64,000 nt of DNA. It comes from Comamonas odontotermitis (GTDB taxonomy: Bacteria; Pseudomonadota; Gammaproteobacteria; Burkholderiales; Burkholderiaceae_C). Below are positions 1-64,000 of the stretch, in pieces. The stretch spans positions 67,001-131,000 of the forward strand of contig NZ_CP083452.1 of NCBI RefSeq assembly GCF_020080045.1, in the 5' to 3' direction. Every line of letters starts with the position of its first letter. Positions within the stretch are counted from its first letter, which is position 1. Both the position numbers and the translations under genes were made by a program. Under the pieces are notes generated by a model, which did no database searches, had not been told where the DNA came from, and saw only the letters and a program-made list of their open reading frames with translations.

Positions 1-311
1 TGAACAAAAGCGTGCAGGATGTGGCAGGCGGCCTGCTCATCGTGAGCCAGTTCACCCTGGCCGCCGACACCAGCGGCGGCAACCGCCCGAGCTTCACCAA
101 CGCAGCGCCGCCCGCCGAAGGAGAGCGCCTGTACAACTACGTGGTGGCCCAGGCCCGCGCTGCCCACCCGGTGGTCGCCACAGGCCGCTTTGCGGCGGAT
201 ATGAAGGTGTATCTGATGAACGACGGGCCGGTGACGATTCCGCTGCGGGTGGCGCCGGCTGCTGGGGGTGAGAAAAGGCGGTTGTTGGCCAGGAGCGGCC
301 AGCCTTACTAG
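1..311 (+). CDS. dtd: D-aminoacyl-tRNA deacylase, C-terminal part (left edge)
   Basis: Dtd is a cytoplasmic proofreading enzyme that hydrolyses the ester bond of D-aminoacyl-tRNAs and of Gly-tRNA(Ala), keeping D-amino acids out of translation. About 103 codons are visible, reading from base 3; the family is near 150 residues, so roughly the N-terminal third lies outside the window. Both family signatures are present: the SQFTL motif near the start of the visible part and the GPVT motif (in NDGPVT) near the C-terminus, which together form the active site across the dimer. The C-terminus carries a short extra tail (LLARSGQPY) beyond the usual end. A gene that removes D-amino acids from tRNA lies only 10 kb from a D-amino-acid catabolic cluster, but nothing shows that the two are linked. 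Confidence 0.93.
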
Positions 312-606
312 TGCAAGTCCCATCTTTTTGGAAGTGCTTTATCGGACCGAATGCAGATAGCTTTCAATGAAAATATATCGATTCTTACCGCTCACACACT
401 TTCAATGTGAATTGCAACTTTTCCTACCTCTGCACCTTCAGTGCATTGCACTATGGCTACTTGAAACAAGTGATGCCGAAGCTTGGCGTACTTTTCTATA
501 TATGCACTCTACTAGATCTATCGCAATTATCGGTGCCAAAAAATACTGCCACTACTTTACAAGCAATGTATCCTATTGAGCTCTTGTGCTAATTCTTAGG
601 AAAAAT
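312..606. other. AT-rich intergenic stretch, no gene seen
   Basis: This stretch is visibly lower in G+C than its surroundings. It contains short open frames that start at internal ATGs and show no family resemblance or ribosome binding site, so I call no gene. It probably holds the promoter of the membrane protein that follows. I see no convincing terminator for dtd. Confidence 0.5.
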
Positions 607-1620
607 ATGCGCAGACGCGTGCAATTATCGAGTGATGCAGCTATCGTCAAAGGGAAAAAGAGCCGATATGTGAGTTCTCGGCCAATGGAACCGTCAAAGA
701 AAGGAACCGGCTCGTGGCTGGCACAATGGGTATCTGCAGCTGCTTTGATGTCGATTCTTATCTCGGTCGTCGGGTATGGCGCGGTGATGGGAGTTGCGCA
801 CAGATTCGGACAGAATCATGAAACAATGATCAGCTCCGGGCTGGATTTGATCACGATGGTTTGGCCGGCGGTATTAATGGTCGCCGTGTCATTGGGAAAA
901 TTTTTATCTACCGATGTATTTTGGGATATTTTCCGCCAGACATTCGTTATTCCCTGTGCTACAGCTGCAGTCGTCTTTTGCTTGCTCATAGCGAGACTAC
1001 CTGAGGTTACCCGATTTATCAGATGGAGCCAACGCGCCAGAGCTTGGATCAACCCAAAAAATTCATTTGCCAAATCGGTAACGTTGGCTGCAACGGGCTC
1101 TGTATTGGCAGGATTTTTGAGTGGGGTAGCGCTTTTTCTTGGTGCTGTATTTATATGGGCAATCCTTACCTTGCTACTGTATTTGCCTCTATTAGGGTAT
1201 TTCATGGGGATTTCTTACGTCGATAAGAATGTGGTGCAGCCTACGCAATGTGAAACGCCTTCAAATCGTACAGTGCGCATGACGCTACGAGACAAGGGGC
1301 GCAATAGGGATGACGAGGGGGATGTCGTCCAAGCTGAATGTGTCTTGATTTCATCGCTGGATGCTGGCAAGCCTTTTTTCCGGGTGGGGCGAACGGTCTT
1401 GTCCTCTTCCAGTGCAATGCTATTGTGGAACCCGGAAACCGGAAATTCTTATAGAACGCCATTGGTGGGAATGGAAGTGAGTTCTGTTGGTGAGGCTGAT
1501 TTTCAACAAATTTCAGAATTGTTGGCGCAATACCCAACGTCTTGTTTGCAGCTTGTTGGTGACGCAAGACGGTTGGTTTTGAAGACAACCGGGGTCACTC
1601 CGGAGCAATGTAAGCGGTGA
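607..1620 (+). CDS. Unknown multi-pass membrane protein
   Basis: I do not recognise this 337-residue protein. The N-terminal ~35 residues are basic (RRR, KGKK, KK), followed by about five hydrophobic segments near residues 38-63, 80-98, 110-130, 157-182 and 183-205, then a soluble C-terminal domain of ~130 residues containing a polar RDKGRNRDDEGD stretch. The C-terminal part has four cysteines, which could matter if it faces the periplasm. I start at the ATG preceded by AGGAAAAAT rather than a GTG 21 bases upstream that lacks a binding site. Base composition is clearly poorer in G+C than the flanking genes and many codons end in A or T, which suggests horizontal acquisition. No neighbour points to a function. 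Confidence 0.7.
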   Translation: MRRRVQLSSDAAIVKGKKSRYVSSRPMEPSKKGTGSWLAQWVSAAALMSILISVVGYGAVMGVAHRFGQNHETMISSGLDLITMVWPAVLMVAVSLGKFLSTDVFWDIFRQTFVIPCATAAVVFCLLIARLPEVTRFIRWSQRARAWINPKNSFAKSVTLAATGSVLAGFLSGVALFLGAVFIWAILTLLLYLPLLGYFMGISYVDKNVVQPTQCETPSNRTVRMTLRDKGRNRDDEGDVVQAECVLISSLDAGKPFFRVGRTVLSSSSAMLLWNPETGNSYRTPLVGMEVSSVGEADFQQISELLAQYPTSCLQLVGDARRLVLKTTGVTPEQCKR

Positions 1621-1630
1621 TATACGCAAT

Positions 1631-1650
1631 GGCGAATATTTCACTTCGCC
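1631..1650 (+). terminator. Weak hairpin after the membrane protein gene
   Basis: The inverted repeat GGCGAA / TTCGCC with an 8-nt loop lies just after the stop. There is no good T-run, so it is at best a weak terminator. Confidence 0.3.
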
Positions 1651-1735
1651 TTGCCTAACGAAGCGCCAAATTTCAACAAAAGCACATCTATGCTTCAGCG
1701 TCCTCAATAGGACGTAAGACGCACTATATCTACAC

Positions 1736-3433
1736 TCAATCCAACTGCCCCAACCCCACCGCATTGCCATGGCGGTCGCGTAAGCGGACCATGGTGCCTC
1801 CACGGTTCATCAGCGGCTTGCTCAGGAACTGGTGCCACACCCATGCGCCTTTTTCTCCCGGCTGCCCGCAGCTCGCATCGACGCCCTTGCGGTTGGTGAT
1901 GGGTGTGCAGACCACCAGGCCGTCTGCCGACGTCACGGTGTCGCCATCTGCGCGGGTGAGGGTGATGGTTTTCTGAACGACCGGCAGGAACCACTGCCCC
2001 AGCATGTCTTCTGCGAAGTTGGCCGGTCTTTCAAGCTGCAGCCGGCGAATGCGCACGGGAGCTTCCTGCGGCAGTTGCAGCTGGCCTACCGTCCACCACA
2101 TCCATTCTTCCAGGGGTTGGTCGTCGGACCGTTGGTAGGCGAACTCCAGTTGCGCGTCGCCCGCGCGATTGCGAAGCTGCGCCGATTGCTTGGCTCCGCC
2201 CAGGCTGCGGCCACCTGCATATTCGTCCATGGGAATGGTGGCGGCTGTTGTCGGTGGGTTCGCACCTTTGCTCAGGTACGCAGCGCTTCCCATGTGAAAG
2301 GTGGGCCGTGCATCGGCGCGGTAGTTGTAGACCTGCAAGATGGCCGTGCTGCCCTGGATATCCAAAGCCAGACCTCGCCCTGGCTTGCCGGTCAGCTCGT
2401 CTTCCACGATCCAGGTGCCGTTGATGGGCATCAAGGTATGGAGGTATTTATTGGGCACACAGACGGCACAGGTAGCGCCTCCCCACGAGAAATGACTTTG
2501 CAGGTAGTTCTGCTGAACATGCGTCTTCCACAGCGTGGTATCGCTACCGTTCTGCGGGCCGAATGCATCTGCCCCTGCGTTGTAGCCGGTGGCCGGCATC
2601 GATATGCCAGCTTGCTTGTCCCCCATGTGCACCATGCCGGTGACTTCGTAGCCCACCAGCTCGAACTGCATGCGGTCCACCCAGGGGCTAGCTACGGGCT
2701 CTGGAGACATATTGGTATTGATATAAGGAGGCTTGCCAATGGCGGCGCATGAAAAACGCGCGCGTGTGCCGACCAATTGGCACGCCATCTCTTGAAACGT
2801 GGTGTAGACAACCCGGTCAGTCCTTCGATCGGCGGGCTGCGACAAATACAGGTGGACACTGTTGTCCTCGTTCCGGAGCATGTCCAGCCGCCAGTCGTAG
2901 GCAACATCTCCTTGTGGATTCTGTACCAGCAACTGCACGACGCGGATGCCGTTTTGCATGCGTGGGTTGGTGGCTGCGGGCCCATCGCTTTGCACCAGGA
3001 GTCGCTCGATCGCCATGGCTGGCTCGTTGGGGAACTGGATCGTGCCCGTGAGGCCGTTTTTGAAGCTTACCGTCACATGGCCCAACGATTTGTCTTCCAC
3101 GGCATCGCGCGCCTCGCTGCCAAAGCTGCGCCCGCCCTGGTAGCGCATGAGCGGCGCCGTCACGCCATTGCCTTGCATCTGGCCGGTGGCGGTGTAGAAG
3201 GTGGCGTCGCCATTGTTCTCGTACCCAAACACCTGCATGAAGAAGGTGTTGCCTTGCACGTCAATCGCCAGGCCCCGGCCGGGTTTGCCATTCAGCTCTT
3301 CGCTGATGACCCAGGTGCCCGTCTGGGGCGTGAAGTCGCGTGCGGCCCAGCTGGCGGTACTGGCTGCCAGAGTGAATGCCATTGCGGCGGCAGCGATGGT
3401 TTTTTTCAGAATCGGATTGCGGGTGTCTGGCAC
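1736..3433 (-). CDS. Exported protein with an internal domain duplication
   Basis: This protein of about 565 residues has a signal peptide (basic NPILKK, then a hydrophobic AAAAMAFTLAAS core, cleavage likely after ASWA). I do not know its function. It contains two copies of one domain, the first beginning near residue 38 and the second near 339. Both start with GTW followed by an acidic EL-x-GKPGRGLA-x-D-x-QG motif, then a QV-x-x-Y segment, an aromatic TF/TFH segment and a YxGGRS motif. Six or more cysteines fit a disulfide-bonded periplasmic or secreted protein. The start chosen is a GTG preceded by GGGAG at 5 nt spacing. An ATG four codons upstream is possible but has no binding site and would put acidic residues before the signal core. 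It appears to be monocistronic. Confidence 0.75.
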   Translation of the reverse strand: MPDTRNPILKKTIAAAAMAFTLAASTASWAARDFTPQTGTWVISEELNGKPGRGLAIDVQGNTFFMQVFGYENNGDATFYTATGQMQGNGVTAPLMRYQGGRSFGSEARDAVEDKSLGHVTVSFKNGLTGTIQFPNEPAMAIERLLVQSDGPAATNPRMQNGIRVVQLLVQNPQGDVAYDWRLDMLRNEDNSVHLYLSQPADRRTDRVVYTTFQEMACQLVGTRARFSCAAIGKPPYINTNMSPEPVASPWVDRMQFELVGYEVTGMVHMGDKQAGISMPATGYNAGADAFGPQNGSDTTLWKTHVQQNYLQSHFSWGGATCAVCVPNKYLHTLMPINGTWIVEDELTGKPGRGLALDIQGSTAILQVYNYRADARPTFHMGSAAYLSKGANPPTTAATIPMDEYAGGRSLGGAKQSAQLRNRAGDAQLEFAYQRSDDQPLEEWMWWTVGQLQLPQEAPVRIRRLQLERPANFAEDMLGQWFLPVVQKTITLTRADGDTVTSADGLVVCTPITNRKGVDASCGQPGEKGAWVWHQFLSKPLMNRGGTMVRLRDRHGNAVGLGQLD

Positions 3434-3577
3434 GTTGTCTCCCATGGTTTGGAAGGCAGTATAGAGGGGCGATTTTTCAGAAAGTGGAGGGGTGCCCCTA
3501 GCCATTGCCTCAAATATCATGCCCGGTATTTTGCAAAGCGTTATACAGCGCGGGCGCAACGCGCATTCAGCGCCTTC

Positions 3578-4126
3578 TCAGCTGTACTGATCGGTGTAGT
3601 AATGGCGGGCGCAAGAGGCGCAGGCAAACAGGGATATTTCTCGCAGCGATTCGGGCGGGCCGCTAGCGCGAAAGTCTCGGGGCTTGGCACCGGGGCCATT
3701 CTCCCAGTACTGGTGGGTTTGCTGCACGGCAAGCAGCTCCTGCAAGCTGGCTGGGCAGGCGATAAATTCGCACCAGGTGTCGCAACAGAGCGGCCAGTCC
3801 AACCTTCCCTGAAGAAAAAGCGGCGCATCGGGCAGCTGGTGAAATTCGCGCCACGCCTTTTGCGGGTCTTGAGCCAGGCGCTGGACGGTGTGCTCGACAG
3901 CCCAGGTGTCGGTTCGCCGCACGTTGCCGCCATGGATGCACTCTGCGCACAGGTAATGCACTTCGGGCTCTTCTTGCGCCAGTAGGGTGTCAGCAGCTTT
4001 TCGGGGGTCGATGATCTCGCCGCTGTAGCGGTAAGCGGGCACCTCGCGGCGTTCGCACTGCTGGCATACCTCGCCCTCCACGCTGCGCAGCGCGGCATCG
4101 GCAACAGATTTGAAAATCTTCCCCAT
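3578..4126 (-). CDS. Cysteine-rich cytoplasmic protein, possibly CbrC-like
   Basis: This 182-residue protein has no signal peptide and four cysteine clusters: CQQC near residue 21, LCAEC near 60, CCDTWC near 115 and CASC near 170. They are spaced like a zinc-ribbon or treble-clef protein. The YSGEII segment after the first cluster and the W-x-x-x-CD-x-x-CEFI segment recall the UPF0167/CbrC family of E. coli (a colicin E2 tolerance protein), but the match is by eye and weak. The start ATG is well supported by GGAG about 8 nt upstream. It sits between two unrelated genes on its strand with no operon partner. Treat the family assignment as tentative; presence of a real gene is much more certain than its role. 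Confidence 0.65.
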   Translation of the reverse strand: MGKIFKSVADAALRSVEGEVCQQCERREVPAYRYSGEIIDPRKAADTLLAQEEPEVHYLCAECIHGGNVRRTDTWAVEHTVQRLAQDPQKAWREFHQLPDAPLFLQGRLDWPLCCDTWCEFIACPASLQELLAVQQTHQYWENGPGAKPRDFRASGPPESLREISLFACASCARHYYTDQYS

Positions 4127-4307
4127 TCTTTATCTCCATCAGTCATGACCATCACGTGCCCGGCTCGATTTTGAGGTAGGACGACGGCCATTTCTGCATG
4201 TCTTTATTGCTGCATATAGTGCATTTAACATTTGCACCTGGCCATATTGATGCATAAATTCGATGTGCATAGGATCACCTTCTCATTGTTTTTCAGGGAT
4301 AGAAGCC

Positions 4308-5282
4308 ATGGCCGTAGCGATTCGAATTCACAGCACAGGTGCGCCTGATGTCATGCAGATGGAAGAGGTGCATCTTTCATCGCCAGGGCCGGGCGAGGTA
4401 TTGCTTGCGCAGACCGCCATCGGCGTCAACCCGCTGGATGTCAGCCAGCGCAAAGGGGCGGTTGCGATTGCGCTGCCTTCCGGGTTGGGGCTGGAAGGGG
4501 CTGCAACGGTTACCGCCGTTGGCGCGGGGGTCCAGGGCTTGCATGTGGGCGACCGCGTGGGTTACGCCACCGGCCCCTTGGGCGCATATGCGAGTGCGCG
4601 GGTGTTTCCGGCAGAGCGTCTGGTCAAGCTGCCTGATGCTCTTGGCGACGATGCCGCTGCGGCGGTACTGTTCAAGGGCATCACGGCACAGTACCTGCTC
4701 AAGGCCACGGGGCAGGTCGGCCAGGGCTCGCGGGTATTGATTTATGGCGCAGCGGGTGCCCTGGGGCAGCTCATGTGCGCGTGGGCAAAGCATCTGGGCG
4801 CGCATGTGCTGGGTGTGGTGTCCAAGGCGGCCAGTGTGGAGCGCGCGCGGGCAGCAGGCTGCGACGAGGTGTTTGTTTTCGATGCCCAAACGCTGGCCGC
4901 GCAGGTGGCGCAAGCCACGCAGGGCCAGAAGGTGGATGTGGTGTACGACTCCATTGGCAAGGCGACCTTTCTCACATCGCTCGACTGCCTGCGCCCTCGC
5001 GGGCTGATGGTGTCGCTGGGCGCGACATCGGGCCTGCCGCCCGCAATCGAGGTAGGAACGCTCAACGCCAAGGGCTCGCTGTTTCTCACCCGCCCATCAC
5101 TGGCAGCCCATACGGCCACGGCAGAGGAATACCAGAGCCGCGCGCGCGATGTTTTGAGCGCCGTGTCGAGTGGCATACTCACGCCCCGCATCTGGAAAAG
5201 CTATGCGCTGGCAGAGGTGGCACAGGCGCACGCAGACCTGGAGCAAGGGCGCTCGCAAGGCGCGATCGTTCTCAAACCTTGA
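4308..5282 (+). CDS. Zinc-independent quinone oxidoreductase-like dehydrogenase
   Basis: This medium-chain reductase of 324 residues is of the NADPH:quinone oxidoreductase (Qor) type. The N-terminal GroES-like domain carries the GVNPLDVSQRKG segment near residue 39 and GLEGAATV near 61. The Rossmann domain has the dinucleotide-binding GAAGALG at residues 147-153. The cysteine cluster of structural zinc seen in true alcohol dehydrogenases is absent, as expected for quinone reductases. The likely reaction is NADPH-dependent reduction of quinones or enones in the cytoplasm; the substrate cannot be read from sequence. The start ATG follows AGGGATAGAAGCC. A LysR gene begins 15 bases downstream in the same direction, so the pair is probably cotranscribed and the regulator may respond to the enzyme's substrate. 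Confidence 0.88.
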   Translation: MAVAIRIHSTGAPDVMQMEEVHLSSPGPGEVLLAQTAIGVNPLDVSQRKGAVAIALPSGLGLEGAATVTAVGAGVQGLHVGDRVGYATGPLGAYASARVFPAERLVKLPDALGDDAAAAVLFKGITAQYLLKATGQVGQGSRVLIYGAAGALGQLMCAWAKHLGAHVLGVVSKAASVERARAAGCDEVFVFDAQTLAAQVAQATQGQKVDVVYDSIGKATFLTSLDCLRPRGLMVSLGATSGLPPAIEVGTLNAKGSLFLTRPSLAAHTATAEEYQSRARDVLSAVSSGILTPRIWKSYALAEVAQAHADLEQGRSQGAIVLKP

Positions 5283-5297
5283 TTGTGGAAGGAAACC

Positions 5298-6242
5298 ATG
5301 GAGATGCTTGACAGCCAGCACGCCGATGAGCTGGCCACACTGCTTGCGCTGGCAGACAAGGGCTCGTTTGCTGCGGCAGGGCGTGCGCTGGAGCGCCACC
5401 CCTCGGTGCTCTCAAAACGCATGCAGGCCCTGGAGCGCAGGCTGGGCGTGCGGCTGGTGGAGCGCACCACGCGGCAGCTGCACTTCACCAGCGAAGGCCG
5501 GCTGCTGGTCGACAAGGTGCGGCAGGCCACGGCCCTGATCCGCGACGCCGAGCAGGAGGCGGCGCAGGGCGCGCGCGACATGCGGGGTCGTCTGCGCCTG
5601 TCGATGCCCGCCACGATGGGGCGGCGCTGGATCAGCCCGATGCTGGCGGATTTTGCCCTGGCCCATCCGCAGGTTGCGCTGGAGGTGGAGTACAGCGAGC
5701 GGATCGCCGATGTGGTGGGGGAGCGCTTTGATGCCGCCATCCGCATCGGCCATCTGCCTGACAGCGGGCTGGTGGCCACGCGGCTGTGCGACCAGCACCG
5801 CATTCTGTGCGCCTCGGCCAGCTACCTGGCGCGCCACGAAGCGCCCAAGACACCGGCAGACCTGGCCCGCCACAACTGCCTGGGCTACACCGGGCTGCGC
5901 TCCTTTCCGGAATGGACGCTGGTGCAGCCCGCTGCAAAGGGAAGGGCGAGGCTTGCAGAATCGGTGCGAGTGACCGGCTCCATGACGAGCAACGACAACG
6001 AGGCACTGCTGCACGCGGCGCTCAAGGGCGTTGGCATCGTCTCGGGCAGCGATTGGCACCTGATGCCTGCCGTGCAAACTGGCGCACTCGTTCGCATCCT
6101 GCCGCAATGGACGCTTGGAGACGCAGGCGGCATCTACCTTGTGCGCCCATCGGCGCAATACAGCACGGCGGCCATGGCGGCGCTCAAGCAATGGCTGGCG
6201 CAGGCATTTGCGGCAGCGCCCTGGCGCAGCGCGACTGCCTGA
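5298..6242 (+). CDS. LysR-family transcriptional regulator
   Basis: This 314-residue LysR-type regulator has an N-terminal winged helix-turn-helix over about residues 10-70 (GSFAAAGRALERHPSVLSKR, then LEQ-like LERRLGVRLVER) and a LysR substrate domain (RGRLRLSMPATMGRRWISP onward). In place of the usual Q-P-A-x-S recognition segment it reads H-P-S-V-L-S. The chosen ATG follows GGAAGGA by a few bases; a second ATG two codons later is equally readable. Unusually for a LysR gene it is co-directional with, and 15 bases behind, its probable target (the quinone-reductase-like gene) rather than divergent from it. Ligand unknown. Confidence 0.88.
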   Translation: MEMLDSQHADELATLLALADKGSFAAAGRALERHPSVLSKRMQALERRLGVRLVERTTRQLHFTSEGRLLVDKVRQATALIRDAEQEAAQGARDMRGRLRLSMPATMGRRWISPMLADFALAHPQVALEVEYSERIADVVGERFDAAIRIGHLPDSGLVATRLCDQHRILCASASYLARHEAPKTPADLARHNCLGYTGLRSFPEWTLVQPAAKGRARLAESVRVTGSMTSNDNEALLHAALKGVGIVSGSDWHLMPAVQTGALVRILPQWTLGDAGGIYLVRPSAQYSTAAMAALKQWLAQAFAAAPWRSATA

Positions 6243-6359
6243 GGTGTGGCATGCGCTGCGGCGATGGAGCACTCTCGCAGCGGATAAAACCGGGCATTTT
6301 CCCTTCATGGGCAGTGCAAAGCCGCTATTCTTTCGCTTTCCCCATAAGAGACCGATCCT

Positions 6360-8114
6360 ATGAAGACCGTATTTCGCCACACCGCGCTTGCCATCAGCAT
6401 TGCGCTGGCCTGTGCCGCAGCCCAGGCCGACACCCTGAAAAAGCCCGCACTGGATGCGATTGCCGCCGAGGCGATCAAGACGCCAGCGACCTTCCCACAG
6501 TTCTTGCAGAACGCAGCCAAGCAGGATGCGAGCGTGGCAGGTGCTGTGCAACGCTACGTGGCTGGCGAGGCGTTGCAGGGTGACGACCTGACCAATGTGG
6601 CGCGCCTCTTGGGGCTGTACACGCGGCTGACGCAGGAAACCCAGGTACTGGGCAGCATCACGCAAATGGTGGCGCTGCCGACCGTGCGCGACGCCAAGGT
6701 TGCACCACACGACAGCCAGGCCATCATCGACTTTGGCGCGCTGGTGGAAAAGATGGCCAAGGACTTTGGCCTGCAGTACCGCAACGTGGACAACCGCATT
6801 TTTGAAGTGACCCTACCGGCGACGGCGGCACAGGCCGGGGGGCAGGAGTTCGGCATCCTCACCCATGCCGATGTGGTGCCCGTGGTGCCTGCGGAATGGG
6901 TGATCGACGGCAAGCAGCTTGATCCTTTCAAGGTCACCCGCATTGGCGACAAGCTGTACGGGCGTGGCACGATTGACGACAAGGGATCGATTGCCACTGT
7001 GATGTACGCCATGAAGGCGGTGAAAGACGCCAAGCTGCCGCTGCAGCGCGGCATTCGCCTCATGATCGAAACCACCGAGGAAACCGGTGGCGACGCCATG
7101 AAGTACTACCGCGCCAAGACCCAATTGCCCGAGTACAACATTGTGCTAGACAGCAAATACCCGGCCGTGGTGGCCGAAAAGGGTACGGGCGCGATCAAGG
7201 CCTTTTTTGCCGATGTGAAGACCGACGGCCAGCAGCCCGCAATCACCGCCATGGTGGGTGCGGCTTCATCGAACGCGATTGCGCAGACCGCAACGGCCAG
7301 CATCGAGGCGGGTAACGCCGCTGCACTGGCAGCCGTCGCGCAGAAACTGCAGGCGGCCAAGGATGCTTATGTGGCGCAGAACCAGCAGTACGGCAAGTTC
7401 AGCATCGATATTGCGCCTGCCGCCAACAAGATCGACATCAAGGTCACCGGCAACTCGGCTCACGGCTCGCGCCCCGAAGAGGGCGTGAACCCGGTGCCGC
7501 GCCTGGCGATGTTCCTGCAGCAGAGTCTGATGGCCGACGGCGCGCAGCCATTGGTGGCGCGCAACCAGTACAGCGATGCGGTGCGCTACATCAACGGCGT
7601 GTACGGGCTGGATTATTTTGGCAAGGGCCTGGGGCTGGCGTATGCCGATGACTTCATGGGCCCGCTCACTATTTCGCCCAACTTCATCAAGGCGGCAGGC
7701 GGCCAGTTGGAGGTGACGGCCAACGCCCGCATGCCGCGCGGCAAGACGCCCGAGCAGCTCAAGGCCGAAGTGGAAAAGGGCATTGCCAACTGGAGTGCCG
7801 CTGCCAAGGTGCCGGTGAAGATCGACTACACCCAAGGCAACTGGATGGCGCGCGACCCCAAGGGCGCGTGGCTGACAACCTTGCTGAACATCTTTGGCGA
7901 TACCACGGGGCTGGACGCCAAGCCGGTGCCGACCGCTGGCAGCACCACCGCCAAGCTGATGCCCAACGCCATCAACTTTGGCCCCGCCATGCCTGGCAAG
8001 AAGTACACCGCGCACAACGCGCTGGAGTACAAGGAGCTGCCTGACCTGCAGGCCGACATGCAGATGTTCACCGAAATGCTGGTGCGCATCGGCAACCTGC
8101 AGTCGATGCAGTAA
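6360..8114 (+). CDS. Exported M20-family dipeptidase
   Basis: This 584-residue metallopeptidase of the M20 family (PepV-like branch) has a classic Sec signal peptide (MKTVFRHTALAISIALACAA, cleavage after AQA). Predicted dinuclear zinc ligands are visible: His169 in THADVV, Asp206 in GTIDDKG, the catalytic Glu-Glu pair near 240-241 in ETTEETGG, and a late His in YTAHNALEY. A dimerisation domain is inserted between the two halves (NSAHGSRPEEGVNP). Known family members cleave dipeptides or acylated amino acids; the signal peptide places this one in the periplasm. It appears monocistronic: it is preceded by over 100 non-coding bases and followed by a strong terminator. The exact substrate is unknown. 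Confidence 0.85.
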   Translation: MKTVFRHTALAISIALACAAAQADTLKKPALDAIAAEAIKTPATFPQFLQNAAKQDASVAGAVQRYVAGEALQGDDLTNVARLLGLYTRLTQETQVLGSITQMVALPTVRDAKVAPHDSQAIIDFGALVEKMAKDFGLQYRNVDNRIFEVTLPATAAQAGGQEFGILTHADVVPVVPAEWVIDGKQLDPFKVTRIGDKLYGRGTIDDKGSIATVMYAMKAVKDAKLPLQRGIRLMIETTEETGGDAMKYYRAKTQLPEYNIVLDSKYPAVVAEKGTGAIKAFFADVKTDGQQPAITAMVGAASSNAIAQTATASIEAGNAAALAAVAQKLQAAKDAYVAQNQQYGKFSIDIAPAANKIDIKVTGNSAHGSRPEEGVNPVPRLAMFLQQSLMADGAQPLVARNQYSDAVRYINGVYGLDYFGKGLGLAYADDFMGPLTISPNFIKAAGGQLEVTANARMPRGKTPEQLKAEVEKGIANWSAAAKVPVKIDYTQGNWMARDPKGAWLTTLLNIFGDTTGLDAKPVPTAGSTTAKLMPNAINFGPAMPGKKYTAHNALEYKELPDLQADMQMFTEMLVRIGNLQSMQ

Positions 8115-8133
8115 TCACTCCGTTTTTAGTAGC

Positions 8134-8170
8134 AAGGCCCGCGCGCTTCACCAGCGCAGCGGGCCTTTTT
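8134..8170. terminator. Strong rho-independent terminator between convergent genes
   Basis: The stem AAGGCCCGC plus GCGC pairs with GCGC, a bulged A, and GCGGGCCTT around a 7-nt loop, followed by a T-run on the + strand and preceded by A residues. It sits between the convergent dipeptidase and dgoA genes and probably serves the + strand gene, perhaps both. Confidence 0.85.
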
Positions 8171-8186
8171 ATTGGAAAGCGAAGGC

Positions 8187-8825
8187 TCAGGCCTTGTGCA
8201 GAGCCCGGTAGTGGCTGGCAAACGCCTGCGCATCGGCGGCCACCTGCGCGGCCGTCTTGCCGGGCTTGAACAGCGATGAACCGATGCCAAAACCAGCTGC
8301 ACCGGCCTGCAGCCACGGCGCCATGTTGTCGGGCGAGATGCCGCCCACGGGGTAGATGCCGGTGCCTTGTGGCAGCACGGCCAGCAGGGCTTTGACCACA
8401 GCGGGCGAAGCCAGCTCGGCAGGGAAGATCTTCAGGCCATGCGCGCCATGCGCCAGCGCCGTGAACGCCTCGGTGGGCGTCAGCACCCCGGGCAGGCTGA
8501 TGAGGCCGAGCTTGACCGATTCATCGATCACCGCCGGGTTGCAATTGGGCGAGATGATGAGTTGGCCGCCTGCAGCATGCACATCGCGCACCTGCTGCGC
8601 CGTCAGTACCGTGCCTGCGCCCACCAGCACATCGGGATAGGCGGCGCGCATGGCGGCAATGCTGCGAAGCGGATCGGGCGAGTTCAGCGGCACCTCCCAC
8701 AGGCCAAAGCCTGCGCTGTGCAGCGCGGCGCCGATTTCTACCGCCTCGGCAGGCTGCAGGCCGCGCAGAATGGCGATCAGCGGCAGTTGCGCCTGCAGGG
8801 TCTGAAAACGGGTGAGCAGATTCAT
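8187..8825 (-). CDS. dgoA: 2-dehydro-3-deoxy-6-phosphogalactonate aldolase
   Basis: This 212-residue class I aldolase splits KDPGal into pyruvate and D-glyceraldehyde 3-phosphate, the last step of D-galactonate catabolism. Family markers are the IAILRG segment with Arg21, EVPLNSP with the catalytic Glu44 (the NSP reading separates DgoA from the glucose-type Eda aldolase, where threonines follow), and the Schiff-base Lys132 in GLKIFPAE. The phosphate-binding end GIYPVGGIS is intact. Its start codon overlaps the stop of dgoK by the ATGA arrangement, so the two genes are translationally coupled. No dgoD dehydratase or galactonate transporter lies in this window, so the upstream steps must be encoded elsewhere. 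Confidence 0.93.
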   Translation of the reverse strand: MNLLTRFQTLQAQLPLIAILRGLQPAEAVEIGAALHSAGFGLWEVPLNSPDPLRSIAAMRAAYPDVLVGAGTVLTAQQVRDVHAAGGQLIISPNCNPAVIDESVKLGLISLPGVLTPTEAFTALAHGAHGLKIFPAELASPAVVKALLAVLPQGTGIYPVGGISPDNMAPWLQAGAAGFGIGSSLFKPGKTAAQVAADAQAFASHYRALHKA

Positions 8826-9790
8826 GATAGGGTACCTGTCAGATATTGGTAAATGGCCTGGTGGCCGGCCCAGGTGGCTTCATCGCCAAAGGCCACGGCC
8901 TCGCAGCCCGCGTGGCGCAATGCCAGCGTGTAGCGCTGCACGAGTGCAGAAGAGCCGATCAGCGCAACGCGCGTACCGGCAGCAGGCTGCATGGTGGCCA
9001 TTTCCTGGCCGATCAACAGGCCCGAGAGGTAGCTGGCCGATTGCGCGGGGCTCAGCGCCCCAAACAGGCTGAGGGCGCGCGTGCCAAACAGCAGGTGGCT
9101 GAGCGCATCGCTGCTGCGTGCACGCTCCAGGCCCTGTGCAAATGCGGTTTCTTCCAGCGGCGCGCTGCTGTCCAGCGTCTTGCCCAGAATGGAGTGCTGG
9201 GCCAGCACGGCAAACAGCTCGCCGGTCATGAAGGTCTTGAAACCGGTGATGCTGCGCCCCTGCGCCTGCACCCATTTGCTGTGTGTGCCGGGCAGCACCA
9301 GCAGGCCGCTGTCCTGCCCCATCAGCTGCAGCGCGCCAATCAACTGAATCTCTTCACCACGCATTACATCGGGCACGCCATGCGCTGCATCTACCCCGGC
9401 CTGCGGCACCACGCTCATGCCCGGCACGATGGCGGTGGGAATGCCATGTGCAACTTCCAGCCACAGCAGCTGGCTGCACAGCGCGCCAAAGTCTGCGGGG
9501 CAGGGGCAATAGGCGGCTTCCTGCCAGCCCTGGCGGCTGCCGACCATGCCCGAGAGCAGGCACATATCGGGCTGCAGCGCAAGCCAGTCGCCAAAGTGCC
9601 TGTCAAAGGCCGCGGCAAAGCCGCCGGGTTCCACCTGCAGAATGCCTTGCGGCAAGGCCCTTTGCTGTGCAATGTGGCCCTGCGCATCGATGAGCACGCC
9701 GCGCAGCGAGGTGGTTCCCCAGTCGATGGCAATGAGGCGCGGGCGGTTATCGCCCGGTGTGCGGGCGGTGAAGGAGGGTGGACGAGGCAT
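8822..9790 (-). CDS. dgoK: 2-dehydro-3-deoxygalactonokinase
   Basis: This 322-residue sugar-acid kinase converts 2-keto-3-deoxy-D-galactonate to its 6-phosphate using ATP, feeding dgoA. The phosphate-binding IDWGTTSLRG motif lies near residues 22-31. The family-typical SGMVGSRQGW, PGMSVVPQ and LPGTHSKWV segments follow, and a conserved C-terminal GSSALVQRY is present. The 4-base overlap with dgoA shows a two-gene unit. The start ATG has no obvious binding site, and a hairpin with a T-rich tail lies 13-53 bases before it. That arrangement leaves open whether the operon has its own promoter upstream of the hairpin (a palindrome and a TACAAT hexamer are there) or is controlled by attenuation. 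Confidence 0.92.
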   Translation of the reverse strand: MPRPPSFTARTPGDNRPRLIAIDWGTTSLRGVLIDAQGHIAQQRALPQGILQVEPGGFAAAFDRHFGDWLALQPDMCLLSGMVGSRQGWQEAAYCPCPADFGALCSQLLWLEVAHGIPTAIVPGMSVVPQAGVDAAHGVPDVMRGEEIQLIGALQLMGQDSGLLVLPGTHSKWVQAQGRSITGFKTFMTGELFAVLAQHSILGKTLDSSAPLEETAFAQGLERARSSDALSHLLFGTRALSLFGALSPAQSASYLSGLLIGQEMATMQPAAGTRVALIGSSALVQRYTLALRHAGCEAVAFGDEATWAGHQAIYQYLTGTLS

Positions 9791-9802
9791 GGGGCGAGCT
9801 CA

Positions 9803-9843
9803 GAAAAAACAACGCACCAGCGTTCGGTGCAGGCGCTGGTGCG
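9803..9843 (-). terminator. Hairpin with T-run between ridA and dgoK
   Basis: A perfect 10-bp stem, CGCACCAGCG with CGCTGGTGCG and an 11-nt loop, is followed on the minus strand by TTGTTTTTTC. It is a good terminator for ridA but lies inside the probable dgoK leader, so it could also act as an attenuator. Confidence 0.7.
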
Positions 9844-9844
9844 G

Positions 9845-9893
9845 ATTGTAGAAGTGGGTGCTGCAAAGCGGCGTCGCGTGTAAGACCCTTACA
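9845..9893 (-). promoter_or_regulatory. Candidate dgo operator and -10 element
   Basis: The perfect inverted repeat TGTAAG-ACC-CTTACA at 9879-9893 is followed on the minus strand, about 28 bases later, by TACAAT, a near-consensus -10 hexamer. A clear -35 is not visible. Galactonate operons are commonly controlled by GntR-type repressors that bind short palindromes; the assignment here is inference. Confidence 0.4.
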
Positions 9894-9923
9894 GCGCTCG
9901 TGGGCCGCGTTGCCCGTGGCACA

Positions 9924-10310
9924 TCACAGCGGCTTGTACGCCGTTACATCGATCTCGACCTTGGCGTCGATCATCAGGCGCGATTCGACCGTGGAGCGCG
10001 CGGGGCGGTGCTCGCCAAAGCATTCCATGTACACGCGGTTGAAGCTGCCGAAATCGCGCGGATCGTCAAGCCAGACATTGACCTTGGCGACATCCTGCAG
10101 CGTGCAGCCAGCCAGTGCCAGCGCTTCTTCCAGGCGCTTGAAGACCTGGCGCGTCTGCGCTTCGATGCCGCCTTGCACGACCTGGCCCTGGTCGTCGGTC
10201 GGCACGGTGCCCGATACGAAAACAAAGTCGCCAGCGCGCACGGCGGGCGAGAGCGGGCGCGCCAGACGGTCGGACGCGAAGGGGGATTGGCCTAGGGTAA
10301 CTACTGGCAT
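9924..10310 (-). CDS. RidA-family imine/enamine deaminase
   Basis: This 128-residue protein of the RidA/YjgF family hydrolyses reactive enamines and imines, such as 2-aminoacrylate, that leak from PLP-dependent amino-acid dehydratases. The family fold is evident from FVFVSGTVP near residue 30, the VNVWLDDP strand, and the arginine in the PARSTVE segment that binds the substrate carboxylate. The start is unambiguous: AAAGGAG lies about 8 nt before the ATG. It is transcribed away from the ABC importer operon that ends in a PLP D-amino-acid deaminase, which would produce exactly the intermediates RidA destroys. I infer it is a detoxifying member of that system. Many RidA paralogues exist, so I give no symbol. 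Confidence 0.9.
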   Translation of the reverse strand: MPVVTLGQSPFASDRLARPLSPAVRAGDFVFVSGTVPTDDQGQVVQGGIEAQTRQVFKRLEEALALAGCTLQDVAKVNVWLDDPRDFGSFNRVYMECFGEHRPARSTVESRLMIDAKVEIDVTAYKPL

Positions 10311-10336
10311 GGTTTCATCTCCTTTGTGTAAAGATA

Positions 10337-10404
10337 TTACATCAACAACACCAAAAACTGTCAATGTTTTGACGAAAGGCCGGTTTTTAGGGGTTGTGAT
10401 GTAA
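10337..10404. promoter_or_regulatory. Divergent control region with nested inverted repeats
   Basis: The gap between ridA and the importer operon holds a long-range inverted repeat, TTACATCAACAAC at 10337-10349 against GTTGTGATGTAA at 10393-10404 (a single extra base). Nested inside it is the perfect palindrome GTCAA-TGTT-TTGAC at 10360-10373. The spacing of the two outer arms, about 56 bases or five helical turns, would suit a dimeric regulator such as the RpiR protein encoded in the operon. That link is inference. Confidence 0.5.
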
Positions 10405-10430
10405 AGAATTTTCCTTATTAAACGCCCTTG

Positions 10431-12020
10431 ATGAAAGCCCGCACCATGAACGCCTTCGCACTGCTTCCCCGGACATCACGTCGCCAACTGTTGGCTGCCG
10501 CCCTGGTGGCGGCAGGTTGCGCCAGCCTGCCGGCGGGCAGCGCCTGGGCGCAGGCGGGCGCCAAGGGCGGTGCTGCCAACCTGGCGATGATTGGTGAGCC
10601 GCAGAGCCTCGACCCGATGGTCAGCTCCACCGATCTGGTGGGTACCATCATGCAGCACGTGTTCGAGCCGCTCTACACCTTTGATGCGCAGTGGAACATC
10701 AAGCCGATGCTGGCTGAAGGCATGCCCACCATCTCGGCCGATGGCCTCACCTACACCATTGCCCTGCGCAAGGGCGTCAAGTTCCACAACGACAAGGACA
10801 TGACGGCCGATGACGTGGTGGCTTCGCTGCAGCGCTGGATGGATGTGTCGGCGCGCGGCAAGGCCGTGGCGCAGGAAATTGCCAGCATGACGGCCAAGAA
10901 TGTCACTACGGTCGAGATCAAGCTCAAGGCCGTGTACGCGCCGCTGCTGGCGCACCTGGCCATGCCCAGCGGCATGGCAGGCATCATGCCCAAGGAGGCG
11001 ATTGCGCCGGTGCTCAAGGATTTCATCGGCACGGGCCCCTACAAGCTCAAGGAGCGCAAGCCAGACCAGTTCACCGTGCTGGCGCGCTTTGACAAATATG
11101 CGGCCCGCAGCGAGCCGGCAAGCGGTTACGCGGGCAAGCGCGAGGCATTGCTTGATGAACTGCGCTTTGTGCCCGTGCCCAACGCCACCACGCGGGTGGA
11201 GGGCGTGCTGTCGGGCCAGTTCCAGTACTCCGACCTGCTGCAGGTCGAGTCGATGGGGCGCATCGAGAAGGGCGCGCCGAACGTGGTACCCATCGTGACG
11301 CAGAATTTCGGTTTCCCCTACATCGTCTTCAACACCAAGGAAGGCGTGCTCGCCAAGAAGGAGCTGCGCCTGGCGGCGCAGACGGCCATGGGCCCGGCCG
11401 AGATGCTGCAGGCCGGTTTTGGCGACAAGCGCTTCTTCACCGCCGAGCCCAATTTCTTCCCCAAGGGCACACCGTACTATTCGGACGCCGGTGCCAAGCA
11501 GTACAACCAGAAGAATCCACAAGTGGCCAAGGACCAGGCTGCCAAGGCGGGCTACAAGGCCGAGCCGATCCGCATCATGGCCAGCCGCCAGTACGAGTTC
11601 CACTACAACATGGCGCTGGTGATGGCCGAGCACCTCAAGCGCGCAGGCTTCAAGACCGATCTGCAGGTGGTGGATTGGGCAACGCTGGTGCAGCGCCGCA
11701 ACGACGCCAAGCTGTGGGATGTGTATGTGACGCACTCGGGCCTGTTCCCCGAGCCCATGCTCTCGCCCCCACAAATGGGCAGCGGCGCCCCCGGCTGGTG
11801 GGAAACCGACACCAAGAAGGCGGCGCTCACCGCGTTCAACAGCGAGCCTGATGTGGCCAAGCGCGGACCGCTGTGGGGCAAGGTGCAGGGCCTGATCTAC
11901 GACGAAGTGCCGTTTGTGGAAGTGGGCAAGTTCAACGCGCTGTCGGCGCGCTCGTCCAAGCTGCAAGGCTATACCGCCATGCCGTGGCCGTTCTTCTGGA
12001 ACACGTCGCTCGCCAAGTAA
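10431..12020 (+). CDS. Peptide-type ABC transporter, solute-binding protein
   Basis: This 529-residue periplasmic binding protein of the DppA/OppA family (solute-binding family 5) opens a five-gene importer operon. The signal peptide contains a twin-arginine SRRQLL followed by a hydrophobic AAALVAAGC segment and ends near AWA, so Tat export is possible. The mature part starts AQAGAKGG, followed by EPQSLDPM, the usual entry of the family, and later KGVKFHNDKD and the GTGPYKLKE segment. Of three possible starts I took the ATG giving MKARTMNAF; a second ATG five codons later is equally plausible, and neither has a strong binding site. The genes downstream imply that the ligand is a D-amino acid, N-acyl-D-amino acid or D-containing peptide. 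Confidence 0.85.
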   Translation: MKARTMNAFALLPRTSRRQLLAAALVAAGCASLPAGSAWAQAGAKGGAANLAMIGEPQSLDPMVSSTDLVGTIMQHVFEPLYTFDAQWNIKPMLAEGMPTISADGLTYTIALRKGVKFHNDKDMTADDVVASLQRWMDVSARGKAVAQEIASMTAKNVTTVEIKLKAVYAPLLAHLAMPSGMAGIMPKEAIAPVLKDFIGTGPYKLKERKPDQFTVLARFDKYAARSEPASGYAGKREALLDELRFVPVPNATTRVEGVLSGQFQYSDLLQVESMGRIEKGAPNVVPIVTQNFGFPYIVFNTKEGVLAKKELRLAAQTAMGPAEMLQAGFGDKRFFTAEPNFFPKGTPYYSDAGAKQYNQKNPQVAKDQAAKAGYKAEPIRIMASRQYEFHYNMALVMAEHLKRAGFKTDLQVVDWATLVQRRNDAKLWDVYVTHSGLFPEPMLSPPQMGSGAPGWWETDTKKAALTAFNSEPDVAKRGPLWGKVQGLIYDEVPFVEVGKFNALSARSSKLQGYTAMPWPFFWNTSLAK

Positions 12021-12050
12021 ACAGCGCGCCCAGAGGCTCCGAGGTTTTCC

Positions 12051-13001
12051 ATGCTGCATTTCTTACTCAAGCGCCTGGGCGGCGCGCTGGTGGTGCTTGC
12101 CATCGTCGCCGTGCTGGTGTTTCTGCTCACGCGCCTTGCGTCGGGTGACCCGGTGGCCCTGCTGCTGGGCGACCAGGCCACTGCTGCTGATATTGCTGCC
12201 GCCCGCGTGCAGTACGGGCTGGACAAGCCGCTCACCACCCAGTTCGTGCTGTGGATCGGCCAGGTGCTGCAGGGTAATCTGGGGCAGTCGCTGTTTCTGC
12301 AGATGCCGGTCACCCATGCGCTGCTCGAACGTGCCGAGCCCACCTTGTTCCTCGCGCTGTTTGCGGTATCGATTGCAGCGCTGATCGGCGTGCCCTGCGG
12401 CATGGCTGCGGCCGTGTGGCGCGGCAGCTGGGCAGACCAGATCGTCAGCACCGTGGCCATGCTGGGCGCCAGCATTCCCAGCTTCTGGTTCGGGCTCATC
12501 CTGATCCAGATCTTTGCCGTGCACCTGGGCTGGTTTCCGGCGTCGGGCTATGGCGACCCGGATTCGACGCTGGCCCAGCGCCTGCAGCACCTGCTGCTGC
12601 CCGCGCTGGTGCTGGGCGTGCTCAATTCGGCGCTGATCATCCGCTTCACCCGTGCTTCGGTGCTCGACATTCTGGGTGAAGACTACGTACGCACCGCCCG
12701 CGCCAAGGGTCTGGCCGAGGGCGTGGTGCTGTGCAAGCATGTGCTGCGCAACGCGCTGGTGCCCATCGTCACCGTGCTGGGCCTCACGCTCGCGCTGATG
12801 ATCGGCGGCACCGTGGTGACCGAGACCGTGTTCAACCTGCCGGGCGTGGGCAACCTGGTGGTGCGCGCCGTGCTGCGGCGCGACTACCCGGTCATCCAGG
12901 GCACCTTGCTGGTGATTGCTGCCATCTACGTGTTCATCAACCTGGCCATCGACCTGCTGTACACCGTGGTCGATCCGCGCATCCGCCTGGAGAGCAAGTG
13001 A
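12051..13001 (+). CDS. ABC transporter permease, DppB/OppB type
   Basis: This 316-residue inner-membrane permease has six predicted hydrophobic segments. It opens with the family-typical MLHFLLKRL followed by a long hydrophobic stretch, and an early SGDPVALLLG loop matches DppB-like proteins. The cytoplasmic EAA loop that contacts the ATPases is visible around DYVRTARAKGLAEG. It pairs with the next gene to form the membrane channel. Its stop codon overlaps the next start by one base (TGATG), which couples their translation. Confidence 0.92.
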   Translation: MLHFLLKRLGGALVVLAIVAVLVFLLTRLASGDPVALLLGDQATAADIAAARVQYGLDKPLTTQFVLWIGQVLQGNLGQSLFLQMPVTHALLERAEPTLFLALFAVSIAALIGVPCGMAAAVWRGSWADQIVSTVAMLGASIPSFWFGLILIQIFAVHLGWFPASGYGDPDSTLAQRLQHLLLPALVLGVLNSALIIRFTRASVLDILGEDYVRTARAKGLAEGVVLCKHVLRNALVPIVTVLGLTLALMIGGTVVTETVFNLPGVGNLVVRAVLRRDYPVIQGTLLVIAAIYVFINLAIDLLYTVVDPRIRLESK

Positions 13002-13906
13002 TGAACGCACCAACCTCCTCCGCATCCACTCCTCTTTCTGTAGCTGCTGGCGCAGGCTGGGCGAGCGCTGCATGGGTGAAAACCTTGAAGCGCCTGTTTG
13101 CCCGCAAGATCGTGCTGGCCAGCGCCATCGTGCTGCTCCTGATCGTGGCGACTGCCGTGTGCTACCCGCTGCTGACCGATGCCGACCCCAATGACATGAA
13201 CATCAGCATGCGCCTGCATGCGCCGTCGTGGGCGCACTGGGCGGGCAACGACGAGCTGGGCCGCGACGTGATGGCGCGCATCATCTTCGGCGCACGCTAT
13301 TCGCTGATGATCGGCTTTTTCACCGCGCTGGGCGCAGTGGTGCTGGGCACCCTCATCGGCATGCTGGCAGGCTACTTTCGCAGGCTCGATGCGCCGCTGA
13401 TGCGCCTGGTGGACGCGATGATGGCCTTCCCCGACATTCTGCTGGGCATTGCGCTCGTGTCCATCCTGGGCGCTTCGCTGTGGAACGTGATTCTCGCGCT
13501 CACCATCGTCTATACGCCCCGGGTGGCGCGCGTGGTGCGTGCATCGACCCTGGTGCTGCGCGAGCTGCTGTTTGTCGATGCGGCCAAGGCGCTGGGCGTG
13601 AGCACGCCGATGATCCTGTGGCGTCACATCCTGCCCAACCTGCTCTCGCCGGTGCTGGTGCAGGTCACCTTCATCTTTGCCTATGCCATCCTTGCCGAGG
13701 CGGGCCTGTCGTTCCTGGGCGTGGGCGTGCCGCCCGAGATTCCCACCTGGGGCACCATGATCGCCGGCAGCCTGGAATACGCGGACAAGGCCTTCTGGAC
13801 GATCCTGACACCCGGCATCGCCATTGTGCTCACGGCCCTGTCGCTGCAACTGCTGGGCGACGGCGTGCGCGACCTGCTCGACCCCAAGCTGAAGAAGAAA
13901 TCATGA
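13001..13906 (+). CDS. ABC transporter permease, DppC/OppC type
   Basis: This 301-residue second permease of the importer has a cytoplasmic N-terminus of ~35 residues and one membrane segment, then the DppC-type loop (GNDELGRDVMARIIFGAR), five more hydrophobic segments and an EAA motif near LLFVDAAKALG. The first ~60 bases (TGTAGCTGCTGGCGCAGG onward) look by eye like intergenic repeat sequence common in this lineage, which may explain the low-complexity N-terminus (SSASTPLSVAAG). It overlaps the preceding gene by one base and the following one by four. Confidence 0.92.
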   Translation: MNAPTSSASTPLSVAAGAGWASAAWVKTLKRLFARKIVLASAIVLLLIVATAVCYPLLTDADPNDMNISMRLHAPSWAHWAGNDELGRDVMARIIFGARYSLMIGFFTALGAVVLGTLIGMLAGYFRRLDAPLMRLVDAMMAFPDILLGIALVSILGASLWNVILALTIVYTPRVARVVRASTLVLRELLFVDAAKALGVSTPMILWRHILPNLLSPVLVQVTFIFAYAILAEAGLSFLGVGVPPEIPTWGTMIAGSLEYADKAFWTILTPGIAIVLTALSLQLLGDGVRDLLDPKLKKKS

Positions 13907-15033
13907 TGAGCACCGCCACGCAAACCGCTGCTGTTGCAGCCCACGCAGCCAGCGCTCAGCAGCCCGCCATGGCCACGCCACGGCTTGATGTGCGCTCGCT
14001 GTCGACCTCGTTCGCCACCGATGGCGGGCGGGTGCAAAGCGTCTCGGATGTGAGCTTTCGCATCATGCCGGGCCAGACGCTGGCCCTGGTGGGTGAGTCG
14101 GGCTCGGGCAAATCCGTCACCAGCCTGTCGTTGATGGGCCTGCACGCCAAGACCTCGCACGCGCAGGTGCAGGGCGAGGCGCATTTTGTGCTGCGCGATG
14201 GCCGCACGGTCGATCTGCTCCGGCTGGACCATGCCGCCCTGCGCGCGCTGCGCGGCAATGAAATGGCCATGGTCTTTCAGGAGCCGATGACCAGCCTGAA
14301 CCCGGTGCTTACCGTGGGCGAGCAGATTGCCGAATCGGTGCGCCTGCACATGGGGCTGGACAAGGCCGGGGCGCTGAAGCACGCGCAGCGCATGCTGGAA
14401 CTGGTCGAGATTCCGGCTGCGGCACAGCGCGTGCATGAGTATCCGCACCAGCTCTCGGGCGGCATGCGCCAGCGGGTGATGATTGCACTGGCCATGGCCT
14501 GCAACCCGACCTTGCTGATCGCCGACGAGCCCACCACGGCGCTCGATGTGACGATCCAGGCCCAGATTCTGGCGCTGATGGGGCGGTTGCAGAAGGAGAC
14601 GGGCATGAGCATTCTGTTTGTGACCCACAACCTGGGCGTGGTGGCGCAGTACGCCGATGCGATTGCGGTGATGTATGCCGGCCGCATTGTTGAGACCGCC
14701 AGCGTGCACGATCTGTTTGCCGCGCCCAAGCACCCCTACACCCAGGGCCTGCTGGGCTGCCTGCCGGGCATGGCGCGCAAGCGCGAGCTGGAGGCTGCCG
14801 CCTCTGCCATGCGCGCAGGCGGCAAGCCCGCCTTCGTGCCCAAGCGCAGGCTTGACGCCATTCCCGGCCAGGTCTCCAGCCTGCTGAGCCCACCTCCCGG
14901 TTGCGCCTTTGCACCACGCTGCAGCCTGAAGCTGCCCGCTTGCGAAGCCGCCATGCCGGGCCTGGATGTATTGAACGCAGACAGCTGGCCCGCGCGCCAG
15001 GTGCGCTGCATCCGCGCGGGAGAAAGCGCATGA
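13903..15033 (+). CDS. ABC transporter ATP-binding protein, DppD type
   Basis: This 376-residue ATPase has the Walker A GESGSGKS around residue 65, a Q-loop at [11 protein letters not shown], the signature LSGGMRQR and Walker [13 protein letters not shown], followed by the switch histidine in VTHNLG. The C-terminal oligopeptide-transporter extension is present with its cysteines (GCAFAPRC, then CEAAMPG), which in this family can hold an iron-sulfur cluster. The ATG overlaps the stop of the permease gene; a second ATG immediately follows. It works as a heterodimer with the next gene's product to power import. Confidence 0.92.
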
Positions 15034-16055
15034 GCATGACCGATACCCTGGACCGCGCCGCTGGCAGTGCGCCCGAAGCCGCCGCCGCAGAGCCGCTGGT
15101 CCGCATCCAGCAGCTGAGCAAGCAATTTGGCTCGGGCGCGCACCCGGTGCGCGCGGTCGACAACGTCTCGTTCGACATCTTTCCAGGCGAAACACTTGGC
15201 CTGGTGGGCGAGTCGGGCTCGGGCAAGAGCACGATTGGCCGTCTGCTCACGCGCCTGATCGAGCCCACCGCCGGCAGCCTGCAGTACCGCAAGGACGGCA
15301 AGGTGGTTGATCTGGCGCACCTGAGCCAGCGCGAGCTGCGGCCCCTGCGCTCCGATATCCAGATCATTTTTCAGGACCCGTATGCCAGCCTGAACCCGCG
15401 CATGCGCATCCGCGATGTGCTGGGCGAGGCCTTGTCCACCCACGGCATGGCGACTGGCGCAGCGCGGCAAAAGCGCGTCGAAGAGCTGCTGGAGCAGGTG
15501 GGCCTGCGGCCCGAGCATGCCGAGCGCTTTCCGCACGAGTTTTCGGGCGGGCAGCGCCAGCGCATCGGCATTGCCCGTGCGCTGGCCGTGCAGCCGCGCT
15601 TCATCGTGGCGGACGAGCCGCTGTCGGCGCTCGATGTGTCGATCCAGGCACAGGTGGTCAACCTGCTGGGCGATCTGAAAGACCGTTTGGGGCTGACCTT
15701 GTTGTTCATTTCCCACGATCTGGATGTGGTGGAATACCTGTGTGATCGCGTGGTGGTGCTGTACCTGGGCCGCGTGGTGGAGGTTGCTCCCACCGAGACC
15801 CTGTACGCCCGGCCACGCCATCCGTATACACAGGCGCTGCTGGCGGCTGCGCCGATTCCCGATCCGGCGCAACGCCGCACGATTCCGCTGCTGTCCGGCG
15901 ACCTGCCCAGCCCCAAGAATCCGCCCAGTGGTTGCGTGTTCCGTACCCGCTGCCCGCAGGCGGAGAGCCAATGTGCGCAGGCCGATATGCAGCTGCGTGC
16001 CGTGGGCGGCAGCCATACGGGCCACCTGCAGGCCTGCTGGAAAGTACAAGACTGA
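15030..16055 (+). CDS. ABC transporter ATP-binding protein, DppF type
   Basis: This 341-residue second ATPase of the importer has Walker [10 protein letters not shown]-loop [11 protein letters not shown], signature FSGGQRQR, Walker [13 protein letters not shown] and switch histidine in ISHDLD. The C-terminal oligopeptide domain ends with a cysteine cluster ([20 protein letters not shown]). It begins with a 4-base ATGA overlap with the preceding ATPase gene. The D-amino-acid deaminase gene starts only 10 bases after its stop, which places uptake and catabolism in one transcript. Confidence 0.92.
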
Positions 16056-16065
16056 GGAGTTTGAG

Positions 16066-17337
16066 ATGCAACCCGATTTTGTTGTGGACCACCGCTGCAA
16101 GAGCTATCCACTGACCGCTGCGCCCATGCAGGCCTCGCAACTGGCCGCGCGCGGCTGGAATGTGCTGCGTGATGACCTGCCGTACCCGCTGGCCGTCATT
16201 CGCCGGTCGGCGCTGGAGCACAACGCGCGCTGGATGCAGGATTACGCCGCGCGCCGCAACATCCAGTTTGCGCCGCATGGCAAGACCACCATGTCGCCCC
16301 AGCTGTTTGACATGCAGCTCAAGGGCGGCGCCTGGGGCCTGACCTTTGCCACGATCTACCAGTTGTCAGTTGGGGTGGAGGCGGGCATGCGCCGTGCCAT
16401 CATCGCCAACCAGGTGGTGGCGCCTGCCGACCTGGATGGGCTCGATGCCCTGCTGGCGCGGCACAGCGATCTGCGGGTGTGGTTTCTCGTCGATTCGATT
16501 GCGCAGCTGCGCTGCATTGAAGACTGGGCCAAGGCCCGTGGCAGCCAGCGCGCCTTCGATGTGCTGATCGAAGTGGGCATTCCTGGCCAGCGCACTGGCG
16601 TGCGCACGCTGGAGGAAGCCGTGGCGCTGGCGCAGGCCGTGCATGCATCGCCAGCGGCGCGCCTGGGCGGTATCGAATGCTACGAGGGGGGGCTGGCCCA
16701 ATGCAATTCTGCGCATGATGTGCCAGCGGTGGCCGAGATGGTGCACCGCGTGGTGGATATTGCCAAGGCCTGCGATGCGCAGGGCCTGCTGCCCGATGCG
16801 CAGCCGATTCTGAGCGCGGGCGGCTCAGCCATTTTCGACCTGGTGGTGCCGCTGTTGCAGGGCGCGGGCCTGTCGCGCAGCTTCATGGGCGTGCTGCGCT
16901 CGGGCTGCTACATCACCCACGACCATGGCAATTACCAGCGCTTGCTCAAGCTGGTGGAGCAGCGCGAAGGCCTGCAGGGTTCGCTGCAGGCGGCGCTGGA
17001 GGTCTGGTCGGTGGTGCAGTCCGTGCCCGAGCCGGGCCTGGCGCTGCTGACCTGCGGCCGCCGCGATATCTCGTACGACCTGGAGATGCCTTCGGTGCAG
17101 CGCCTTGCCGTGCGCGGCAGCACCACGGCGCAGGCCGCGCCTGCCGGCTGGAAGATCAGCGCGCTCAACGACCAGCACGCCTACCTGCGGTTCGATCCCA
17201 CACAGGGCGCGCCCGCCGTGGGCGATCGCGTGTCGCTGGGCATCTCGCACCCTTGCACCACGTTTGACAAGTGGCGCTGGATTGCCGTGGTGGACGACGC
17301 CTGGAACCTGGTGGATGCCATCGAAACAAGGTTCTGA
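16066..17337 (+). CDS. PLP-dependent D-amino-acid deaminase (D-serine dehydratase-like)
   Basis: This 423-residue fold-type III PLP enzyme of the D-serine dehydratase / D-threonine aldolase superfamily has an alanine-racemase-like barrel. The PLP lysine is Lys73 in APHGKTT, matching the family's P-H-x-K-T pattern. Near the C-terminus is an SHPCTTF segment; the eukaryotic-type D-serine dehydratases bind a catalytic zinc through an H-x-C pair at this place, so zinc dependence is likely. The expected reaction is elimination of water from D-serine or D-threonine to a 2-keto acid and ammonia via an aminoacrylate. A GGAG lies about 8 bases before the ATG. Position between the importer and an N-acyl-D-amino-acid deacylase supports a role in D-amino-acid catabolism. 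Confidence 0.85.
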   Translation: MQPDFVVDHRCKSYPLTAAPMQASQLAARGWNVLRDDLPYPLAVIRRSALEHNARWMQDYAARRNIQFAPHGKTTMSPQLFDMQLKGGAWGLTFATIYQLSVGVEAGMRRAIIANQVVAPADLDGLDALLARHSDLRVWFLVDSIAQLRCIEDWAKARGSQRAFDVLIEVGIPGQRTGVRTLEEAVALAQAVHASPAARLGGIECYEGGLAQCNSAHDVPAVAEMVHRVVDIAKACDAQGLLPDAQPILSAGGSAIFDLVVPLLQGAGLSRSFMGVLRSGCYITHDHGNYQRLLKLVEQREGLQGSLQAALEVWSVVQSVPEPGLALLTCGRRDISYDLEMPSVQRLAVRGSTTAQAAPAGWKISALNDQHAYLRFDPTQGAPAVGDRVSLGISHPCTTFDKWRWIAVVDDAWNLVDAIETRF

Positions 17338-17351
17338 ATGTGCAGAATACA

Positions 17352-17473
17352 ACCCCCTGAGGCGCTGTGCGCCTTCCCCCTTCTCTCATGCGGCGCATGG
17401 GAAGGGGGACGCAGCCCTCGCTGCGGGGCGGCGCGGCCGGCCCCGGCCCTTGCTCGGCTGCCCGCGCATGGGC
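17352..17473. repeat. Intergenic repeat, family B, copy 1
   Basis: This begins ACCCCCTGAGGCGC and contains a large hairpin (CCCCCTT and CATGC arms against GCATG and AAGGGGG), then GCAGCCCTCGCTGCGGGGCGGC and a CCTTGCTCGGC stretch. A diverged copy starting ACCCCTCTGAGGCGC lies at 44797. Both copies sit between two genes of one apparent operon. Confidence 0.65.
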
Positions 17474-17510
17474 CATGCCCGTCTCATGCGCTACGCCATG
17501 GATGGTTGAC

Positions 17511-18518
17511 ATGGTGATGAATCGTCCGGCTCTCACCCTGCAGGTGCTGCAGCAGCAGCAGTCCGCGTTGCCGCTGGCGCAGCGCCAGGTGATTGATGTC
17601 ATCCTGCAAGACCCGGGCGCTGCTGTGCTCGCCACGGTGGAGCAGCTGGCTGCGCAGGCCCATGTGTCCATGCCCACCATCGTGCGCATGTGCCGCCGCT
17701 TTGGCTATGACTCGGTGCGCGAGTTCATGGTGGCGCTGGCGCAGACGCTGGCAGTGTCGGGTTCGCACCTGCACCGCAGTGTGCGCGAGGACGACTCCAC
17801 GGGCGATGTGGTCAGCAAGATCGTGCATGCCGCAGCGGGCGCGATTGCCAACCTGGGGCAAAAGCTCGATGCCGCGTTGATCGACGAGGTGGCGGCCAAG
17901 ATGGCAGCGGCCACGCGCATCGACTGCTATTCGGTAGGCGCCGCATCGTCCTTCATGGCGCAGGAGCTGCAAAGCCGCCTGTTCCGCCTGGGGCTGACAT
18001 CGAACGCGATCTTTGATGCGCACCAGCAGCTGGTGTCGGCCTCGACGCTGGGCAAGAAGGGCGTGGCCTTTGTCATCTCGCACGTGGGGCGCATGCCTTT
18101 CACGCTGGAGGCCGCGCAGTTTGCACGCCAGCAGGGCGCCACGGTGGTGGCGCTGACCCAGCCGGGCACGCCGCTGGCCGAGCTGGCCGACCATGTGCTG
18201 GCCGTCACCGTGCCGCAGGATGCGGTGATGCGCGTGGGCACCGAGGCCTATCTGGCGCACCTGGTGGTGATCGAGATTCTGATGGTGCGGCTGGCGCAGA
18301 TTCTGGGCCCGCGCGTCATCACCGGCATGCAGCAGTACAAGCGGCTGCTCGAAACCCATGGTTTCGACAGCTACGAATACATGGGTTTTCAGCAGCCCGC
18401 GCAGCAGCGCCGCAGCGCAGCGCTGGGCGCAGAGCCCGCACCCGTGCCGCGCAAGAAAAGCGCCAGCGCCCAAAAGGACGGCGGCCAGGGCCGCAAGCAG
18501 GCGCGCAAGCAGGATTGA
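17511..18518 (+). CDS. RpiR/MurR-family transcriptional regulator
   Basis: This 335-residue regulator has an N-terminal RpiR helix-turn-helix (ATVEQLAAQAHVSMPTIVR, near residues 42-60) and a SIS sugar-isomerase-type effector domain around residues 125-250 (SVGAASSFMAQEL, then VAFVISHVGRMPFT). The C-terminus is a ~45-residue proline/alanine and then strongly basic tail (KKSASAQKDGGQGRKQARKQ), unusual for the family. SIS domains bind phosphosugars, and in related proteins other cell-wall-derived ligands. Several ATGs and GTGs cluster at the start with no clear binding site; I took the one giving MVMNRPAL. It lies inside the D-amino-acid cluster and is the obvious candidate to control it. Confidence 0.87.
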   Translation: MVMNRPALTLQVLQQQQSALPLAQRQVIDVILQDPGAAVLATVEQLAAQAHVSMPTIVRMCRRFGYDSVREFMVALAQTLAVSGSHLHRSVREDDSTGDVVSKIVHAAAGAIANLGQKLDAALIDEVAAKMAAATRIDCYSVGAASSFMAQELQSRLFRLGLTSNAIFDAHQQLVSASTLGKKGVAFVISHVGRMPFTLEAAQFARQQGATVVALTQPGTPLAELADHVLAVTVPQDAVMRVGTEAYLAHLVVIEILMVRLAQILGPRVITGMQQYKRLLETHGFDSYEYMGFQQPAQQRRSAALGAEPAPVPRKKSASAQKDGGQGRKQARKQD

Positions 18519-18541
18519 AGAGAGCTTTTGGAAAGCAGAGC

Positions 18542-20020
18542 ATGGATCGCAAAGTGTGGTTGAAGAATGGTCTGGTGGTAGATGGCACCGGCAGCGCCGA
18601 ATTTGTGGGCGACGTATGGTTGCAAGGCGATCGCATTGTGGGCGTGCTTGCGAAAGATGCACCCGCCGATGCGGCCCTGGCCGAGGCTGTGGCGGCCTGG
18701 CAGCAGCAGGACCCGCAGACCATTGACTGCAGCGGCAAGGTGATTGCCCCGGGCTTCATCGATGTGCACACCCACGACGACGCTGCCGCGCTGAACAACC
18801 CGGGCATGCTGCCCAAGCTCTCGCAAGGGGTGACGACGGTGATTGCCGGCAACTGCGGCATTTCGCTGGCGCCGGTGGTGACCGATGCGCCGATGGCGCC
18901 GCTGTCGCTGCTGGGCGACCGGCAGTTCCGCTTTTCCACCATGAAAGACTATGCAGCGGCTGTGGATGCAGCGCAGCCTGCCATCAATATTGCGGCTTTG
19001 CTGGGCCACACGGCGCTGCGCATCAAGCACATGTCCGACTTGAACCGGCCTGCCAACGAGGCCGAGCGCGCAGCAATGGCGGCCGACATGCGCGAAGCCA
19101 TGGAGGCGGGGGCCCTGGGCCTGTCGAGCGGCATTTTCTACCGCGAAGCCTATGCAGCCGACATGCAGGAGCTGGTGGCAGTGGCGACCGAGGCGGCCCG
19201 CCATGGCGGCGTGTACGCCACGCACATCCGCGATGAGCTGGAAGGCATTCTGGAAGCCATGCTGGAGGCGGCAGGCACGGCCCAGCAATCGGGGCTGCCT
19301 CTGGTGCTGTCGCACCACAAGTGTGCGGGCTCGGCCAACTGGGGCCGCACGCTGCAAACCTTGCCGCTGGCCGAAAAGCTGGCCCAGCAGCAGGAGCTGT
19401 CGATGGACGTGTACCCGTACACGGCGGGCTCCACCGTGCTGCGCGAAGACCTGGTGGATGGCGTGATCGATATCCTCATCACCCGCAGCGAAACCCACCC
19501 CGAGGTGGCGGGCCGCTACCTGCGCGATATTGCGGCTGCGTGGGGGCAGAGCGAGTACGACACCTGCGTGCAGCTCAAGCCGGGCAATGCCTGCTATTTC
19601 CAGATGCGCGAAGACGACGTGCAGCGCGTCATCACCCACCCGCTGTCGATGATCGGCTCGGACGGCTTGCCCAACGACGAGCGCCCGCACCCGCGCCTGT
19701 GGGGGGCGTTCCCACGCGTGCTGGCCATGTACTGGCGCGACAAGGGCGTGCTGAGCCTGGCGCAGGCCATCCACAAGATGACGGGGCTGTCGGCGCAGCG
19801 CTTTCGCCTGGCCGGGCGCGGCGTGCTGGCCGCTGGCAAGGCGGCCGATGTGGTGGTGTTCGACCCGGCGCGCATCCAGGACCGCGCCACGTTTGAAGAC
19901 CCCAAGCAACTGAGCGCGGGGGTGGAGGCAGTTTGGGTCAACGGGGTGCTCAGCTATACCGAGCAAGATGGGGCCTTGCCCCAGCGCGGCGGGCGCTTTG
20001 TGCGCCGCGCCACGGCCTGA
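18542..20020 (+). CDS. N-acyl-D-amino-acid deacylase (D-aminoacylase)
   Basis: This 492-residue amidohydrolase frees D-amino acids from N-acyl-D-amino acids. Metal-binding His76 and His78 are in GFIDVHTHDD, and the cysteine of the family's characteristic metal site is visible in IAGNCGIS near residue 105. Later conserved segments are HIRDELEG, SHHKCAG and IGSDGLPND with the catalytic aspartate. The chosen ATG has GGAAAG upstream; an in-frame TTG nine codons earlier overlaps the regulator's stop. No signal peptide is seen, so the enzyme acts in the cytoplasm on imported substrate. Its product D-amino acids would be taken by the PLP deaminase encoded two genes upstream. Confidence 0.92.
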   Translation: MDRKVWLKNGLVVDGTGSAEFVGDVWLQGDRIVGVLAKDAPADAALAEAVAAWQQQDPQTIDCSGKVIAPGFIDVHTHDDAAALNNPGMLPKLSQGVTTVIAGNCGISLAPVVTDAPMAPLSLLGDRQFRFSTMKDYAAAVDAAQPAINIAALLGHTALRIKHMSDLNRPANEAERAAMAADMREAMEAGALGLSSGIFYREAYAADMQELVAVATEAARHGGVYATHIRDELEGILEAMLEAAGTAQQSGLPLVLSHHKCAGSANWGRTLQTLPLAEKLAQQQELSMDVYPYTAGSTVLREDLVDGVIDILITRSETHPEVAGRYLRDIAAAWGQSEYDTCVQLKPGNACYFQMREDDVQRVITHPLSMIGSDGLPNDERPHPRLWGAFPRVLAMYWRDKGVLSLAQAIHKMTGLSAQRFRLAGRGVLAAGKAADVVVFDPARIQDRATFEDPKQLSAGVEAVWVNGVLSYTEQDGALPQRGGRFVRRATA

Positions 20021-20043
20021 CCGGCTGGCTACCCGAATGCAGC

Positions 20044-20066
20044 AGCGCCCCACGAGGGCGCTTTTT
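20044..20066 (+). terminator. Rho-independent terminator after the deacylase gene
   Basis: A perfect 7-bp stem AGCGCCC / GGGCGCT with a CACGA loop is followed by TTTTG. It closes the D-amino-acid operon. Confidence 0.85.
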
Positions 20067-20093
20067 GTTGCTGGTGGCACACCCGGTCAATCA

Positions 20094-20111
20094 TTCGATT
20101 TGTGAATCAAA
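20094..20111. promoter_or_regulatory. Candidate operator upstream of the Bug-receptor gene
   Basis: The inverted repeat TTCGATT-TGTG-AATCAAA has one mismatch and lies about 95 bases before the start codon. No regulator can be assigned from the sequence; the LysR gene at the end of this cluster is one candidate. Confidence 0.3.
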
Positions 20112-20205
20112 CCATCCTTACAAAACATTGGACGTGAATCGTCAAACCTTGCACCATCGATAAAGCCCACAGAGGCTCAAGCACAACTGCACAGGAGACA
20201 ACACG

Positions 20206-21180
20206 ATGCAACGACGCCAGACAATGGTATGGGCAGCCGCCGCGCTGGCTGCGGCTGTGACTGCGCCGGTGAGCCGCGCCCAGGGGAGCTACCCGAGTGC
20301 TCCGATCACGATGATCGTGCCGTTCGCGGCAGGCAGCGGCACCGACGCGGTGGCGCGCGCCGTGGGGCAGAAGCTCGGCGAGCGGCTGGGGCAGCCGGTC
20401 ATTGTGGACAACCGCGCGGGCGCGAATGCGCAGATTGCCGTGGCGGCGGTGCTCAAGGCCAAGCCGGATGGGCAGACCCTGTTCATGACCACCAACACCT
20501 CGCATTCGGCCAATCCCTGGCTGGTCAAGAACCTCAAGTACGACCCGATCAAGGACTTTACGCCCATCGCCCGTGTGGGCGAGCTGCCGTTCGCGCTGGC
20601 GGTGAACGTGGATTCGCCCATCAAGTCGGTGCAGGAGCTGATCGACTACGCCAAGGCCCATCCGGGCAAGATTTCGTACGCCACGCCCAACAGCACCTCG
20701 CTCGTGGCGTCCGAGACGCTGCGCTTTCTGACCAAGACCGACATCGTGGGCGTGCCATACAAATCAAGCCCGCAGGCGCTGACTGACCTGATGGGCAACC
20801 AGGTGCAGATGTATGTGGTGGATCTGGGCTCGGGCGGCAGCATGCTCAAGGCGGGCAAGGTGCGCGCGCTGGGCGTGACGGCGGCCAAGGGCTCGTCGCA
20901 GTTGCCGGGCGTGCCACCCGTCGGCAAAACATTGCCGGGTTTTGACATCACTTCGTGGAACGGCATCTTTGCGCCTGCGGGCACGCCGCCCGCCGTGGTG
21001 AACAAGATCAACACCGAGCTGCAGGCCGTGCTGGCCGACCCCGAGGTGCAGAAGCAGCTGGCGGTGATCGGCTTCGAGGTCTGGCCCACCAAGACGCCGC
21101 AGGAGTTCGCCACCTATGTGGCCGACCAGTTGCAGTACTGGGGCAAGCTGGTCAAGCAGGCAGACATTCCTGCGCAGTGA
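20206..21180 (+). CDS. Bug-family periplasmic solute-binding receptor
   Basis: This 324-residue receptor is of the tripartite tricarboxylate transporter (TctC/Bug) family, which is very expanded in Burkholderiales. It has a Sec signal peptide (basic QRRQ, hydrophobic AAAALAAAVTAP, cleavage after SRA). The mature start has the family pattern YPSAPITMIVPFAAG, with the GSGTDAVARAVG helix, IVDNRAGAN and a later NGIFAPAGTP segment. These receptors bind carboxylates; the specific ligand cannot be read. AGGAGACAACACG precedes the ATG. No membrane subunits (tctA/tctB) are nearby, as is usual for orphan Bug genes, so it may share a transporter encoded elsewhere or act as a sensor. Confidence 0.93.
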   Translation: MQRRQTMVWAAAALAAAVTAPVSRAQGSYPSAPITMIVPFAAGSGTDAVARAVGQKLGERLGQPVIVDNRAGANAQIAVAAVLKAKPDGQTLFMTTNTSHSANPWLVKNLKYDPIKDFTPIARVGELPFALAVNVDSPIKSVQELIDYAKAHPGKISYATPNSTSLVASETLRFLTKTDIVGVPYKSSPQALTDLMGNQVQMYVVDLGSGGSMLKAGKVRALGVTAAKGSSQLPGVPPVGKTLPGFDITSWNGIFAPAGTPPAVVNKINTELQAVLADPEVQKQLAVIGFEVWPTKTPQEFATYVADQLQYWGKLVKQADIPAQ

Positions 21181-21182
21181 AT

Positions 21183-21243
21183 TTTGAATGAAAACAGCCC
21201 TTGGCGCTTTCCCATCAGGCGCCATTAGCTATTGATTTTGTAG
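21183..21243. repeat. Intergenic repeat, family C, copy 1
   Basis: This short imperfect palindromic unit runs TTTTGAATGAAAAC, then a GGCGC / GGCGCC hairpin, then AGCTATTGATTTTGTAG. Related units lie at 28262 and 43405. It separates the Bug and cupin genes. Confidence 0.6.
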
Positions 21244-21262
21244 TAATTCGGTTGTCCTCACC

Positions 21263-21658
21263 ATGGTTTCCAAATACCTGATCCGCGCCGCCGATGTGCC
21301 GGCGTACAGCCCGGCCAACCACACCGGCACCTTCAACCGCCGCCTCGTCAGCAGCGCCAATGTGGGCGCGCAGCACATGGAGGTGGTGCTGGGCGAAATC
21401 GCCAAGGGGGGCGGTGCGCTGCCGCATGCCCACCCGGGCATGGAGCAGGCCTGCTACCTGCTCGAGGGTACGGCGCATGTCGAGGTCGAGGGCGAATCGT
21501 TCGAGATGGTGCCGGGCGATACCTGCTTTTTTCCTGCCGATGCCATGCACATCTTCCAGACCACCAGCGACACGCCCGCGAAGCTGCTGGTGATCTACAG
21601 CCCGCCCTATGGCGAAAACCCGGCGCGCGTCCGTCGCCCGGAAGGCTCCGGCCACTGA
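21263..21658 (+). CDS. Small cupin-domain protein
   Basis: This 131-residue single-domain cupin has motif 1 around HAHPGMEQACYLLEG (the two His of H-x-H and the Glu) and motif 2 around PGDTCFFPADAMHIF. It probably binds a divalent metal; the catalytic activity is unknown. It lies between a carboxylate-type receptor gene and an acyl-CoA dehydrogenase gene and is 16 bases from the latter, so the three probably serve one organic-acid pathway. Confidence 0.85.
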   Translation: MVSKYLIRAADVPAYSPANHTGTFNRRLVSSANVGAQHMEVVLGEIAKGGGALPHAHPGMEQACYLLEGTAHVEVEGESFEMVPGDTCFFPADAMHIFQTTSDTPAKLLVIYSPPYGENPARVRRPEGSGH

Positions 21659-21674
21659 TATTGAGGAACACACC

Positions 21675-22850
21675 ATGGATTTCGCACTGACCGAAGAGCA
21701 GCAGCAGATCGTCGATGCCATCGAGAAAGTCTGCGCACCGTTTGATGCCGATTACTGGCATGCGCGCGATGACGACGGCGAGTTTCCCGAGGCCTTCTAC
21801 CGTGCGCTGGCCGATGCGGGCTGGCTGGGCATTGCCATGCCCGAGGAGTTTGGCGGCGCGGGTTTGGGCATCACCGAGGCGGCGCTGATGATGCACACCA
21901 TCTCCGCCACGGGCGCGGGCCTCTCGGGGGCCTCTGCCGTGCACATGAACATTTTTGGCCTGCACCCGGTCGTGGTGTACGGCACGCAGGAGCAGAAGGC
22001 GCGCATGCTGCCGCCGCTGATCGCGGGCAAGGACAAGGCCTGCTTTGGTGTGACCGAGCCGAACACCGGCCTCAACACGCTCAAGCTCAAGACCCGCGCC
22101 GTGCGCGGCACGGACAGCGAAGGCGATCACTACCTGGTGCACGGCCAGAAGGTGTTCATCTCCACTGCGCAGGAGGCGAGCAAGATCTTGCTGCTGGCGC
22201 GCACCAAGCCGGTGGAGGAATGCAAGGGCACCGAAGGCCTGTCGCTGTTCTACACCGACTTTGATCGCAGCAAGATCGAAGTGCACGAGATTCCCAAAAT
22301 GGGCCGCAAGTGCGTGGACACGAACCAGCTCTTCATCGACGGCCTGCGCATTCCGGTGGAAGACCGCATTGGAGAGGAGGGCCGAGGCTTTGAGTACATC
22401 CTGCACGGCATGAACCCCGAGCGCATCCTGATTGCCTGCGAAGCCATCGGCCTGGGGCGCGCTGCGCTCTCACGCGCTGCCAAGTACGCCGGTGAGCGCG
22501 AGGTGTTCAACCGCCCCATCGGCAAGAACCAGGGCATTCAGCACCCGCTGGCCGAGCGCTGGATCGAGTTGGAAGCCGCCTTTTTGCTCGCCATGAAGGC
22601 CGCCTGGCTGTACGACCAGCACAAGCCCTGCGGCGCAGAGGCCAATGCGGCCAAGTACTTGGGGGCAGAGGCGGGTTTTCGCGCCTGCGAGACGGCGATC
22701 TTCACGCATGGCGGCATGGGCTACGCCAAGGAATTCCATGTGGAGCGCTACATGCGCGAGAGCTGGATTCCGCGCCTCGCGCCAGTGAGCCCGCAGCTCA
22801 TCCTGTGCTTCATTGCCGAGAAGGTGCTGGGCCTGCCCAAGTCGTATTGA
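21675..22850 (+). CDS. Acyl-CoA dehydrogenase family protein
   Basis: This 391-residue flavoprotein is of the acyl-CoA dehydrogenase family. It begins with the usual MDFALTEEQQQIVDAI helix and has the FAD-binding CFGVTEPNTG and FISTAQEASK strands, FNRPIGKNQGIQHPLAE in the helical C-terminal domain, and the family end motif HGGMGYAKEFHVERYMRE. It would oxidise an acyl-CoA at the alpha-beta bond and pass electrons to ETF. TGAGGAACACACC precedes the ATG. The chain-length or branched substrate is unknown; the Bug receptor and cupin upstream suggest catabolism of an imported carboxylate. Confidence 0.92.
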   Translation: MDFALTEEQQQIVDAIEKVCAPFDADYWHARDDDGEFPEAFYRALADAGWLGIAMPEEFGGAGLGITEAALMMHTISATGAGLSGASAVHMNIFGLHPVVVYGTQEQKARMLPPLIAGKDKACFGVTEPNTGLNTLKLKTRAVRGTDSEGDHYLVHGQKVFISTAQEASKILLLARTKPVEECKGTEGLSLFYTDFDRSKIEVHEIPKMGRKCVDTNQLFIDGLRIPVEDRIGEEGRGFEYILHGMNPERILIACEAIGLGRAALSRAAKYAGEREVFNRPIGKNQGIQHPLAERWIELEAAFLLAMKAAWLYDQHKPCGAEANAAKYLGAEAGFRACETAIFTHGGMGYAKEFHVERYMRESWIPRLAPVSPQLILCFIAEKVLGLPKSY

Positions 22851-22962
22851 TGTATTGCTGACTGGTACGCCGGGCGAGGCGGTCACGATGGATACGCGCG
22901 CCACAGGGCCTTCAACCCGTCGAAAACCGGCGGGGCTGCACAGGCTGGGGCATGATACGCAG

Positions 22963-23877
22963 ATGAAAACCCATCTGCTGCGTTACTTTGTGGTGCTGGC
23001 CGAAGAGCTGCATTTTGGCCGTGCCGCCGAGCGCCTGGCCATCACCCAGCCGCCGCTGTCGGTCGCCATCAAATCGCTGGAGGAAGACCTGGGCGTGCGC
23101 CTGCTGGAGCGCGATGCCAAGCAGGTGCGGCTGACCGATGCGGGCGCTGCGTTTCTGATCGAGGCGCGCCTGGTGCTGGGGCAGATACAGCGCGCCGCCG
23201 ATGTGGCGCGCAATGTGGCGCAGGGCAAACAGGGGCAGTTGGCCATCGGCGTGACCGGCTCGATGATCTACCGCGACCTGCCGCGCGTGATGCAGACCTT
23301 TGGCGCCCAGCGCCCCGATATCGACATCACCTTGCACGAAATGTCCACCACCGAGCAGCAGGCAGCCATTGCGCGCGGCCAGCTGCAGGGTGGCTTCGTC
23401 AACATCATCACGCCCGCGCCGGGGCTGGCGCTGTGGCCTCTCGCCCCCGACACCCTGGTGTGCTGCCTGCCCGAGGCGCACCCCCAGGCGCAGCAGGCCA
23501 GCATTGACCTGCGCAGCCTCGCGCATGAGCGCTTTGTGATGTTTGTGCGCGAGGTCAGCCCTGCCAACTACGACAATGTCATCGCCTGCCTGCACAACGC
23601 AGGCATTCACCCCCGCACCAGCCATGCGGTGCGCCAGTGGCTCACGGTAATTGCCCTCGTGGCCATCGGCCAGGGCGTGGCGCTGGTGCCTTCGTGCCTG
23701 CAGCGCGCGGGCATGGCTGGCGTGCGTTTTGTGCCACTGCAAAGCAGCAACAGCCTGGCTGCGCATACGGCAGGGGCCTTTGTGTGGCATCCGCAGGCGG
23801 TATCGGCGCCGCTGCAGGCGTTCATTGACGTGGTGCGCGGGCCTGCTGCCGAGGGGCAGGCGCCCACGGCGCAATAG
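22963..23877 (+). CDS. LysR-family transcriptional regulator
   Basis: This 304-residue regulator has its helix-turn-helix at residues ~1-60 (LHFGRAAERLAITQPPLSVAI, then LEEDLGVRLLERD) and a typical substrate domain. I begin at the ATG giving MKTHLLRYF, the usual LysR spacing to the recognition helix; an ATG 25 codons upstream would add an arginine-rich leader untypical of the family. It follows the acyl-CoA dehydrogenase gene by about 110 bases on the same strand and is a plausible regulator of that cluster. Confidence 0.88.
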   Translation: MKTHLLRYFVVLAEELHFGRAAERLAITQPPLSVAIKSLEEDLGVRLLERDAKQVRLTDAGAAFLIEARLVLGQIQRAADVARNVAQGKQGQLAIGVTGSMIYRDLPRVMQTFGAQRPDIDITLHEMSTTEQQAAIARGQLQGGFVNIITPAPGLALWPLAPDTLVCCLPEAHPQAQQASIDLRSLAHERFVMFVREVSPANYDNVIACLHNAGIHPRTSHAVRQWLTVIALVAIGQGVALVPSCLQRAGMAGVRFVPLQSSNSLAAHTAGAFVWHPQAVSAPLQAFIDVVRGPAAEGQAPTAQ

Positions 23878-23913
23878 CGGTGCTTGCTGCATTGCAGCAG
23901 CGGTGCCAGGCTC

Positions 23914-24116
23914 AGAACGTGTTTACGATCTCCTCGCGCCGCGACAGTGGCTTTGCGGGGCGCCCGCAAACCCACTGTCCCTCTGGGTTGGAGTGAAATC
24001 GGGCGATTTCTGCGCGCTGGCCCTTGCTTGCACCCCGGTGCAAGCTGTGGCCCAGCGCTTCGAACTCATCCCGATTGCACTCCAACGCGGCTGCGTAGAG
24101 ATCGTAAACACGTTCT
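23914..24116. repeat. 203-bp foldback element with 18-bp perfect terminal inverted repeats
   Basis: The ends AGAACGTGTTTACGATCT (23914-23931) and its exact complement (24099-24116) bound a nearly self-complementary unit. Inside are a side hairpin (ACAGTGGCTTTGCGGG against CCCGCAAACCCACTGT, 23944-23979), a stem TTGGAGTGAAATCGGG / CCCGATTGCACTCCAA (23987-24002 with 24070-24085), a nested GCGCTGG / CCAGCGC pair, and an innermost GCTTGCACC / GGTGCAAGC hairpin. It encodes nothing. Its right end supplies the first base of the TCA that forms the methyltransferase stop codon. A related element lies at 30024 and an end fragment at 48652. Confidence 0.85.
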
Positions 24117-26152
24117 CAGAGCGGTGCGCCCAGGATGGTGGTGACTTCTGCTTCGAATCCCAAGACATCCACCGCCCGCACACACACCACGCGCGGCGGG
24201 GCATGTGCAGGCACGGTCAATATGGCTTGTGCGCTCACGCGCAGCGCATCACTGCCGTTGGCAATGCGGGCCACATGGGCGGTGTTGCCCCGGTAGTCGT
24301 GCCAGGCGGGCCGGAAGACCCGCCCGTCATAACTGGGGTCGACGGACCAATACTCGATCAAGGCCAACGGCTCGGCACGGGCCACGGCCTGGAGCTTGGC
24401 GCGGTTGGCGCCTTGCAGGGGGATGGCGTCTGGCGAGAGCAGTGCATAGTCTTTCAGGCGCACGGACAGAATGTCGTGCAGGCCCTGCGGCTGGCATTGC
24501 ACGGGGTGCAATGTCAGGTGTGCCAGTGACGAGAACCGCACTTGGCCGCGCAACCTGTCTACGCCGCCCTTTCTGTGCAGGCAGTCGAGCAGATCGGGTG
24601 GAATGGCCAGCACTTCGAGACGGCTGTCATGGAGCGCGGTGATCGTCTGGCTGATTGAGGGCTCGAAATTCCAGCCCAGCACCACCACCCGGTCCCAGCG
24701 GCCCCATCGGTTCCAACTGCCGGGCAGGTGATCGCGCAGGGACTGGGCCATGTGCAATGTGGCAGCGCAGGTTGTCCTGTCGGGGCTGTCGGCCAGCACC
24801 AAGGTTTTGCCACCTTGCGCGCCCGAAGTGACGCGGCGCGCGACCTGCCCCAGTGGGTACTGCGGGTGCAGGCCCGGCGGCAACGGGGCCGCGCCATACA
24901 GCGACAGCACCATCTGCGAGAGTTCGTCCACGCAGAAATCGCGCTTGCCAAAATGGGCCCGGGCGGCTTCCTCCGGGTAGCTGGCGATGGTCTGGCAGGC
25001 AAATGGTTCTGCACCCTGGCACATCAGGCGCTTGCGGGTGACCATGCACGCGGGCTTGCCGATATCAATGCTGATCCAACGGCGCCCCAGCTTTTGCGCG
25101 ACGGCTGCGGTGGTGCCCGAGCCGCCGAATCCGTCAAGGACGAGGGCGCCTTCGGCAGAGGAGGCCTGGATGATCCGCTCCAGCAGTTTGGCGGGTTTCT
25201 GGGTGGCGTAGTGAACGCTTTCGCTCGCGCGCGAGGCGGTGGAGGTGCTGATGTCCGTCCAGAGGTTGCCAATCACCTCGCTGGCTTCGTCCAGGTAGTA
25301 CTTCTTGTACCGGCTGCCTGACGGTGTTTCATGGATCAGGCCTTGCGCATGCATGCTTTGGATGGTTGCCTCGCAGTAGTTGCCCAGTGTCACCAGCTTG
25401 AATCTGCGGCCGGTGGCCGCTTCCACCTTGTTGTAGGCGGCCTCCTGCTGGCTGTTCAGTGCCCGCCGCAGCTGGTTGAAGGTGTGGCGACCGCTCTTGC
25501 TGTACAGGTAGATGCCGTCGGTGACACTGTCGAACTTGCGCTGGTGCTCTGGCCCCATTCTCCCGACGGTGGCCGCGCGGTGCCAGATGTTTTCATTGAG
25601 GAAGGCGTCCTTGCCAAAGACTTCGTCCATCACGATCTTGACGTAGTGCCCCACATGCCAGTCCAGGTGCACGTAGATCGAGCCGGTGTCGGCCAGCAAC
25701 TCGCGCATCAGAATCAAGCGCGGCGTGATCATGGCAAGGTAGGCGGCCGTGCCTTCGCTCCAGGTGTCCGAGAAGGCCAGTTGCTCGATGACGGTGGGGC
25801 GGTGTTCGTGTTCAATGCCGGGCAAGGTGGCCCTGGTGCGGTAGTCGGCCTTGCTGTCAAAAGGCGGGTCGGTGTAGATCAGGTCGACCTTGCCGCGCAG
25901 GCTGGGTGTCTCCTCGTCGCCTGCGAGCAGCGCCGCCATGGCCAGCAGGTTGTCGCCATGGATCAGGCGGTTCATCCATCGCGGGCCGGGTGGGCGGGCG
26001 TCCGCGCAGGCGCCTTTGCCATCTGGCCGCACCACTTCGCGCGTCTGGAGGCGAACGCGCTCACAGGTGTCCAGGCTTTCAAGGATGCGCTGCGCTTGCC
26101 TGCGTCCCTGGGCAATGATGTTCGGAAGCTGTTCGATGAGTGACTGGGGCAT
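24116..26152 (-). CDS. Beta-type DNA methyltransferase (type III Mod-like), orphan
   Basis: This protein of about 678 residues is an N6-adenine or N4-cytosine DNA methyltransferase. The catalytic motif IV DPPF is near residue 95 (YTDPPFDSK), ahead of the AdoMet motif FGGSG near 342, the beta-class order seen in type III Mod subunits. TQKPAKLLERII just before motif I is also typical. The ~320 C-terminal residues are unlike anything I recognise and may be the target-recognition part. No res helicase-nuclease gene is adjacent, so it is a solitary methyltransferase. The start is uncertain: ATGs at 26152 and 26179 and a GTG at 26209 all lack a good binding site. The stop lies at the edge of the foldback repeat. 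A divergent HTH gene faces it across a palindrome. Confidence 0.87.
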   Translation of the reverse strand: MPQSLIEQLPNIIAQGRRQAQRILESLDTCERVRLQTREVVRPDGKGACADARPPGPRWMNRLIHGDNLLAMAALLAGDEETPSLRGKVDLIYTDPPFDSKADYRTRATLPGIEHEHRPTVIEQLAFSDTWSEGTAAYLAMITPRLILMRELLADTGSIYVHLDWHVGHYVKIVMDEVFGKDAFLNENIWHRAATVGRMGPEHQRKFDSVTDGIYLYSKSGRHTFNQLRRALNSQQEAAYNKVEAATGRRFKLVTLGNYCEATIQSMHAQGLIHETPSGSRYKKYYLDEASEVIGNLWTDISTSTASRASESVHYATQKPAKLLERIIQASSAEGALVLDGFGGSGTTAAVAQKLGRRWISIDIGKPACMVTRKRLMCQGAEPFACQTIASYPEEAARAHFGKRDFCVDELSQMVLSLYGAAPLPPGLHPQYPLGQVARRVTSGAQGGKTLVLADSPDRTTCAATLHMAQSLRDHLPGSWNRWGRWDRVVVLGWNFEPSISQTITALHDSRLEVLAIPPDLLDCLHRKGGVDRLRGQVRFSSLAHLTLHPVQCQPQGLHDILSVRLKDYALLSPDAIPLQGANRAKLQAVARAEPLALIEYWSVDPSYDGRVFRPAWHDYRGNTAHVARIANGSDALRVSAQAILTVPAHAPPRVVCVRAVDVLGFEAEVTTILGAPL

Positions 26153-26245
26153 GGGTACTGGGCGGCACCTTGCTTGCATCCGAGTGGGGATTCGAATGAC
26201 CGAGAGCACGCGATCTATCGATTAAAGTGATAATTCAATATATTT

Positions 26246-26262
26246 TTCAACAAGAAGTTGAA
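26246..26262. promoter_or_regulatory. Perfect palindromic operator candidate in an AT-rich promoter
   Basis: TTCAAC-AAGAA-GTTGAA is a perfect 6-5-6 inverted repeat in an AT-rich gap between the divergent methyltransferase and HTH genes. Its size suits a small HTH dimer, most simply the adjacent regulator acting on itself and on the methyltransferase. Confidence 0.55.
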
Positions 26263-26293
26263 TCTGAATTCTACAGAACTTTAATTTCAGGGG

Positions 26294-26764
26294 ATGGATA
26301 ACAAGCTTGAATTTGCCCAACGACTGCGCGATGCGATGCAGGCGGCAGGGTTGGAGCCGAGGCCCGGTGTGCTGTTGACCTTGTTCAACACCCACTACTG
26401 GGGCCGCTCCGTCACGTTTCAGGCGGTGTCGCGGTGGCTCAAGGGCGAATCAATCCCCGCGCAGGACAAGCTGGTGGTGCTGGCGAGCCTGCTCAAGATC
26501 GAGCCGGAAGTGTTGCGTTTTGGGGAAGAGGTACGCCGCTCGGCGCAGGAATACCGGCAGCGCTGGGATGTGGGCGTTGGTTATCTGGAGCGCGAGGCTT
26601 TTGATGCATTCCTGCAGTTGCCTCCGCCGCAGCGCAAGGTGGTGCGCGAGGTGATTCTCACGTTCGCCAAGGTGCACGGCAATGCAGAGGTGATGGCCGC
26701 CGAGCCTTCGCCTGCCTATGAAGTGGCGGCGGACGCCGCTGTCAGAAAAAAAGCGCAGCCATGA
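26294..26764 (+). CDS. Small HTH transcriptional regulator
   Basis: This 156-residue protein has an N-terminal helix-turn-helix over about residues 8-70: FAQRLRDAMQAAGL, then TFQAVSRWLKGESIPAQDKL and LASLLKIEPEVLRFG. This is the layout of phage-repressor-like/XRE regulators found in proteobacterial genomes and prophages. The C-terminal half is short and hydrophilic with no recognised effector or peptidase domain. It is divergent from the orphan methyltransferase gene with a 17-bp palindrome between. Its 3' end overlaps the convergent TauE/SafE-type gene by 23 bases. I infer that it regulates the methyltransferase, as controller proteins of restriction-modification systems do. Confidence 0.8.
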   Translation: MDNKLEFAQRLRDAMQAAGLEPRPGVLLTLFNTHYWGRSVTFQAVSRWLKGESIPAQDKLVVLASLLKIEPEVLRFGEEVRRSAQEYRQRWDVGVGYLEREAFDAFLQLPPPQRKVVREVILTFAKVHGNAEVMAAEPSPAYEVAADAAVRKKAQP

Positions 26765-27491
26765 CGAGGCCGGTGGTCACGATGCCGCCCCGCAGCCATG
26801 AGGGCGGAATCTTGCGTGCCACGCGCGCGCCCAGGTAACCGCCCAGGGTGGCTGCCACCATCATGATCAGCGCCTGCTTCCACTGCACCACGCCGCCTGC
26901 GGCATAGATGGCGACGGCAATGGCGGTCAGGAGGGCGGAGACCAGATTCTTGGTGCCGTTCATGGCATGCAGGTTGGTCTGGCCCAGCAGGCCGAGCAAG
27001 GCCAGCAGCAGAATGCCCAGGCCGCCATTGAAGTAGCCCCCGTAGATGGAGACAGCCAGCATGCCCAGCCCGGCCTTCATCGCCGACGGCGTACCCGCGC
27101 CTCCGCCATTGCGGCGCGAAGCCCAGGCGCGCAGCTGCGGGCCAAAGGCGAACATGGCCGTGGCAGCCAGCAGCAGCCAGGGCACGATCTTGCGGAAGGT
27201 GGCGTCGGGGGTGAACAGCAGCAGCGCCGCGCCCAGCGCTCCCCCCGCCAGCGCCAGTACGACCACGGCCTTCATGGACAGGCCGGGCGGCGATGCCATG
27301 TCATCCTTGAAGCCCCAGGCACCTGCCGCGTAGCCCGGCAGCAGTGCAACCGTGCCGGTGGCATTGGCCACCACAGGGGGCACGCCGGTGAACACGAGTG
27401 CCGGCAAGGTGAGAAAGCTGCCGCCACCGGCGACGGCATTGAGCGCGCCAGCCACAAAGGCGGCAGCCAGCAGGATTGCGATATCGGCCAT
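26742..27491 (-). CDS. TauE/SafE-family membrane transporter
   Basis: This 249-residue polytopic inner-membrane protein of the TauE/SafE family is implicated in export of sulfite or organosulfonates. Two family repeats are visible: an N-terminal AGALNAVAGGGSFLTLPAL, with the conserved asparagine and glycines, and the related GYFNGGLGILLLALLGL in the second half. It has roughly eight hydrophobic segments. The ATG is preceded by AGGAGACTCCCCC. It overlaps the convergent HTH gene by 23 bases. It is encoded 15 kb from the sulfonate-type importer cluster, and a link between them is only speculative. Confidence 0.88.
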   Translation of the reverse strand: MADIAILLAAAFVAGALNAVAGGGSFLTLPALVFTGVPPVVANATGTVALLPGYAAGAWGFKDDMASPPGLSMKAVVVLALAGGALGAALLLFTPDATFRKIVPWLLLAATAMFAFGPQLRAWASRRNGGGAGTPSAMKAGLGMLAVSIYGGYFNGGLGILLLALLGLLGQTNLHAMNGTKNLVSALLTAIAVAIYAAGGVVQWKQALIMMVAATLGGYLGARVARKIPPSWLRGGIVTTGLVMAALFF

Positions 27492-27800
27492 GGGGGAGTC
27501 TCCTGTTGTAGAGGCTGCGCAGGGGCCTTGTGCCACATGTCTGGCAGGCACCTGCCGTGCGCAGCGGGCCGCTTCCCAGCGCCGTCTTGCGGAACGACGA
27601 CGGAGGGTGCAGGCTGTTTTAGGAGGATTCTAGGTGCGAATGCTGCGCTGCGACCATTGGATTGGTCGCGCAAAAGTCATTACTGCTTACCGGTACCCGG
27701 GCTGAATGCTGCAAGCCACAGGCCTGTTTTTGCTACAGAATCAGGAGTTGGTGCGCATGACAGGCATGTGCTGCAGGTCAGATTCTTCTACTTTCTATTT
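27492..27800. other. Intergenic region between tauE-like and ybeY
   Basis: Both neighbours are on the minus strand, so this 309-bp stretch must hold the 3' end signals of ybeY and the promoter of the transporter gene. A GCGACC / GGTCGC hairpin with an 8-nt loop lies near the middle (27645-27664) and T-rich runs lie near ybeY. I see no gene. Confidence 0.4.
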
Positions 27801-28259
27801 TTATTTCTTGTAGGGGTCTTCAAACCCCAGCTCCTGCATGATGGCGGTTTCGTAGTCTTCCATCTCCTGGGCGTCCTGCTCGCTGGTTTCGTGGTCCCAG
27901 CCCTGGGCGTGCAGGGTGCCGTGCACCAGCAGGTGGGCGTAGTGCTCCTCAAGTGTCTTGTTCTGCTCCTGGGCTTCGCGCGCGACCACCGGGGCGCACA
28001 GCACCAGATCGGCCAGCACGATGGGTTCCTGCTGGTAGTCGAAGGTCAGCACATTGGTGGCGTAGTCCTTCTTGCGGTATTCGCGGTTGAGTGCCTGGCC
28101 TTCTTCCGCATCCACGATGCGCACGGTGATTTCGGCGTCATCGGCCAGCGCGTGGCGGATCCAGCGCGTGACCTGGCTGCGCCCCAGCGCGGCGCGGTGC
28201 TCGGCCACGCCGTCAAAGCGGGCAAACTGCAGGGAGAGGGTGAGTTGGTTCAGTGCCAT
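27801..28259 (-). CDS. ybeY: Endoribonuclease YbeY, rRNA maturation factor
   Basis: This 152-residue zinc-dependent RNase takes part in 16S rRNA 3'-end maturation and ribosome quality control. The metal motif H-x3-H-x5-H is complete: His113, His117 and His123 in the [12 protein letters not shown] segment. The [18 protein letters not shown] segment near residue 58 is strongly conserved in the family. The neighbouring phoH gene immediately upstream gives the usual phoH-ybeY order of proteobacteria. Confidence 0.95.
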
Positions 28260-28261
28260 GG

Positions 28262-28325
28262 TTTTTGAATGTTTTTGGCGGCTGGCGCAGGTGGGTTCTG
28301 CGCTACCAGCTATTGATTTGTGAGT
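28262..28325. repeat. Intergenic repeat, family C, copy 3
   Basis: This unit reads TTTTTGAATG, then a GGCGCA / TGCGC hairpin, then AGCTATTGATTTGTGAG. It has the same order of parts as the copy at 21183 and lies between phoH and ybeY. Confidence 0.55.
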
Positions 28326-28327
28326 TC

Positions 28328-29305
28328 TCAGTCTCTGCGGCTGTGCGCGCGCGCCGGGCGGCTTTGCTTGTCGTAGGCGTCCACGATGCGGGCCACCAGC
28401 GGGTGGCGCACCACGTCGGCGCTGGTAAAGCGGGTCACCGCAATGCCTTTGACGCGCTTGAGCACTTGTTCGGCATCGATCAGGCCGCTCATCTGGCCCT
28501 TGGGCAGGTCGATCTGGCTCACATCGCCCGTCACCACGGCCTTGGCGCCAAAGCCGATACGGGTGAGGAACATTTTCATCTGCTCGGGCGTGGTGTTCTG
28601 CGCCTCGTCCAGGATGATGAAGGAGTTGTTGAGGGTGCGCCCGCGCATGAAGGCAAGCGGCGCAATCTCGATGGCGTTGCGCTCGAAGGCCTTTTGCACC
28701 TTGTCGTAGCCCATCAGGTCGTACAGGGCGTCGTACAGCGGGCGCAGGTAGGGATCGACCTTCTGCGACAGGTCGCCGGGCAGAAAGCCCAGGCGTTCGC
28801 CCGCCTCGACAGCGGGGCGCGTGAGCACGATGCGCTGCACGTTGCTGCGCTCAAGCGCATCGACCGCGCAGGCCACGGCGAGGTAGGTCTTGCCGGTGCC
28901 GGCAGGGCCGATGCCGAAGGTGATGTCGTGCGCGGCGATGTTTTCCAGGTAGATATTCTGGTTGGGGGTGCGCGCGCGCAGGTCGGCGCGGCGGGTATTG
29001 AGCACCATGGCGCCTTCGGGCGCGGTCATCAGCTCGGCGTCGCCCGCGAGCATCAGCTGGATATGGTCTTCGCTGATCGGGCCATCCGCCATCTCGTACA
29101 AGGCCTGCAGGAGCTCCAGCGCCTCATTCGCAGCGGCCTTGGGGCCGTCGATCTTGAACTGCTCGTGGCGGTGCGCAATCTTCACGGCCAGATGGGTTTC
29201 GATCTGGCGCAGATGGGCGTCGGCCGGGCCGCACAGGTTGGACAGGCGGTTGTTGTCGTGGGGCGTAAAGGTGTGGCGCAGGATCACGCGGTGGGTTCCA
29301 TCCAA
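28328..29305 (-). CDS. ybeZ: PhoH-family ATPase (YbeZ)
   Basis: This 325-residue cytoplasmic P-loop ATPase of the PhoH/YbeZ family is often partnered with YbeY in ribosome or RNA metabolism. Walker A GPAGTGKT is at residues 133-140 and the Walker B region reads [18 protein letters not shown] and [11 protein letters not shown] are family-typical. The frame opens with a TTG ([12 protein letters not shown]); a GTG six codons later gives an MILRHTFTP start closer to relatives, and neither has a clear binding site. ybeY follows 68 bases later. PhoH was named for phosphate-starvation induction in E. coli, but I see no Pho box here. Confidence 0.92.
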
Positions 29306-29444
29306 AAATCAGTATGCTTGTGCCTTGGCACAAAACAGGCGCAACTCAGGCAGACCAGAATGCACGCAGCGCATTGTCCGTTGTCATCAGGCAGCCGTCC
29401 TGCCGGAGCCTGGTTTGCATGAGCCGTAACAAGGAAAGATACGA

Positions 29445-30017
29445 ATGATAGGCCGATTGAGCGGAACCCTGGTGGAAAAGAACCCCCCCGAAGTGATGGT
29501 GGATTGCAACGGCGTGGGCTACGAGGTGCAGGTGCCCATGAGCACCTTCTACAACCTGCCTGCTGTGGGCGAGAAGGTGGTGGTGCTGACCCAGTTCATC
29601 GTGCGCGAGGATGCGCAGCTGCTCTACGGCTTTGGTACGGCGCAGGAGCGCCAGACTTTCCGCGAGTTGATCAAGATATCGGGCGTGGGCCCGCGCACGG
29701 CGCTCTCCATCCTGAGCGGCCTGGGGGTGAATGACCTCGCGCAGGCTGTGTCGCTGCAAGAGGCCGGGCGCCTGGTGAAGGTGCCGGGCATCGGCAAGAA
29801 GACCGCCGAGCGCCTGCTGCTGGAGCTCAAGGGCAAGCTGGGCGCAGACATTGGCGCCAAGGCGGTGGCGGTGAACGACGCGCAGGCTGATATCCTGCAG
29901 GCGCTGATCGCGCTGGGTTACAGTGACAAGGATGCGGCAGCCGCGCTCAAGGTGTTGCCGGCCGACATCGGCGTGGCAGAGGGTATCAAGCAGGCGCTCA
30001 AGGCCCTGGCAAAATGA
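29445..30017 (+). CDS. ruvA: Holliday junction branch-migration protein RuvA
   Basis: This 190-residue protein tetramerises on Holliday junctions and loads the RuvB motor. Domain I starts [17 protein letters not shown]. The two helix-hairpin-helix motifs are visible ([16 protein letters not shown] and [16 protein letters not shown]), and the C-terminal domain III that contacts RuvB follows ([21 protein letters not shown]). AAGGAAAGATACGA precedes the ATG. ruvB, normally the next gene, is instead 3.8 kb downstream. Confidence 0.96.
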
Positions 30018-30023
30018 CCGGAA

Positions 30024-30152
30024 CAGTGATTTTGCGGGCGGTCTGCATCGTTGCAGCGCTTGCCAATAGGTGGGCTATTGGCTGCACGCTGCGCCTCGCA
30101 TCCCATCCCGCAAAATCACTGTCGCGGCGCGAGGAGATCGTAAACACGTTCT
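30024..30152. repeat. Foldback element, second copy
   Basis: It starts seven bases after the ruvA stop. A perfect 16-bp inverted repeat, ACAGTGATTTTGCGGG (30024-30039) and its complement (30107-30122), encloses nested arms including CCAATAG / CTATTGG. It is followed by CGCGGCGCGAGGAGATCG and the same AAACACGTTCT end as the 203-bp element. The left 18-bp terminus is missing, so this copy is truncated or of a shorter subtype. Confidence 0.75.
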
Positions 30153-30224
30153 GAAGCGGCGCGCGGGCCTGCGGGTTCGGCACAGGTTTCCTTTGATATG
30201 GCAACAACGAGAGGTAGCAAGACC

Positions 30225-31703
30225 ATGAACAATTCCAAGCACGCAATGCGTGGCCTGGCGTGGGCCTGCGGCATTGCCGCAGTGATGGCCGTCGCAGGGT
30301 GCGGCGGTGGCTCCAGCGACGACGACAATGGTGGTAATCCGACAACACCCACCAGCCCCACTGCCTTCGTGCTGGATTCGATCGTGCTGCCGGGCTCCAA
30401 GGCCCAGGCCCAGGCCGAAACCCAGGTGCAACCCCTGGGCGTGACGCTGCGCAGCACGCGCATCGCGCTGCCGCAGCTCGACACCACCAAGTCCGAGCAG
30501 GCGGGGCTGGGCCAGCCTGCCATGCAGATCGGCGTGCCGCGCGCGGTGGCGCAGACCACATCGGTTGCCAAGACCCAGGCGGCGCTGCAATGGCAGCCAT
30601 TGCCGGACGGCCGCACCGCTGCCGCCGTGCATATCGCGTCCGAAGGCGCATATGGACTGCGTATGGGCGTGCTGGTCGACAGCCTGCCCGATGCCGCGCA
30701 ACTGCGCATCTACAGCGACGAGCACCCCGATGCGGTGGTGCAGGTGAGCGGCGCCTCCGTCAATGCGCTGCTGGCGCAGAACCGCAAGGCAGGCGAGGGT
30801 GGCCAGGCTGCAAGCACCTGGTGGACACCCGATGTGGGCGCAGGCAATGCCACGCTGGAAGTCGTGCTGCCTGCGGGCACGGCTGCCGAGGCGGTGCGCA
30901 TTGCGATCCCTTCGGTCTCGCACATCTACCAGAACCTGTCCCTACCAACCGAGGCAGAGATGGCCGACGTGGAGAAGAAGGCCGGCGCCTGCAATCTGGA
31001 TGCCAGCTGCACCAGCAATTACCAGCTGGAGCGCAACGCCGTGGCGCGCATGGTCTACGTCGCTGCCGACGGCATTTCGTATGTGTGCACCGGTACGCTG
31101 GTCAACAACACCAAGAAGGATTTCACCCCGTATTTCCTGACGGCAAACCACTGCATCTCGACGCAGACCTCGGCATCAACGCTGCAGACCAGCTGGTTCT
31201 ACCGTTCGAGCAGCTGCAATTCGGGCATTCCGGGCACCTTTGCCAGCCGCAATGGCGGGGCCACCTTGCTGTATGCCACGGCCAGCACGGATTCGTCCTT
31301 CCTCAAGCTCAATGACACGCCACCTGCAGGCGTGACGCTGGCAGGCTGGGATGCGCGCAACACCGCCACGGAAGGCACCGCCATCTACGGCTTGCACCAC
31401 CCGGACGGCGATCTGCTGAAGTACAGCGTGGGCGCCATCAATGGCTACACGAACTGCGTCTCGGCCGGAGGCACCAGCGTCTCGTGCCCCGCAGGCGATG
31501 CACAGAGCAATTTCTACTCCGTGCGCTGGAGCCAGGGCGTGACCGAAGGCGGCAGCAGCGGATCGGGCCTGTTCAGCAATGGCCGGGTCATCGGCACCCT
31601 GTATGGCGGCTCCAGCGCGTGCACTGCGCTCAATGGCACGGACAACTATGGCCGCTTCGACAAGGTCTTCAACAGCAAGATCTGGAGCTGGCTGGCAGGC
31701 TGA
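30225..31703 (+). CDS. Exported trypsin-like serine protease, probable lipoprotein
   Basis: This 492-residue protein has a signal peptide ending in a lipobox-like VAGC (Cys26) followed by a flexible GGGSSDDD linker, so it is probably an outer-membrane lipoprotein. An N-terminal domain of ~230 residues, shared with the neighbouring paralogue, precedes a trypsin-fold domain. The catalytic triad is readable: His309 in LTANHC, Asp356 in STDSSFLKL and the Ser near 445 in GGSSGSGLF. Paired cysteines surround the domain. GAGAGG upstream favours this ATG over one nine codons earlier. The domain plan recalls secreted lysyl-endopeptidase-like proteases, but specificity is not readable. It sits between ruvA and ruvB. 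Confidence 0.88.
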   Translation: MNNSKHAMRGLAWACGIAAVMAVAGCGGGSSDDDNGGNPTTPTSPTAFVLDSIVLPGSKAQAQAETQVQPLGVTLRSTRIALPQLDTTKSEQAGLGQPAMQIGVPRAVAQTTSVAKTQAALQWQPLPDGRTAAAVHIASEGAYGLRMGVLVDSLPDAAQLRIYSDEHPDAVVQVSGASVNALLAQNRKAGEGGQAASTWWTPDVGAGNATLEVVLPAGTAAEAVRIAIPSVSHIYQNLSLPTEAEMADVEKKAGACNLDASCTSNYQLERNAVARMVYVAADGISYVCTGTLVNNTKKDFTPYFLTANHCISTQTSASTLQTSWFYRSSSCNSGIPGTFASRNGGATLLYATASTDSSFLKLNDTPPAGVTLAGWDARNTATEGTAIYGLHHPDGDLLKYSVGAINGYTNCVSAGGTSVSCPAGDAQSNFYSVRWSQGVTEGGSSGSGLFSNGRVIGTLYGGSSACTALNGTDNYGRFDKVFNSKIWSWLAG

Positions 31704-31734
31704 GTGCCGCCGTCAATCACAAGGTATCAATGTC

Positions 31735-31763
31735 AAAAGGACCTGTTTGCAGGTCCTTTTTTC
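31735..31763 (+). terminator. Rho-independent terminator
   Basis: AAAAGGACCTG pairs with CAGGTCCTTTT around a TTTG loop, followed by more T residues. It is a strong terminator for the first protease gene. Confidence 0.9.
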
Positions 31764-31906
31764 TTTTCGTATCCAGATTTACTTTTCTATTGGTGTGGGT
31801 GTTTGCTATTTATTTGAGGTGGGTCTAAATTGCCATCTATGGGCAAATTGTTCACGATAGGGGGAGGGGCTGCGCTGGTACTGTGACGAGCACTGAGGAG
31901 GAGGCC

Positions 31907-33784
31907 ATGATGTCTTTTTGTGCAGTGTTTTTGGGGTTGCGTCGCGGCGCATTGCTGGCGGCATTGTGTTGGTTGGGCGTGGTTGCATCGTCGGCTCAGG
32001 CCGGTGTGCAAGTGGATGCGCTTCGTATGGAGCCGCAGGAGGGTACTGGCGTACTCAGGCATGCAACTGCTCTGGTGGCGAGCCGGGTGGCCCAGGTCGA
32101 GATGCCGCCTTGGGATGCAGCCAAGGCAGAGTTGCTGCAAGCGGATGGCGCACGTCAGATTGGTGTAGGGCGACCACTTGCCAGCTTGCAGACGCCAGAC
32201 CAGACGCGCAATTTGCTGGCATGGAACCGTTTGCCCAATGGGGGCCGGGCTGCAGCCCTGCAATGGGCGCCTGATGGTGCCTATGGCTTGCGGCTGGGAG
32301 TCGTGTTTACTGCATTGCCCGAGGCGGCGGTGTTTCGCATGTATGCCTCGCCGCAGTCCCCAGCCAGCTATGAAGTAACCGGCGCAGCGCTGCTGGAGCG
32401 CCTGCCGCTCGACCCTGCCACCGGTGCGCGTACGTGGTGGACGCCGGATCTGGGCCCCACGTCGGTACTGGAAATCCTGTTGCCTGCGACAGTAGACGAC
32501 GCGCAGCTTGCACTCGCTGTTCCGTGGGTGTCGCAAGTGGTGGAGCCTCCCACGCCGCTGGCGCCAGCGCAGGCAGAGCCTGCCAAGCGGCTCTCCAACA
32601 ATTGCCAGCAGGATGTGAACTGCCAGGCCGCCTTGCTGGACCAGCGGGACGCGGTGATCCGCATGGTGTATGTGAACGGCACCAACACCTTTCAGTGCAC
32701 CGGCACCCTGGTCAATAACCTCAAGCAGGACCAAACGCCTTATGTGCTGACAGCAGCGCACTGTGCGAGGGACCAAGCCATGGCGTCCACGCTGCAGACC
32801 ATGTGGTTCTATTACTCGCAGTCGTGCAACAGTGAGAACCTGGCTGCCAGCCATACCGAGCGCTATGGCGGCGCACGCTGGCTGGCGACCAGCTATGGCA
32901 ATGACATGACGCTGCTCCAGCTCAATGAAGCCCCGCCTGCCGGTGCCCTGTTTGCGGGCTGGGATGCCTTAGCTCTGCCTATGGCCACAGCGGCGGCAGG
33001 CCTTCACCATCCGCACGGGGATATGCAGATGATCACCAAAGGCCGAATTCAGGAGCTGGCGTCCTGCTATCTTGACTACACCGTTTCCCGACCATCCCTC
33101 AGCTGTACTCCTGGCGCCGCGGTGGATGGCGGGTTCTACCGCGTGGCCGTGGACAGCGGCGGCATAGAAGGGGGAAGCAGTGGATCGGCCCTGTTCGTCG
33201 ATGGCCGCGTGGTGGGCACCTTGACGGGGGGCGACAACTGGTGCCCCGCCAATGGTGTGGTGTATGGGCGCCTGGATCAGGCGGTTGCCAGCACCTTTTC
33301 GCCCTGGCTGGGCACATCGGCTGCATTGCACAGCAGCATGGCGGCGCCGGTCTACCGCTTCCATATTCCGAGGTCTGGCGCGGATTTCTATACGATCTCC
33401 GCCGAGGAGCGCGATGCGGTGATTGCCGGGCTGCCGGACGCACTCCACTACACGGGGATTGCGTTCTACGCATCTGCCCAGCAGCGTCCCCGGATGCTGG
33501 CGGTGTACCGCTATTTCAATCCTGAGGTGGTGGCCCATTTCTACACCACCAGCGAGGCCGAGCGCCAGTTCGTGCGGCAATACCACCCGTCATGGCAGGA
33601 AGATGGCATTGCCTGGTGGGTCCCCGAGCAGGGCGGCGATGGCGCGGTGCCGGTCTACCGCTCCTACCAGTACAGCACCGGCGCCCACCACTATGCGCTC
33701 GATCCTGCAATGCGCGATGCCTGGCTGGGCAATCCGGACCTTTTGTACGACGGACTGGCTTATTATGTGTGGGCTGCGCCGTGA
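31907..33784 (+). CDS. Exported serine protease with C-terminal DUF5648-type domain
   Basis: This 625-residue paralogue of the preceding protease has a Sec signal peptide (cleavage after SAQA) without a lipobox. The shared N-terminal domain is followed by a trypsin-fold domain with the triad in LTAAHC, NDMTLLQL and GGSSGSALF. It carries an extra ~145-residue C-terminal domain with three repeats of the pattern VYR-x-[YF]...F/HYYT or HHYAL (VYRFHIPRSGADFYTIS, VYRYFNPEVVAHFYTTS, VYRSYQYSTGAHHYALD), the signature of DUF5648, which probably binds surface carbohydrates or cell wall. GAGGAGG precedes the ATG. The two genes look like a tandem duplication in which one copy gained the C-terminal module. 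Confidence 0.88.
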   Translation: MMSFCAVFLGLRRGALLAALCWLGVVASSAQAGVQVDALRMEPQEGTGVLRHATALVASRVAQVEMPPWDAAKAELLQADGARQIGVGRPLASLQTPDQTRNLLAWNRLPNGGRAAALQWAPDGAYGLRLGVVFTALPEAAVFRMYASPQSPASYEVTGAALLERLPLDPATGARTWWTPDLGPTSVLEILLPATVDDAQLALAVPWVSQVVEPPTPLAPAQAEPAKRLSNNCQQDVNCQAALLDQRDAVIRMVYVNGTNTFQCTGTLVNNLKQDQTPYVLTAAHCARDQAMASTLQTMWFYYSQSCNSENLAASHTERYGGARWLATSYGNDMTLLQLNEAPPAGALFAGWDALALPMATAAAGLHHPHGDMQMITKGRIQELASCYLDYTVSRPSLSCTPGAAVDGGFYRVAVDSGGIEGGSSGSALFVDGRVVGTLTGGDNWCPANGVVYGRLDQAVASTFSPWLGTSAALHSSMAAPVYRFHIPRSGADFYTISAEERDAVIAGLPDALHYTGIAFYASAQQRPRMLAVYRYFNPEVVAHFYTTSEAERQFVRQYHPSWQEDGIAWWVPEQGGDGAVPVYRSYQYSTGAHHYALDPAMRDAWLGNPDLLYDGLAYYVWAAP

Positions 33785-33811
33785 CCGGATCGCGGCGCAC
33801 GCTGCTGACAC

Positions 33812-34891
33812 ATGACCATCCACACCGATTCTTTCGACACTTCTTTCACCAAACAGCCTGACAGCCGGGTGATCTCTGCGAGCCCGACCTCATCACAGGA
33901 AGAAGCGCTGGAGCGCGCGCTGCGTCCCAAGCTGCTGGACGAGTACGTGGGCCAGGCCAAGGCACGCGAGCAGTTGGAGATCTTCATCGGTGCGGCCAAG
34001 AAGCGCAGCGAGGCGCTGGACCATGTGCTGCTGTTTGGCCCACCCGGTCTCGGAAAGACCACCCTGTCGCACATCATCGCGGCAGAACTCGGTGTCAATC
34101 TGCGCCAGACCAGCGGCCCGGTGCTGGAAAAGCCCAAGGACCTGGCGGCGCTGCTCACCAATCTGGAGCGCAATGATGTGCTCTTCATCGACGAGATTCA
34201 CCGCCTCTCTCCGGTGGTGGAGGAAATTCTCTACCCCGCGCTGGAGGATTACCAGATCGACATCATGATCGGCGAAGGCCCGGCGGCCCGCTCGATCAAG
34301 CTCGATCTGCAGCCTTTCACCCTGGTGGGAGCCACCACGCGCGCCGGCATGCTCACCAATCCGCTGCGCGACCGCTTTGGCATCGTGGCCCGGCTGGAGT
34401 TCTACACGACGGCCGAGCTGACAAAGATCGTGATGCGCAGTGCCGGCTTGCTGAACACGCCGATTGACGATGAAGGCGGGCAGGAGATTGCGCGGCGCTC
34501 GCGCGGCACCCCGCGCATTGCCAACCGGCTGCTGCGCCGGGTGCGCGATTACGCCGATGTCAAAGGCAATGGACGCATCACGCAGGACATGGCCAACCGT
34601 GCGCTCGCCATGCTGGATGTGGACCCACTGGGCTTCGACATCATGGACCGCAAGCTGCTGGAGGCGGTGGTTCACCGCTTCGACGGAGGGCCCGTGGGGC
34701 TGGACAATATCGCGGCCAGCATTGGCGAGGAGCCCGGCACGATCGAGGATGTCATCGAGCCTTACCTGATCCAGCAAGGCTTTTTGCAGCGCACGCCGCG
34801 TGGCCGCATCGCCACGCAGGCCGCCTACCGGCACCTGGGTTTGGCTGGGGGAGATGCGCCAGGGCAGGGCGGCCAAGGCTCGCTGGTGTAG
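33812..34891 (+). CDS. ruvB: Holliday junction DNA helicase RuvB
   Basis: This 359-residue hexameric AAA+ motor drives branch migration with RuvA. Walker A GPPGLGKT is at residues 76-83, Walker B is LFIDEIHRL, and the arginine-finger region [11 protein letters not shown] and a C-terminal winged helix ([15 protein letters not shown]) are present. No strong binding site precedes the ATG, which begins only 27 bases after the protease stop, so ruvB may depend on transcription from an internal or protease promoter. Its separation from ruvA by two protease genes is unusual. Confidence 0.96.
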
Positions 34892-34903
34892 GCCGGGCGG
34901 GCT

Positions 34904-34926
34904 GCACCTTCATTAGCCAGAAGGTG
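34904..34926. terminator. Hairpin between convergent ruvB and LysR genes
   Basis: CACCTTC pairs perfectly with GAAGGTG around an 8-nt loop, but no T-run follows, so function as a terminator is uncertain. A GC-rich inverted repeat follows directly. Confidence 0.35.
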
Positions 34927-34962
34927 TGAACGCAGCGCTGCGGCGCTCACCGCAGCCCGTGT

Positions 34963-35925
34963 TCAGAGGCCGTGGCCCCGCTTGCTGGTCTTGGGGCTGG
35001 GCACGCTGCTGCCCATGTTGCTGCACAGGTAATCCCAGCATTGCTGCACCACCGGGCGGCGGTTGCCATGGGCGCTGCGCGTCATCAGGCAGATGCGGCG
35101 CGACAGCAGGGGCGCCTTCAGCGGCATGGTGACCAGGTCGTTGTCGACGTGGCACTGGGTGTAGAGCCGCGAAATGAGGCCGATGCGCAGGCCGCTGCGC
35201 ACCAGGGCGTACAGCGATTCGGTGTAGGTCAGGGTTTCGGTGTGGCTGATGCCCACGCCCTGTTGCTCCAGCACCGACACGATCATTTCATAGGTGCTGC
35301 CGCGCGAGAGGATGACGAGCGGCTCGTCGTTCAGGTCCGTCCAGCGCAGCTCGGGCATCTTGGCCAGGCGGTGGCTGGCGGGCATCACGGCCATCACTTC
35401 GTCTTCGGTAACGAACTGGGTATCCACGGTCGAGGGCACGGTGAACTCCAGGCCCAGGCCGATGTCGGAGCCCCCATTGGCCACCGACTGCAGCAAATCC
35501 TCGTTGCGCAGGTCCTGCAACTGCAGGTCAACCATCGGATTTTCCTTTTGCCAGATCGCCAGCCATGGGGCGAGCAGATGGATGGCCGACGGAATGCAGC
35601 TGACGCGTACCGTGTCGGCCTGGTACTTGAGCAACTGCTGCAGATCCTGCACGCCCTGAACGAAGTTGTTGATCATCCACTCCACCTGCGGGCGCACGGC
35701 CTCGCCTGCGGGTGTCATCCGCACATGGTGGGTACTGCGGTCGAACAAAGGTGTTCCCAGCAGGTTCTCCAGCTCCCGGATCGCCGACGACAACGCGGGC
35801 TGGCTCATGGAGAGCGCTTGCGCGGCACGGCTGAAGCTGCGGTGATTGGCCACCTCCTTGAAGCAGCTCAACTGGCGCAGCGAGGGCGTTGGTGCAGATT
35901 TGCGAGGCGGTTCAGCGTCGGTCAT
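34963..35925 (-). CDS. LysR-family transcriptional regulator
   Basis: This 320-residue regulator has its helix-turn-helix near residues 16-75 (RSFSRAAQALSMSQPALSSAI, then LENLLGTPLFDRS), preceded by a 12-residue basic leader and followed by a standard effector domain. The C-terminus has a ~20-residue extension (SSVPSPKTSKRGHGL). No divergent or co-transcribed catabolic gene is adjacent: the upstream side is a 319-bp gap and the downstream side the convergent ruvB. Its target is therefore unknown. Confidence 0.9.
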   Translation of the reverse strand: MTDAEPPRKSAPTPSLRQLSCFKEVANHRSFSRAAQALSMSQPALSSAIRELENLLGTPLFDRSTHHVRMTPAGEAVRPQVEWMINNFVQGVQDLQQLLKYQADTVRVSCIPSAIHLLAPWLAIWQKENPMVDLQLQDLRNEDLLQSVANGGSDIGLGLEFTVPSTVDTQFVTEDEVMAVMPASHRLAKMPELRWTDLNDEPLVILSRGSTYEMIVSVLEQQGVGISHTETLTYTESLYALVRSGLRIGLISRLYTQCHVDNDLVTMPLKAPLLSRRICLMTRSAHGNRRPVVQQCWDYLCSNMGSSVPSPKTSKRGHGL

Positions 35926-36244
35926 AAAAGCCAGATCGGTTCAGTACGACAAGCAGGCATGCTGCGGCATGGTGGCACTGGGCGCCTCCAGGTGCAAGCA
36001 GCATGTTTTGTCAAAAGTAATCGAGTGTTATTCCTGCGTTCAATTGCAAATATACATCGATTTTCATATCGCCATTGGAGATAAATTGCGGTAATTCCAT
36101 CGGAATCTCTTCTTGAATCGCAAATGATGCTGATGTGCACAAAAGCAATGGTTGGGCGCACCCCTCATTGAAAATTGTTAATACTTGCTTCGCCGCCATC
36201 CGTTTCTGCAAAAGGGCCCACCCCGACCGCATCATCCGGCTGCA
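35926..36244. other. AT-rich intergenic region, no clear gene
   Basis: This 319-bp stretch upstream of the LysR gene is noticeably AT-rich. It includes TTTTGTCAAAAG (an imperfect palindrome) and presumably the LysR promoter. A minus-strand frame of ~70 codons near 36011-36235 has no binding site or recognisable motif and I do not call it. Confidence 0.4.
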
Positions 36245-36886
36245 TCACCCGGCCAGTTCGTCCAGACCGGTCTGCTGCAGGTGGCTGGTGTCTCCCCAGC
36301 CCACCAGGGCGAGGCCGCTGTCGGGGGTCCAGAGCAGGCGGTTGATGCTGGTGTTGGCCAGCTCCCAGGTGCGGGGAGCCTGCAGGCCCTGGCGTGTGGA
36401 CAGGCGGTACAGGGTGTCGAGCACCCCGCCATGGGCCACGATGGCAATCTGCTGGCCCAGGTGCTGCCGGGCCAGTGCGTCGACGGCATGGGCTACGCGT
36501 GCCTGCATATCCTGCAGGGATTCTCCGCTGGGCGGTGCAAAGGCCGGATCGCGTTTGCGCCAGCGCAGTGCAGCATCGGGGTCGGAGACTTCGATATCGG
36601 CAAAGCGCTGGCCTTCATAGCTGCCAAAGCAGCGTTCGCGCAGGCGTGCGTCGATGGTCAGCGGGGCGCCGTTGGCATCTGCCAGGGCCTGCGCCGTGGC
36701 GAGCGCACGCTGCAGATCGCTGCTGTAGATGTGGTGCAGCGGCTCGTCGGCCAGGGCGGCCGCCATCTGCAGGGCCTGCCTGCGGCCCGTGCCGTTGAGT
36801 GCGATGTCGGTGTGGCCCTGGATGCGGGCGCCGAGGTTCCAGTCGGTTTCGCCGTGGCGAATGGCAATGATCCGGGTGGCGTTCAT
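36245..36886 (-). CDS. Histidine phosphatase family protein
   Basis: This 213-residue phosphoglycerate-mutase-like phosphatase has the catalytic histidine in RHGETDWN near residue 10, the SSDLQRALATAQ segment with its phosphate-binding arginine, the acid in RERCFGSYEG, and the second histidine in IVAHGGV near 150. This layout fits GpmB-like or CobC-like broad-specificity phosphatases; the substrate is not readable and it should not be assumed to be a glycolytic mutase. The gene starts 4 bases after the stop of the DUF4136 lipoprotein gene, so the two are probably co-transcribed. Confidence 0.88.
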   Translation of the reverse strand: MNATRIIAIRHGETDWNLGARIQGHTDIALNGTGRRQALQMAAALADEPLHHIYSSDLQRALATAQALADANGAPLTIDARLRERCFGSYEGQRFADIEVSDPDAALRWRKRDPAFAPPSGESLQDMQARVAHAVDALARQHLGQQIAIVAHGGVLDTLYRLSTRQGLQAPRTWELANTSINRLLWTPDSGLALVGWGDTSHLQQTGLDELAG

Positions 36887-36890
36887 GTCG

Positions 36891-37568
36891 TCAGGGTTTC
36901 ACTACCGCTGGTGCGGCGTTGCCTGCAGGGGGCGCTCCCACGGTGGCGGTCACCTTGCGCACGCCAGTGGGCGGCTTGGGAAAGCCATTGAGTGCAGAGT
37001 CGAACAGGATGCGGTAGATCACCTTGTCGTCCACCCACACGTCTTCGTAGCGGGCCGAGGTTTCGTACACCACCTGCTGCGTCTGGAAATCGCGCAAGGT
37101 CAGTTGCACGGCGCGGTAGTGCAGCGAGGGGCCGGTGTCGCGCCACATCATGCCGCCGCGCCAGCCAAACCCGGCGCCCCAGCCAAAGCCGCCGTAGGGG
37201 CCATAGGGTGCATAGGGGCTGCCGGGCAGCAGCCAACTGTCAGGAATGTAACGCGCCTCAGCGGCAATCTGGGCCACCAGGGTGCCCTGGGCATCATCGC
37301 GCTGCAGGCCTACGCCTGCGAGCGAGGTTTGCGCCTGCTGCACCACGTTGTCAAAGGCGGTGCCCTGCGCCTGCTGCGATGGCAGGAGCTGCAGGCGGTA
37401 GGTGGGGGGCTTGGGCAACTCGGCCAGTGTGGAATAGCTCTGCACTTCGCTTTCCACATTGCGCACGCTGGCGCAACCGGTCAGCCACAGGGCCGAGAGC
37501 AGCAATGTGCAGGCAAGCACACTGCGATGCAGGCTGCCGGTCTGGCCGCCTGGTAGGGATAGGTTCAT
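36891..37568 (-). CDS. DUF4136 lipoprotein
   Basis: This 225-residue outer-membrane or periplasmic lipoprotein has a signal peptide with a lipobox (LWLTGC, Cys32). A DUF4136-type domain follows, with a glycine/tyrosine/proline-rich loop (PYAPYGPYGGFGWGAGFGW) and the family's late LTLRDFQTQQVVYETSARY segment. Function unknown; DUF4136 proteins are usually found in the cell envelope. GGAGGCGAT before the ATG fixes the start, 48 codons after the beginning of the open frame. The histidine phosphatase gene follows closely. Confidence 0.85.
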   Translation of the reverse strand: MNLSLPGGQTGSLHRSVLACTLLLSALWLTGCASVRNVESEVQSYSTLAELPKPPTYRLQLLPSQQAQGTAFDNVVQQAQTSLAGVGLQRDDAQGTLVAQIAAEARYIPDSWLLPGSPYAPYGPYGGFGWGAGFGWRGGMMWRDTGPSLHYRAVQLTLRDFQTQQVVYETSARYEDVWVDDKVIYRILFDSALNGFPKPPTGVRKVTATVGAPPAGNAAPAVVKP

Positions 37569-37756
37569 ATCGCCTCCTTCAAAACGCGATTCTGGAGATT
37601 CTCCGCCTGTATGCCAACCTCCGGGGCACCCGCGCCCGGCACCAAAAGCAAATGCGCCGGCCCCAGAGGGCGCAGCGCATGCAAAAGGACGCGGTAGTAC
37701 AAGGCGCAGCATCTGTCAGTCCGGGGAGAGCGTGGATGCTGCAAGGCCATGGTGTG

Positions 37757-38755
<999 letters not shown>

Positions 38756-38759
38756 GGGG

Positions 38760-39134
38760 TCACCATTGTCCGGTTTCGGTGCGGATTGCAACTTCGCAAT
38801 CGTCAAAAATCTCCAGCTTGGCAATCTTGATGCGCACGCCGCGCACATTGGGCAGCAGCATCAGGCGCTGCGCCAGCTTGCCAATCAGGGTCTCCAGCAG
38901 GTTCACGTGTTCGGCCGTGCATTCGTCGATGATGATCTGGCGCACCTTGCGGTAGTCCAGCACATGCATGATGTCGTCGTCGCTGGGGGCCAGCGGCTGC
39001 TGGCCCAGGTTCAGCTCGGCATCGACCTGGATGGGCTGGGGGTCTACCTTCTCGTGCGCGAGGATGCCCAGATTGGCATCAAAGCGCAGGCCGGTCAGCG
39101 TCAGGGTTTGCAACCCGGTGTCAAATGTTGTCAT
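38760..39134 (-). CDS. folB: Dihydroneopterin aldolase FolB
   Basis: This 124-residue enzyme of folate synthesis converts 7,8-dihydroneopterin to 6-hydroxymethyl-dihydropterin and glycolaldehyde. The family segments [14 protein letters not shown] and PIQVDAEL, the LDYRKV motif, the catalytic glutamate in [14 protein letters not shown] and the final [13 protein letters not shown] lysine region are all present. It lies 4 bases upstream of ttcA and 28 bases after a FolM-like SDR gene, giving a small SDR-folB-ttcA unit. Confidence 0.93.
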
Positions 39135-39162
39135 AAAAGCAGACGTTGTGGCGTTGTTGCCG

Positions 39163-39948
39163 TCACATCATCGAAAAATCGCGGTCAAACCGCATCAGGT
39201 GCTGGCCGCCGTCCACCAGCAAGGTGGTGCCGGTGATCGACCGGTTCTCCAGCGCAAAACGCACGGTGGCTGCCACATCATCCGGGGTGGACGAGCGGCC
39301 CAGCGGGCTCATGCGGTGCAGGGCTTCAAACTTGTCGTCTGTCAGGTAGTCGCTGGTCAGGGTCAGGCCCGGGGCCACACCCACCACGCGCAGCAGCGGC
39401 GCGAGCGCCTGCGCGAGCAGGGTGCCTGCTGCCTCCAGCGCGGCCTTGCTGAGCGTGTAGCTGACGAAGTCGGGGTTCATGTTCCACAGCTTCTGGTCGA
39501 GCAGGTTCACCACCACGCCTTGCGCATTGCCGCCGCGCTGGGCGATGTGCTGGTGCAGCACCTGGGCCAGCACCAGCGGCGCGCCCGTGTTGCTGCGCAT
39601 GTGGCGCTCCAGTGCGGCGTAGCCAAAGTCTGCAGCCGTGTCGTGCTCGAAGAGCGAGGCGCTGTTGACCACGGCATCGACCGGCCCGAGCTGATCTACC
39701 ACCCGGGGCAGCAGCGCGCGCACGGCCGATTCGTCCTCAAAATCTGCATCAAAATGGCCGCTGGCGCCCGATAGCACTGCGCAAGCAGCTGCAGTTTCGA
39801 TAGCGTCTGCCTTCGATCCCCGGTAGTGCACGGCCACCTGCCAGCCGTGGGCGGCCAGATCGAGCGCAATGGCCCGCCCCAGGCGCTTGGCAGCGCCGGT
39901 GACCAGTACGGTGCGTGGGGTCGAAGAGGGCAAAGGCATGGCAGGCAC
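39163..39948 (-). CDS. SDR oxidoreductase, FolM/pteridine-reductase-like
   Basis: This 261-residue short-chain dehydrogenase has the cofactor motif TGAAKRLGRAIA near residue 17 (the AKRLG form is typical of FolM and pteridine reductases), NSASLFEHD in the NNAG position, and the catalytic Tyr-Lys pair in SYTLSKAALE. The following LLVDGGQHL ends the fold. Placement just upstream of folB suggests reduction of dihydromonapterin or dihydrofolate. Unlike canonical FolM the asparagine motif reads NSAS, as in pteridine reductases. Two ATGs three codons apart could serve as start. Confidence 0.85.
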   Translation of the reverse strand: MPAMPLPSSTPRTVLVTGAAKRLGRAIALDLAAHGWQVAVHYRGSKADAIETAAACAVLSGASGHFDADFEDESAVRALLPRVVDQLGPVDAVVNSASLFEHDTAADFGYAALERHMRSNTGAPLVLAQVLHQHIAQRGGNAQGVVVNLLDQKLWNMNPDFVSYTLSKAALEAAGTLLAQALAPLLRVVGVAPGLTLTSDYLTDDKFEALHRMSPLGRSSTPDDVAATVRFALENRSITGTTLLVDGGQHLMRFDRDFSMM

Positions 39949-39951
39949 TGT

Positions 39952-41091
39952 ATGAACAGCGACAATAGGGGGGTGAATACAGAACCCTCTAGTTTAACGA
40001 TTGTGCTCGCCAAACGCGCAGCTGAGGCTATTGCCCAGGCTGGCGGCTGGCTGGCTTTTGATGAGTTCATGCGCATGGCGTTGTACGAGCCGGGCCTGGG
40101 CTATTACGCCAATACGCGCAGCAAGTTCGGTGTGATGCCTGAGGAGGGCAGCGACTTTGTCACCGCGCCCGAGCTCTCGCCCGTGTTTGGCGAGCTGGTG
40201 GCCGCGCAGGTGCAGGACGCCTTTGCCCATACCCAGACGAGCGAGGTGTGGGAGTTTGGCGCGGGCACGGGTGCGCTCGCCGAGCAGATGTTGTCTGCGC
40301 TGGGCGATGCCTGCACGGGCTACACCATTGTCGATCTGTCGGGCAGCCTGCGCGCGCGCCAGCAGGAGCGGCTGGCCCGCTTTGGCGATAAAGTGCGTTG
40401 GGCGAGTGAGTTGCCTGCGCAACTGCAGGGCGTGGTGGTGGGCAACGAGGTGCTCGATGCCATGCCCGTCAAGCTGCTGCTGCGCCGCCAGGGCGTCTGG
40501 CTGGAGCGCGGCGTGGTGGTGGCCGCGCAAGAGGGCGACGCCATCAGCTTCGGCTGGGCCGAGCGCCCCACCGCACTGCGCCCGCCGGTGGAGCCCGATC
40601 TGCCTGCCGATGCCGACTATCTGACCGAAATCCATCCCCAGGCCGAAGCCTTTGTCGCCACCCTGGGCGACCGCATGACGCGCGGCGCGGCCATCTTCAT
40701 CGACTATGGTTTTGGCGAGAGCGAGTACTACCACCCGCAACGCCACATGGGCACCCTGGTCTGCCACCACCTGCACCAGGTGGACAGCGACCCACTCGCC
40801 TTGATCGGCCTCAAGGACCTCACGGCCCACGTCAACTTCACCGGCATTGCCGTGGCAGCGCAGGATGCGGGCTTTGACGTGCTGGGCTACACCAGCCAGG
40901 CGCATTTCCTCATCAACTGCGGGCTGGCCGCCAAGATGGAGACGCTCGACGTCATCGCCCGCAGCAAGGCCGCCAAGCTGATGCTGGAGCACGAGATGGG
41001 CGAGTTCTTCAAGGCCATCATGCTGGCCAAGGGCGTGCCATTCTGGGATGCCGCAGGTTTTGTGCAGGGCGACCGGATGCACCGGCTCTGA
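39952..41091 (+). CDS. SAM-dependent methyltransferase, MidA/NDUFAF7 family
   Basis: This 379-residue class I methyltransferase-fold protein is homologous to mitochondrial NDUFAF7, which methylates an arginine of a complex I subunit. The N-terminal GGWLAFDEFMRMALYEPGLGYYA is a hallmark of the family. The AdoMet motif reads WEFGAGTGALAEQM, and VVGNEVLDAMPVKLLL and AAIFIDYGFGESEYYHPQR follow. The bacterial target is not established. It is divergent from the SDR-folB-ttcA unit with only three bases between the start codons, so the promoters must overlap the coding sequences. Confidence 0.9.
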   Translation: MNSDNRGVNTEPSSLTIVLAKRAAEAIAQAGGWLAFDEFMRMALYEPGLGYYANTRSKFGVMPEEGSDFVTAPELSPVFGELVAAQVQDAFAHTQTSEVWEFGAGTGALAEQMLSALGDACTGYTIVDLSGSLRARQQERLARFGDKVRWASELPAQLQGVVVGNEVLDAMPVKLLLRRQGVWLERGVVVAAQEGDAISFGWAERPTALRPPVEPDLPADADYLTEIHPQAEAFVATLGDRMTRGAAIFIDYGFGESEYYHPQRHMGTLVCHHLHQVDSDPLALIGLKDLTAHVNFTGIAVAAQDAGFDVLGYTSQAHFLINCGLAAKMETLDVIARSKAAKLMLEHEMGEFFKAIMLAKGVPFWDAAGFVQGDRMHRL

Positions 41092-41126
41092 GAACATCAA
41101 CACGTTCCGAGCCCGGGCGGAGGGCG

Positions 41127-42080
41127 TTATCCCAATCTGCTGCAGTAGCGTCCCAGCGTGGTGGGCACAAAATCGGCGGACAGCATGGGCGCGGCCACGA
41201 CGCCGCGCGTCACAAAACTGCACTGGGCAGGCACCATGCCCAGCGGGCCTTGCAGCCAGTCGATGCGCTGGGGCCACTGCTGGTTGGCGGTTTGCGCCAA
41301 GCCCTGGGTGATGACCGGAGCCAGTTGCTGCAATGCCGATGCCAGCGGGTGCAGCCAGCGGCGGTCGTCCACCGTCAGCTGGCGCCCGGGGTGCAATTGC
41401 AGCCAGGCCTGGGCGACGCCGGCATCGAGCTGGCGGATCACCTCGGTGACGGCATGGTGCATGCCCAACTGGCGCAGCGCATGGGCTGCCGCCAGCATCG
41501 GGGCTGCCACCACCATGCCGCTTCTCGGGTCGATCGGCCAGTTGGGCTGGCCCCAGGAGAGGGTGATTTCTTCGGCACGCAGGCTGTTGAAGACAGGCGC
41601 GGCCAGGTCAGAGTTGAGCCACATCGTCCAGCGGGCCTGCAAGGTGGCGTCGAGTGTGTTCCAGGCGGCCTCTGCAGCCAGACCCCAGGGCTGTACATAG
41701 CTTTGCTGGATGGCTGGCAGCAGATGGAACTGCCGGGCATCCTGGTCGATGCTGACCTGAAACAGGGTTTCCCACTCCATATCCGCCAGCCGCTGCTGTC
41801 CGAGGGCGCAACCCATGGTATGGGCTGCGCGTTGTACGTGCGTGGCCACCGTCCACCACAGCAGGGCCACCTGCGTGTTGTCGCCCAGGCTGCGCTGCAT
41901 GGTCTTGAACCACGGATTGGCGAACAGGCGCTCCTGCGCGGCGCCCACCTGTCCAGCCCCCAGGCCCGCCCCGGCGGTCAGCAAGGCGCCCGCAGCCATC
42001 TGGCGGACAAACTGGCGCCGACTCTGGGCCGTGGATGGAGGCGAAGATGGGGTGAAATTCGTCATAACACACGCATTCAT
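41127..42080 (-). CDS. Tat-exported protein of unknown function
   Basis: I do not recognise this 317-residue protein. It has a twin-arginine signal (SRRQFVRQMAAGALLTAGAG, near residues 20-39) with cleavage likely after VGAA, so it should be exported folded. The mature part is rich in Trp and Gln, mostly helical by composition (LAAAHALRQLGMHHAVTEVI), and has only three cysteines in all, one in the leader (C4) and a CGL-type residue near the middle. Tat use suggests a cofactor, but none can be named. The gene is divergent from the TauD-type dioxygenase across a 351-bp gap and convergent with the MidA-like gene. Confidence 0.75.
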   Translation of the reverse strand: MNACVMTNFTPSSPPSTAQSRRQFVRQMAAGALLTAGAGLGAGQVGAAQERLFANPWFKTMQRSLGDNTQVALLWWTVATHVQRAAHTMGCALGQQRLADMEWETLFQVSIDQDARQFHLLPAIQQSYVQPWGLAAEAAWNTLDATLQARWTMWLNSDLAAPVFNSLRAEEITLSWGQPNWPIDPRSGMVVAAPMLAAAHALRQLGMHHAVTEVIRQLDAGVAQAWLQLHPGRQLTVDDRRWLHPLASALQQLAPVITQGLAQTANQQWPQRIDWLQGPLGMVPAQCSFVTRGVVAAPMLSADFVPTTLGRYCSRLG

Positions 42081-42431
42081 GGAGGAATGAAATGCATTAT
42101 GTCGTTATGAGTGGCAATTAACCTGCCTTTTTGACGAAAATTGGTAAGCATTCGCTGGCTTCCGGTGCAGAGCCCTGACATACCGCGCCAGCGCCGCACG
42201 CGGAGCAGGCGAGGCGGGCGTCTGGTGCCGTACAGAATGGCTCATTGCGCACCGGCAGCCTCCAGTATGGCTGCCCAACATGAAAGGGCGATGACGAGGC
42301 AGGCAGGGGTACGGCCGCATTCTGCAAAATTTGCATAAAGATAGCCATTTTTATTCGTTTTGCTTTTATGGAGTGGCTTCTACAGTGGCATCACCGCGAT
42401 GGATTTGCCACCGCCCCTTGAGGAAGCCGCC
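42081..42431. other. Divergent promoter region of the dioxygenase cluster
   Basis: This 351-bp gap has an AT-rich end near the dioxygenase gene (TTTGCATAAAGATAGCC, then TTTTTATTCG) that probably contains its promoter. The rest is G+C-rich without hairpins that I trust. No gene seen. Confidence 0.4.
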
Positions 42432-43400
42432 ATGTCTGCCCTGTTCGATGCCCTGACCGCTCACCCGTTCTCCTTCCGCCGCCCGGTGCCGGACTCGGCC
42501 CTGCGCCAGGCGCCAGCGCGCGCTGCCGGTCCCGCGTTTGAAGTGCGCCCCATCAGCCAGCCCGATGGCGCCAGCAGCCGCCTGGGGGTGGAGGTGGCGG
42601 GGCTCGATCTGGCCGAGCCGCTTGGCAGCGACGATTTTGCCCGTCTACACGAGGCGCACCTGCAGCACAGCGTGGTGGTGTATCGCAACCAGCGCATCAC
42701 CCCGGCCGAGCACATTGCGTTCAGCCGCCGCTTTGGCCCGCTGCAGCGCCATGTGCTGCGCAATTTCAAGCTCGATCAGCATGACGAGATTCTGGTGGTC
42801 TCCAACATCATCGAAGGCGGCCAGCCCACGGGGCTGGGGGATGCCGGGGCGTACTGGCATTCCGACCTGTCGTACAAGCCCAAGCCAGCCCTGGGTTCGC
42901 TCCTGCACGCGCAGGAGCTGCCCGAGGTGGGCGGCGATACCCTGTTTGCCGACCAGGTGGCAGCCTACGACGCGCTGCCATACACGCTCAAGCAGCAACT
43001 GGCGGGCCTGCTTGCCGAGCACAGCTATCTGCTCAAGTACGAAGAGTTGCGCGCGCGCAACCCGTTCCGCCCCAAGCTGAGCGATGAGCAGGTGGCCGAG
43101 GTCAAGCCCGCCATTCACCCGGTGGTGCGCACGCACCCCGAAACCGGGCGCAAGGCGCTTTTTGTCAGCGAGCATTTCACCACCCGCATCGTCGGGCTGC
43201 CGCAGGCCAGGTCCGACGCGCTGCTGGCCGAGTTGTTTGCGCACAGCACGCAGCCGCAGTTTGTGTACCGCCACCACTGGCAGCCGCACGATCTGCTGTT
43301 CTGGGACAACCGCGCCGTGCTGCACCTGGCCACCGGCGTGCCCGAGGGGCAGCGCCGCAAGCTTTACCGCACCACCATCGAAGGCGATGTGCCGGTATGA
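42432..43400 (+). CDS. TauD/TfdA-family 2-oxoglutarate/Fe(II) dioxygenase
   Basis: This 322-residue non-haem iron dioxygenase couples oxidation of a substrate to decarboxylation of 2-oxoglutarate. The iron triad is visible: His and Asp in WHSDLSYKP near residue 140, and the distal His in NRAVLHLA near 303, with the 2-oxoglutarate arginine in KLYRTTI. GAGGAAG precedes the chosen ATG. The genes that follow encode a sulfonate/nitrate-type ABC importer, so I infer that this enzyme releases sulfite or an aldehyde from an imported sulfonate, sulfate ester or related compound. The sequence does not identify taurine in particular. Confidence 0.9.
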   Translation: MSALFDALTAHPFSFRRPVPDSALRQAPARAAGPAFEVRPISQPDGASSRLGVEVAGLDLAEPLGSDDFARLHEAHLQHSVVVYRNQRITPAEHIAFSRRFGPLQRHVLRNFKLDQHDEILVVSNIIEGGQPTGLGDAGAYWHSDLSYKPKPALGSLLHAQELPEVGGDTLFADQVAAYDALPYTLKQQLAGLLAEHSYLLKYEELRARNPFRPKLSDEQVAEVKPAIHPVVRTHPETGRKALFVSEHFTTRIVGLPQARSDALLAELFAHSTQPQFVYRHHWQPHDLLFWDNRAVLHLATGVPEGQRRKLYRTTIEGDVPV

Positions 43401-43404
43401 AGAA

Positions 43405-43463
43405 TTTGAATGAAAACAACCTATCGCGCCCATCCAGCAAGCGCGGGCAGCTCCTGTTTTTGA
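43405..43463. repeat. Intergenic repeat, family C, copy 2
   Basis: This unit reads TTTGAATGAAAACAACC, then a GCGC / GCGC hairpin, then CAGCTCCTGTTTTTGATG. It begins four bases after the dioxygenase stop and lies before the receptor gene of the same cluster. Confidence 0.6.
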
Positions 43464-43655
43464 TGTCGATGTGCATGGCTGCCGCGTGTTGATGCCAGAT
43501 GGAAAGCGCGGCCATTGCGGCCCCTCAACGGCTTTCACCTCCTGCCTCTTCGCGGCGATTGACGCCCTGCCCCCGGCACGTACCTTCACGCGCCTCCTCG
43601 CACTTCGCAAGGTGCGCCTGCCGGGGCCATTTACCCCTCGCATCGTATTTAAGCC

Positions 43656-44789
43656 ATGAAATTCAACAACCAATGGGCGCCTACCGCTCGCCAATCGAAG
43701 CAAGAACATTCAAAAACCATAGCGGACAGCGCGCAGCCATCCTCTGCCGCCAGCCGCCGCCGCGCCCTGCGTGGTGCCCGCAAGAACGCGGCCGCCGTGC
43801 TGGCCGCCACGGCACTGCTGTGGGGGCTGGGCACCGGCGTGGCGCAGGCGGCCGAAGGCCAGCTGCGCATTGCCCAGCAGTACGGCATCGTCTACCTGCT
43901 GCTCAATGTGGCGCAGGACCAGCAGCTGATCGAGAAGCACGGCAAGGCCCAGGGCGTGGACATCAAGGTCAACTATCTGCAGTTCTCGGGCGGGCCTGCG
44001 GTCAATGACGCGCTGCTGTCCGGCAACGTCGATATCGCGGGGGCAGGGGTTGCGCCGCTCTTCACGCTGTGGGATCGCACCAAGGGCAAGCAGAACGTCA
44101 AGGGCGTGGCGTCGCTGGGCAATTTTCCGTATTACCTGGTCAGCAACAACCCGGCCGTCAAGACGATTGCCGATTTCACCGACAAGGACCGCATCGCCAC
44201 ACCGGCGGTGGGTGTCTCGGTGCAGTCGCGCGTACTGCAGTACGCATCGGCCAAGCTGTGGGGCGACAAGGAATACCAGCGGCTCGACAAGCTGCAGGTG
44301 GCCCTGCCGCACCCGGATGCAGCGGCAGCCATCATCAAGGGCGGCACCGAGATCAGCGCGCACTTTGGCAACCCGCCCTTCCAGGAGCTGGAGCTGGCGG
44401 GCAACCCCAACGCCCGCATCGTACTGAACAGCTACGACGTGCTGGGCGGCCCCGCTTCATCCACGGTGCTGTACGCAACCGAGAAGTTCCGCCAGGAGAG
44501 CCCCAAGACCTACCGCGCCTTTGTCGATGCGCTCGACGAATCGGCACAGTTCATCAAGGCCAACCCGGACAAGGCGGCCGACATCTTCTTGAAGAGCGGT
44601 GGCGGCGGCAAGGTGGACAAGGCACTGGTACTGCAGATTCTGAAGAACCCGCTGGTGCAGTTCATCATCCAGCCGCAGAACACGGTGGGCCTGGGCCAGT
44701 TTCTGTACAAGGTCGGCGTCATCAAGACCCGGCCGGAAGCCGCCAAGGATTACTTCTTTGACGACCCACGCATTGCCGGAGGGAGTTGA
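43656..44789 (+). CDS. ABC transporter substrate-binding protein, sulfonate/nitrate type
   Basis: This 377-residue periplasmic receptor of the SsuA/TauA/NrtA class has an unusually long N-terminal region of ~40 residues with an arginine cluster (SRRRALRGARK) before the hydrophobic core, cleaving after AQA. The mature protein begins EGQLRIAQQYGIVYLLLN, followed by the VNYLQFSGGPAVNDALLSG segment and DIAGAGVAPL, which line the ligand cleft in this class. It opens the transport part of the cluster. The ligand is unknown. The start codon lacks a strong binding site and internal starts cannot be excluded. Confidence 0.87.
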   Translation: MKFNNQWAPTARQSKQEHSKTIADSAQPSSAASRRRALRGARKNAAAVLAATALLWGLGTGVAQAAEGQLRIAQQYGIVYLLLNVAQDQQLIEKHGKAQGVDIKVNYLQFSGGPAVNDALLSGNVDIAGAGVAPLFTLWDRTKGKQNVKGVASLGNFPYYLVSNNPAVKTIADFTDKDRIATPAVGVSVQSRVLQYASAKLWGDKEYQRLDKLQVALPHPDAAAAIIKGGTEISAHFGNPPFQELELAGNPNARIVLNSYDVLGGPASSTVLYATEKFRQESPKTYRAFVDALDESAQFIKANPDKAADIFLKSGGGGKVDKALVLQILKNPLVQFIIQPQNTVGLGQFLYKVGVIKTRPEAAKDYFFDDPRIAGGS

Positions 44790-44796
44790 TCGGAGC

Positions 44797-44893
44797 ACCC
44801 CTCTGAGGCGCTCTCGCCTTGCTTGCGCAAAGCGGGCAGGGAGACGACAGCCTCGGTGCGCGGCGGCGCTTCCTCGCTGTCTCGCAGATGGGC
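44797..44893. repeat. Intergenic repeat, family B, copy 2
   Basis: It begins ACCCCTCTGAGGCGC and continues with CGACAGCCTCGG and GCGCGGCGGCGCTTCCTCG, aligning in order with the copy at 17352. It lies between the receptor and ATPase genes of one transporter. Confidence 0.55.
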
Positions 44894-44946
44894 GACGCCG
44901 GTTGGATGTGCTGCTTGCGGCGCACAGCATGATGGAGAACAGATAT

Positions 44947-46002
44947 ATGTGGCGAAATTTTGCTTTTGGAAATCTGGGTGGTCTGGGGCGTGATGCAGGC
45001 GGGCAGGACAGCGATGTGGCCGTGGGGGCCTCTGCCTGGCTGCGCAGCGCGGCCGAGCCTTTTGCCAGCCAGGCAGAGGCGGAGCTGGCGGGTCGCCTCT
45101 CGGCTTCTGCACAAACTTATCCACAAGCGGGCTCGGAGCCGCAGCGCAGTGGCGCCCTGCTGGAGGTGGACCGGGTCAGCATCGACTACACCACCCGCGA
45201 GCGCGTGGTGCGGGCCACGCACCAGGTGAGCTTTGGCGTGCACGGGGCCGACCGTTTTGTGTTGCTGGGCGCCTCGGGCTGTGGCAAATCCACCTTGCTC
45301 AAGGCCATGGCGGGGTTTGTGCCGGTAAGCGAGGGCGCCATTCGCCTGGGCGGCACGCCGGTGCACGGCCCGGGGCCGGACCGGGTGATGGTGTTTCAGG
45401 AATTTGACCAGCTGCCGCCGTGGAAGACCGTGCGCGAGAACGTGATGTTTCCGCTGCTCGCCTCGCGCCGTGCCAGCCGGCAAGAGGCCCGTGAACGCGC
45501 CGACTGGTACCTGGACAAGGTGGGCCTGGCCCGCTTTGCCGATGTGCACCCGCACCAGCTCTCAGGCGGCATGAAGCAGCGCGTGGCCATTGCGCGCGCG
45601 CTGGCCATGCACCCCCAGGTGCTGCTGATGGATGAGCCCTTTGCCGCGCTCGACGCGCTGACGCGCCGCCGCATGCAGGAGGAGCTGCTGGCGCTGTGGG
45701 ACGAGCTGCGCTTCACCCTGGTGTTCGTCACCCACTCGATCGAAGAGGCGTTGGTGGTGGGCAACCGCATCGCCATCCTCTCGCCGCACCCCGGGCGCCT
45801 GCGCGCCGAGATCAACGCCCACAGCTTTGATCTGGCCAGCAGCGGCAGCGCCGCCTTCCAGGCCGCGCACCAGCGCATTCACCGGCTGCTGTTTGACGAA
45901 GAGCTTGCTATCCATGCGGACGACGATGCGCCCGCCAGCTCTGAGCCAGTGGCTAAAGACATCCCCCATACCCAGGGCGGCGGCCTGCGCCGCGCGGCAT
46001 GA
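44947..46002 (+). CDS. ABC transporter ATP-binding protein, SsuB/TauB type
   Basis: This 351-residue ATPase has an N-terminal extension of ~75 residues, then Walker A GASGCGKS, a Q-loop at VFQEFDQLPPW (the EFDQLPPW reading is typical of sulfonate/nitrate importers), signature LSGGMKQR, Walker B LLMDEPFAALD and switch histidine in VTHSIEEAL. GGAG lies about 9 bases before the chosen ATG. Two ATGs five and six codons upstream are possible. It energises the receptor-permease pair on either side. Confidence 0.9.
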   Translation: MWRNFAFGNLGGLGRDAGGQDSDVAVGASAWLRSAAEPFASQAEAELAGRLSASAQTYPQAGSEPQRSGALLEVDRVSIDYTTRERVVRATHQVSFGVHGADRFVLLGASGCGKSTLLKAMAGFVPVSEGAIRLGGTPVHGPGPDRVMVFQEFDQLPPWKTVRENVMFPLLASRRASRQEARERADWYLDKVGLARFADVHPHQLSGGMKQRVAIARALAMHPQVLLMDEPFAALDALTRRRMQEELLALWDELRFTLVFVTHSIEEALVVGNRIAILSPHPGRLRAEINAHSFDLASSGSAAFQAAHQRIHRLLFDEELAIHADDDAPASSEPVAKDIPHTQGGGLRRAA

Positions 46003-46015
46003 AAGGTATCCTCCC

Positions 46016-46948
46016 ATGACATTCGTCACGATTGCCGCAATCACCCCTTCCGGCGGCGCACCTTCCTCTGCATCCGGCAGCGGCCCGCAGCAGCCGCCCA
46101 TCCGGCCCGAGGCCGAATACGCGCTGCCTGCTGCGCCCGCCGACATCCAGGCGCGCGCGCTGCCGCTGGCGACAAGGCTGTTGCAGCACCCGCTGCTGCG
46201 CAAGGCCATCATCCTGGCCGTGCTGGCGCTGGTATGGGAGGTAGCCGCCCGCTGGCAGGACAACGATCTGCTGCTGCCCACCTTCACCCAGACCGCCGCC
46301 ACCCTGGTGCGCGATCTGGCCAATGGCGAGCTGCTGGCCAAGGCGGCGGTGTCGCTCGGCATTCTGGTGCAAGGCTATGTGCTGGGTGTGGCGGGGGCGC
46401 TGCTGCTCACGGTGCTGGCCGTCTCCAGCCAGTGGGGGCGTGATCTGCTCACCACCCTGACCAGCATGTTCAACCCGCTGCCCGCCATTGCCCTGCTGCC
46501 GCTGGCGCTGCTGTGGTTTGGCCTGGGGCAAGGCAGCCTGCTGGTGGTGCTGGTGCATTCGGTGCTCTGGCCGCTGGCGCTGGCCACCTACGCGGGCTTT
46601 CAGTCCGTGCCCGACACCTTGCGCATGGCGGGCCGCAACTATGGCCTGCGCGGTGTGCGCTACGTGCTGCAGATTCTGGTGCCTGCGGCGCTGCCTTCCA
46701 TCCTGTCGGGGCTCAAGATTGGCTGGGCCTTTGCCTGGCGCACCCTGATCGCGGCAGAGCTGGTGTTCGGCGCCTCATCGGGCAAGGGGGGCCTGGGCTG
46801 GTACATCTTCCAAAGCCGCAACGAGCTTTACACCGACCAGGTGTTCGCCGGGCTGGCGCTGGTCATCATCATTGGTCTTCTGGTGGAAACGCTGGGCTTT
46901 CACCAGCTGGAGCGGGTCACCGTCAGGCGCTGGGGCGTGCAGCGGTAA
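46016..46948 (+). CDS. ABC transporter permease, SsuC/TauC type
   Basis: This 310-residue inner-membrane permease has an N-terminal proline/alanine-rich cytoplasmic leader of ~60 residues, then about six hydrophobic segments. The ATPase-contact loop reads PDTLRMAGRNYGLRG (EAA-like). It starts 13 bases after the ATPase stop. The dioxygenase, receptor, ATPase and permease genes, all on one strand, make a complete uptake and oxidation module. Confidence 0.9.
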   Translation: MTFVTIAAITPSGGAPSSASGSGPQQPPIRPEAEYALPAAPADIQARALPLATRLLQHPLLRKAIILAVLALVWEVAARWQDNDLLLPTFTQTAATLVRDLANGELLAKAAVSLGILVQGYVLGVAGALLLTVLAVSSQWGRDLLTTLTSMFNPLPAIALLPLALLWFGLGQGSLLVVLVHSVLWPLALATYAGFQSVPDTLRMAGRNYGLRGVRYVLQILVPAALPSILSGLKIGWAFAWRTLIAAELVFGASSGKGGLGWYIFQSRNELYTDQVFAGLALVIIIGLLVETLGFHQLERVTVRRWGVQR

Positions 46949-47036
46949 ACCGGTTATCGGGTGGTGGATTCGCGGACAATGGTTGCTTGAGTACCTTGTC
47001 CGCTTTTTTGCAGCTTTCTGAACCACCGCCTCCGCC

Positions 47037-48662
47037 ATGTCTTCCTGCCTGTTCACCAATGCCAAAGTCTTCACCGGGCGCAGCGAAACCGAGTTTGTCT
47101 CCGCCTTTACCGCCAGAGGCGGCAAGATCACCTGGGTGGGTCATGCAGGCGATGTCCAGCAGCCCGCCGCAGACTTGCAGGTCGATCTGCAGGGCAAGAC
47201 TGTCGTGCCGGGCTTCATCGATGTGCACACCCACCCCACGTTCCTGTCGCAGATTGTGGATGCGGTGCCCTGCACCGTACCCTTGGTCGAAGACATTCCG
47301 GGCCTGATTGCCGCGCTCCGCAAACACCCCAAGGCGGGCATGGGCCCGAACGACTGGATCGAAGGCTGGGGCTATGACGAATCCAAGCTGAAGGAAGGGC
47401 GCACGCCTACGCGGCATGACCTCGATCAAGTCTCCACCACGCAACCGGTCTATGTGGGGCGCTCCGACTGCCACTCGGGCATCTGCAACACCCGGGCATT
47501 GCAGCTGGCAGGCATTGGCCGGGAGACACCTGATCCCATTGGCGGCCACTTTGGCCGCGACGCAGACGGCACGCCCAACGGCGTGCTGACCGAGCTGGCC
47601 GCCAACAGCGTGGTGCAGCGCGCCAAGGCCGTGCAGGATTACGCGCAGGCCGTGGGCAGCCTGGCGCGCACCTCGCAGCGCTTCAGCGAACGCGGCATCG
47701 TCGCCGTGACCGACATGATGGCCTTCACCCAGCCGTTTCACCACCTCTATGTGTACCGCGATGCAGCGCAGGCAGGCTTTCGGCAGCAGGCGGCGCTGTA
47801 TTTTTCGTGGGAGCCCTGCAAGGGCGATCTGCTGGCAGGCCTGCAGGCCGCGCAAAAGGAGGGGCGCGTCAAGATTGCAGGCATCAAACTGTTTGCCGAT
47901 GGCTCCATCTCTGGCAAGACCGCCTGGTGCAGTTGCGCCTACAAACATACTGGCAGCCAAACCGGCAGCCTCTTTGGCATGTCGCTGCTCACCAGCGCGG
48001 CGCTGGAGCAGGCCTACGAATGGTCGCGGGCCAACGGCGCGCAAATGGCCGTGCACGCCATGGGCGATGCCGCGCTGCAACTGGTGATCGATTTCTTTGC
48101 CGACAAGCAGCCCTGGCTGCCTGGCGGCATCCCGTCGGTGCGGCTGGAGCACGCCACCTTGCTCAAGCCCGCGCAGATTGCGCAGATGAACGCCATGCCC
48201 ATGCAATGGGGCGTGGCCACGCAGATCATCTTCATGTTTGCCGAGTACGACGCCTATACCGAGAACCTGGTCGATGCGGAGTTTGAGCAGTCTTACGCGC
48301 TCAAAACCTTCTACCAGCAGATTGCGCACGTGGCGCTGTCGTCCGATGCACCGGCCACCACCTGGGCCGATCCGGACAATGTCTTCGTCTCCATCCAGGC
48401 AGCCGTGCAGCGCCGCGCCTACAACGGCGCGCCCATCGTGGACAGCCAGGCGCTGACCGTGCCGCAGGCCGTGCTGCTCTACACCGCCCGCGCAGCCAGC
48501 CTCTCGCCCTTTGACGGGCAACTCGGCCAGATCGCCCCGGGCTTTGAAGCGAGCTTTGCCGTGCTGAGCGGCGACATCTTCAGCGTGCCTGTGGCAGACA
48601 TTGGCACGCTGCGTGTCGATGCCACCTGGGTGGCTGGCGAGCAGGTGTACGCGGCTGCGTAG
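47037..48662 (+). CDS. Amidohydrolase, YtcJ-like
   Basis: This 541-residue metal-dependent amidohydrolase of the YtcJ/imidazolonepropionase-like group has metal-binding histidines in GFIDVHTHPT near residue 63, VHAMGDAAL near 340, and the late catalytic aspartate in LSSDAPATT. A large insertion after the first motif (WIEGWGYDESKL, PVYVGRSDCHSGICN) is typical of YtcJ. The substrate is unknown; YtcJ-type enzymes hydrolyse diverse amides and esters. The last four codons and the TAG stop (GCGGCTGCGTAG) lie inside a copy of the foldback-repeat end, so the C-terminus has been defined by repeat insertion or conversion. Confidence 0.87.
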   Translation: MSSCLFTNAKVFTGRSETEFVSAFTARGGKITWVGHAGDVQQPAADLQVDLQGKTVVPGFIDVHTHPTFLSQIVDAVPCTVPLVEDIPGLIAALRKHPKAGMGPNDWIEGWGYDESKLKEGRTPTRHDLDQVSTTQPVYVGRSDCHSGICNTRALQLAGIGRETPDPIGGHFGRDADGTPNGVLTELAANSVVQRAKAVQDYAQAVGSLARTSQRFSERGIVAVTDMMAFTQPFHHLYVYRDAAQAGFRQQAALYFSWEPCKGDLLAGLQAAQKEGRVKIAGIKLFADGSISGKTAWCSCAYKHTGSQTGSLFGMSLLTSAALEQAYEWSRANGAQMAVHAMGDAALQLVIDFFADKQPWLPGGIPSVRLEHATLLKPAQIAQMNAMPMQWGVATQIIFMFAEYDAYTENLVDAEFEQSYALKTFYQQIAHVALSSDAPATTWADPDNVFVSIQAAVQRRAYNGAPIVDSQALTVPQAVLLYTARAASLSPFDGQLGQIAPGFEASFAVLSGDIFSVPVADIGTLRVDATWVAGEQVYAAA

Positions 48663-48681
48663 AGATCGTAAATACGTTCTT
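48652..48681. repeat. End fragment of the foldback repeat
   Basis: GCGGCTGCGTAGAGATCG followed by TAAATACGTTCT matches the right end of the 203-bp element at 24089-24116 with one base changed (TAAATACG for TAAACACG). Only this end is present. It provides the amidohydrolase stop codon. Confidence 0.75.
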
Positions 48682-48702
48682 AAGGCTGCGAAAGTTCTAC
48701 AC

Positions 48703-48906
48703 ATGGCAGCCATGTTCCGCTGGCTGATCGTCGTCTTTCTTGCTCTGTTGCTGCTCAACGGCTTTTCTGCGCTGCTGCGCAAGATCGGCCTCGGGCGTCT
48801 TCCGGGCGATTTCGAGATCACGGTCTTTGGGAAAAAGATTTGGCTACCGATTGCCACCACGGTGTTGCTGAGCATGCTGGCGGCGGGCATTGCCAGGTAC
48901 CTGTAG
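48703..48906 (+). CDS. DUF2905 small membrane protein
   Basis: This 67-residue protein has two hydrophobic segments (WLIVVFLALLLLNGF and IATTVLLSMLAAGIARYL) around a conserved LGRLPGDFEI loop with FGKKIWLPI, the DUF2905 layout. It is an inner-membrane protein of unknown role. A second ATG three codons in is possible. It lies after the repeat fragment and before the ugp promoter region. Confidence 0.87.
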   Translation: MAAMFRWLIVVFLALLLLNGFSALLRKIGLGRLPGDFEITVFGKKIWLPIATTVLLSMLAAGIARYL

Positions 48907-48927
48907 TGGCTGCCCTTCGGCTTGAAA

Positions 48928-48945
48928 CTGTCATATTCGTGACGC
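48928..48945 (+). promoter_or_regulatory. Candidate Pho box half-site upstream of ugpC
   Basis: It contains the perfect PhoB half-site CTGTCAT followed by a poor second half (GTGACGC). A GAGAAT hexamer 15 bases downstream could be a -10. It is weaker than the phoX site but correctly placed to drive the operon. Confidence 0.4.
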
Positions 48946-49014
48946 ATGCGAAAGGCGGCTGAGAATGTCTGCGCCTTGATATCGCACGGATATGCGGGAA
49001 AGTTTGTAAACAAA

Positions 49015-49032
49015 TTGTCATCGTACCTTCAT
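49015..49032 (+). promoter_or_regulatory. Candidate Pho box immediately before ugpC
   Basis: TTGTCAT-CGTA-CCTTCAT has the 7-4-7 layout of a Pho box and matches the CTGTCAT repeats at 11 of 14 positions. It ends only 12 bases before the start codon, too close to act as a normal -35 for that start. It may be an accessory PhoB site, or the real start may lie further in. Confidence 0.4.
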
Positions 49033-49043
49033 ACACTGGGGTG

Positions 49044-50066
<1,023 letters not shown>

Positions 50067-50147
50067 GGCCGCCCAGCTTTCGGTTCCCTTTTCTGACCTT
50101 TTTGGTCTTTCGCCCTTTGCTTTTTTGCCGATAACAGGAGTGATCCC

Positions 50148-51446
50148 GTGCAACGCCATACGTTCTTGAAAACCATTCTCGCCACCAGCGCCGCCATGCT
50201 GGGCCTGACCGCCACGGTCGCCCACGCAGCCGATCCGCTGGAAGTGCCGTTCTACTACCCGGTGGCCGTGGGTGGCCCGATCACCAAGGTGATCGACGGC
50301 TATGCAGCGGATTTCAACAAGGCGCATCCCCAGTACAAGATCACGCCGATCTATGCGGGCACCTACCAGGAAACCATCGTCAAGGCGCTCACGGCCAACA
50401 AATCGGGCAAGGCGCCAGCCACCTCGGTGCTGCTGTCCACCGACATGTTCACGCTGATCGACGAAGACGCCATTGCGCCGATTGACGATTTTGTGAAGAC
50501 CGACGCCGACAAGGCCTGGCTCAAGGGCTTCTACCCGGCCTTCATGGCCAACAGCCAGACCGGCGGCAAGACCTGGGGCGTGCCTTTCCAGCGCTCGACG
50601 GTGGTGATGTACTACAACAAGGATGCCTTCAAGGAAGCGGGGCTGGACCCGAACAAGGCCCCCGCCACCTGGAAGGAGCTGAACGAGGCTGCCAAGAAGC
50701 TCACCAAAAAAGATGTCAATGGCAACGTCACGCAGTACGGCATCCAGATTCCATCCACCGGCTTTGCCTACTGGATGCTGCAGACCCTGACCACCCCCAA
50801 CGACGTGCTGCTGGCCAACGAGGCGGGCACCAAGGTCACCTTCGACAACCCCAAGGTCATCGAGGCACTGGATTTCTGGGTCAACCTGACCAAGGAAGGC
50901 GTGCATCCGAAGGGCGTGGTCGAGTGGGGCACCACCCCCAAGGACTTCATGGAAAAGAAGGCCGCCATCATCATTACCACCACCGGCAACCTGACCAACC
51001 TGAAGGCCAACGCCAAGTTCGATTTCGGCGTGGGCCAGATCGCAGGCAATGTGCGCAAGGGCGGCTCGCCCACCGGCGGCGGCAATTTCTATATCTTCAA
51101 GAAGGCGCCCAAGGAGCAGCAGCAGGCCGCGTTCGAATTTGCCAAGTGGGTGACCCAGCCCGAGCGCGCCGCGCAGTGGAGCATGGACAGCGGCTACGTG
51201 GCCGTGTCGCCTGCCGCGTACGACACGCCAGCCCTCAAGAAATACGGACAGGAGTTCCCGCAGGCGCTGGTGGCGCGCGATCAACTGCCCGTGTCGGTGG
51301 CCGAGTTCTCGACGCATGACAACCAGCGCGTGACCAAGGCGCTGAACGACGCCGTGCAGGCTGCGCTCAATGGCACCAAGACTTCGGCGCAGGCCATGAA
51401 GGATGCGCAGAAGGAAGCGGATCGCATCCTGCGCAGCTACCAGTGA
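50148..51446 (+). CDS. ugpB: Glycerol-3-phosphate ABC transporter substrate-binding protein
   Basis: This 432-residue periplasmic receptor of the UgpB/MalE class has a Sec signal peptide with cleavage after AHA. Segments shared with E. coli UgpB include YKITPIYAGTYQETI, VVMYYNKDAFKEAGLDP, TGNLTNLKANAKFDFGVG and FAKWVTQPERAAQW. It would bind sn-glycerol 3-phosphate or glycerophosphodiesters scavenged under phosphate limitation. The start is a GTG, clearly supported by AGGAGTGATCCC just before it. Confidence 0.85.
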   Translation: MQRHTFLKTILATSAAMLGLTATVAHAADPLEVPFYYPVAVGGPITKVIDGYAADFNKAHPQYKITPIYAGTYQETIVKALTANKSGKAPATSVLLSTDMFTLIDEDAIAPIDDFVKTDADKAWLKGFYPAFMANSQTGGKTWGVPFQRSTVVMYYNKDAFKEAGLDPNKAPATWKELNEAAKKLTKKDVNGNVTQYGIQIPSTGFAYWMLQTLTTPNDVLLANEAGTKVTFDNPKVIEALDFWVNLTKEGVHPKGVVEWGTTPKDFMEKKAAIIITTTGNLTNLKANAKFDFGVGQIAGNVRKGGSPTGGGNFYIFKKAPKEQQQAAFEFAKWVTQPERAAQWSMDSGYVAVSPAAYDTPALKKYGQEFPQALVARDQLPVSVAEFSTHDNQRVTKALNDAVQAALNGTKTSAQAMKDAQKEADRILRSYQ

Positions 51447-51556
51447 TGACCGCGGGGCGTGCATGCAGGCCCTGATGCGTCATTGCCGCCTCAGCGTTTG
51501 TGTGCATGCCCGTGCGGTGCGATAGCTTCACCACGTAGAAAAAGAAATCGATTGGA

Positions 51557-52456
51557 ATGAGTGCATCTTCCTCCTCCGCCGCCGGCTCGGGCCAGCGCAG
51601 CATCCACGCCTGGCTGCTGCTCCTGCCTGCGCTGGTGCTGCTGGTCACCTTCACCCACTGGCCAGCGGTGGCCACCTTCATCGACAGTTTCTATTCCACC
51701 CCCAAAGGCGCGCGCGCTGCCGTGTGGGTGGGGCTGGAAAACTATGAAACCATGGTCGATGACCCGGTGTTCTGGCAGGCGGTGCGCAACAACCTGTGGT
51801 TTGCGGCGGCCACCATTCCGGCGTCCATCGGTCTGGCGCTCTTGATGGCGGTGTGGGTGAACGAGCGCATCGCGGGCCGCACCTTCATCCGCATGGCGTA
51901 TTTCACGCCCACGGTGCTGCCGATGATCGCGGTGGCCAATATCTGGCTGTTTTTCTACACGCCGCAGTACGGCCTGCTGGAGCAGGTCACCACGGCGCTG
52001 GGCCTGCCGTCGCACAACTGGCTGGGCAGTCCGTCCACGGCGCTGGGCGCGGTCACCCTGGTGGCGGTGTGGAAGGAAGCGGGATTTTTCATGATCTTCT
52101 ACCTGGCCGCGCTGCAGACGCTCAACCCCAGCCTGAAGGAGGCGGCTGCCATTGAAGGCGCATCGCGCTGGTATTTCTTCCGCCGCGTGCAGTGGCCGCT
52201 GCTGATGCCGACCACCTTGTTCGTGCTGGTCAACGCGGTCATCAACGCCTTCCGGCTGGTGGACCACGTCTTCATCCTGACGCGCGGCGGCCCGGACAAT
52301 GCCACCACCTTGCTGCTCTACCACCTGTACGAGGTGGGTTTCAAGTTCTGGGACACCGCCTACGCGGCGGCGATCACCGTGGTGCTGGTCGTGGTGCTGG
52401 CGAGTGTTGCGCTGTTCCAATTTTTCGTGCTCGATAAAAAGGTGCATTACAAATGA
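51557..52456 (+). CDS. ugpA: Glycerol-3-phosphate ABC transporter permease
   Basis: This 299-residue permease of the MalF/UgpA class starts with a short Ser-rich leader and then about six hydrophobic segments. It includes the family segments WVGLENYETMVDDPVFW and YFTPTVLPMIAVANIW and an EAA loop at NPSLKEAAAIEGAS. Its stop overlaps the start of ugpE by four bases (ATGA), showing translational coupling. Confidence 0.87.
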   Translation: MSASSSSAAGSGQRSIHAWLLLLPALVLLVTFTHWPAVATFIDSFYSTPKGARAAVWVGLENYETMVDDPVFWQAVRNNLWFAAATIPASIGLALLMAVWVNERIAGRTFIRMAYFTPTVLPMIAVANIWLFFYTPQYGLLEQVTTALGLPSHNWLGSPSTALGAVTLVAVWKEAGFFMIFYLAALQTLNPSLKEAAAIEGASRWYFFRRVQWPLLMPTTLFVLVNAVINAFRLVDHVFILTRGGPDNATTLLLYHLYEVGFKFWDTAYAAAITVVLVVVLASVALFQFFVLDKKVHYK

Positions 52457-53280
52457 ACGCCGCACCTGCTGTGATCTACCGCCACACCTGGTTCGACACC
52501 CTGGCCGCCTGGCTGCTGGCGCTGCTGTGGATACTGCCGCTCGCCTACGCGTTCTGGACGGCCTTCCACCCCAGCGACTACGCCATCCGGTTTGATCTGA
52601 CCGCCCCCTGGACCTTGCAGAACTTTCGCAACGCCTGGGAAGCGGCGCCTTTTGCGCGCTACTTTCTGAACACCACCTTGCTCGTCGCCATCATCCTGGC
52701 CGCGCAACTGGTGCTCTCCACCCTGGCAGCATTCGCCTTTGCGCGCTACCAGTTCCGCGGCAAGAACATTGCCTTTGCACTGGTGCTGGTGCAGCTGATG
52801 ATCATGCCCGACATCCTGCTGGTGGAGAACTACCAGACCATGGCGCGCCTGGGTCTCGTCGACACCCTGTTTGCCATCGGCCTGCCGTACTTTGCGTCGG
52901 CCTTTGCCATCTTCTTGCTGCGCCAGACCTTCATGGGCATCCCCAAGGAGCTGGACGAGGCCGCGCGCGTGGAAGGCGCAAGCACCCTGCAGATCCTGTG
53001 GCGGGTGTACGTGCCGCTGGCCAAGCCGGTGTACACGGCGTTTGCGCTGGTGTCCGTCAGCTTTCACTGGAACAACTTTCTCTGGCCGCTGATCATCACC
53101 AACAGCGTGGAGTCGCGCCCGCTGACCGTGGGGCTGCAGGTGTTCTCCAGCGTGGAGCAGGGCGTGGACTGGTCCACCATCACCGCCGCCACCTTGATGA
53201 CTTCGGCGCCGCTCCTGGTGGGGTTCATCCTGTTCCAGCGGCAGTTTGTGCAGAGCTTCATGCGCGCAGGTATCAAGTAA
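52453..53280 (+). CDS. ugpE: Glycerol-3-phosphate ABC transporter permease
   Basis: This 275-residue permease of the MalG/UgpE class pairs with UgpA. The N-terminal membrane segment is followed by the FRNAWEAAPFARYFLNTTLL region, and the EAA loop reads PKELDEAARVEGAS. It ends MRAGIK. A short match to the repeat end (GTAAACACGTTC) directly follows the gene. Gene order is ugpC-ugpB-ugpA-ugpE, which differs from E. coli ugpBAECQ. No ugpQ phosphodiesterase is present, unless the endonuclease/exonuclease/phosphatase-family gene downstream fills that role. Confidence 0.87.
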   Translation: MNAAPAVIYRHTWFDTLAAWLLALLWILPLAYAFWTAFHPSDYAIRFDLTAPWTLQNFRNAWEAAPFARYFLNTTLLVAIILAAQLVLSTLAAFAFARYQFRGKNIAFALVLVQLMIMPDILLVENYQTMARLGLVDTLFAIGLPYFASAFAIFLLRQTFMGIPKELDEAARVEGASTLQILWRVYVPLAKPVYTAFALVSVSFHWNNFLWPLIITNSVESRPLTVGLQVFSSVEQGVDWSTITAATLMTSAPLLVGFILFQRQFVQSFMRAGIK

Positions 53281-53361
53281 ACACGTTCCAATAACCGCTA
53301 ATACGGTTGTGTTAATGGCACTAGGCCGGTTACAGTCAGCGCATCTTTCTGGGAGCAACCC

Positions 53362-53754
53362 ATGTCCGGACCTGCAGCAGCTGGCGTGCTGATCTACGCC
53401 AAGAACCTTGACCTGTTGGCGCAGTTCTACGCGCAAATCCTCGGTATGCGCGAGCTGCACCGCAGGGATGAGATCGTGGTGCTGCAATCGGCGCACTTGC
53501 AGCTGCTGATTCACGCCATTCCTGCACCGATTGCCGAGCATGTGCATGTGTCCACGCCGCCCGCCAAGCGCGACAATGTGGCGCTGAAGTTTTTCGCCAC
53601 CGTGGATTCCATGGCAACAGCCCGCGCCTTGGCCGCGCAGCTGGGCGGCCAGGTGTTTGACGACGAATGGCAGGGCCCCGGCTTCGTGGCTTGCAACGCC
53701 ATGGACTGCGAGGGCAATGTGTTTCAGCTGCGCGCGCCTGCCGACGCTGTGTAG
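53362..53754 (+). CDS. VOC/glyoxalase-like protein
   Basis: This 130-residue single VOC domain starts with GVLIYAKNLDLLAQFYAQILGM, the usual beta-alpha entry, and ends DCEGNVFQLRAP, which contains the metal-binding glutamate region. The function is not readable; the family includes glyoxalases, dioxygenases and resistance proteins. GGGAGCAACCC precedes the ATG. It follows the ugp operon by about 80 bases. Confidence 0.82.
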   Translation: MSGPAAAGVLIYAKNLDLLAQFYAQILGMRELHRRDEIVVLQSAHLQLLIHAIPAPIAEHVHVSTPPAKRDNVALKFFATVDSMATARALAAQLGGQVFDDEWQGPGFVACNAMDCEGNVFQLRAPADAV

Positions 53755-53837
53755 TGCAGTTGCTTTCTCCTGTTTTTATGGCATTTGGCGCTTGATGGGT
53801 GGGCGCCTGGTCTTCATTCGACGAGGTATTGGGGCGC

Positions 53838-54677
53838 ATGCAGATACTGACCTGGAACGTGCAATGGTGCTGCGGGCTTGATGGCGTTGCCGAACCGGCG
53901 CGCATCATCCGCCACGCGCAGGGCATGGGCGACATCGACGTGCTGTGCCTGCAGGAGGTGGCAGTGGGCCACCAGGCCTTGGCAGGCGGCCCGGGCGATC
54001 AGGTGGCACAGATCCAGGCTTTGCTGCCCGGCTGGCAGCTGTTTTTTGCGGCAACCACCGATGGTTTTGATGCGCACGGCCAGCGCCGCAGCTTTGGCAA
54101 CCTGGTGGCCACGCGCCTGGCGGTAGCCGAGGTGGCCCAGCACCGGCTGCCCTGGCTGGCGGAAGCTGGCGTGGTGAGCATGCCGCGCGGCTGCCTGGTG
54201 GTGACGGTGCGCGACCCGCACCTGGGCCTGGTGCGGGTGATGACGACGCACCTCGAATACCACAGCGCCACGCAGCGCATGGCGCAGGTGCGGGCGCTGC
54301 AAGGCATCCACGCCGAGGCGCTGGCGCAGTGCGGCGCGCCGCCCGGCAGTGCGCCCGCTGCCACGCCCTACACCACGCCGGTACACACACCGCATGCCGT
54401 GCTGTGTGGTGATTTCAACATGGGCCCGCTTGATGCCGAATATGCGGCCCTTGTGGCACCTGGGGCGGCCAGCCTGCACAACAGCTGGCAGGTGCTGCAG
54501 GGCGATGCGCCGCAGCCTGCCACCTTCTGCGTGTTCGACCACACCTGGGGCCCGGCACCGGTGGCCTGCGATTTTGCGCTGGTCAGCGACAGTCTGCGCG
54601 GCCATGTGCAGGGCTGGCGCAGCGACGGCGCCACGCAACTCTCTGACCACCAGCCGGTGCTGCTGACCCTGGCCTGA
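53838..54677 (+). CDS. Endonuclease/exonuclease/phosphatase family protein
   Basis: This 279-residue protein has the DNase I-like fold. Metal and catalytic residues are visible in LTWNVQWC (Asn), CLQEVAV (Glu), the His of MTTHLEYH near residue 138, the CGDFNMGPLD segment (Asp, Asn) and the final SDHQPVLLTL (Asp-His). No signal peptide is seen from this ATG. Members cleave nucleic acids, inositol phosphates or sphingolipids; the substrate is not readable. Its neighbourhood between ugp and phoX genes makes a phosphodiesterase role attractive but unproven. The stop codon lies within a three-unit tandem repeat. Confidence 0.83.
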   Translation: MQILTWNVQWCCGLDGVAEPARIIRHAQGMGDIDVLCLQEVAVGHQALAGGPGDQVAQIQALLPGWQLFFAATTDGFDAHGQRRSFGNLVATRLAVAEVAQHRLPWLAEAGVVSMPRGCLVVTVRDPHLGLVRVMTTHLEYHSATQRMAQVRALQGIHAEALAQCGAPPGSAPAATPYTTPVHTPHAVLCGDFNMGPLDAEYAALVAPGAASLHNSWQVLQGDAPQPATFCVFDHTWGPAPVACDFALVSDSLRGHVQGWRSDGATQLSDHQPVLLTLA

Positions 54678-54715
54678 CGCGGCCCGGCCTGACGTGGCCC
54701 GGCCTGACGTGGCGC
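54671..54715. repeat. Three-copy 15-bp tandem repeat
   Basis: Three units of GGCCTGACGTGGCCC are arranged head to tail, the first and last each with one base changed. The first unit contains the stop codon of the preceding gene. No function is apparent; it may be a slippage product. Confidence 0.85.
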
Positions 54716-54792
54716 GGCTTGAAAATGCGGCAATCGCCTTCAGTTGCAAGGCTGTGGCCTGCCCGTACGATGCAGGCCAAGGAGAAAAGCCG

Positions 54793-55230
54793 ATGCATGA
54801 AGACAGCCTGCACATTGTGTGCCCCCATTGCCACACCACCAACCGCGTCAAGCGCGAGCAGTTGAGCGCACACCCCGATTGCGGCAGTTGCCACCAGCCG
54901 CTGTTCACCGGCGAGCCGGTACAGCTCGATGCAGAAAGCTTTGCCAGGCAGGTGGGGCGCAACCAGATTCCGGTCGTGGTGGATTTCTGGGCACCGTGGT
55001 GCGGGCCCTGCCGCCAGATGGCGCCCGGCTTTGCCCAGGCCGCCAAGCAGCTGGAGCCCTATGTGCGCTTTGCCAAGCTCGATACCGAGGCCTATCCGCA
55101 TGTGGCTCAGCCCTTCAATATCCGCAGCATTCCGACCATGGTGGTGTTCAAGGGGGGCCAGGAGGTGCAGCGCATCTCGGGCGCCCTGCCGCCGGGCGAT
55201 ATCGTGCGCTGGGTGCAGTCGGTGGTCTGA
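54793..55230 (+). CDS. trxC: Thioredoxin 2 (TrxC)
   Basis: This 145-residue thioredoxin has the zinc-finger N-terminus of TrxC: CPHC near residue 10 and CGSC near 30. The redox site WCGPC lies near 72, with the cis-proline in SIPTMVVF near 113. It reduces disulfides in the cytoplasm, and TrxC proteins elsewhere belong to the peroxide response. AAGGAGAAAAGCCG precedes the ATG, well inside a longer open frame. A bidirectional terminator follows. Confidence 0.94.
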   Translation: MHEDSLHIVCPHCHTTNRVKREQLSAHPDCGSCHQPLFTGEPVQLDAESFARQVGRNQIPVVVDFWAPWCGPCRQMAPGFAQAAKQLEPYVRFAKLDTEAYPHVAQPFNIRSIPTMVVFKGGQEVQRISGALPPGDIVRWVQSVV

Positions 55231-55305
55231 CGCGCTTTCGGTAGCTGCGCCGCCGGTGCACAGGGCTGCGAGCCAACGGCTTTCACCCCATCCCGATCAA
55301 AAGAA

Positions 55306-55333
55306 AAAAGGGCCATCCGAGGATGGCCCTTTT
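55306..55333. terminator. Bidirectional terminator between trxC and the phosphatase gene
   Basis: AAAAGGGCCATCC is directly complementary to GGATGGCCCTTTT, with runs of A before and T after, so it can terminate both convergent genes. Confidence 0.9.
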
Positions 55334-55364
55334 GGTGCTCCAGCGCGGCTGGCGGGGTGTGGGA

Positions 55365-57317
55365 TTACAGCTTGATGCCTTGTGGCGCGCCGGTCAGGTA
55401 GCCCACGGCAGCGCCGAACTTGTCCTTGTAGTTGGCCTTGATCAGCGGATCGAGCTTTTCCTTGACCACGTTGTGGATGGCGCCCCAGTCGCCAGCGTGC
55501 TGGAAGTTGCTCATGATGTAGGTCCAACCGTTGATCTCGTCCACTGCATGCAGGCCGGTGGATTCGCCGCCCGCAGGGATCGACAGGATGCGCGAGAGCT
55601 GCTTGGTGTCGACGTTGTAGGCCCACAGGAAGTTGTTCACGTGCTGGCCGCTGTCTTCGCCGATGAACAGGGTGCGCATCTTCTCCGAAAACTTGAGGTT
55701 GTCAGGGTTGCAGATCTTGTTGGGGTTGCCGGTGTTGCCCAGGGCGTCTGCAGCAATGTCTTCGCCTGCCAGCAGGGCCTTGGTGTCGATGGGCATCCAT
55801 TCGCTGTCGATGGCGGCGCCGCTGGTGTCCTTCTGGCCGCCGCGCAGGTTCAGCGCCATTACGGCTCCGGCCTTCAGGGTCTTGGGGATGGAGACGCCGT
55901 TGCCTGGCACGTTGGCGGCATCACCTGCCACCATGGATTTTTCGCAGTTCTGCAGTGCAGAGTAGGCGATCTTGTCCTTGGCGTTGACGGTGGTGCCTTC
56001 CATCTTGGTGAAGCCCATGCTGGCGCCCTTGTAGGCGGCATAGCGGTGGGTTTCGAGGAAGGCGGCGGCCTTGTCCATGCCGGGGTTGATCTTGATCCAC
56101 TCGGTCTTGCCATTGGCCACGATCTTGGTGAAGCTGGCGTCTGCCGGGTCCTTGCTCGCCACGGTCATGATGTCGGTGGGCTTGAGCGTGTTCGCCAGGT
56201 TTTCGATTTCGGCGCTGGTGGCCGAGCCGAGCTTGATCCAGGTGAGGCCTGCAGCGCTGCCGGTGGCAGGGTCGATGGAGAACCCCGCACCCACCTGGGC
56301 CGCGTACAGCGAGCCGGAGGACAGGTCCTTGGCCTTGTCGGCCACGAACACGAAGTAGGCGCTGTTGGTGGCGTCGTCGCCCATCAGTGCGGTGCGCGCG
56401 TCGGGCATCACCTGCACCAGCTCGTGCGAGATGCGGCCCATGCAGAAATGCTTCTTGATCGACGCGGTGCCGTCCTTGTTCACCGTCACTTCCGGCATGT
56501 GGCCGTAGTGGTAAGGGTTGGCCTTGGTTTCATCGCCGTACAGGTTCTTGCTGTAGGCCTTGAACTGGGCGTTGCTGGCAGCCGTGAACGCATCGGGCTC
56601 GTATTCTTCGCTGGACAGGTGGGTGCCCCAGGGCGACAGGCTGGCGCCGCAGGTGATCCACAGGCCGTGCACCTTGGAGGTGTCCACGTTGTGGTACTTC
56701 ACCAGGCTCAGCTTGCCGCTGTCCTGGTCCTGGTCGAGCGTCAGCACAGCGATGGGCGAGGGCAGCTTGCCGTACATGTCGGTCTTGCCATCGCGTGCCC
56801 AGGTGGTGTATTCGAACTGCACCACGGCAAACACGGGCTTGCCCTTGACGCCGTCCACCTTGGCATCAGGCACGGTCAGCAGGGAGGTGCCGTCCGGCGA
56901 GTCGGAGAAGAACTGGCGCTCGCTGCCGGCGACGGTGGTGTCGGTGATGGGCTTGTTGTTGATGTCCACGTAGCCGCCCGCCAGGATCTTGCCGCCCTTG
57001 CCGTCGGAGACCATGTCGCCGGTCACGAAGAAGGGCTGGTAGGCCAGCTTGACTTCACGGGTGCTGTTGTCGGCGTAGAGGATGCTCATTGCCGCGTTGG
57101 TGGTAGTGGTGGCCATGGCAGCAGGTACTGCCAGGGTAGGAGCAGCCATGCTGACGAAGCTGACCGACTTGAATGGCGCGGAGGGTGTGTCGTCATCGCC
57201 ACCGCCGCCGCAGGCGGTCAGCAGACCGGCTGCCGACAGCGAGCCGGAGAGCGGCAGCAGGGGCGCACCGCCCAATAGTTGCAAGAGACGACGACGCGAT
57301 GTCAACACTGCGCTCAT
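55365..57317 (-). CDS. phoX: PhoX-family (DUF839) alkaline phosphatase, Tat lipoprotein
   Basis: This 650-residue secreted phosphatase has a twin-arginine signal (TSRRRLLQLLGG) that ends in LLTAC and is followed by GGGGDDD, so it is probably a Tat-exported lipoprotein. The PhoX fold is indicated by CGASLSPWGTHLSSEEYEPD near residue 210, MGRISHELVQVMPDARTALMGDDATN near 270-295, and IGEDSGQHVNNFLW near the C-terminus. PhoX enzymes release phosphate from organic esters using calcium and iron. GGAG lies about 8 bases before the ATG, which is 28 codons inside the open frame. A near-consensus Pho box with a -10 lies about 90-120 bases upstream, so it should be induced by phosphate starvation. Confidence 0.88.
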   Translation of the reverse strand: MSAVLTSRRRLLQLLGGAPLLPLSGSLSAAGLLTACGGGGDDDTPSAPFKSVSFVSMAAPTLAVPAAMATTTTNAAMSILYADNSTREVKLAYQPFFVTGDMVSDGKGGKILAGGYVDINNKPITDTTVAGSERQFFSDSPDGTSLLTVPDAKVDGVKGKPVFAVVQFEYTTWARDGKTDMYGKLPSPIAVLTLDQDQDSGKLSLVKYHNVDTSKVHGLWITCGASLSPWGTHLSSEEYEPDAFTAASNAQFKAYSKNLYGDETKANPYHYGHMPEVTVNKDGTASIKKHFCMGRISHELVQVMPDARTALMGDDATNSAYFVFVADKAKDLSSGSLYAAQVGAGFSIDPATGSAAGLTWIKLGSATSAEIENLANTLKPTDIMTVASKDPADASFTKIVANGKTEWIKINPGMDKAAAFLETHRYAAYKGASMGFTKMEGTTVNAKDKIAYSALQNCEKSMVAGDAANVPGNGVSIPKTLKAGAVMALNLRGGQKDTSGAAIDSEWMPIDTKALLAGEDIAADALGNTGNPNKICNPDNLKFSEKMRTLFIGEDSGQHVNNFLWAYNVDTKQLSRILSIPAGGESTGLHAVDEINGWTYIMSNFQHAGDWGAIHNVVKEKLDPLIKANYKDKFGAAVGYLTGAPQGIKL

Positions 57318-57743
57318 AACGGTAACTCCGTGGGATTTGTGGTGTATTGGAAAGTCCACAGAGGCCCCAACAAGCGGGACGAAGTACTCTGTGGCGCGCA
57401 CCGAGTATCCGACCGCAAAATGGCAGCTTCATGACAGTTGCATAACGATTTGATGACGATGGAGGGGCGCCGCCCAACGCAGGAGTGGCGGGCTTTGGCG
57501 GGGGATTGGAGAGGTGTCGGAGGCGCGTTGGCGCGCACGAATCCGAAGGGGTGCGGGCGTCTTTACAGGCCCCAGGCGGGTGGTGGCGCTGGAACCAGAA
57601 ATACTGCCCCCATTGCGGACATCCGTGTGTAGGACAGGTGGACTGGTCAAAGCTGGTGTAAGGTGCTACAACCAAGTCACGATAACGAATGTGTTGCAAC
57701 TTTGCGGCATGGTCAGCCCCTTTGGTGCCGCCACGGAGGTCGT
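57318..57743. other. Divergent promoter region of phoX and prkA
   Basis: This 426-bp gap holds the phoX Pho box and leader at its left end. The prkA side is G+C-rich. I see no gene in it and cannot place a convincing prkA promoter. Confidence 0.5.
57404..57437 (-). promoter_or_regulatory. Pho box and -10 of the phoX promoter
   Basis: On the minus strand CTGTCAT-GAAG-CTGCCAT (57437-57420) matches the tandem PhoB consensus at 13 of 14 positions with the correct 4-base spacer. After 10 bases comes GATACT (57409-57404), a fair -10 at the spacing known for PhoB-activated promoters, where the box replaces the -35. Confidence 0.75.
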
Positions 57744-59666
57744 ATGGATGTCATCAGCAACTCTGCCGCCCGCTACGTGCGCCTGCGCGAAGAGGAAATG
57801 TCGCTCGACGAGTTTCTTGTTCTGTGCCAGCGCGACCCGATGGTCTATGAAGGGGCTGCGCACCGCATGCTGGCCGCCATCGGCGAGCCGGAGATGATAG
57901 ATACCCGCAATGATCCGCACCTCTCCCGCCTGTTCGCCAACAAGGTGATCCGCCGCTACCCTGCGTTTGCAGAGTTCTACGGCATGGAAGACTCCATCGA
58001 GCAGGTGGTGAGCTTCTTCCGCCATGCCGCGCAGGGCCTGGAAGAGCGCAAGCAGATTCTTTACCTGCTGGGCCCCGTGGGGGGCGGCAAGAGCTCCATC
58101 GCCGAGCGCCTGAAGTACCTGATGCAGAAGGTGCCGTTCTACGCACTCAAGGGCTCTCCCGTGAACGAATCGCCGCTGGGCCTGTTCGATCCGGTGGAGG
58201 ATGGCCCGCTGCTTGAAGAGCAGTTTGGCATTCCGCGCCGCTGCCTCAACCACGTGCTCTCGCCCTGGGCCGTCAAGCGCCTGGAGGAATACGGTGGCGA
58301 TATCCGCCAGTTCCGGGTCGTCAAGCGCTACCCCAGCATCTCCCGGCAGGTGGCCATTGCCAAGACCGAGCCGGGCGACGAGAACAACCAGGATATATCG
58401 AGCCTCGTGGGCAAGGTCGACATCCGCAAGCTCGAGAACTTTGCCCAGGACGACACCGACGCCTACAGCTACTCGGGTGGCCTGTGCCTGGCCAACCAGG
58501 GCATGCTGGAGTTTGTCGAAATGTTCAAGGCGCCCATCAAGGTGCTGCACCCGCTGCTCACGGCCACCCAGGAGAGCAACTACAAGGGAACGGAGGGCTT
58601 TGGCGCCATTCCCTTTGACGGCCTGGTGCTGGCCCACAGCAACGAGAGCGAGTGGAAGGCCTTCCGCAACAACCGCAACAACGAGGCGTTTCTCGACCGG
58701 GTCTACATCGTCAAGGTGCCGTATTGCCTGCGCGTGTCGGAGGAAGTGCGCATCTACGAAAAGCTCATCCGCGAATCCTCGCTGGCCAGCGCCGTCTGCG
58801 CGCCCGGCACGCTCAAGATGATGGCGCAGTTTGCGGTGCTCACGCGCCTGAAGGAGCCCGAGAACTCCAGCATCTTTAGCAAGATGCAGGTCTACGACGG
58901 TGAAAGCCTCAAGGACACCGACCCGCGCGCCAAGAGCTACCAGGAATACCGCGACTACGCCGGTGTGGACGAAGGCATGTCGGGTATCTCCACACGCTTT
59001 GCCTTCAAGATCTTGTCCAAGGTGTTCAACTACGACAGCACCGAGGTGGCGGCCAACCCGGTGCACCTGATGTATGTGCTGGAGCAGCAGATCGAGCGCG
59101 AGCAGTTCCCTGCCGAGCTGGAGACCCGCTACACCAGCTACATCAAGGAATACCTGTCGCCGCATTACGCCGAGTTCATCGGCAAGGAAATCCAGACCGC
59201 CTATCTGGAAAGCTACAGCGAGTACGGCCAGAACATCTTCGACCGCTACGTCACCTACGCCGACTACTGGATCCAGGACAGCGAGTACCGCGACACCGAC
59301 ACCGGCGAGGTGTTCGACCGCAATGCGCTCAATGCCGAGCTGGAGAAGGTGGAAAAGCCTGCCGGCATCGCCAATGCGAAGGATTTCCGCAACGAGATCG
59401 TCAACTTCGTGCTGCGCGCGCGCGCCAACAACCAGGGCAAGAACCCGAGCTGGACCAGCTACGAAAAGCTGCGCCTGGTGATCGAGAAGAAGATGTTCTC
59501 CAACACCGAAGAGCTGCTGCCCGTCATCAGCTTCAACGCCAAGGCCAGTGCCGAGGATGCGCGCAAGCACGAGGATTTCGTCACCCGCATGGAAGCCAAA
59601 GGCTACACGCCCAAACAGGTGCGCCTGCTGTGCGAGTGGTACCTGCGCGTGCGCAAGAGCAGCTGA
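57744..59666 (+). CDS. prkA: PrkA-family serine protein kinase
   Basis: This 640-residue protein is of the PrkA/YeaG family. An N-terminal AAA-like domain has the P-loop GPVGGGKSS near residues 110-118, and the C-terminal ~250 residues are the PrkA kinase-like domain. Strongly conserved segments are LKGSPVNESPLGLF, QDISSLVGKVDIRKLE and FDGLVLAHSNESEW. In enterobacteria YeaG acts with YeaH in stationary phase and nitrogen starvation. ACGGAGGTCGT precedes the ATG. It heads the prkA-yeaH-spoVR operon, complete here and with the genes in standard order. Confidence 0.96.
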   Translation: MDVISNSAARYVRLREEEMSLDEFLVLCQRDPMVYEGAAHRMLAAIGEPEMIDTRNDPHLSRLFANKVIRRYPAFAEFYGMEDSIEQVVSFFRHAAQGLEERKQILYLLGPVGGGKSSIAERLKYLMQKVPFYALKGSPVNESPLGLFDPVEDGPLLEEQFGIPRRCLNHVLSPWAVKRLEEYGGDIRQFRVVKRYPSISRQVAIAKTEPGDENNQDISSLVGKVDIRKLENFAQDDTDAYSYSGGLCLANQGMLEFVEMFKAPIKVLHPLLTATQESNYKGTEGFGAIPFDGLVLAHSNESEWKAFRNNRNNEAFLDRVYIVKVPYCLRVSEEVRIYEKLIRESSLASAVCAPGTLKMMAQFAVLTRLKEPENSSIFSKMQVYDGESLKDTDPRAKSYQEYRDYAGVDEGMSGISTRFAFKILSKVFNYDSTEVAANPVHLMYVLEQQIEREQFPAELETRYTSYIKEYLSPHYAEFIGKEIQTAYLESYSEYGQNIFDRYVTYADYWIQDSEYRDTDTGEVFDRNALNAELEKVEKPAGIANAKDFRNEIVNFVLRARANNQGKNPSWTSYEKLRLVIEKKMFSNTEELLPVISFNAKASAEDARKHEDFVTRMEAKGYTPKQVRLLCEWYLRVRKSS

Positions 59667-59727
59667 GGCAGCGGGAACGGCGCGCCGGTACCGAACGCGC
59701 CGGGCCGACCATGCATGGGGGGCATAG

Positions 59728-60996
59728 ATGGCATTGCAAATCATCGACCGCAGGCTCGCAGGCAAGAACAAGTCGGTGGGCAACCGCGAGCGCTTCGTGC
59801 GCCGCTACAAGGAGCAGATCGCCGAGGCGGTGCGCCGCGCCGTCTCCAAGCGCGATATCCGCCATATCGAGCAGGCCGAGAACATTACCATCCCGCGCAA
59901 GGACATCCGAGAACCCGTCTTTCACCATGGCCAGGGCGGCGTGCGCGACACCGTGCACCCGGGCAATACCGAGCATGTGCGGGGTGACCGCATCGCCCGG
60001 CCCCAGGGCGGAGGCGGCGGCCAGGGCTCGCAGGCCAGCGACAGCGGGGAGGGCGAAGACGACTTCACCTTCACCCTGACCAAGGAAGAGTTCATGGAAC
60101 TGTTCTTTGAAGATCTGGCCCTGCCGCGCCTGCTGCGCACCCACATTGCCAGCACGATGCAGTACAAGACGCGCCGCGCCGGCTACAGCCACGACGGCAC
60201 GCCGCACAACCTGGCTGTGCTGCGCACCATGCGCGGCGCGCTGGGCCGGCGCATCGCCCTTACCAAGGCGCCACACCGCGAGCTCAAGGCGCTCGAAGAT
60301 GAGCTGGCGTCCCTGCTGGAGCAGGATGACGGCACGAGCGAGGCCGTGGCCGAGCTGCAGCAGCGCATTGCCGGGCTGCAGGCACGCATGGGCAAGGTGG
60401 CGTTCCTCGATCCGCTGGATCTGCGCTTTCGCAGCCGCACCAAGGTGCCTGAGCCCAGCAGCCAGGCCGTGATGTTCTGCGTGATGGACGTGTCGGGCTC
60501 GATGGACCAGGCGCGCAAGGACCTGGCCAAACGCTTCTTCATCCTGCTGTACCTGTTTCTCACGCGCCACTACGAGAAGATCGACATCGTCTTCATCCGC
60601 CACCACACGCAGGCTGCCGAAGTGGGCGAGGACGAGTTCTTCCATTCCACCGAGAGCGGCGGCACCGTGGTCAGCAGCGCGCTGGTGCTGCTCGACCAGA
60701 TCATCCGCACGCGCTACCCCGTGGCTGACTGGAACATCTACGTGGCTCAGGCCAGCGATGGCGACAACTTTGGCGACGATGGCGGCAACTGCCGCAACCT
60801 GCTGACCGAAAAGATTCTGCCGCTGGTGCGCTACTTTGCCTACGTGCAGGTGGTGCAGGAGGAGCAAAGCCTGTGGGAGGAGTACAGCCAGCTCTTGCCG
60901 CTGTTCCCGCACTTCGCCATGCGCAAGGTGTCGGAGCCCGGCGACATCTACCCCGTGTTTCGTGATCTGTTCAAGAAGGAGGGGGTGGCGGTATGA
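59728..60996 (+). CDS. yeaH: YeaH/YhbH family protein (DUF444)
   Basis: This 422-residue protein is of unknown biochemical role and is always found with PrkA. The N-terminus has a basic segment (RRLAGKNKSVGNRERFVRRY) and a glycine-rich linker (PQGGGGGQGS). A von Willebrand-type domain lies in the C-terminal half with the metal-site motif MDVSGSM near residue 254. FEDLALPRLL and SGGTVVSSALVLL are family-typical. Its stop overlaps the spoVR start by four bases. Confidence 0.95.
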   Translation: MALQIIDRRLAGKNKSVGNRERFVRRYKEQIAEAVRRAVSKRDIRHIEQAENITIPRKDIREPVFHHGQGGVRDTVHPGNTEHVRGDRIARPQGGGGGQGSQASDSGEGEDDFTFTLTKEEFMELFFEDLALPRLLRTHIASTMQYKTRRAGYSHDGTPHNLAVLRTMRGALGRRIALTKAPHRELKALEDELASLLEQDDGTSEAVAELQQRIAGLQARMGKVAFLDPLDLRFRSRTKVPEPSSQAVMFCVMDVSGSMDQARKDLAKRFFILLYLFLTRHYEKIDIVFIRHHTQAAEVGEDEFFHSTESGGTVVSSALVLLDQIIRTRYPVADWNIYVAQASDGDNFGDDGGNCRNLLTEKILPLVRYFAYVQVVQEEQSLWEEYSQLLPLFPHFAMRKVSEPGDIYPVFRDLFKKEGVAV

Positions 60997-62636
60997 ACCT
61001 TTCTCGCATGAACCCTGCCCAATACCCGGTGCTGGCGCGGCGCAAGGGCTCGCACCACTGGAAGCTGGCACTCTCCAGCGACCGCTCCCAGCGTGATGTG
61101 CCTGCCACGCCCCGGCCAGCGGGCAAACGCCCGGGGCAGCCATTGCCCGATCCGAGCGACTGGACGTTCGAGCTGATCGAGCGTTACCACGCTGCCATTG
61201 CCGCCACGGCCGAGCGCTATGGCCTCGACACCTACCCCAACCAGCTGGAGGTGATCTCGGCCGAGCAGATGATGGACGCCTACGCCAGCGTGGGCATGCC
61301 TGTCGGTTACCGCCACTGGAGCTATGGCAAGGAGTTTCTGGCCACCGAGCGGCGCTACCGCCGTGGTCACATGGGTCTGGCCTACGAGATCGTCATCAAC
61401 TCCAACCCCTGCATCAGCTACCTGATGGAGGAGAACACCACCGCCATGCAGGCCCTGGTGATTGCCCATGCGGCCTACGGGCACAACAGCTTCTTCAAGG
61501 GCAACTACCTGTTTGGCATGTGGACGGATGCGGGCAGCATCATCGACTACCTGCTCTATGCCCGCGACTTCATCGCCCAGTGCGAGGAAAAGCACGGGCT
61601 CGATACCGTGGAGCAGTGGCTGGATTCATGCCACGCCCTGGCCAACCTGGGCGTGGACCGCTACCGCCGTCCTTCCAAGAAAACCCTGGCGCGCGAGCGC
61701 GCCGAGCGCGAGCAGCGCGAGGCCTACGCCCAGCAGCAGATCAACGAGCTGTGGCGCACCCTGCCCGCGCGCCCGGACAAGAACAGCCCGGCGCAGCACC
61801 ACGAGCGGTTTCCCAAGGAGCCGGAAGAGAATCTGCTGTACTTCATCGAAAAGAACGCCCCGCTGCTGGAGCCATGGCAGCGTGAAGTGGTGCGCATCGT
61901 GCGCAAGATTGCGCAGTACTTCTACCCGCAGCGCCAGACCCAGGTGATGAACGAGGGCTGGGCCACCTTCTGGCATTACACGCTGCTCAACACGCTGTAC
62001 GACGAGGGGTGGCTCACCGATGGCGTGATGATCGAATGGCTCTCATCGCACACCAATGTCATTTACCAGCCGCCTGCCGGACACCGCGCCTACAGCGGCA
62101 TCAACCCCTATGCGCTGGGCTTTGCAATGTACCGCGACATCCAGCGCATCTGCGAACACCCGACCGACGAAGACCGGCGCTGGTTCCCTGATCTGGCGGG
62201 CACGCCGTGGCTGCCTGCGTTGCACCACGCCATGCAGAACTACAAGGACGAGAGCTTCATCGGCCAGTACCTGAGCCCGAAGCTGATGCGCGACATGCGT
62301 CTGTTCGCCATCCACGACGACGCCAGCGAGCGGGAGCTGCTTGTGAGCGCCATCCACAACGAAGACGGTTACCGCACGCTGCGCCAGACGCTGTCGCAGC
62401 AGTACGACCTGGGCGCGCGCGAGCCCAATATCCAGGTGTGGAACGTGAATCTTCGCGGCGACCGTTGCCTGACCCTGCGCCACACCCAGTACCAGGGCCG
62501 TCCGCTGGCCGACGATGTGCAGGAGGTGCTCAAGCATGCGGCGCGCCTGTGGGGCTTTGGCGTGCAGCTCGAAAGCGTCAATGGAGACGGAGAGGCACCC
62601 GTGCTGCTGCACTCCGTGGCGCCTCCGCCTTCGTGA
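60993..62636 (+). CDS. SpoVR family protein (YcgB)
   Basis: This 547-residue cytoplasmic protein of the SpoVR/YcgB family completes the operon. Hallmarks are RHWSYGKEFLATERRYRRG, INSNPCISYLMEENTT, HAAYGHNSFFKGNYLF and NEGWATFWHYTLLN, all histidine-rich and resembling metal sites, though the activity is unknown. The first ATG overlaps yeaH (ATGA); a second lies five codons on. SpoVR is named from Bacillus spore cortex formation, but in proteobacteria the trio belongs to stress and starvation responses. Confidence 0.95.
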   Translation: MNLSRMNPAQYPVLARRKGSHHWKLALSSDRSQRDVPATPRPAGKRPGQPLPDPSDWTFELIERYHAAIAATAERYGLDTYPNQLEVISAEQMMDAYASVGMPVGYRHWSYGKEFLATERRYRRGHMGLAYEIVINSNPCISYLMEENTTAMQALVIAHAAYGHNSFFKGNYLFGMWTDAGSIIDYLLYARDFIAQCEEKHGLDTVEQWLDSCHALANLGVDRYRRPSKKTLARERAEREQREAYAQQQINELWRTLPARPDKNSPAQHHERFPKEPEENLLYFIEKNAPLLEPWQREVVRIVRKIAQYFYPQRQTQVMNEGWATFWHYTLLNTLYDEGWLTDGVMIEWLSSHTNVIYQPPAGHRAYSGINPYALGFAMYRDIQRICEHPTDEDRRWFPDLAGTPWLPALHHAMQNYKDESFIGQYLSPKLMRDMRLFAIHDDASERELLVSAIHNEDGYRTLRQTLSQQYDLGAREPNIQVWNVNLRGDRCLTLRHTQYQGRPLADDVQEVLKHAARLWGFGVQLESVNGDGEAPVLLHSVAPPPS

Positions 62637-62650
62637 AGAGGTTCGTGGCG

Positions 62651-63160
62651 CTAGCCACGAACAGGCCCCCGTTGCATCAGTGCCTGAATCTGTGCCTCGC
62701 TCAAGGCCGTGGATGCAATCAACTCCACACTGCGGGCCCCGCAGCGTTGGCCCAGCTCTCGCAAGGCGCGGTGCTCTACCCCGGTCAGAGCCCCAATTGC
62801 CTGGGCGGGCGCAGGGCAAGGATGCAGCAGCATGTGTGGCGATGGCATCAACCAGCGATTGACGCGCTTGAGCTTCAGATAGGACAGCAGTGCATGTTTC
62901 AGAAACGCTTCCGCTGCTGTGTAATCGCTGATCAGACAGCGCGGGTGGCCAAAAGGCTCGCACAGGATGGCCCCCGGGGTTTGCGCCACTGCCAGCCGCG
63001 CGGCGGCACCAGCGGCCAAAACGCTGGGTTGGGGGCCTGCACGCAAGGCAAGCAACGCCTCATCGCTCCATACGACGTCGCTGTTGCTGCTGCGGATCAG
63101 GACCGCATTGGGTGCAATGCGCACATACAGCGTGGGCGTCAGCAAGTTCCCAAAAGCCAT
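62651..63160 (-). CDS. Short MreB-like (actin-fold) protein
   Basis: This 169-residue protein corresponds by pattern to the N-terminal half of MreB: a first strand with VRIAPNAVLI, a QTPGAILCEPFGHPRCLISDY segment matching MreB's loop and IADFEVTE region, a YTAAEAFLKHALLSYL helix, and GVEHRALRELGQRCGARSVELI matching the ERRAIRESAEGAGA region. The second phosphate and adenosine-binding half is absent, and the first phosphate loop (DLGTANT) is replaced, so nucleotide binding is doubtful. Its ATG overlaps the cca stop codon by one base (TAATG), implying translational coupling. The family call is by eye. Confidence 0.6.
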   Translation of the reverse strand: MAFGNLLTPTLYVRIAPNAVLIRSSNSDVVWSDEALLALRAGPQPSVLAAGAAARLAVAQTPGAILCEPFGHPRCLISDYTAAEAFLKHALLSYLKLKRVNRWLMPSPHMLLHPCPAPAQAIGALTGVEHRALRELGQRCGARSVELIASTALSEAQIQALMQRGPVRG

Positions 63161-64000
63161 TACTGCTCGGCCTTCATCTCCTGCGCTACCGCGTGGCAGC
63201 GTGCCTCGTGCACCATCGCGCCAATCTCGGCGCCTTTTCGGCCCAGCTGGGCGGCGCGCTCCGCGACTTGCTTGGTGCTGACGGCTTGCGCCACTGCCAG
63301 CAGGCGCTGCAGCTGTTCGCGCTGCGGGTAGGGTTGGTCTTGCAGCCCGAGCCGCCCCTGGGCATCGCACTGGCAGGCAAGCAGCGCGTCGGCAAAGCGC
63401 GCGGGTTTGCGAAAGGCGTCACAGCGCTCCAGCAGCCGCACCACGGCAGCGGGGGCGATGCCCGGGCTGCGGTGGATGTTGCCGTGTTCGGCCGCCACCA
63501 GCAGGGCGAGCTCGGCGCACTCGCTGGGCACACGCAGGCGCTGCTGCACGGCACGGGCCAGCTCCACACTGCGCTCCTCGTGGCCGAGGTGGCGCGGCAA
63601 TATATCGGCCGGGGTCGTGCCCTTGCCCAGGTCGTGCGCAATGCAGGCCCAGCGCACGGCCAGCGGGGCATTCAGTTGGGCGGCGCGATCCAGCACCATC
63701 ATCACGTGTACGCCGGTGTCCACCTCGGGGTGGTAGTCGGCCCGCTGGGGCACGCCCCACAGGCGATCCAGCTCGGGCAGCAGGCGGGCGAGGGCGCCGC
63801 ATTGGCGCAGCACCTCGAACATGCGCGAAGGCTGCGCTTCCATCAGGCCGCGCGCCAGCTCCTGCCAGACGCGCTCGGGCACCAGTGCGTCCACTTCGCC
63901 CTCTGCCACCATTTCGCGCATCAGCGCCAGGGTTTCGGGGGCGACGGAGAAATCATGAAAACGTGCGGCAAAGCGCGCCAGCCGCAGAATGCGCACCGGG
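63160..64000 (-). CDS. cca: CCA-adding tRNA nucleotidyltransferase, C-terminal part (right edge)
   Basis: About 280 codons of the multifunctional CCA protein are visible; the N-terminal nucleotidyltransferase catalytic part lies beyond the right edge. The visible part begins in the conserved PVRILRLARFAARF helix, continues through the RNA-binding helices (ALVPERVWQELARGLMEAQPSRMFEVL) and the YHPEVDTGVHVMMVLD segment, and includes the HD phosphohydrolase domain (IAHDLGKG, then LGHEERS and AAEHGNIHR) found in gamma- and betaproteobacterial Cca. It adds or repairs the 3'-terminal CCA of tRNAs. The downstream MreB-like gene overlaps its stop. Confidence 0.94.
   Translation of the reverse strand, partial: PVRILRLARFAARFHDFSVAPETLALMREMVAEGEVDALVPERVWQELARGLMEAQPSRMFEVLRQCGALARLLPELDRLWGVPQRADYHPEVDTGVHVMMVLDRAAQLNAPLAVRWACIAHDLGKGTTPADILPRHLGHEERSVELARAVQQRLRVPSECAELALLVAAEHGNIHRSPGIAPAAVVRLLERCDAFRKPARFADALLACQCDAQGRLGLQDQPYPQREQLQRLLAVAQAVSTKQVAERAAQLGRKGAEIGAMVHEARCHAVAQEMKAEQ

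Follow-up and report, generated by a model that had tools for sequence, protein, structure and literature searches.

We identified a new family of foldback MITEs in Comamonas. The 201-bp element at positions 23915..24115 (+ strand) of the window, the 64,000-nucleotide stretch of the Comamonas odontotermitis genome analyzed here, is, with a probability of about 0.9, a copy of a new type-II MITE family that would be moved in trans by an IS5-family transposase and that has a two-armed interior, with an apical module in the longer copies. We assign this MITE to a new family of the IS5 type with high confidence. The original prediction, made from the sequence of the window, called the unit a foldback MITE, and this is borne out by the inverted ends, the TNA target duplication, an empty site, the copy number, and the existence of transposase-bearing elements with similar ends. 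The link to IS5 and the tip motif shared with other elements lie beyond what was seen then.

Structure of the element and its copies in the window

The unit had been described as a 203-bp foldback with perfect 18-bp ends. The inverted repeats are indeed exact over 18 bp (23914-23931 versus 24099-24116), but the element proper is shorter, with 201 bp; the interval 23914-24116 additionally includes, on each side, one outermost base that belongs to a TCA target duplication (23912..23914 on the left and 24116..24118 on the right). The right TCA also provides the stop of the ORF 24116-26209 on the reverse strand. The left terminal inverted repeat, GAACGTGTTTACGATCTC (23915..23932, + strand), which was used for comparison with IS ends, is mirrored by the right one (24098..24115, - strand). 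Between them lie the arm 1 hairpin (23943..23979, + strand), which is shortened and, compared with longer copies, lacks the tip module; a CCC-NNN-GGG mini hairpin (23979..23987, + strand), with a loop that varies among aligned copies; and the arm 2 hairpin (23987..24086, + strand), with the tip GCTTGCACCCCGGTGCAAGC. The fold shows, in line with the original description, a side arm, the mini hairpin and another long arm. The element sits between convergent ORFs, and the ORFs that overlap it are mechanical ones only, in agreement with the proposal that it encodes nothing.

Two related copies had been reported at 30024 and 48652. Both are real, but truncated. The relic at 30020..30151 (- strand) retains arm 1 with the tip module and one terminal repeat, arm 2 and the other end being missing, and is flanked by TGA triplets (30015-30017 and 30152-30154). 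The relic at 48650..48679 (+ strand) consists of a single terminal end, followed by TTA at 48680-48682; it provides the final residues and the TAG stop codon (48660-48662) of a 541-aa ORF (47037-48662).

Copy number and distribution of the family

The full layout of the MITE comprises an end, arm 1, the mini hairpin, arm 2 and the other end, and 88 of the 169 complete elements that we collected (see below) are 264-269 bp long. The elements are short (48-350 bp) and non-coding, with inverted 18-bp ends. The source genome (4.83 Mb, 3 contigs) contains 105 matches to the 18-bp end with at most 3 mismatches, compared to 5 for the reversed-pattern control, and BLAST with the unit returned 101 pieces. 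This high copy number is far above the one or two copies that, according to the original prediction, would speak against a mobile family.

Among 61 genomes (the source and 60 relatives) searched with BLAST, 23 match, 22 of these being Comamonas, and a 22-base end pattern is present, with at most 2 mismatches, in 41 of 53 Comamonas genomes. One genome (G062) has 222 matches to this pattern, possibly reflecting a recent burst. An exact 22-base arm-2 pattern recovered at least 120 stretches; the 80 titles among the matches listed name, besides Comamonas, a single Acidovorax MAG and 'Pantoea sp. 18069'. The latter record (L139, L153, L169; G077) yields 12 BLAST matches to the MITE, and its label or assembly may be wrong. 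Another genome (G026) carries a separate class of 160-162 bp MITEs, with many copies, similar ends and the tip module. No match to the MITE was found in the phage records searched.

Marks of transposition and insertion context

From 294 loci, we collected 169 distinct complete elements with ends within 4 mismatches; two of these contain Ns, at least one (L072) comes from outside Comamonas, and the set also drew on the 40 arm-2 loci other than the 80 whose titles are given above. The target duplication expected of a transposed element, TCA at the copy in the window, is exact over 3 bp in 115 of the 169 elements; when the right flanks were reshuffled in 2000 rounds, the mean was 46.3 and the maximum 64. 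The duplicated triplet is mostly TNA, preceded by C in 114 and followed by G in 117 of the 169 elements, and its middle base is the same on both sides in 124. One empty site was examined: in another Comamonas genome (G068), the joined site reads TTA where the window has TCA-element-TCA. Eighteen of the 169 elements are shorter than 100 bp, and because their interiors are all different, these look like separate deletions.

The gene context was counted for 157 elements, the 12 with short flanks being omitted, on crude gene calls: 131 are intergenic, 24 lie within a predicted gene and 2 at an edge. The genes flanking the 131 intergenic copies are oriented ++ in 39 cases, -- in 35, +- in 32 and -+ in 25; relative to tandem flanking genes, 40 copies are oriented along transcription and 34 against it. 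In 42 of the 131 intergenic copies, the duplication falls exactly on a stop codon. We dropped the possibility of stop-codon targeting: in the window, 8 of the 20 non-disrupting CTNAG sites are already stop codons (39 of 358 for TNA sites), so that the CTNAG preference can explain the overlap.

Relationship to IS5-family elements

In four other Comamonas genomes, we detected six IS5-type loci each of which has one end with 0-1 mismatches to the 18-bp MITE end. The left end of L093 (=L285) and the right end of the contig-cut L108 are identical to the MITE end, the right end of L093 not being found; one mismatch separates the MITE end from the right end of L099 (also contig-cut), the left ends of L089 (=L286) and L091, and the right end of L103, the opposite ends of the latter three having 4, 3 and 3 mismatches, respectively. 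The ends are thus shared with IS5-family IS to the extent that one end fits well and the other, where seen, differs at 3-4 positions. By inspection, the likeness is confined to the terminal ~18-20 bases, and the MITE interior contains no transposase. The presence of an IS5-family transposase in the partner elements follows from family matches: the transposase frames of L079 and L089 match NF033580, PF01609 and PF13586, with PF13340 as a further match for the first L089 frame, and the L093 transposase matches PF01609 and PF13586, whereas L091, L099, L103 and L108 were assigned to the IS5 type by protein search alone. In L079 and L286, the transposase is encoded in two overlapping frames (orfA and orfB), as if expressed via programmed frameshifting. 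The close IS ends and the transposase family matches place the MITE end type in the IS5 family.

The transposase gene with a matching terminus that the original prediction proposed to look for is thus seen, with one close end each, at these six loci in other Comamonas. In the source genome, none of the six PF13586 matches corresponds to an IS with closely matching ends. Three of these matches are 843-bp IS copies with IS5-family transposases, TNA duplications and the ends GAACCTGTTCAAAGTCT, 5-6 mismatches per 18 bases from the MITE end; a fourth, shortened copy has ends with 4 and 6 mismatches; of the remaining two, one has other ends and one is without ends. Among the end matches listed for the source genome, no pair at IS spacing was apparent by eye. 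The IS5-family groups that duplicate TNA include IS1031, ISL2 and IS427. The IS5-family IS seen here combine a two-frame transposase, a size of ~845 bp and a TNA duplication, the last being common with the MITE. Under the mechanism that we propose, IS5-family (DDE) transposases would recognize ends like GAACGTGTTTACGATCTC, act on them in trans and duplicate TNA, mostly within CTNAG. The ends, the duplications, the empty site, the copy number, the likeness to the ends of transposase-bearing IS and the conserved pairing are directly observed; that such an IS moves the Comamonas MITE we infer.

Conserved pairing in the MITE interior

The 203-base unit is predicted to fold very stably, with energies of -136 kcal/mol for the + strand and -146.6 kcal/mol for the - strand; the corresponding z-scores are -14.7 and -14.6, and none of 200 shuffles was as good. 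An Rfam scan of the window yielded no family at the gathering level, and a scan of 7 loci at E<=1 gave three matches, all in L284 and all below gathering.

The internal pairing is also conserved in relatives, a property whose absence, together with a low copy number, had been named as refuting the original prediction. In an alignment of 32 diverse copies (A1), picked below 95% identity from the 88 elements of 264-269 bp and with a mean column identity of 90%, 98.0% of the cells pair, and both sides have changed in a compensatory manner in 23 of the 86 pairs. The compensated cells number 120, compared to a shuffle mean of 34.0 and at most 8 for slid structures; for one of the five covariation measures, the number of further pair types, 2 of 500 shuffles equaled the observed value. 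Such double changes already distinguish copies inside one genome (L005 versus L003). In a larger set of 119 aligned copies (the 32 rows of A1 and two-arm elements of at least 240 bp), variation is lower in paired columns (0.057) than in unpaired ones (0.121). In the same set, 46 G-U and 45 A-C pair types were found, with 159 G-U against 89 A-C cells; given the excess of G-U cells, a weak RNA signal may be present. We considered selection on an RNA strand of the MITE, which the gene-orientation and G-U/A-C tests do not clearly support. In L007, L056, L062, L115 and others, arm 1 contains repeated GCCCCTRRCCGGGC-like units of ~14-15 bp, that is, a minisatellite within the MITE.

A tip module shared with other foldback elements

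Arm 1 of the longer copies ends in a structured motif of ~63 nt, the tip module, which is absent from the copy at 23915. A search of plasmids with the full MITE returned only this arm-1 tip, at 82-87% identity, in four Cupriavidus plasmids and one Mitsuaria plasmid, in each case inside other foldbacks, and further searches extended the module to Diaphorobacter, more Cupriavidus and the alphaproteobacterium Martelella. The exact pattern ACCGCAGN{12,30}CGAGGATTTNCAACG occurs in 6 of 398 genomes of the phylum, the control giving 0 among the matches listed. A covariance model, R1, was built from 19 hand-picked module instances (A2), three unrelated matches of the regular expression being excluded. 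In the window, it identifies the module within the first relic (30039..30102, - strand; 43.0 bits, E 5.5e-9). At E<=1e-4, R1 matches 76 of 300 genomes of the order, which represent 46 of 134 genera; its E-values are rough and, with 17 candidates scored per genome, the numbers of module copies are minimum values. Of 299 genomes drawn from the phylum, 30 match at E<=1e-5, of which 8 are within the order (source genus and family included) and 22 are labeled 'same phylum', outside the class; none of the matches in this draw is labeled 'same class'. Two viral contigs also hold the module. Neisseria is probably among the module-bearing genomes, because in one of these (G631) a sequence repeated near an IS, GGCCGTCTGAAAA, contains what we take to be the neisserial uptake word.

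The structure of the module was assessed in an alignment of 52 matches from 48 chosen loci (A3). Compensatory changes occur in 15 of the 18 module pairs, with a score of 0.472 compared to 0.144 for shuffled and at most 0.077 for slid alignments; the alignment was fitted to the R1 structure and one pair was added by hand, so that this result leans towards the model. Of the 933 module cells, 881 are Watson-Crick, 12 G-U, 4 A-C and 36 other. The apical stem varies, and the unpaired columns 7, 9, 10, 61, 62 and 64 carry 1.63-2.00 bits. The flanks of the module pair as well: at 58 of the 68 module places tested (out of 69), the outer stem has at least 25 pairs (median 37), compared to 46 of 202 mismatched-flank controls (median 14), so that 10 places fall below this level and 23% of the controls reach it. 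These flanks form 38 clusters at the strict score threshold of 44, 24 clusters at a threshold of 30 and 19 at one of 28; shuffles score 25 at most.

The elements that bear the module are diverse at their borders. Repeats found there include TTA/TTA and TAA/TAA at GAGCC, CTAG/CTAG at GAGCCTGTCGG and at a GGAGGTGCTGA end, and TTAA/TTAA at GGAACC. When outer inverted repeats were checked at 47 module places, 5 had none, and several doubtful distant ones resemble chance. In five of ten module-bearing genomes (G431, G293, G655, G558 and G316), no PF01609 transposase was found at E<=1e-10; G431 contains at least 17 module matches. No IS ends in G631, G612 and G043 fit the MITE ends tested. Two near fits were found: the ends GGCAACGCTGAACAAG of an IS in G479 differ at 2 of 16 positions from the left end, GGAAACGCTGAATAAG, of the L353 MITE from a genome of the same genus (G558), and the IS ends GAGCCTGTTTACGATCTT in G299 are 3 mismatches from the Comamonas MITE end.

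Computation shows that the tip module exists and is distributed as described, and both sequence and covariation give good support to an apical structure common to these elements. We read this structure as a portable module with an inferred function. Our leading, albeit tentative, guess is that it works as a DNA hairpin which might help foldback MITEs to form, move or persist, with RNA processing and unselected arm copying as serious rivals.

Comparison with known repeats

BrickBuilt of Porphyromonas gingivalis (PMC4596501), as far as described there, resembles the Comamonas MITE in being non-coding, in having ends in common with IS5-family IS, and in combining internal repeats with long predicted stems. 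It differs in its 12-bp ends and duplications of differing length, in contrast to the 18-bp ends and mostly TNA duplications found here; the two arms, and a tip motif common to other elements, likewise set the Comamonas MITE apart from the published account of BrickBuilt (PMC4596501).

The Correia elements of Neisseria (CREE/NEMIS) are, like the Comamonas MITE, small foldback elements, and their core (CAAGGCG..CCGCAG / GGCGAGG..CAACGC) is similar, in register, to the tip module. The scores of R1 on Correia cores (L366-L378) are not significant (12.8-15.7 bits, E 0.15-0.87); in 13 Correia contigs, 9 of 11 R1 matches lie on cores, the best (19 bits) and the third being off-core. The Correia ends TATAGTGGATTAA differ from those of the Comamonas MITE, which also lacks the TATAGTGG ends that define membership in the Correia family.

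BRE is described in PMC3110155 as a GC-rich betaproteobacterial repeat of ~90 bp that usually lies between genes and occurs in Bordetella, Delftia, Acidovorax, Polaromonas and others; unlike the Comamonas MITE, it is not reported to have terminal inverted repeats or an IS link in the section of that paper devoted to it. Going by this description, BRE and the tip module may be the same repeat. Apart from BRE, we found neither the Comamonas MITE family nor a cross-family tip motif described in the titles and abstract openings of the open-licence literature, and the words Comamonas, Bordetella, apical and conserved motif do not occur in the accessible part of a MITE review (PMC10969869).

Alternative explanations

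A non-coding, palindromic, mostly intergenic and high-copy unit could also belong to the REP/BIME-type repeats that RAYT enzymes mobilize, REP-type repeats being the other option named in the original prediction. Members of that class lack target duplications, whereas the elements here are flanked by TNA duplications and have long terminal repeats and DDE-transposase IS with similar ends, which makes this identity exceedingly improbable. The pairing itself admits other readings. Compensation might be unselected, one arm being copied onto the other when the hairpin is extruded, through template switching or the correction of mismatches, with the module as an old palindrome spread by MITEs; the equal numbers of G-U and A-C types in the MITE, the double changes between copies of the same genome and the frequent deletions among elements are in keeping with such a process. 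Copying the arms alone would not fix loops, so that the near-invariant unpaired module columns, next to a variable apical stem, count against this possible but doubtful account.

Alternatively, the arms and the module could be conserved as RNA, with a read-through transcript folding stably and being processed or stabilizing the mRNA, in the manner of Correia elements, which are reported to bind RNase III (PMC2649163). The very stable folds, the excess of G-U over A-C cells (159 versus 89 in the MITE, 12 versus 4 in the module) and the location of BRE in the region of the Bordetella small RNAs bprJ1 and bprJ2, as stated in PMC3110155, are consistent with such a role. Against it stand the lack of a clear orientation bias relative to tandem genes (40 same, 34 opposite), the equality of G-U and A-C types in the MITE (46 and 45), the small share of G-U in the module (12 of 933 cells) and the window having no Rfam match at the gathering level, and we consider it rather unlikely. 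That the module is an independent small mobile element inserting into the tips of existing MITE hairpins would account for the same module occurring within different flanks (19-38 clusters, depending on the threshold) and for the tip without a module in the copy at 23915; a deletion explains that copy equally well, and such independent mobility seems quite improbable.

A possible seed for foldback MITEs

The ~63-nt module at the apex of arm 1 in longer copies is found again in foldback elements whose arms differ. In a more specific reading of its role, which we regard as speculative and rather unlikely, the tip module would be a portable seed for foldback MITEs, with its conserved internal loops as a putative protein-binding site. 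Located beside an IS end, a hairpin that folds on itself would prime copying back across that end, and the outcome would be an almost perfect palindrome whose ends are identical and whose apex carries the module, ready for the IS transposase; the putative protein site in the loops would be needed for the copying or for tolerance of the long palindrome. If true, this would explain why the same apical motif is found with different arms throughout Burkholderiales (probably including Neisseria) and beyond the class, in Martelella and other genomes, and would connect MITEs with BRE and perhaps with Correia elements.

At stake are the origin of bacterial MITEs and the reason for the strong foldback character of so many of them. 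A conserved apical structure that is combined with different arms and ends offers a concrete handle on both questions that can be mutated, bound and assayed, and the tip module may supply a common core for repeats that have been described separately.
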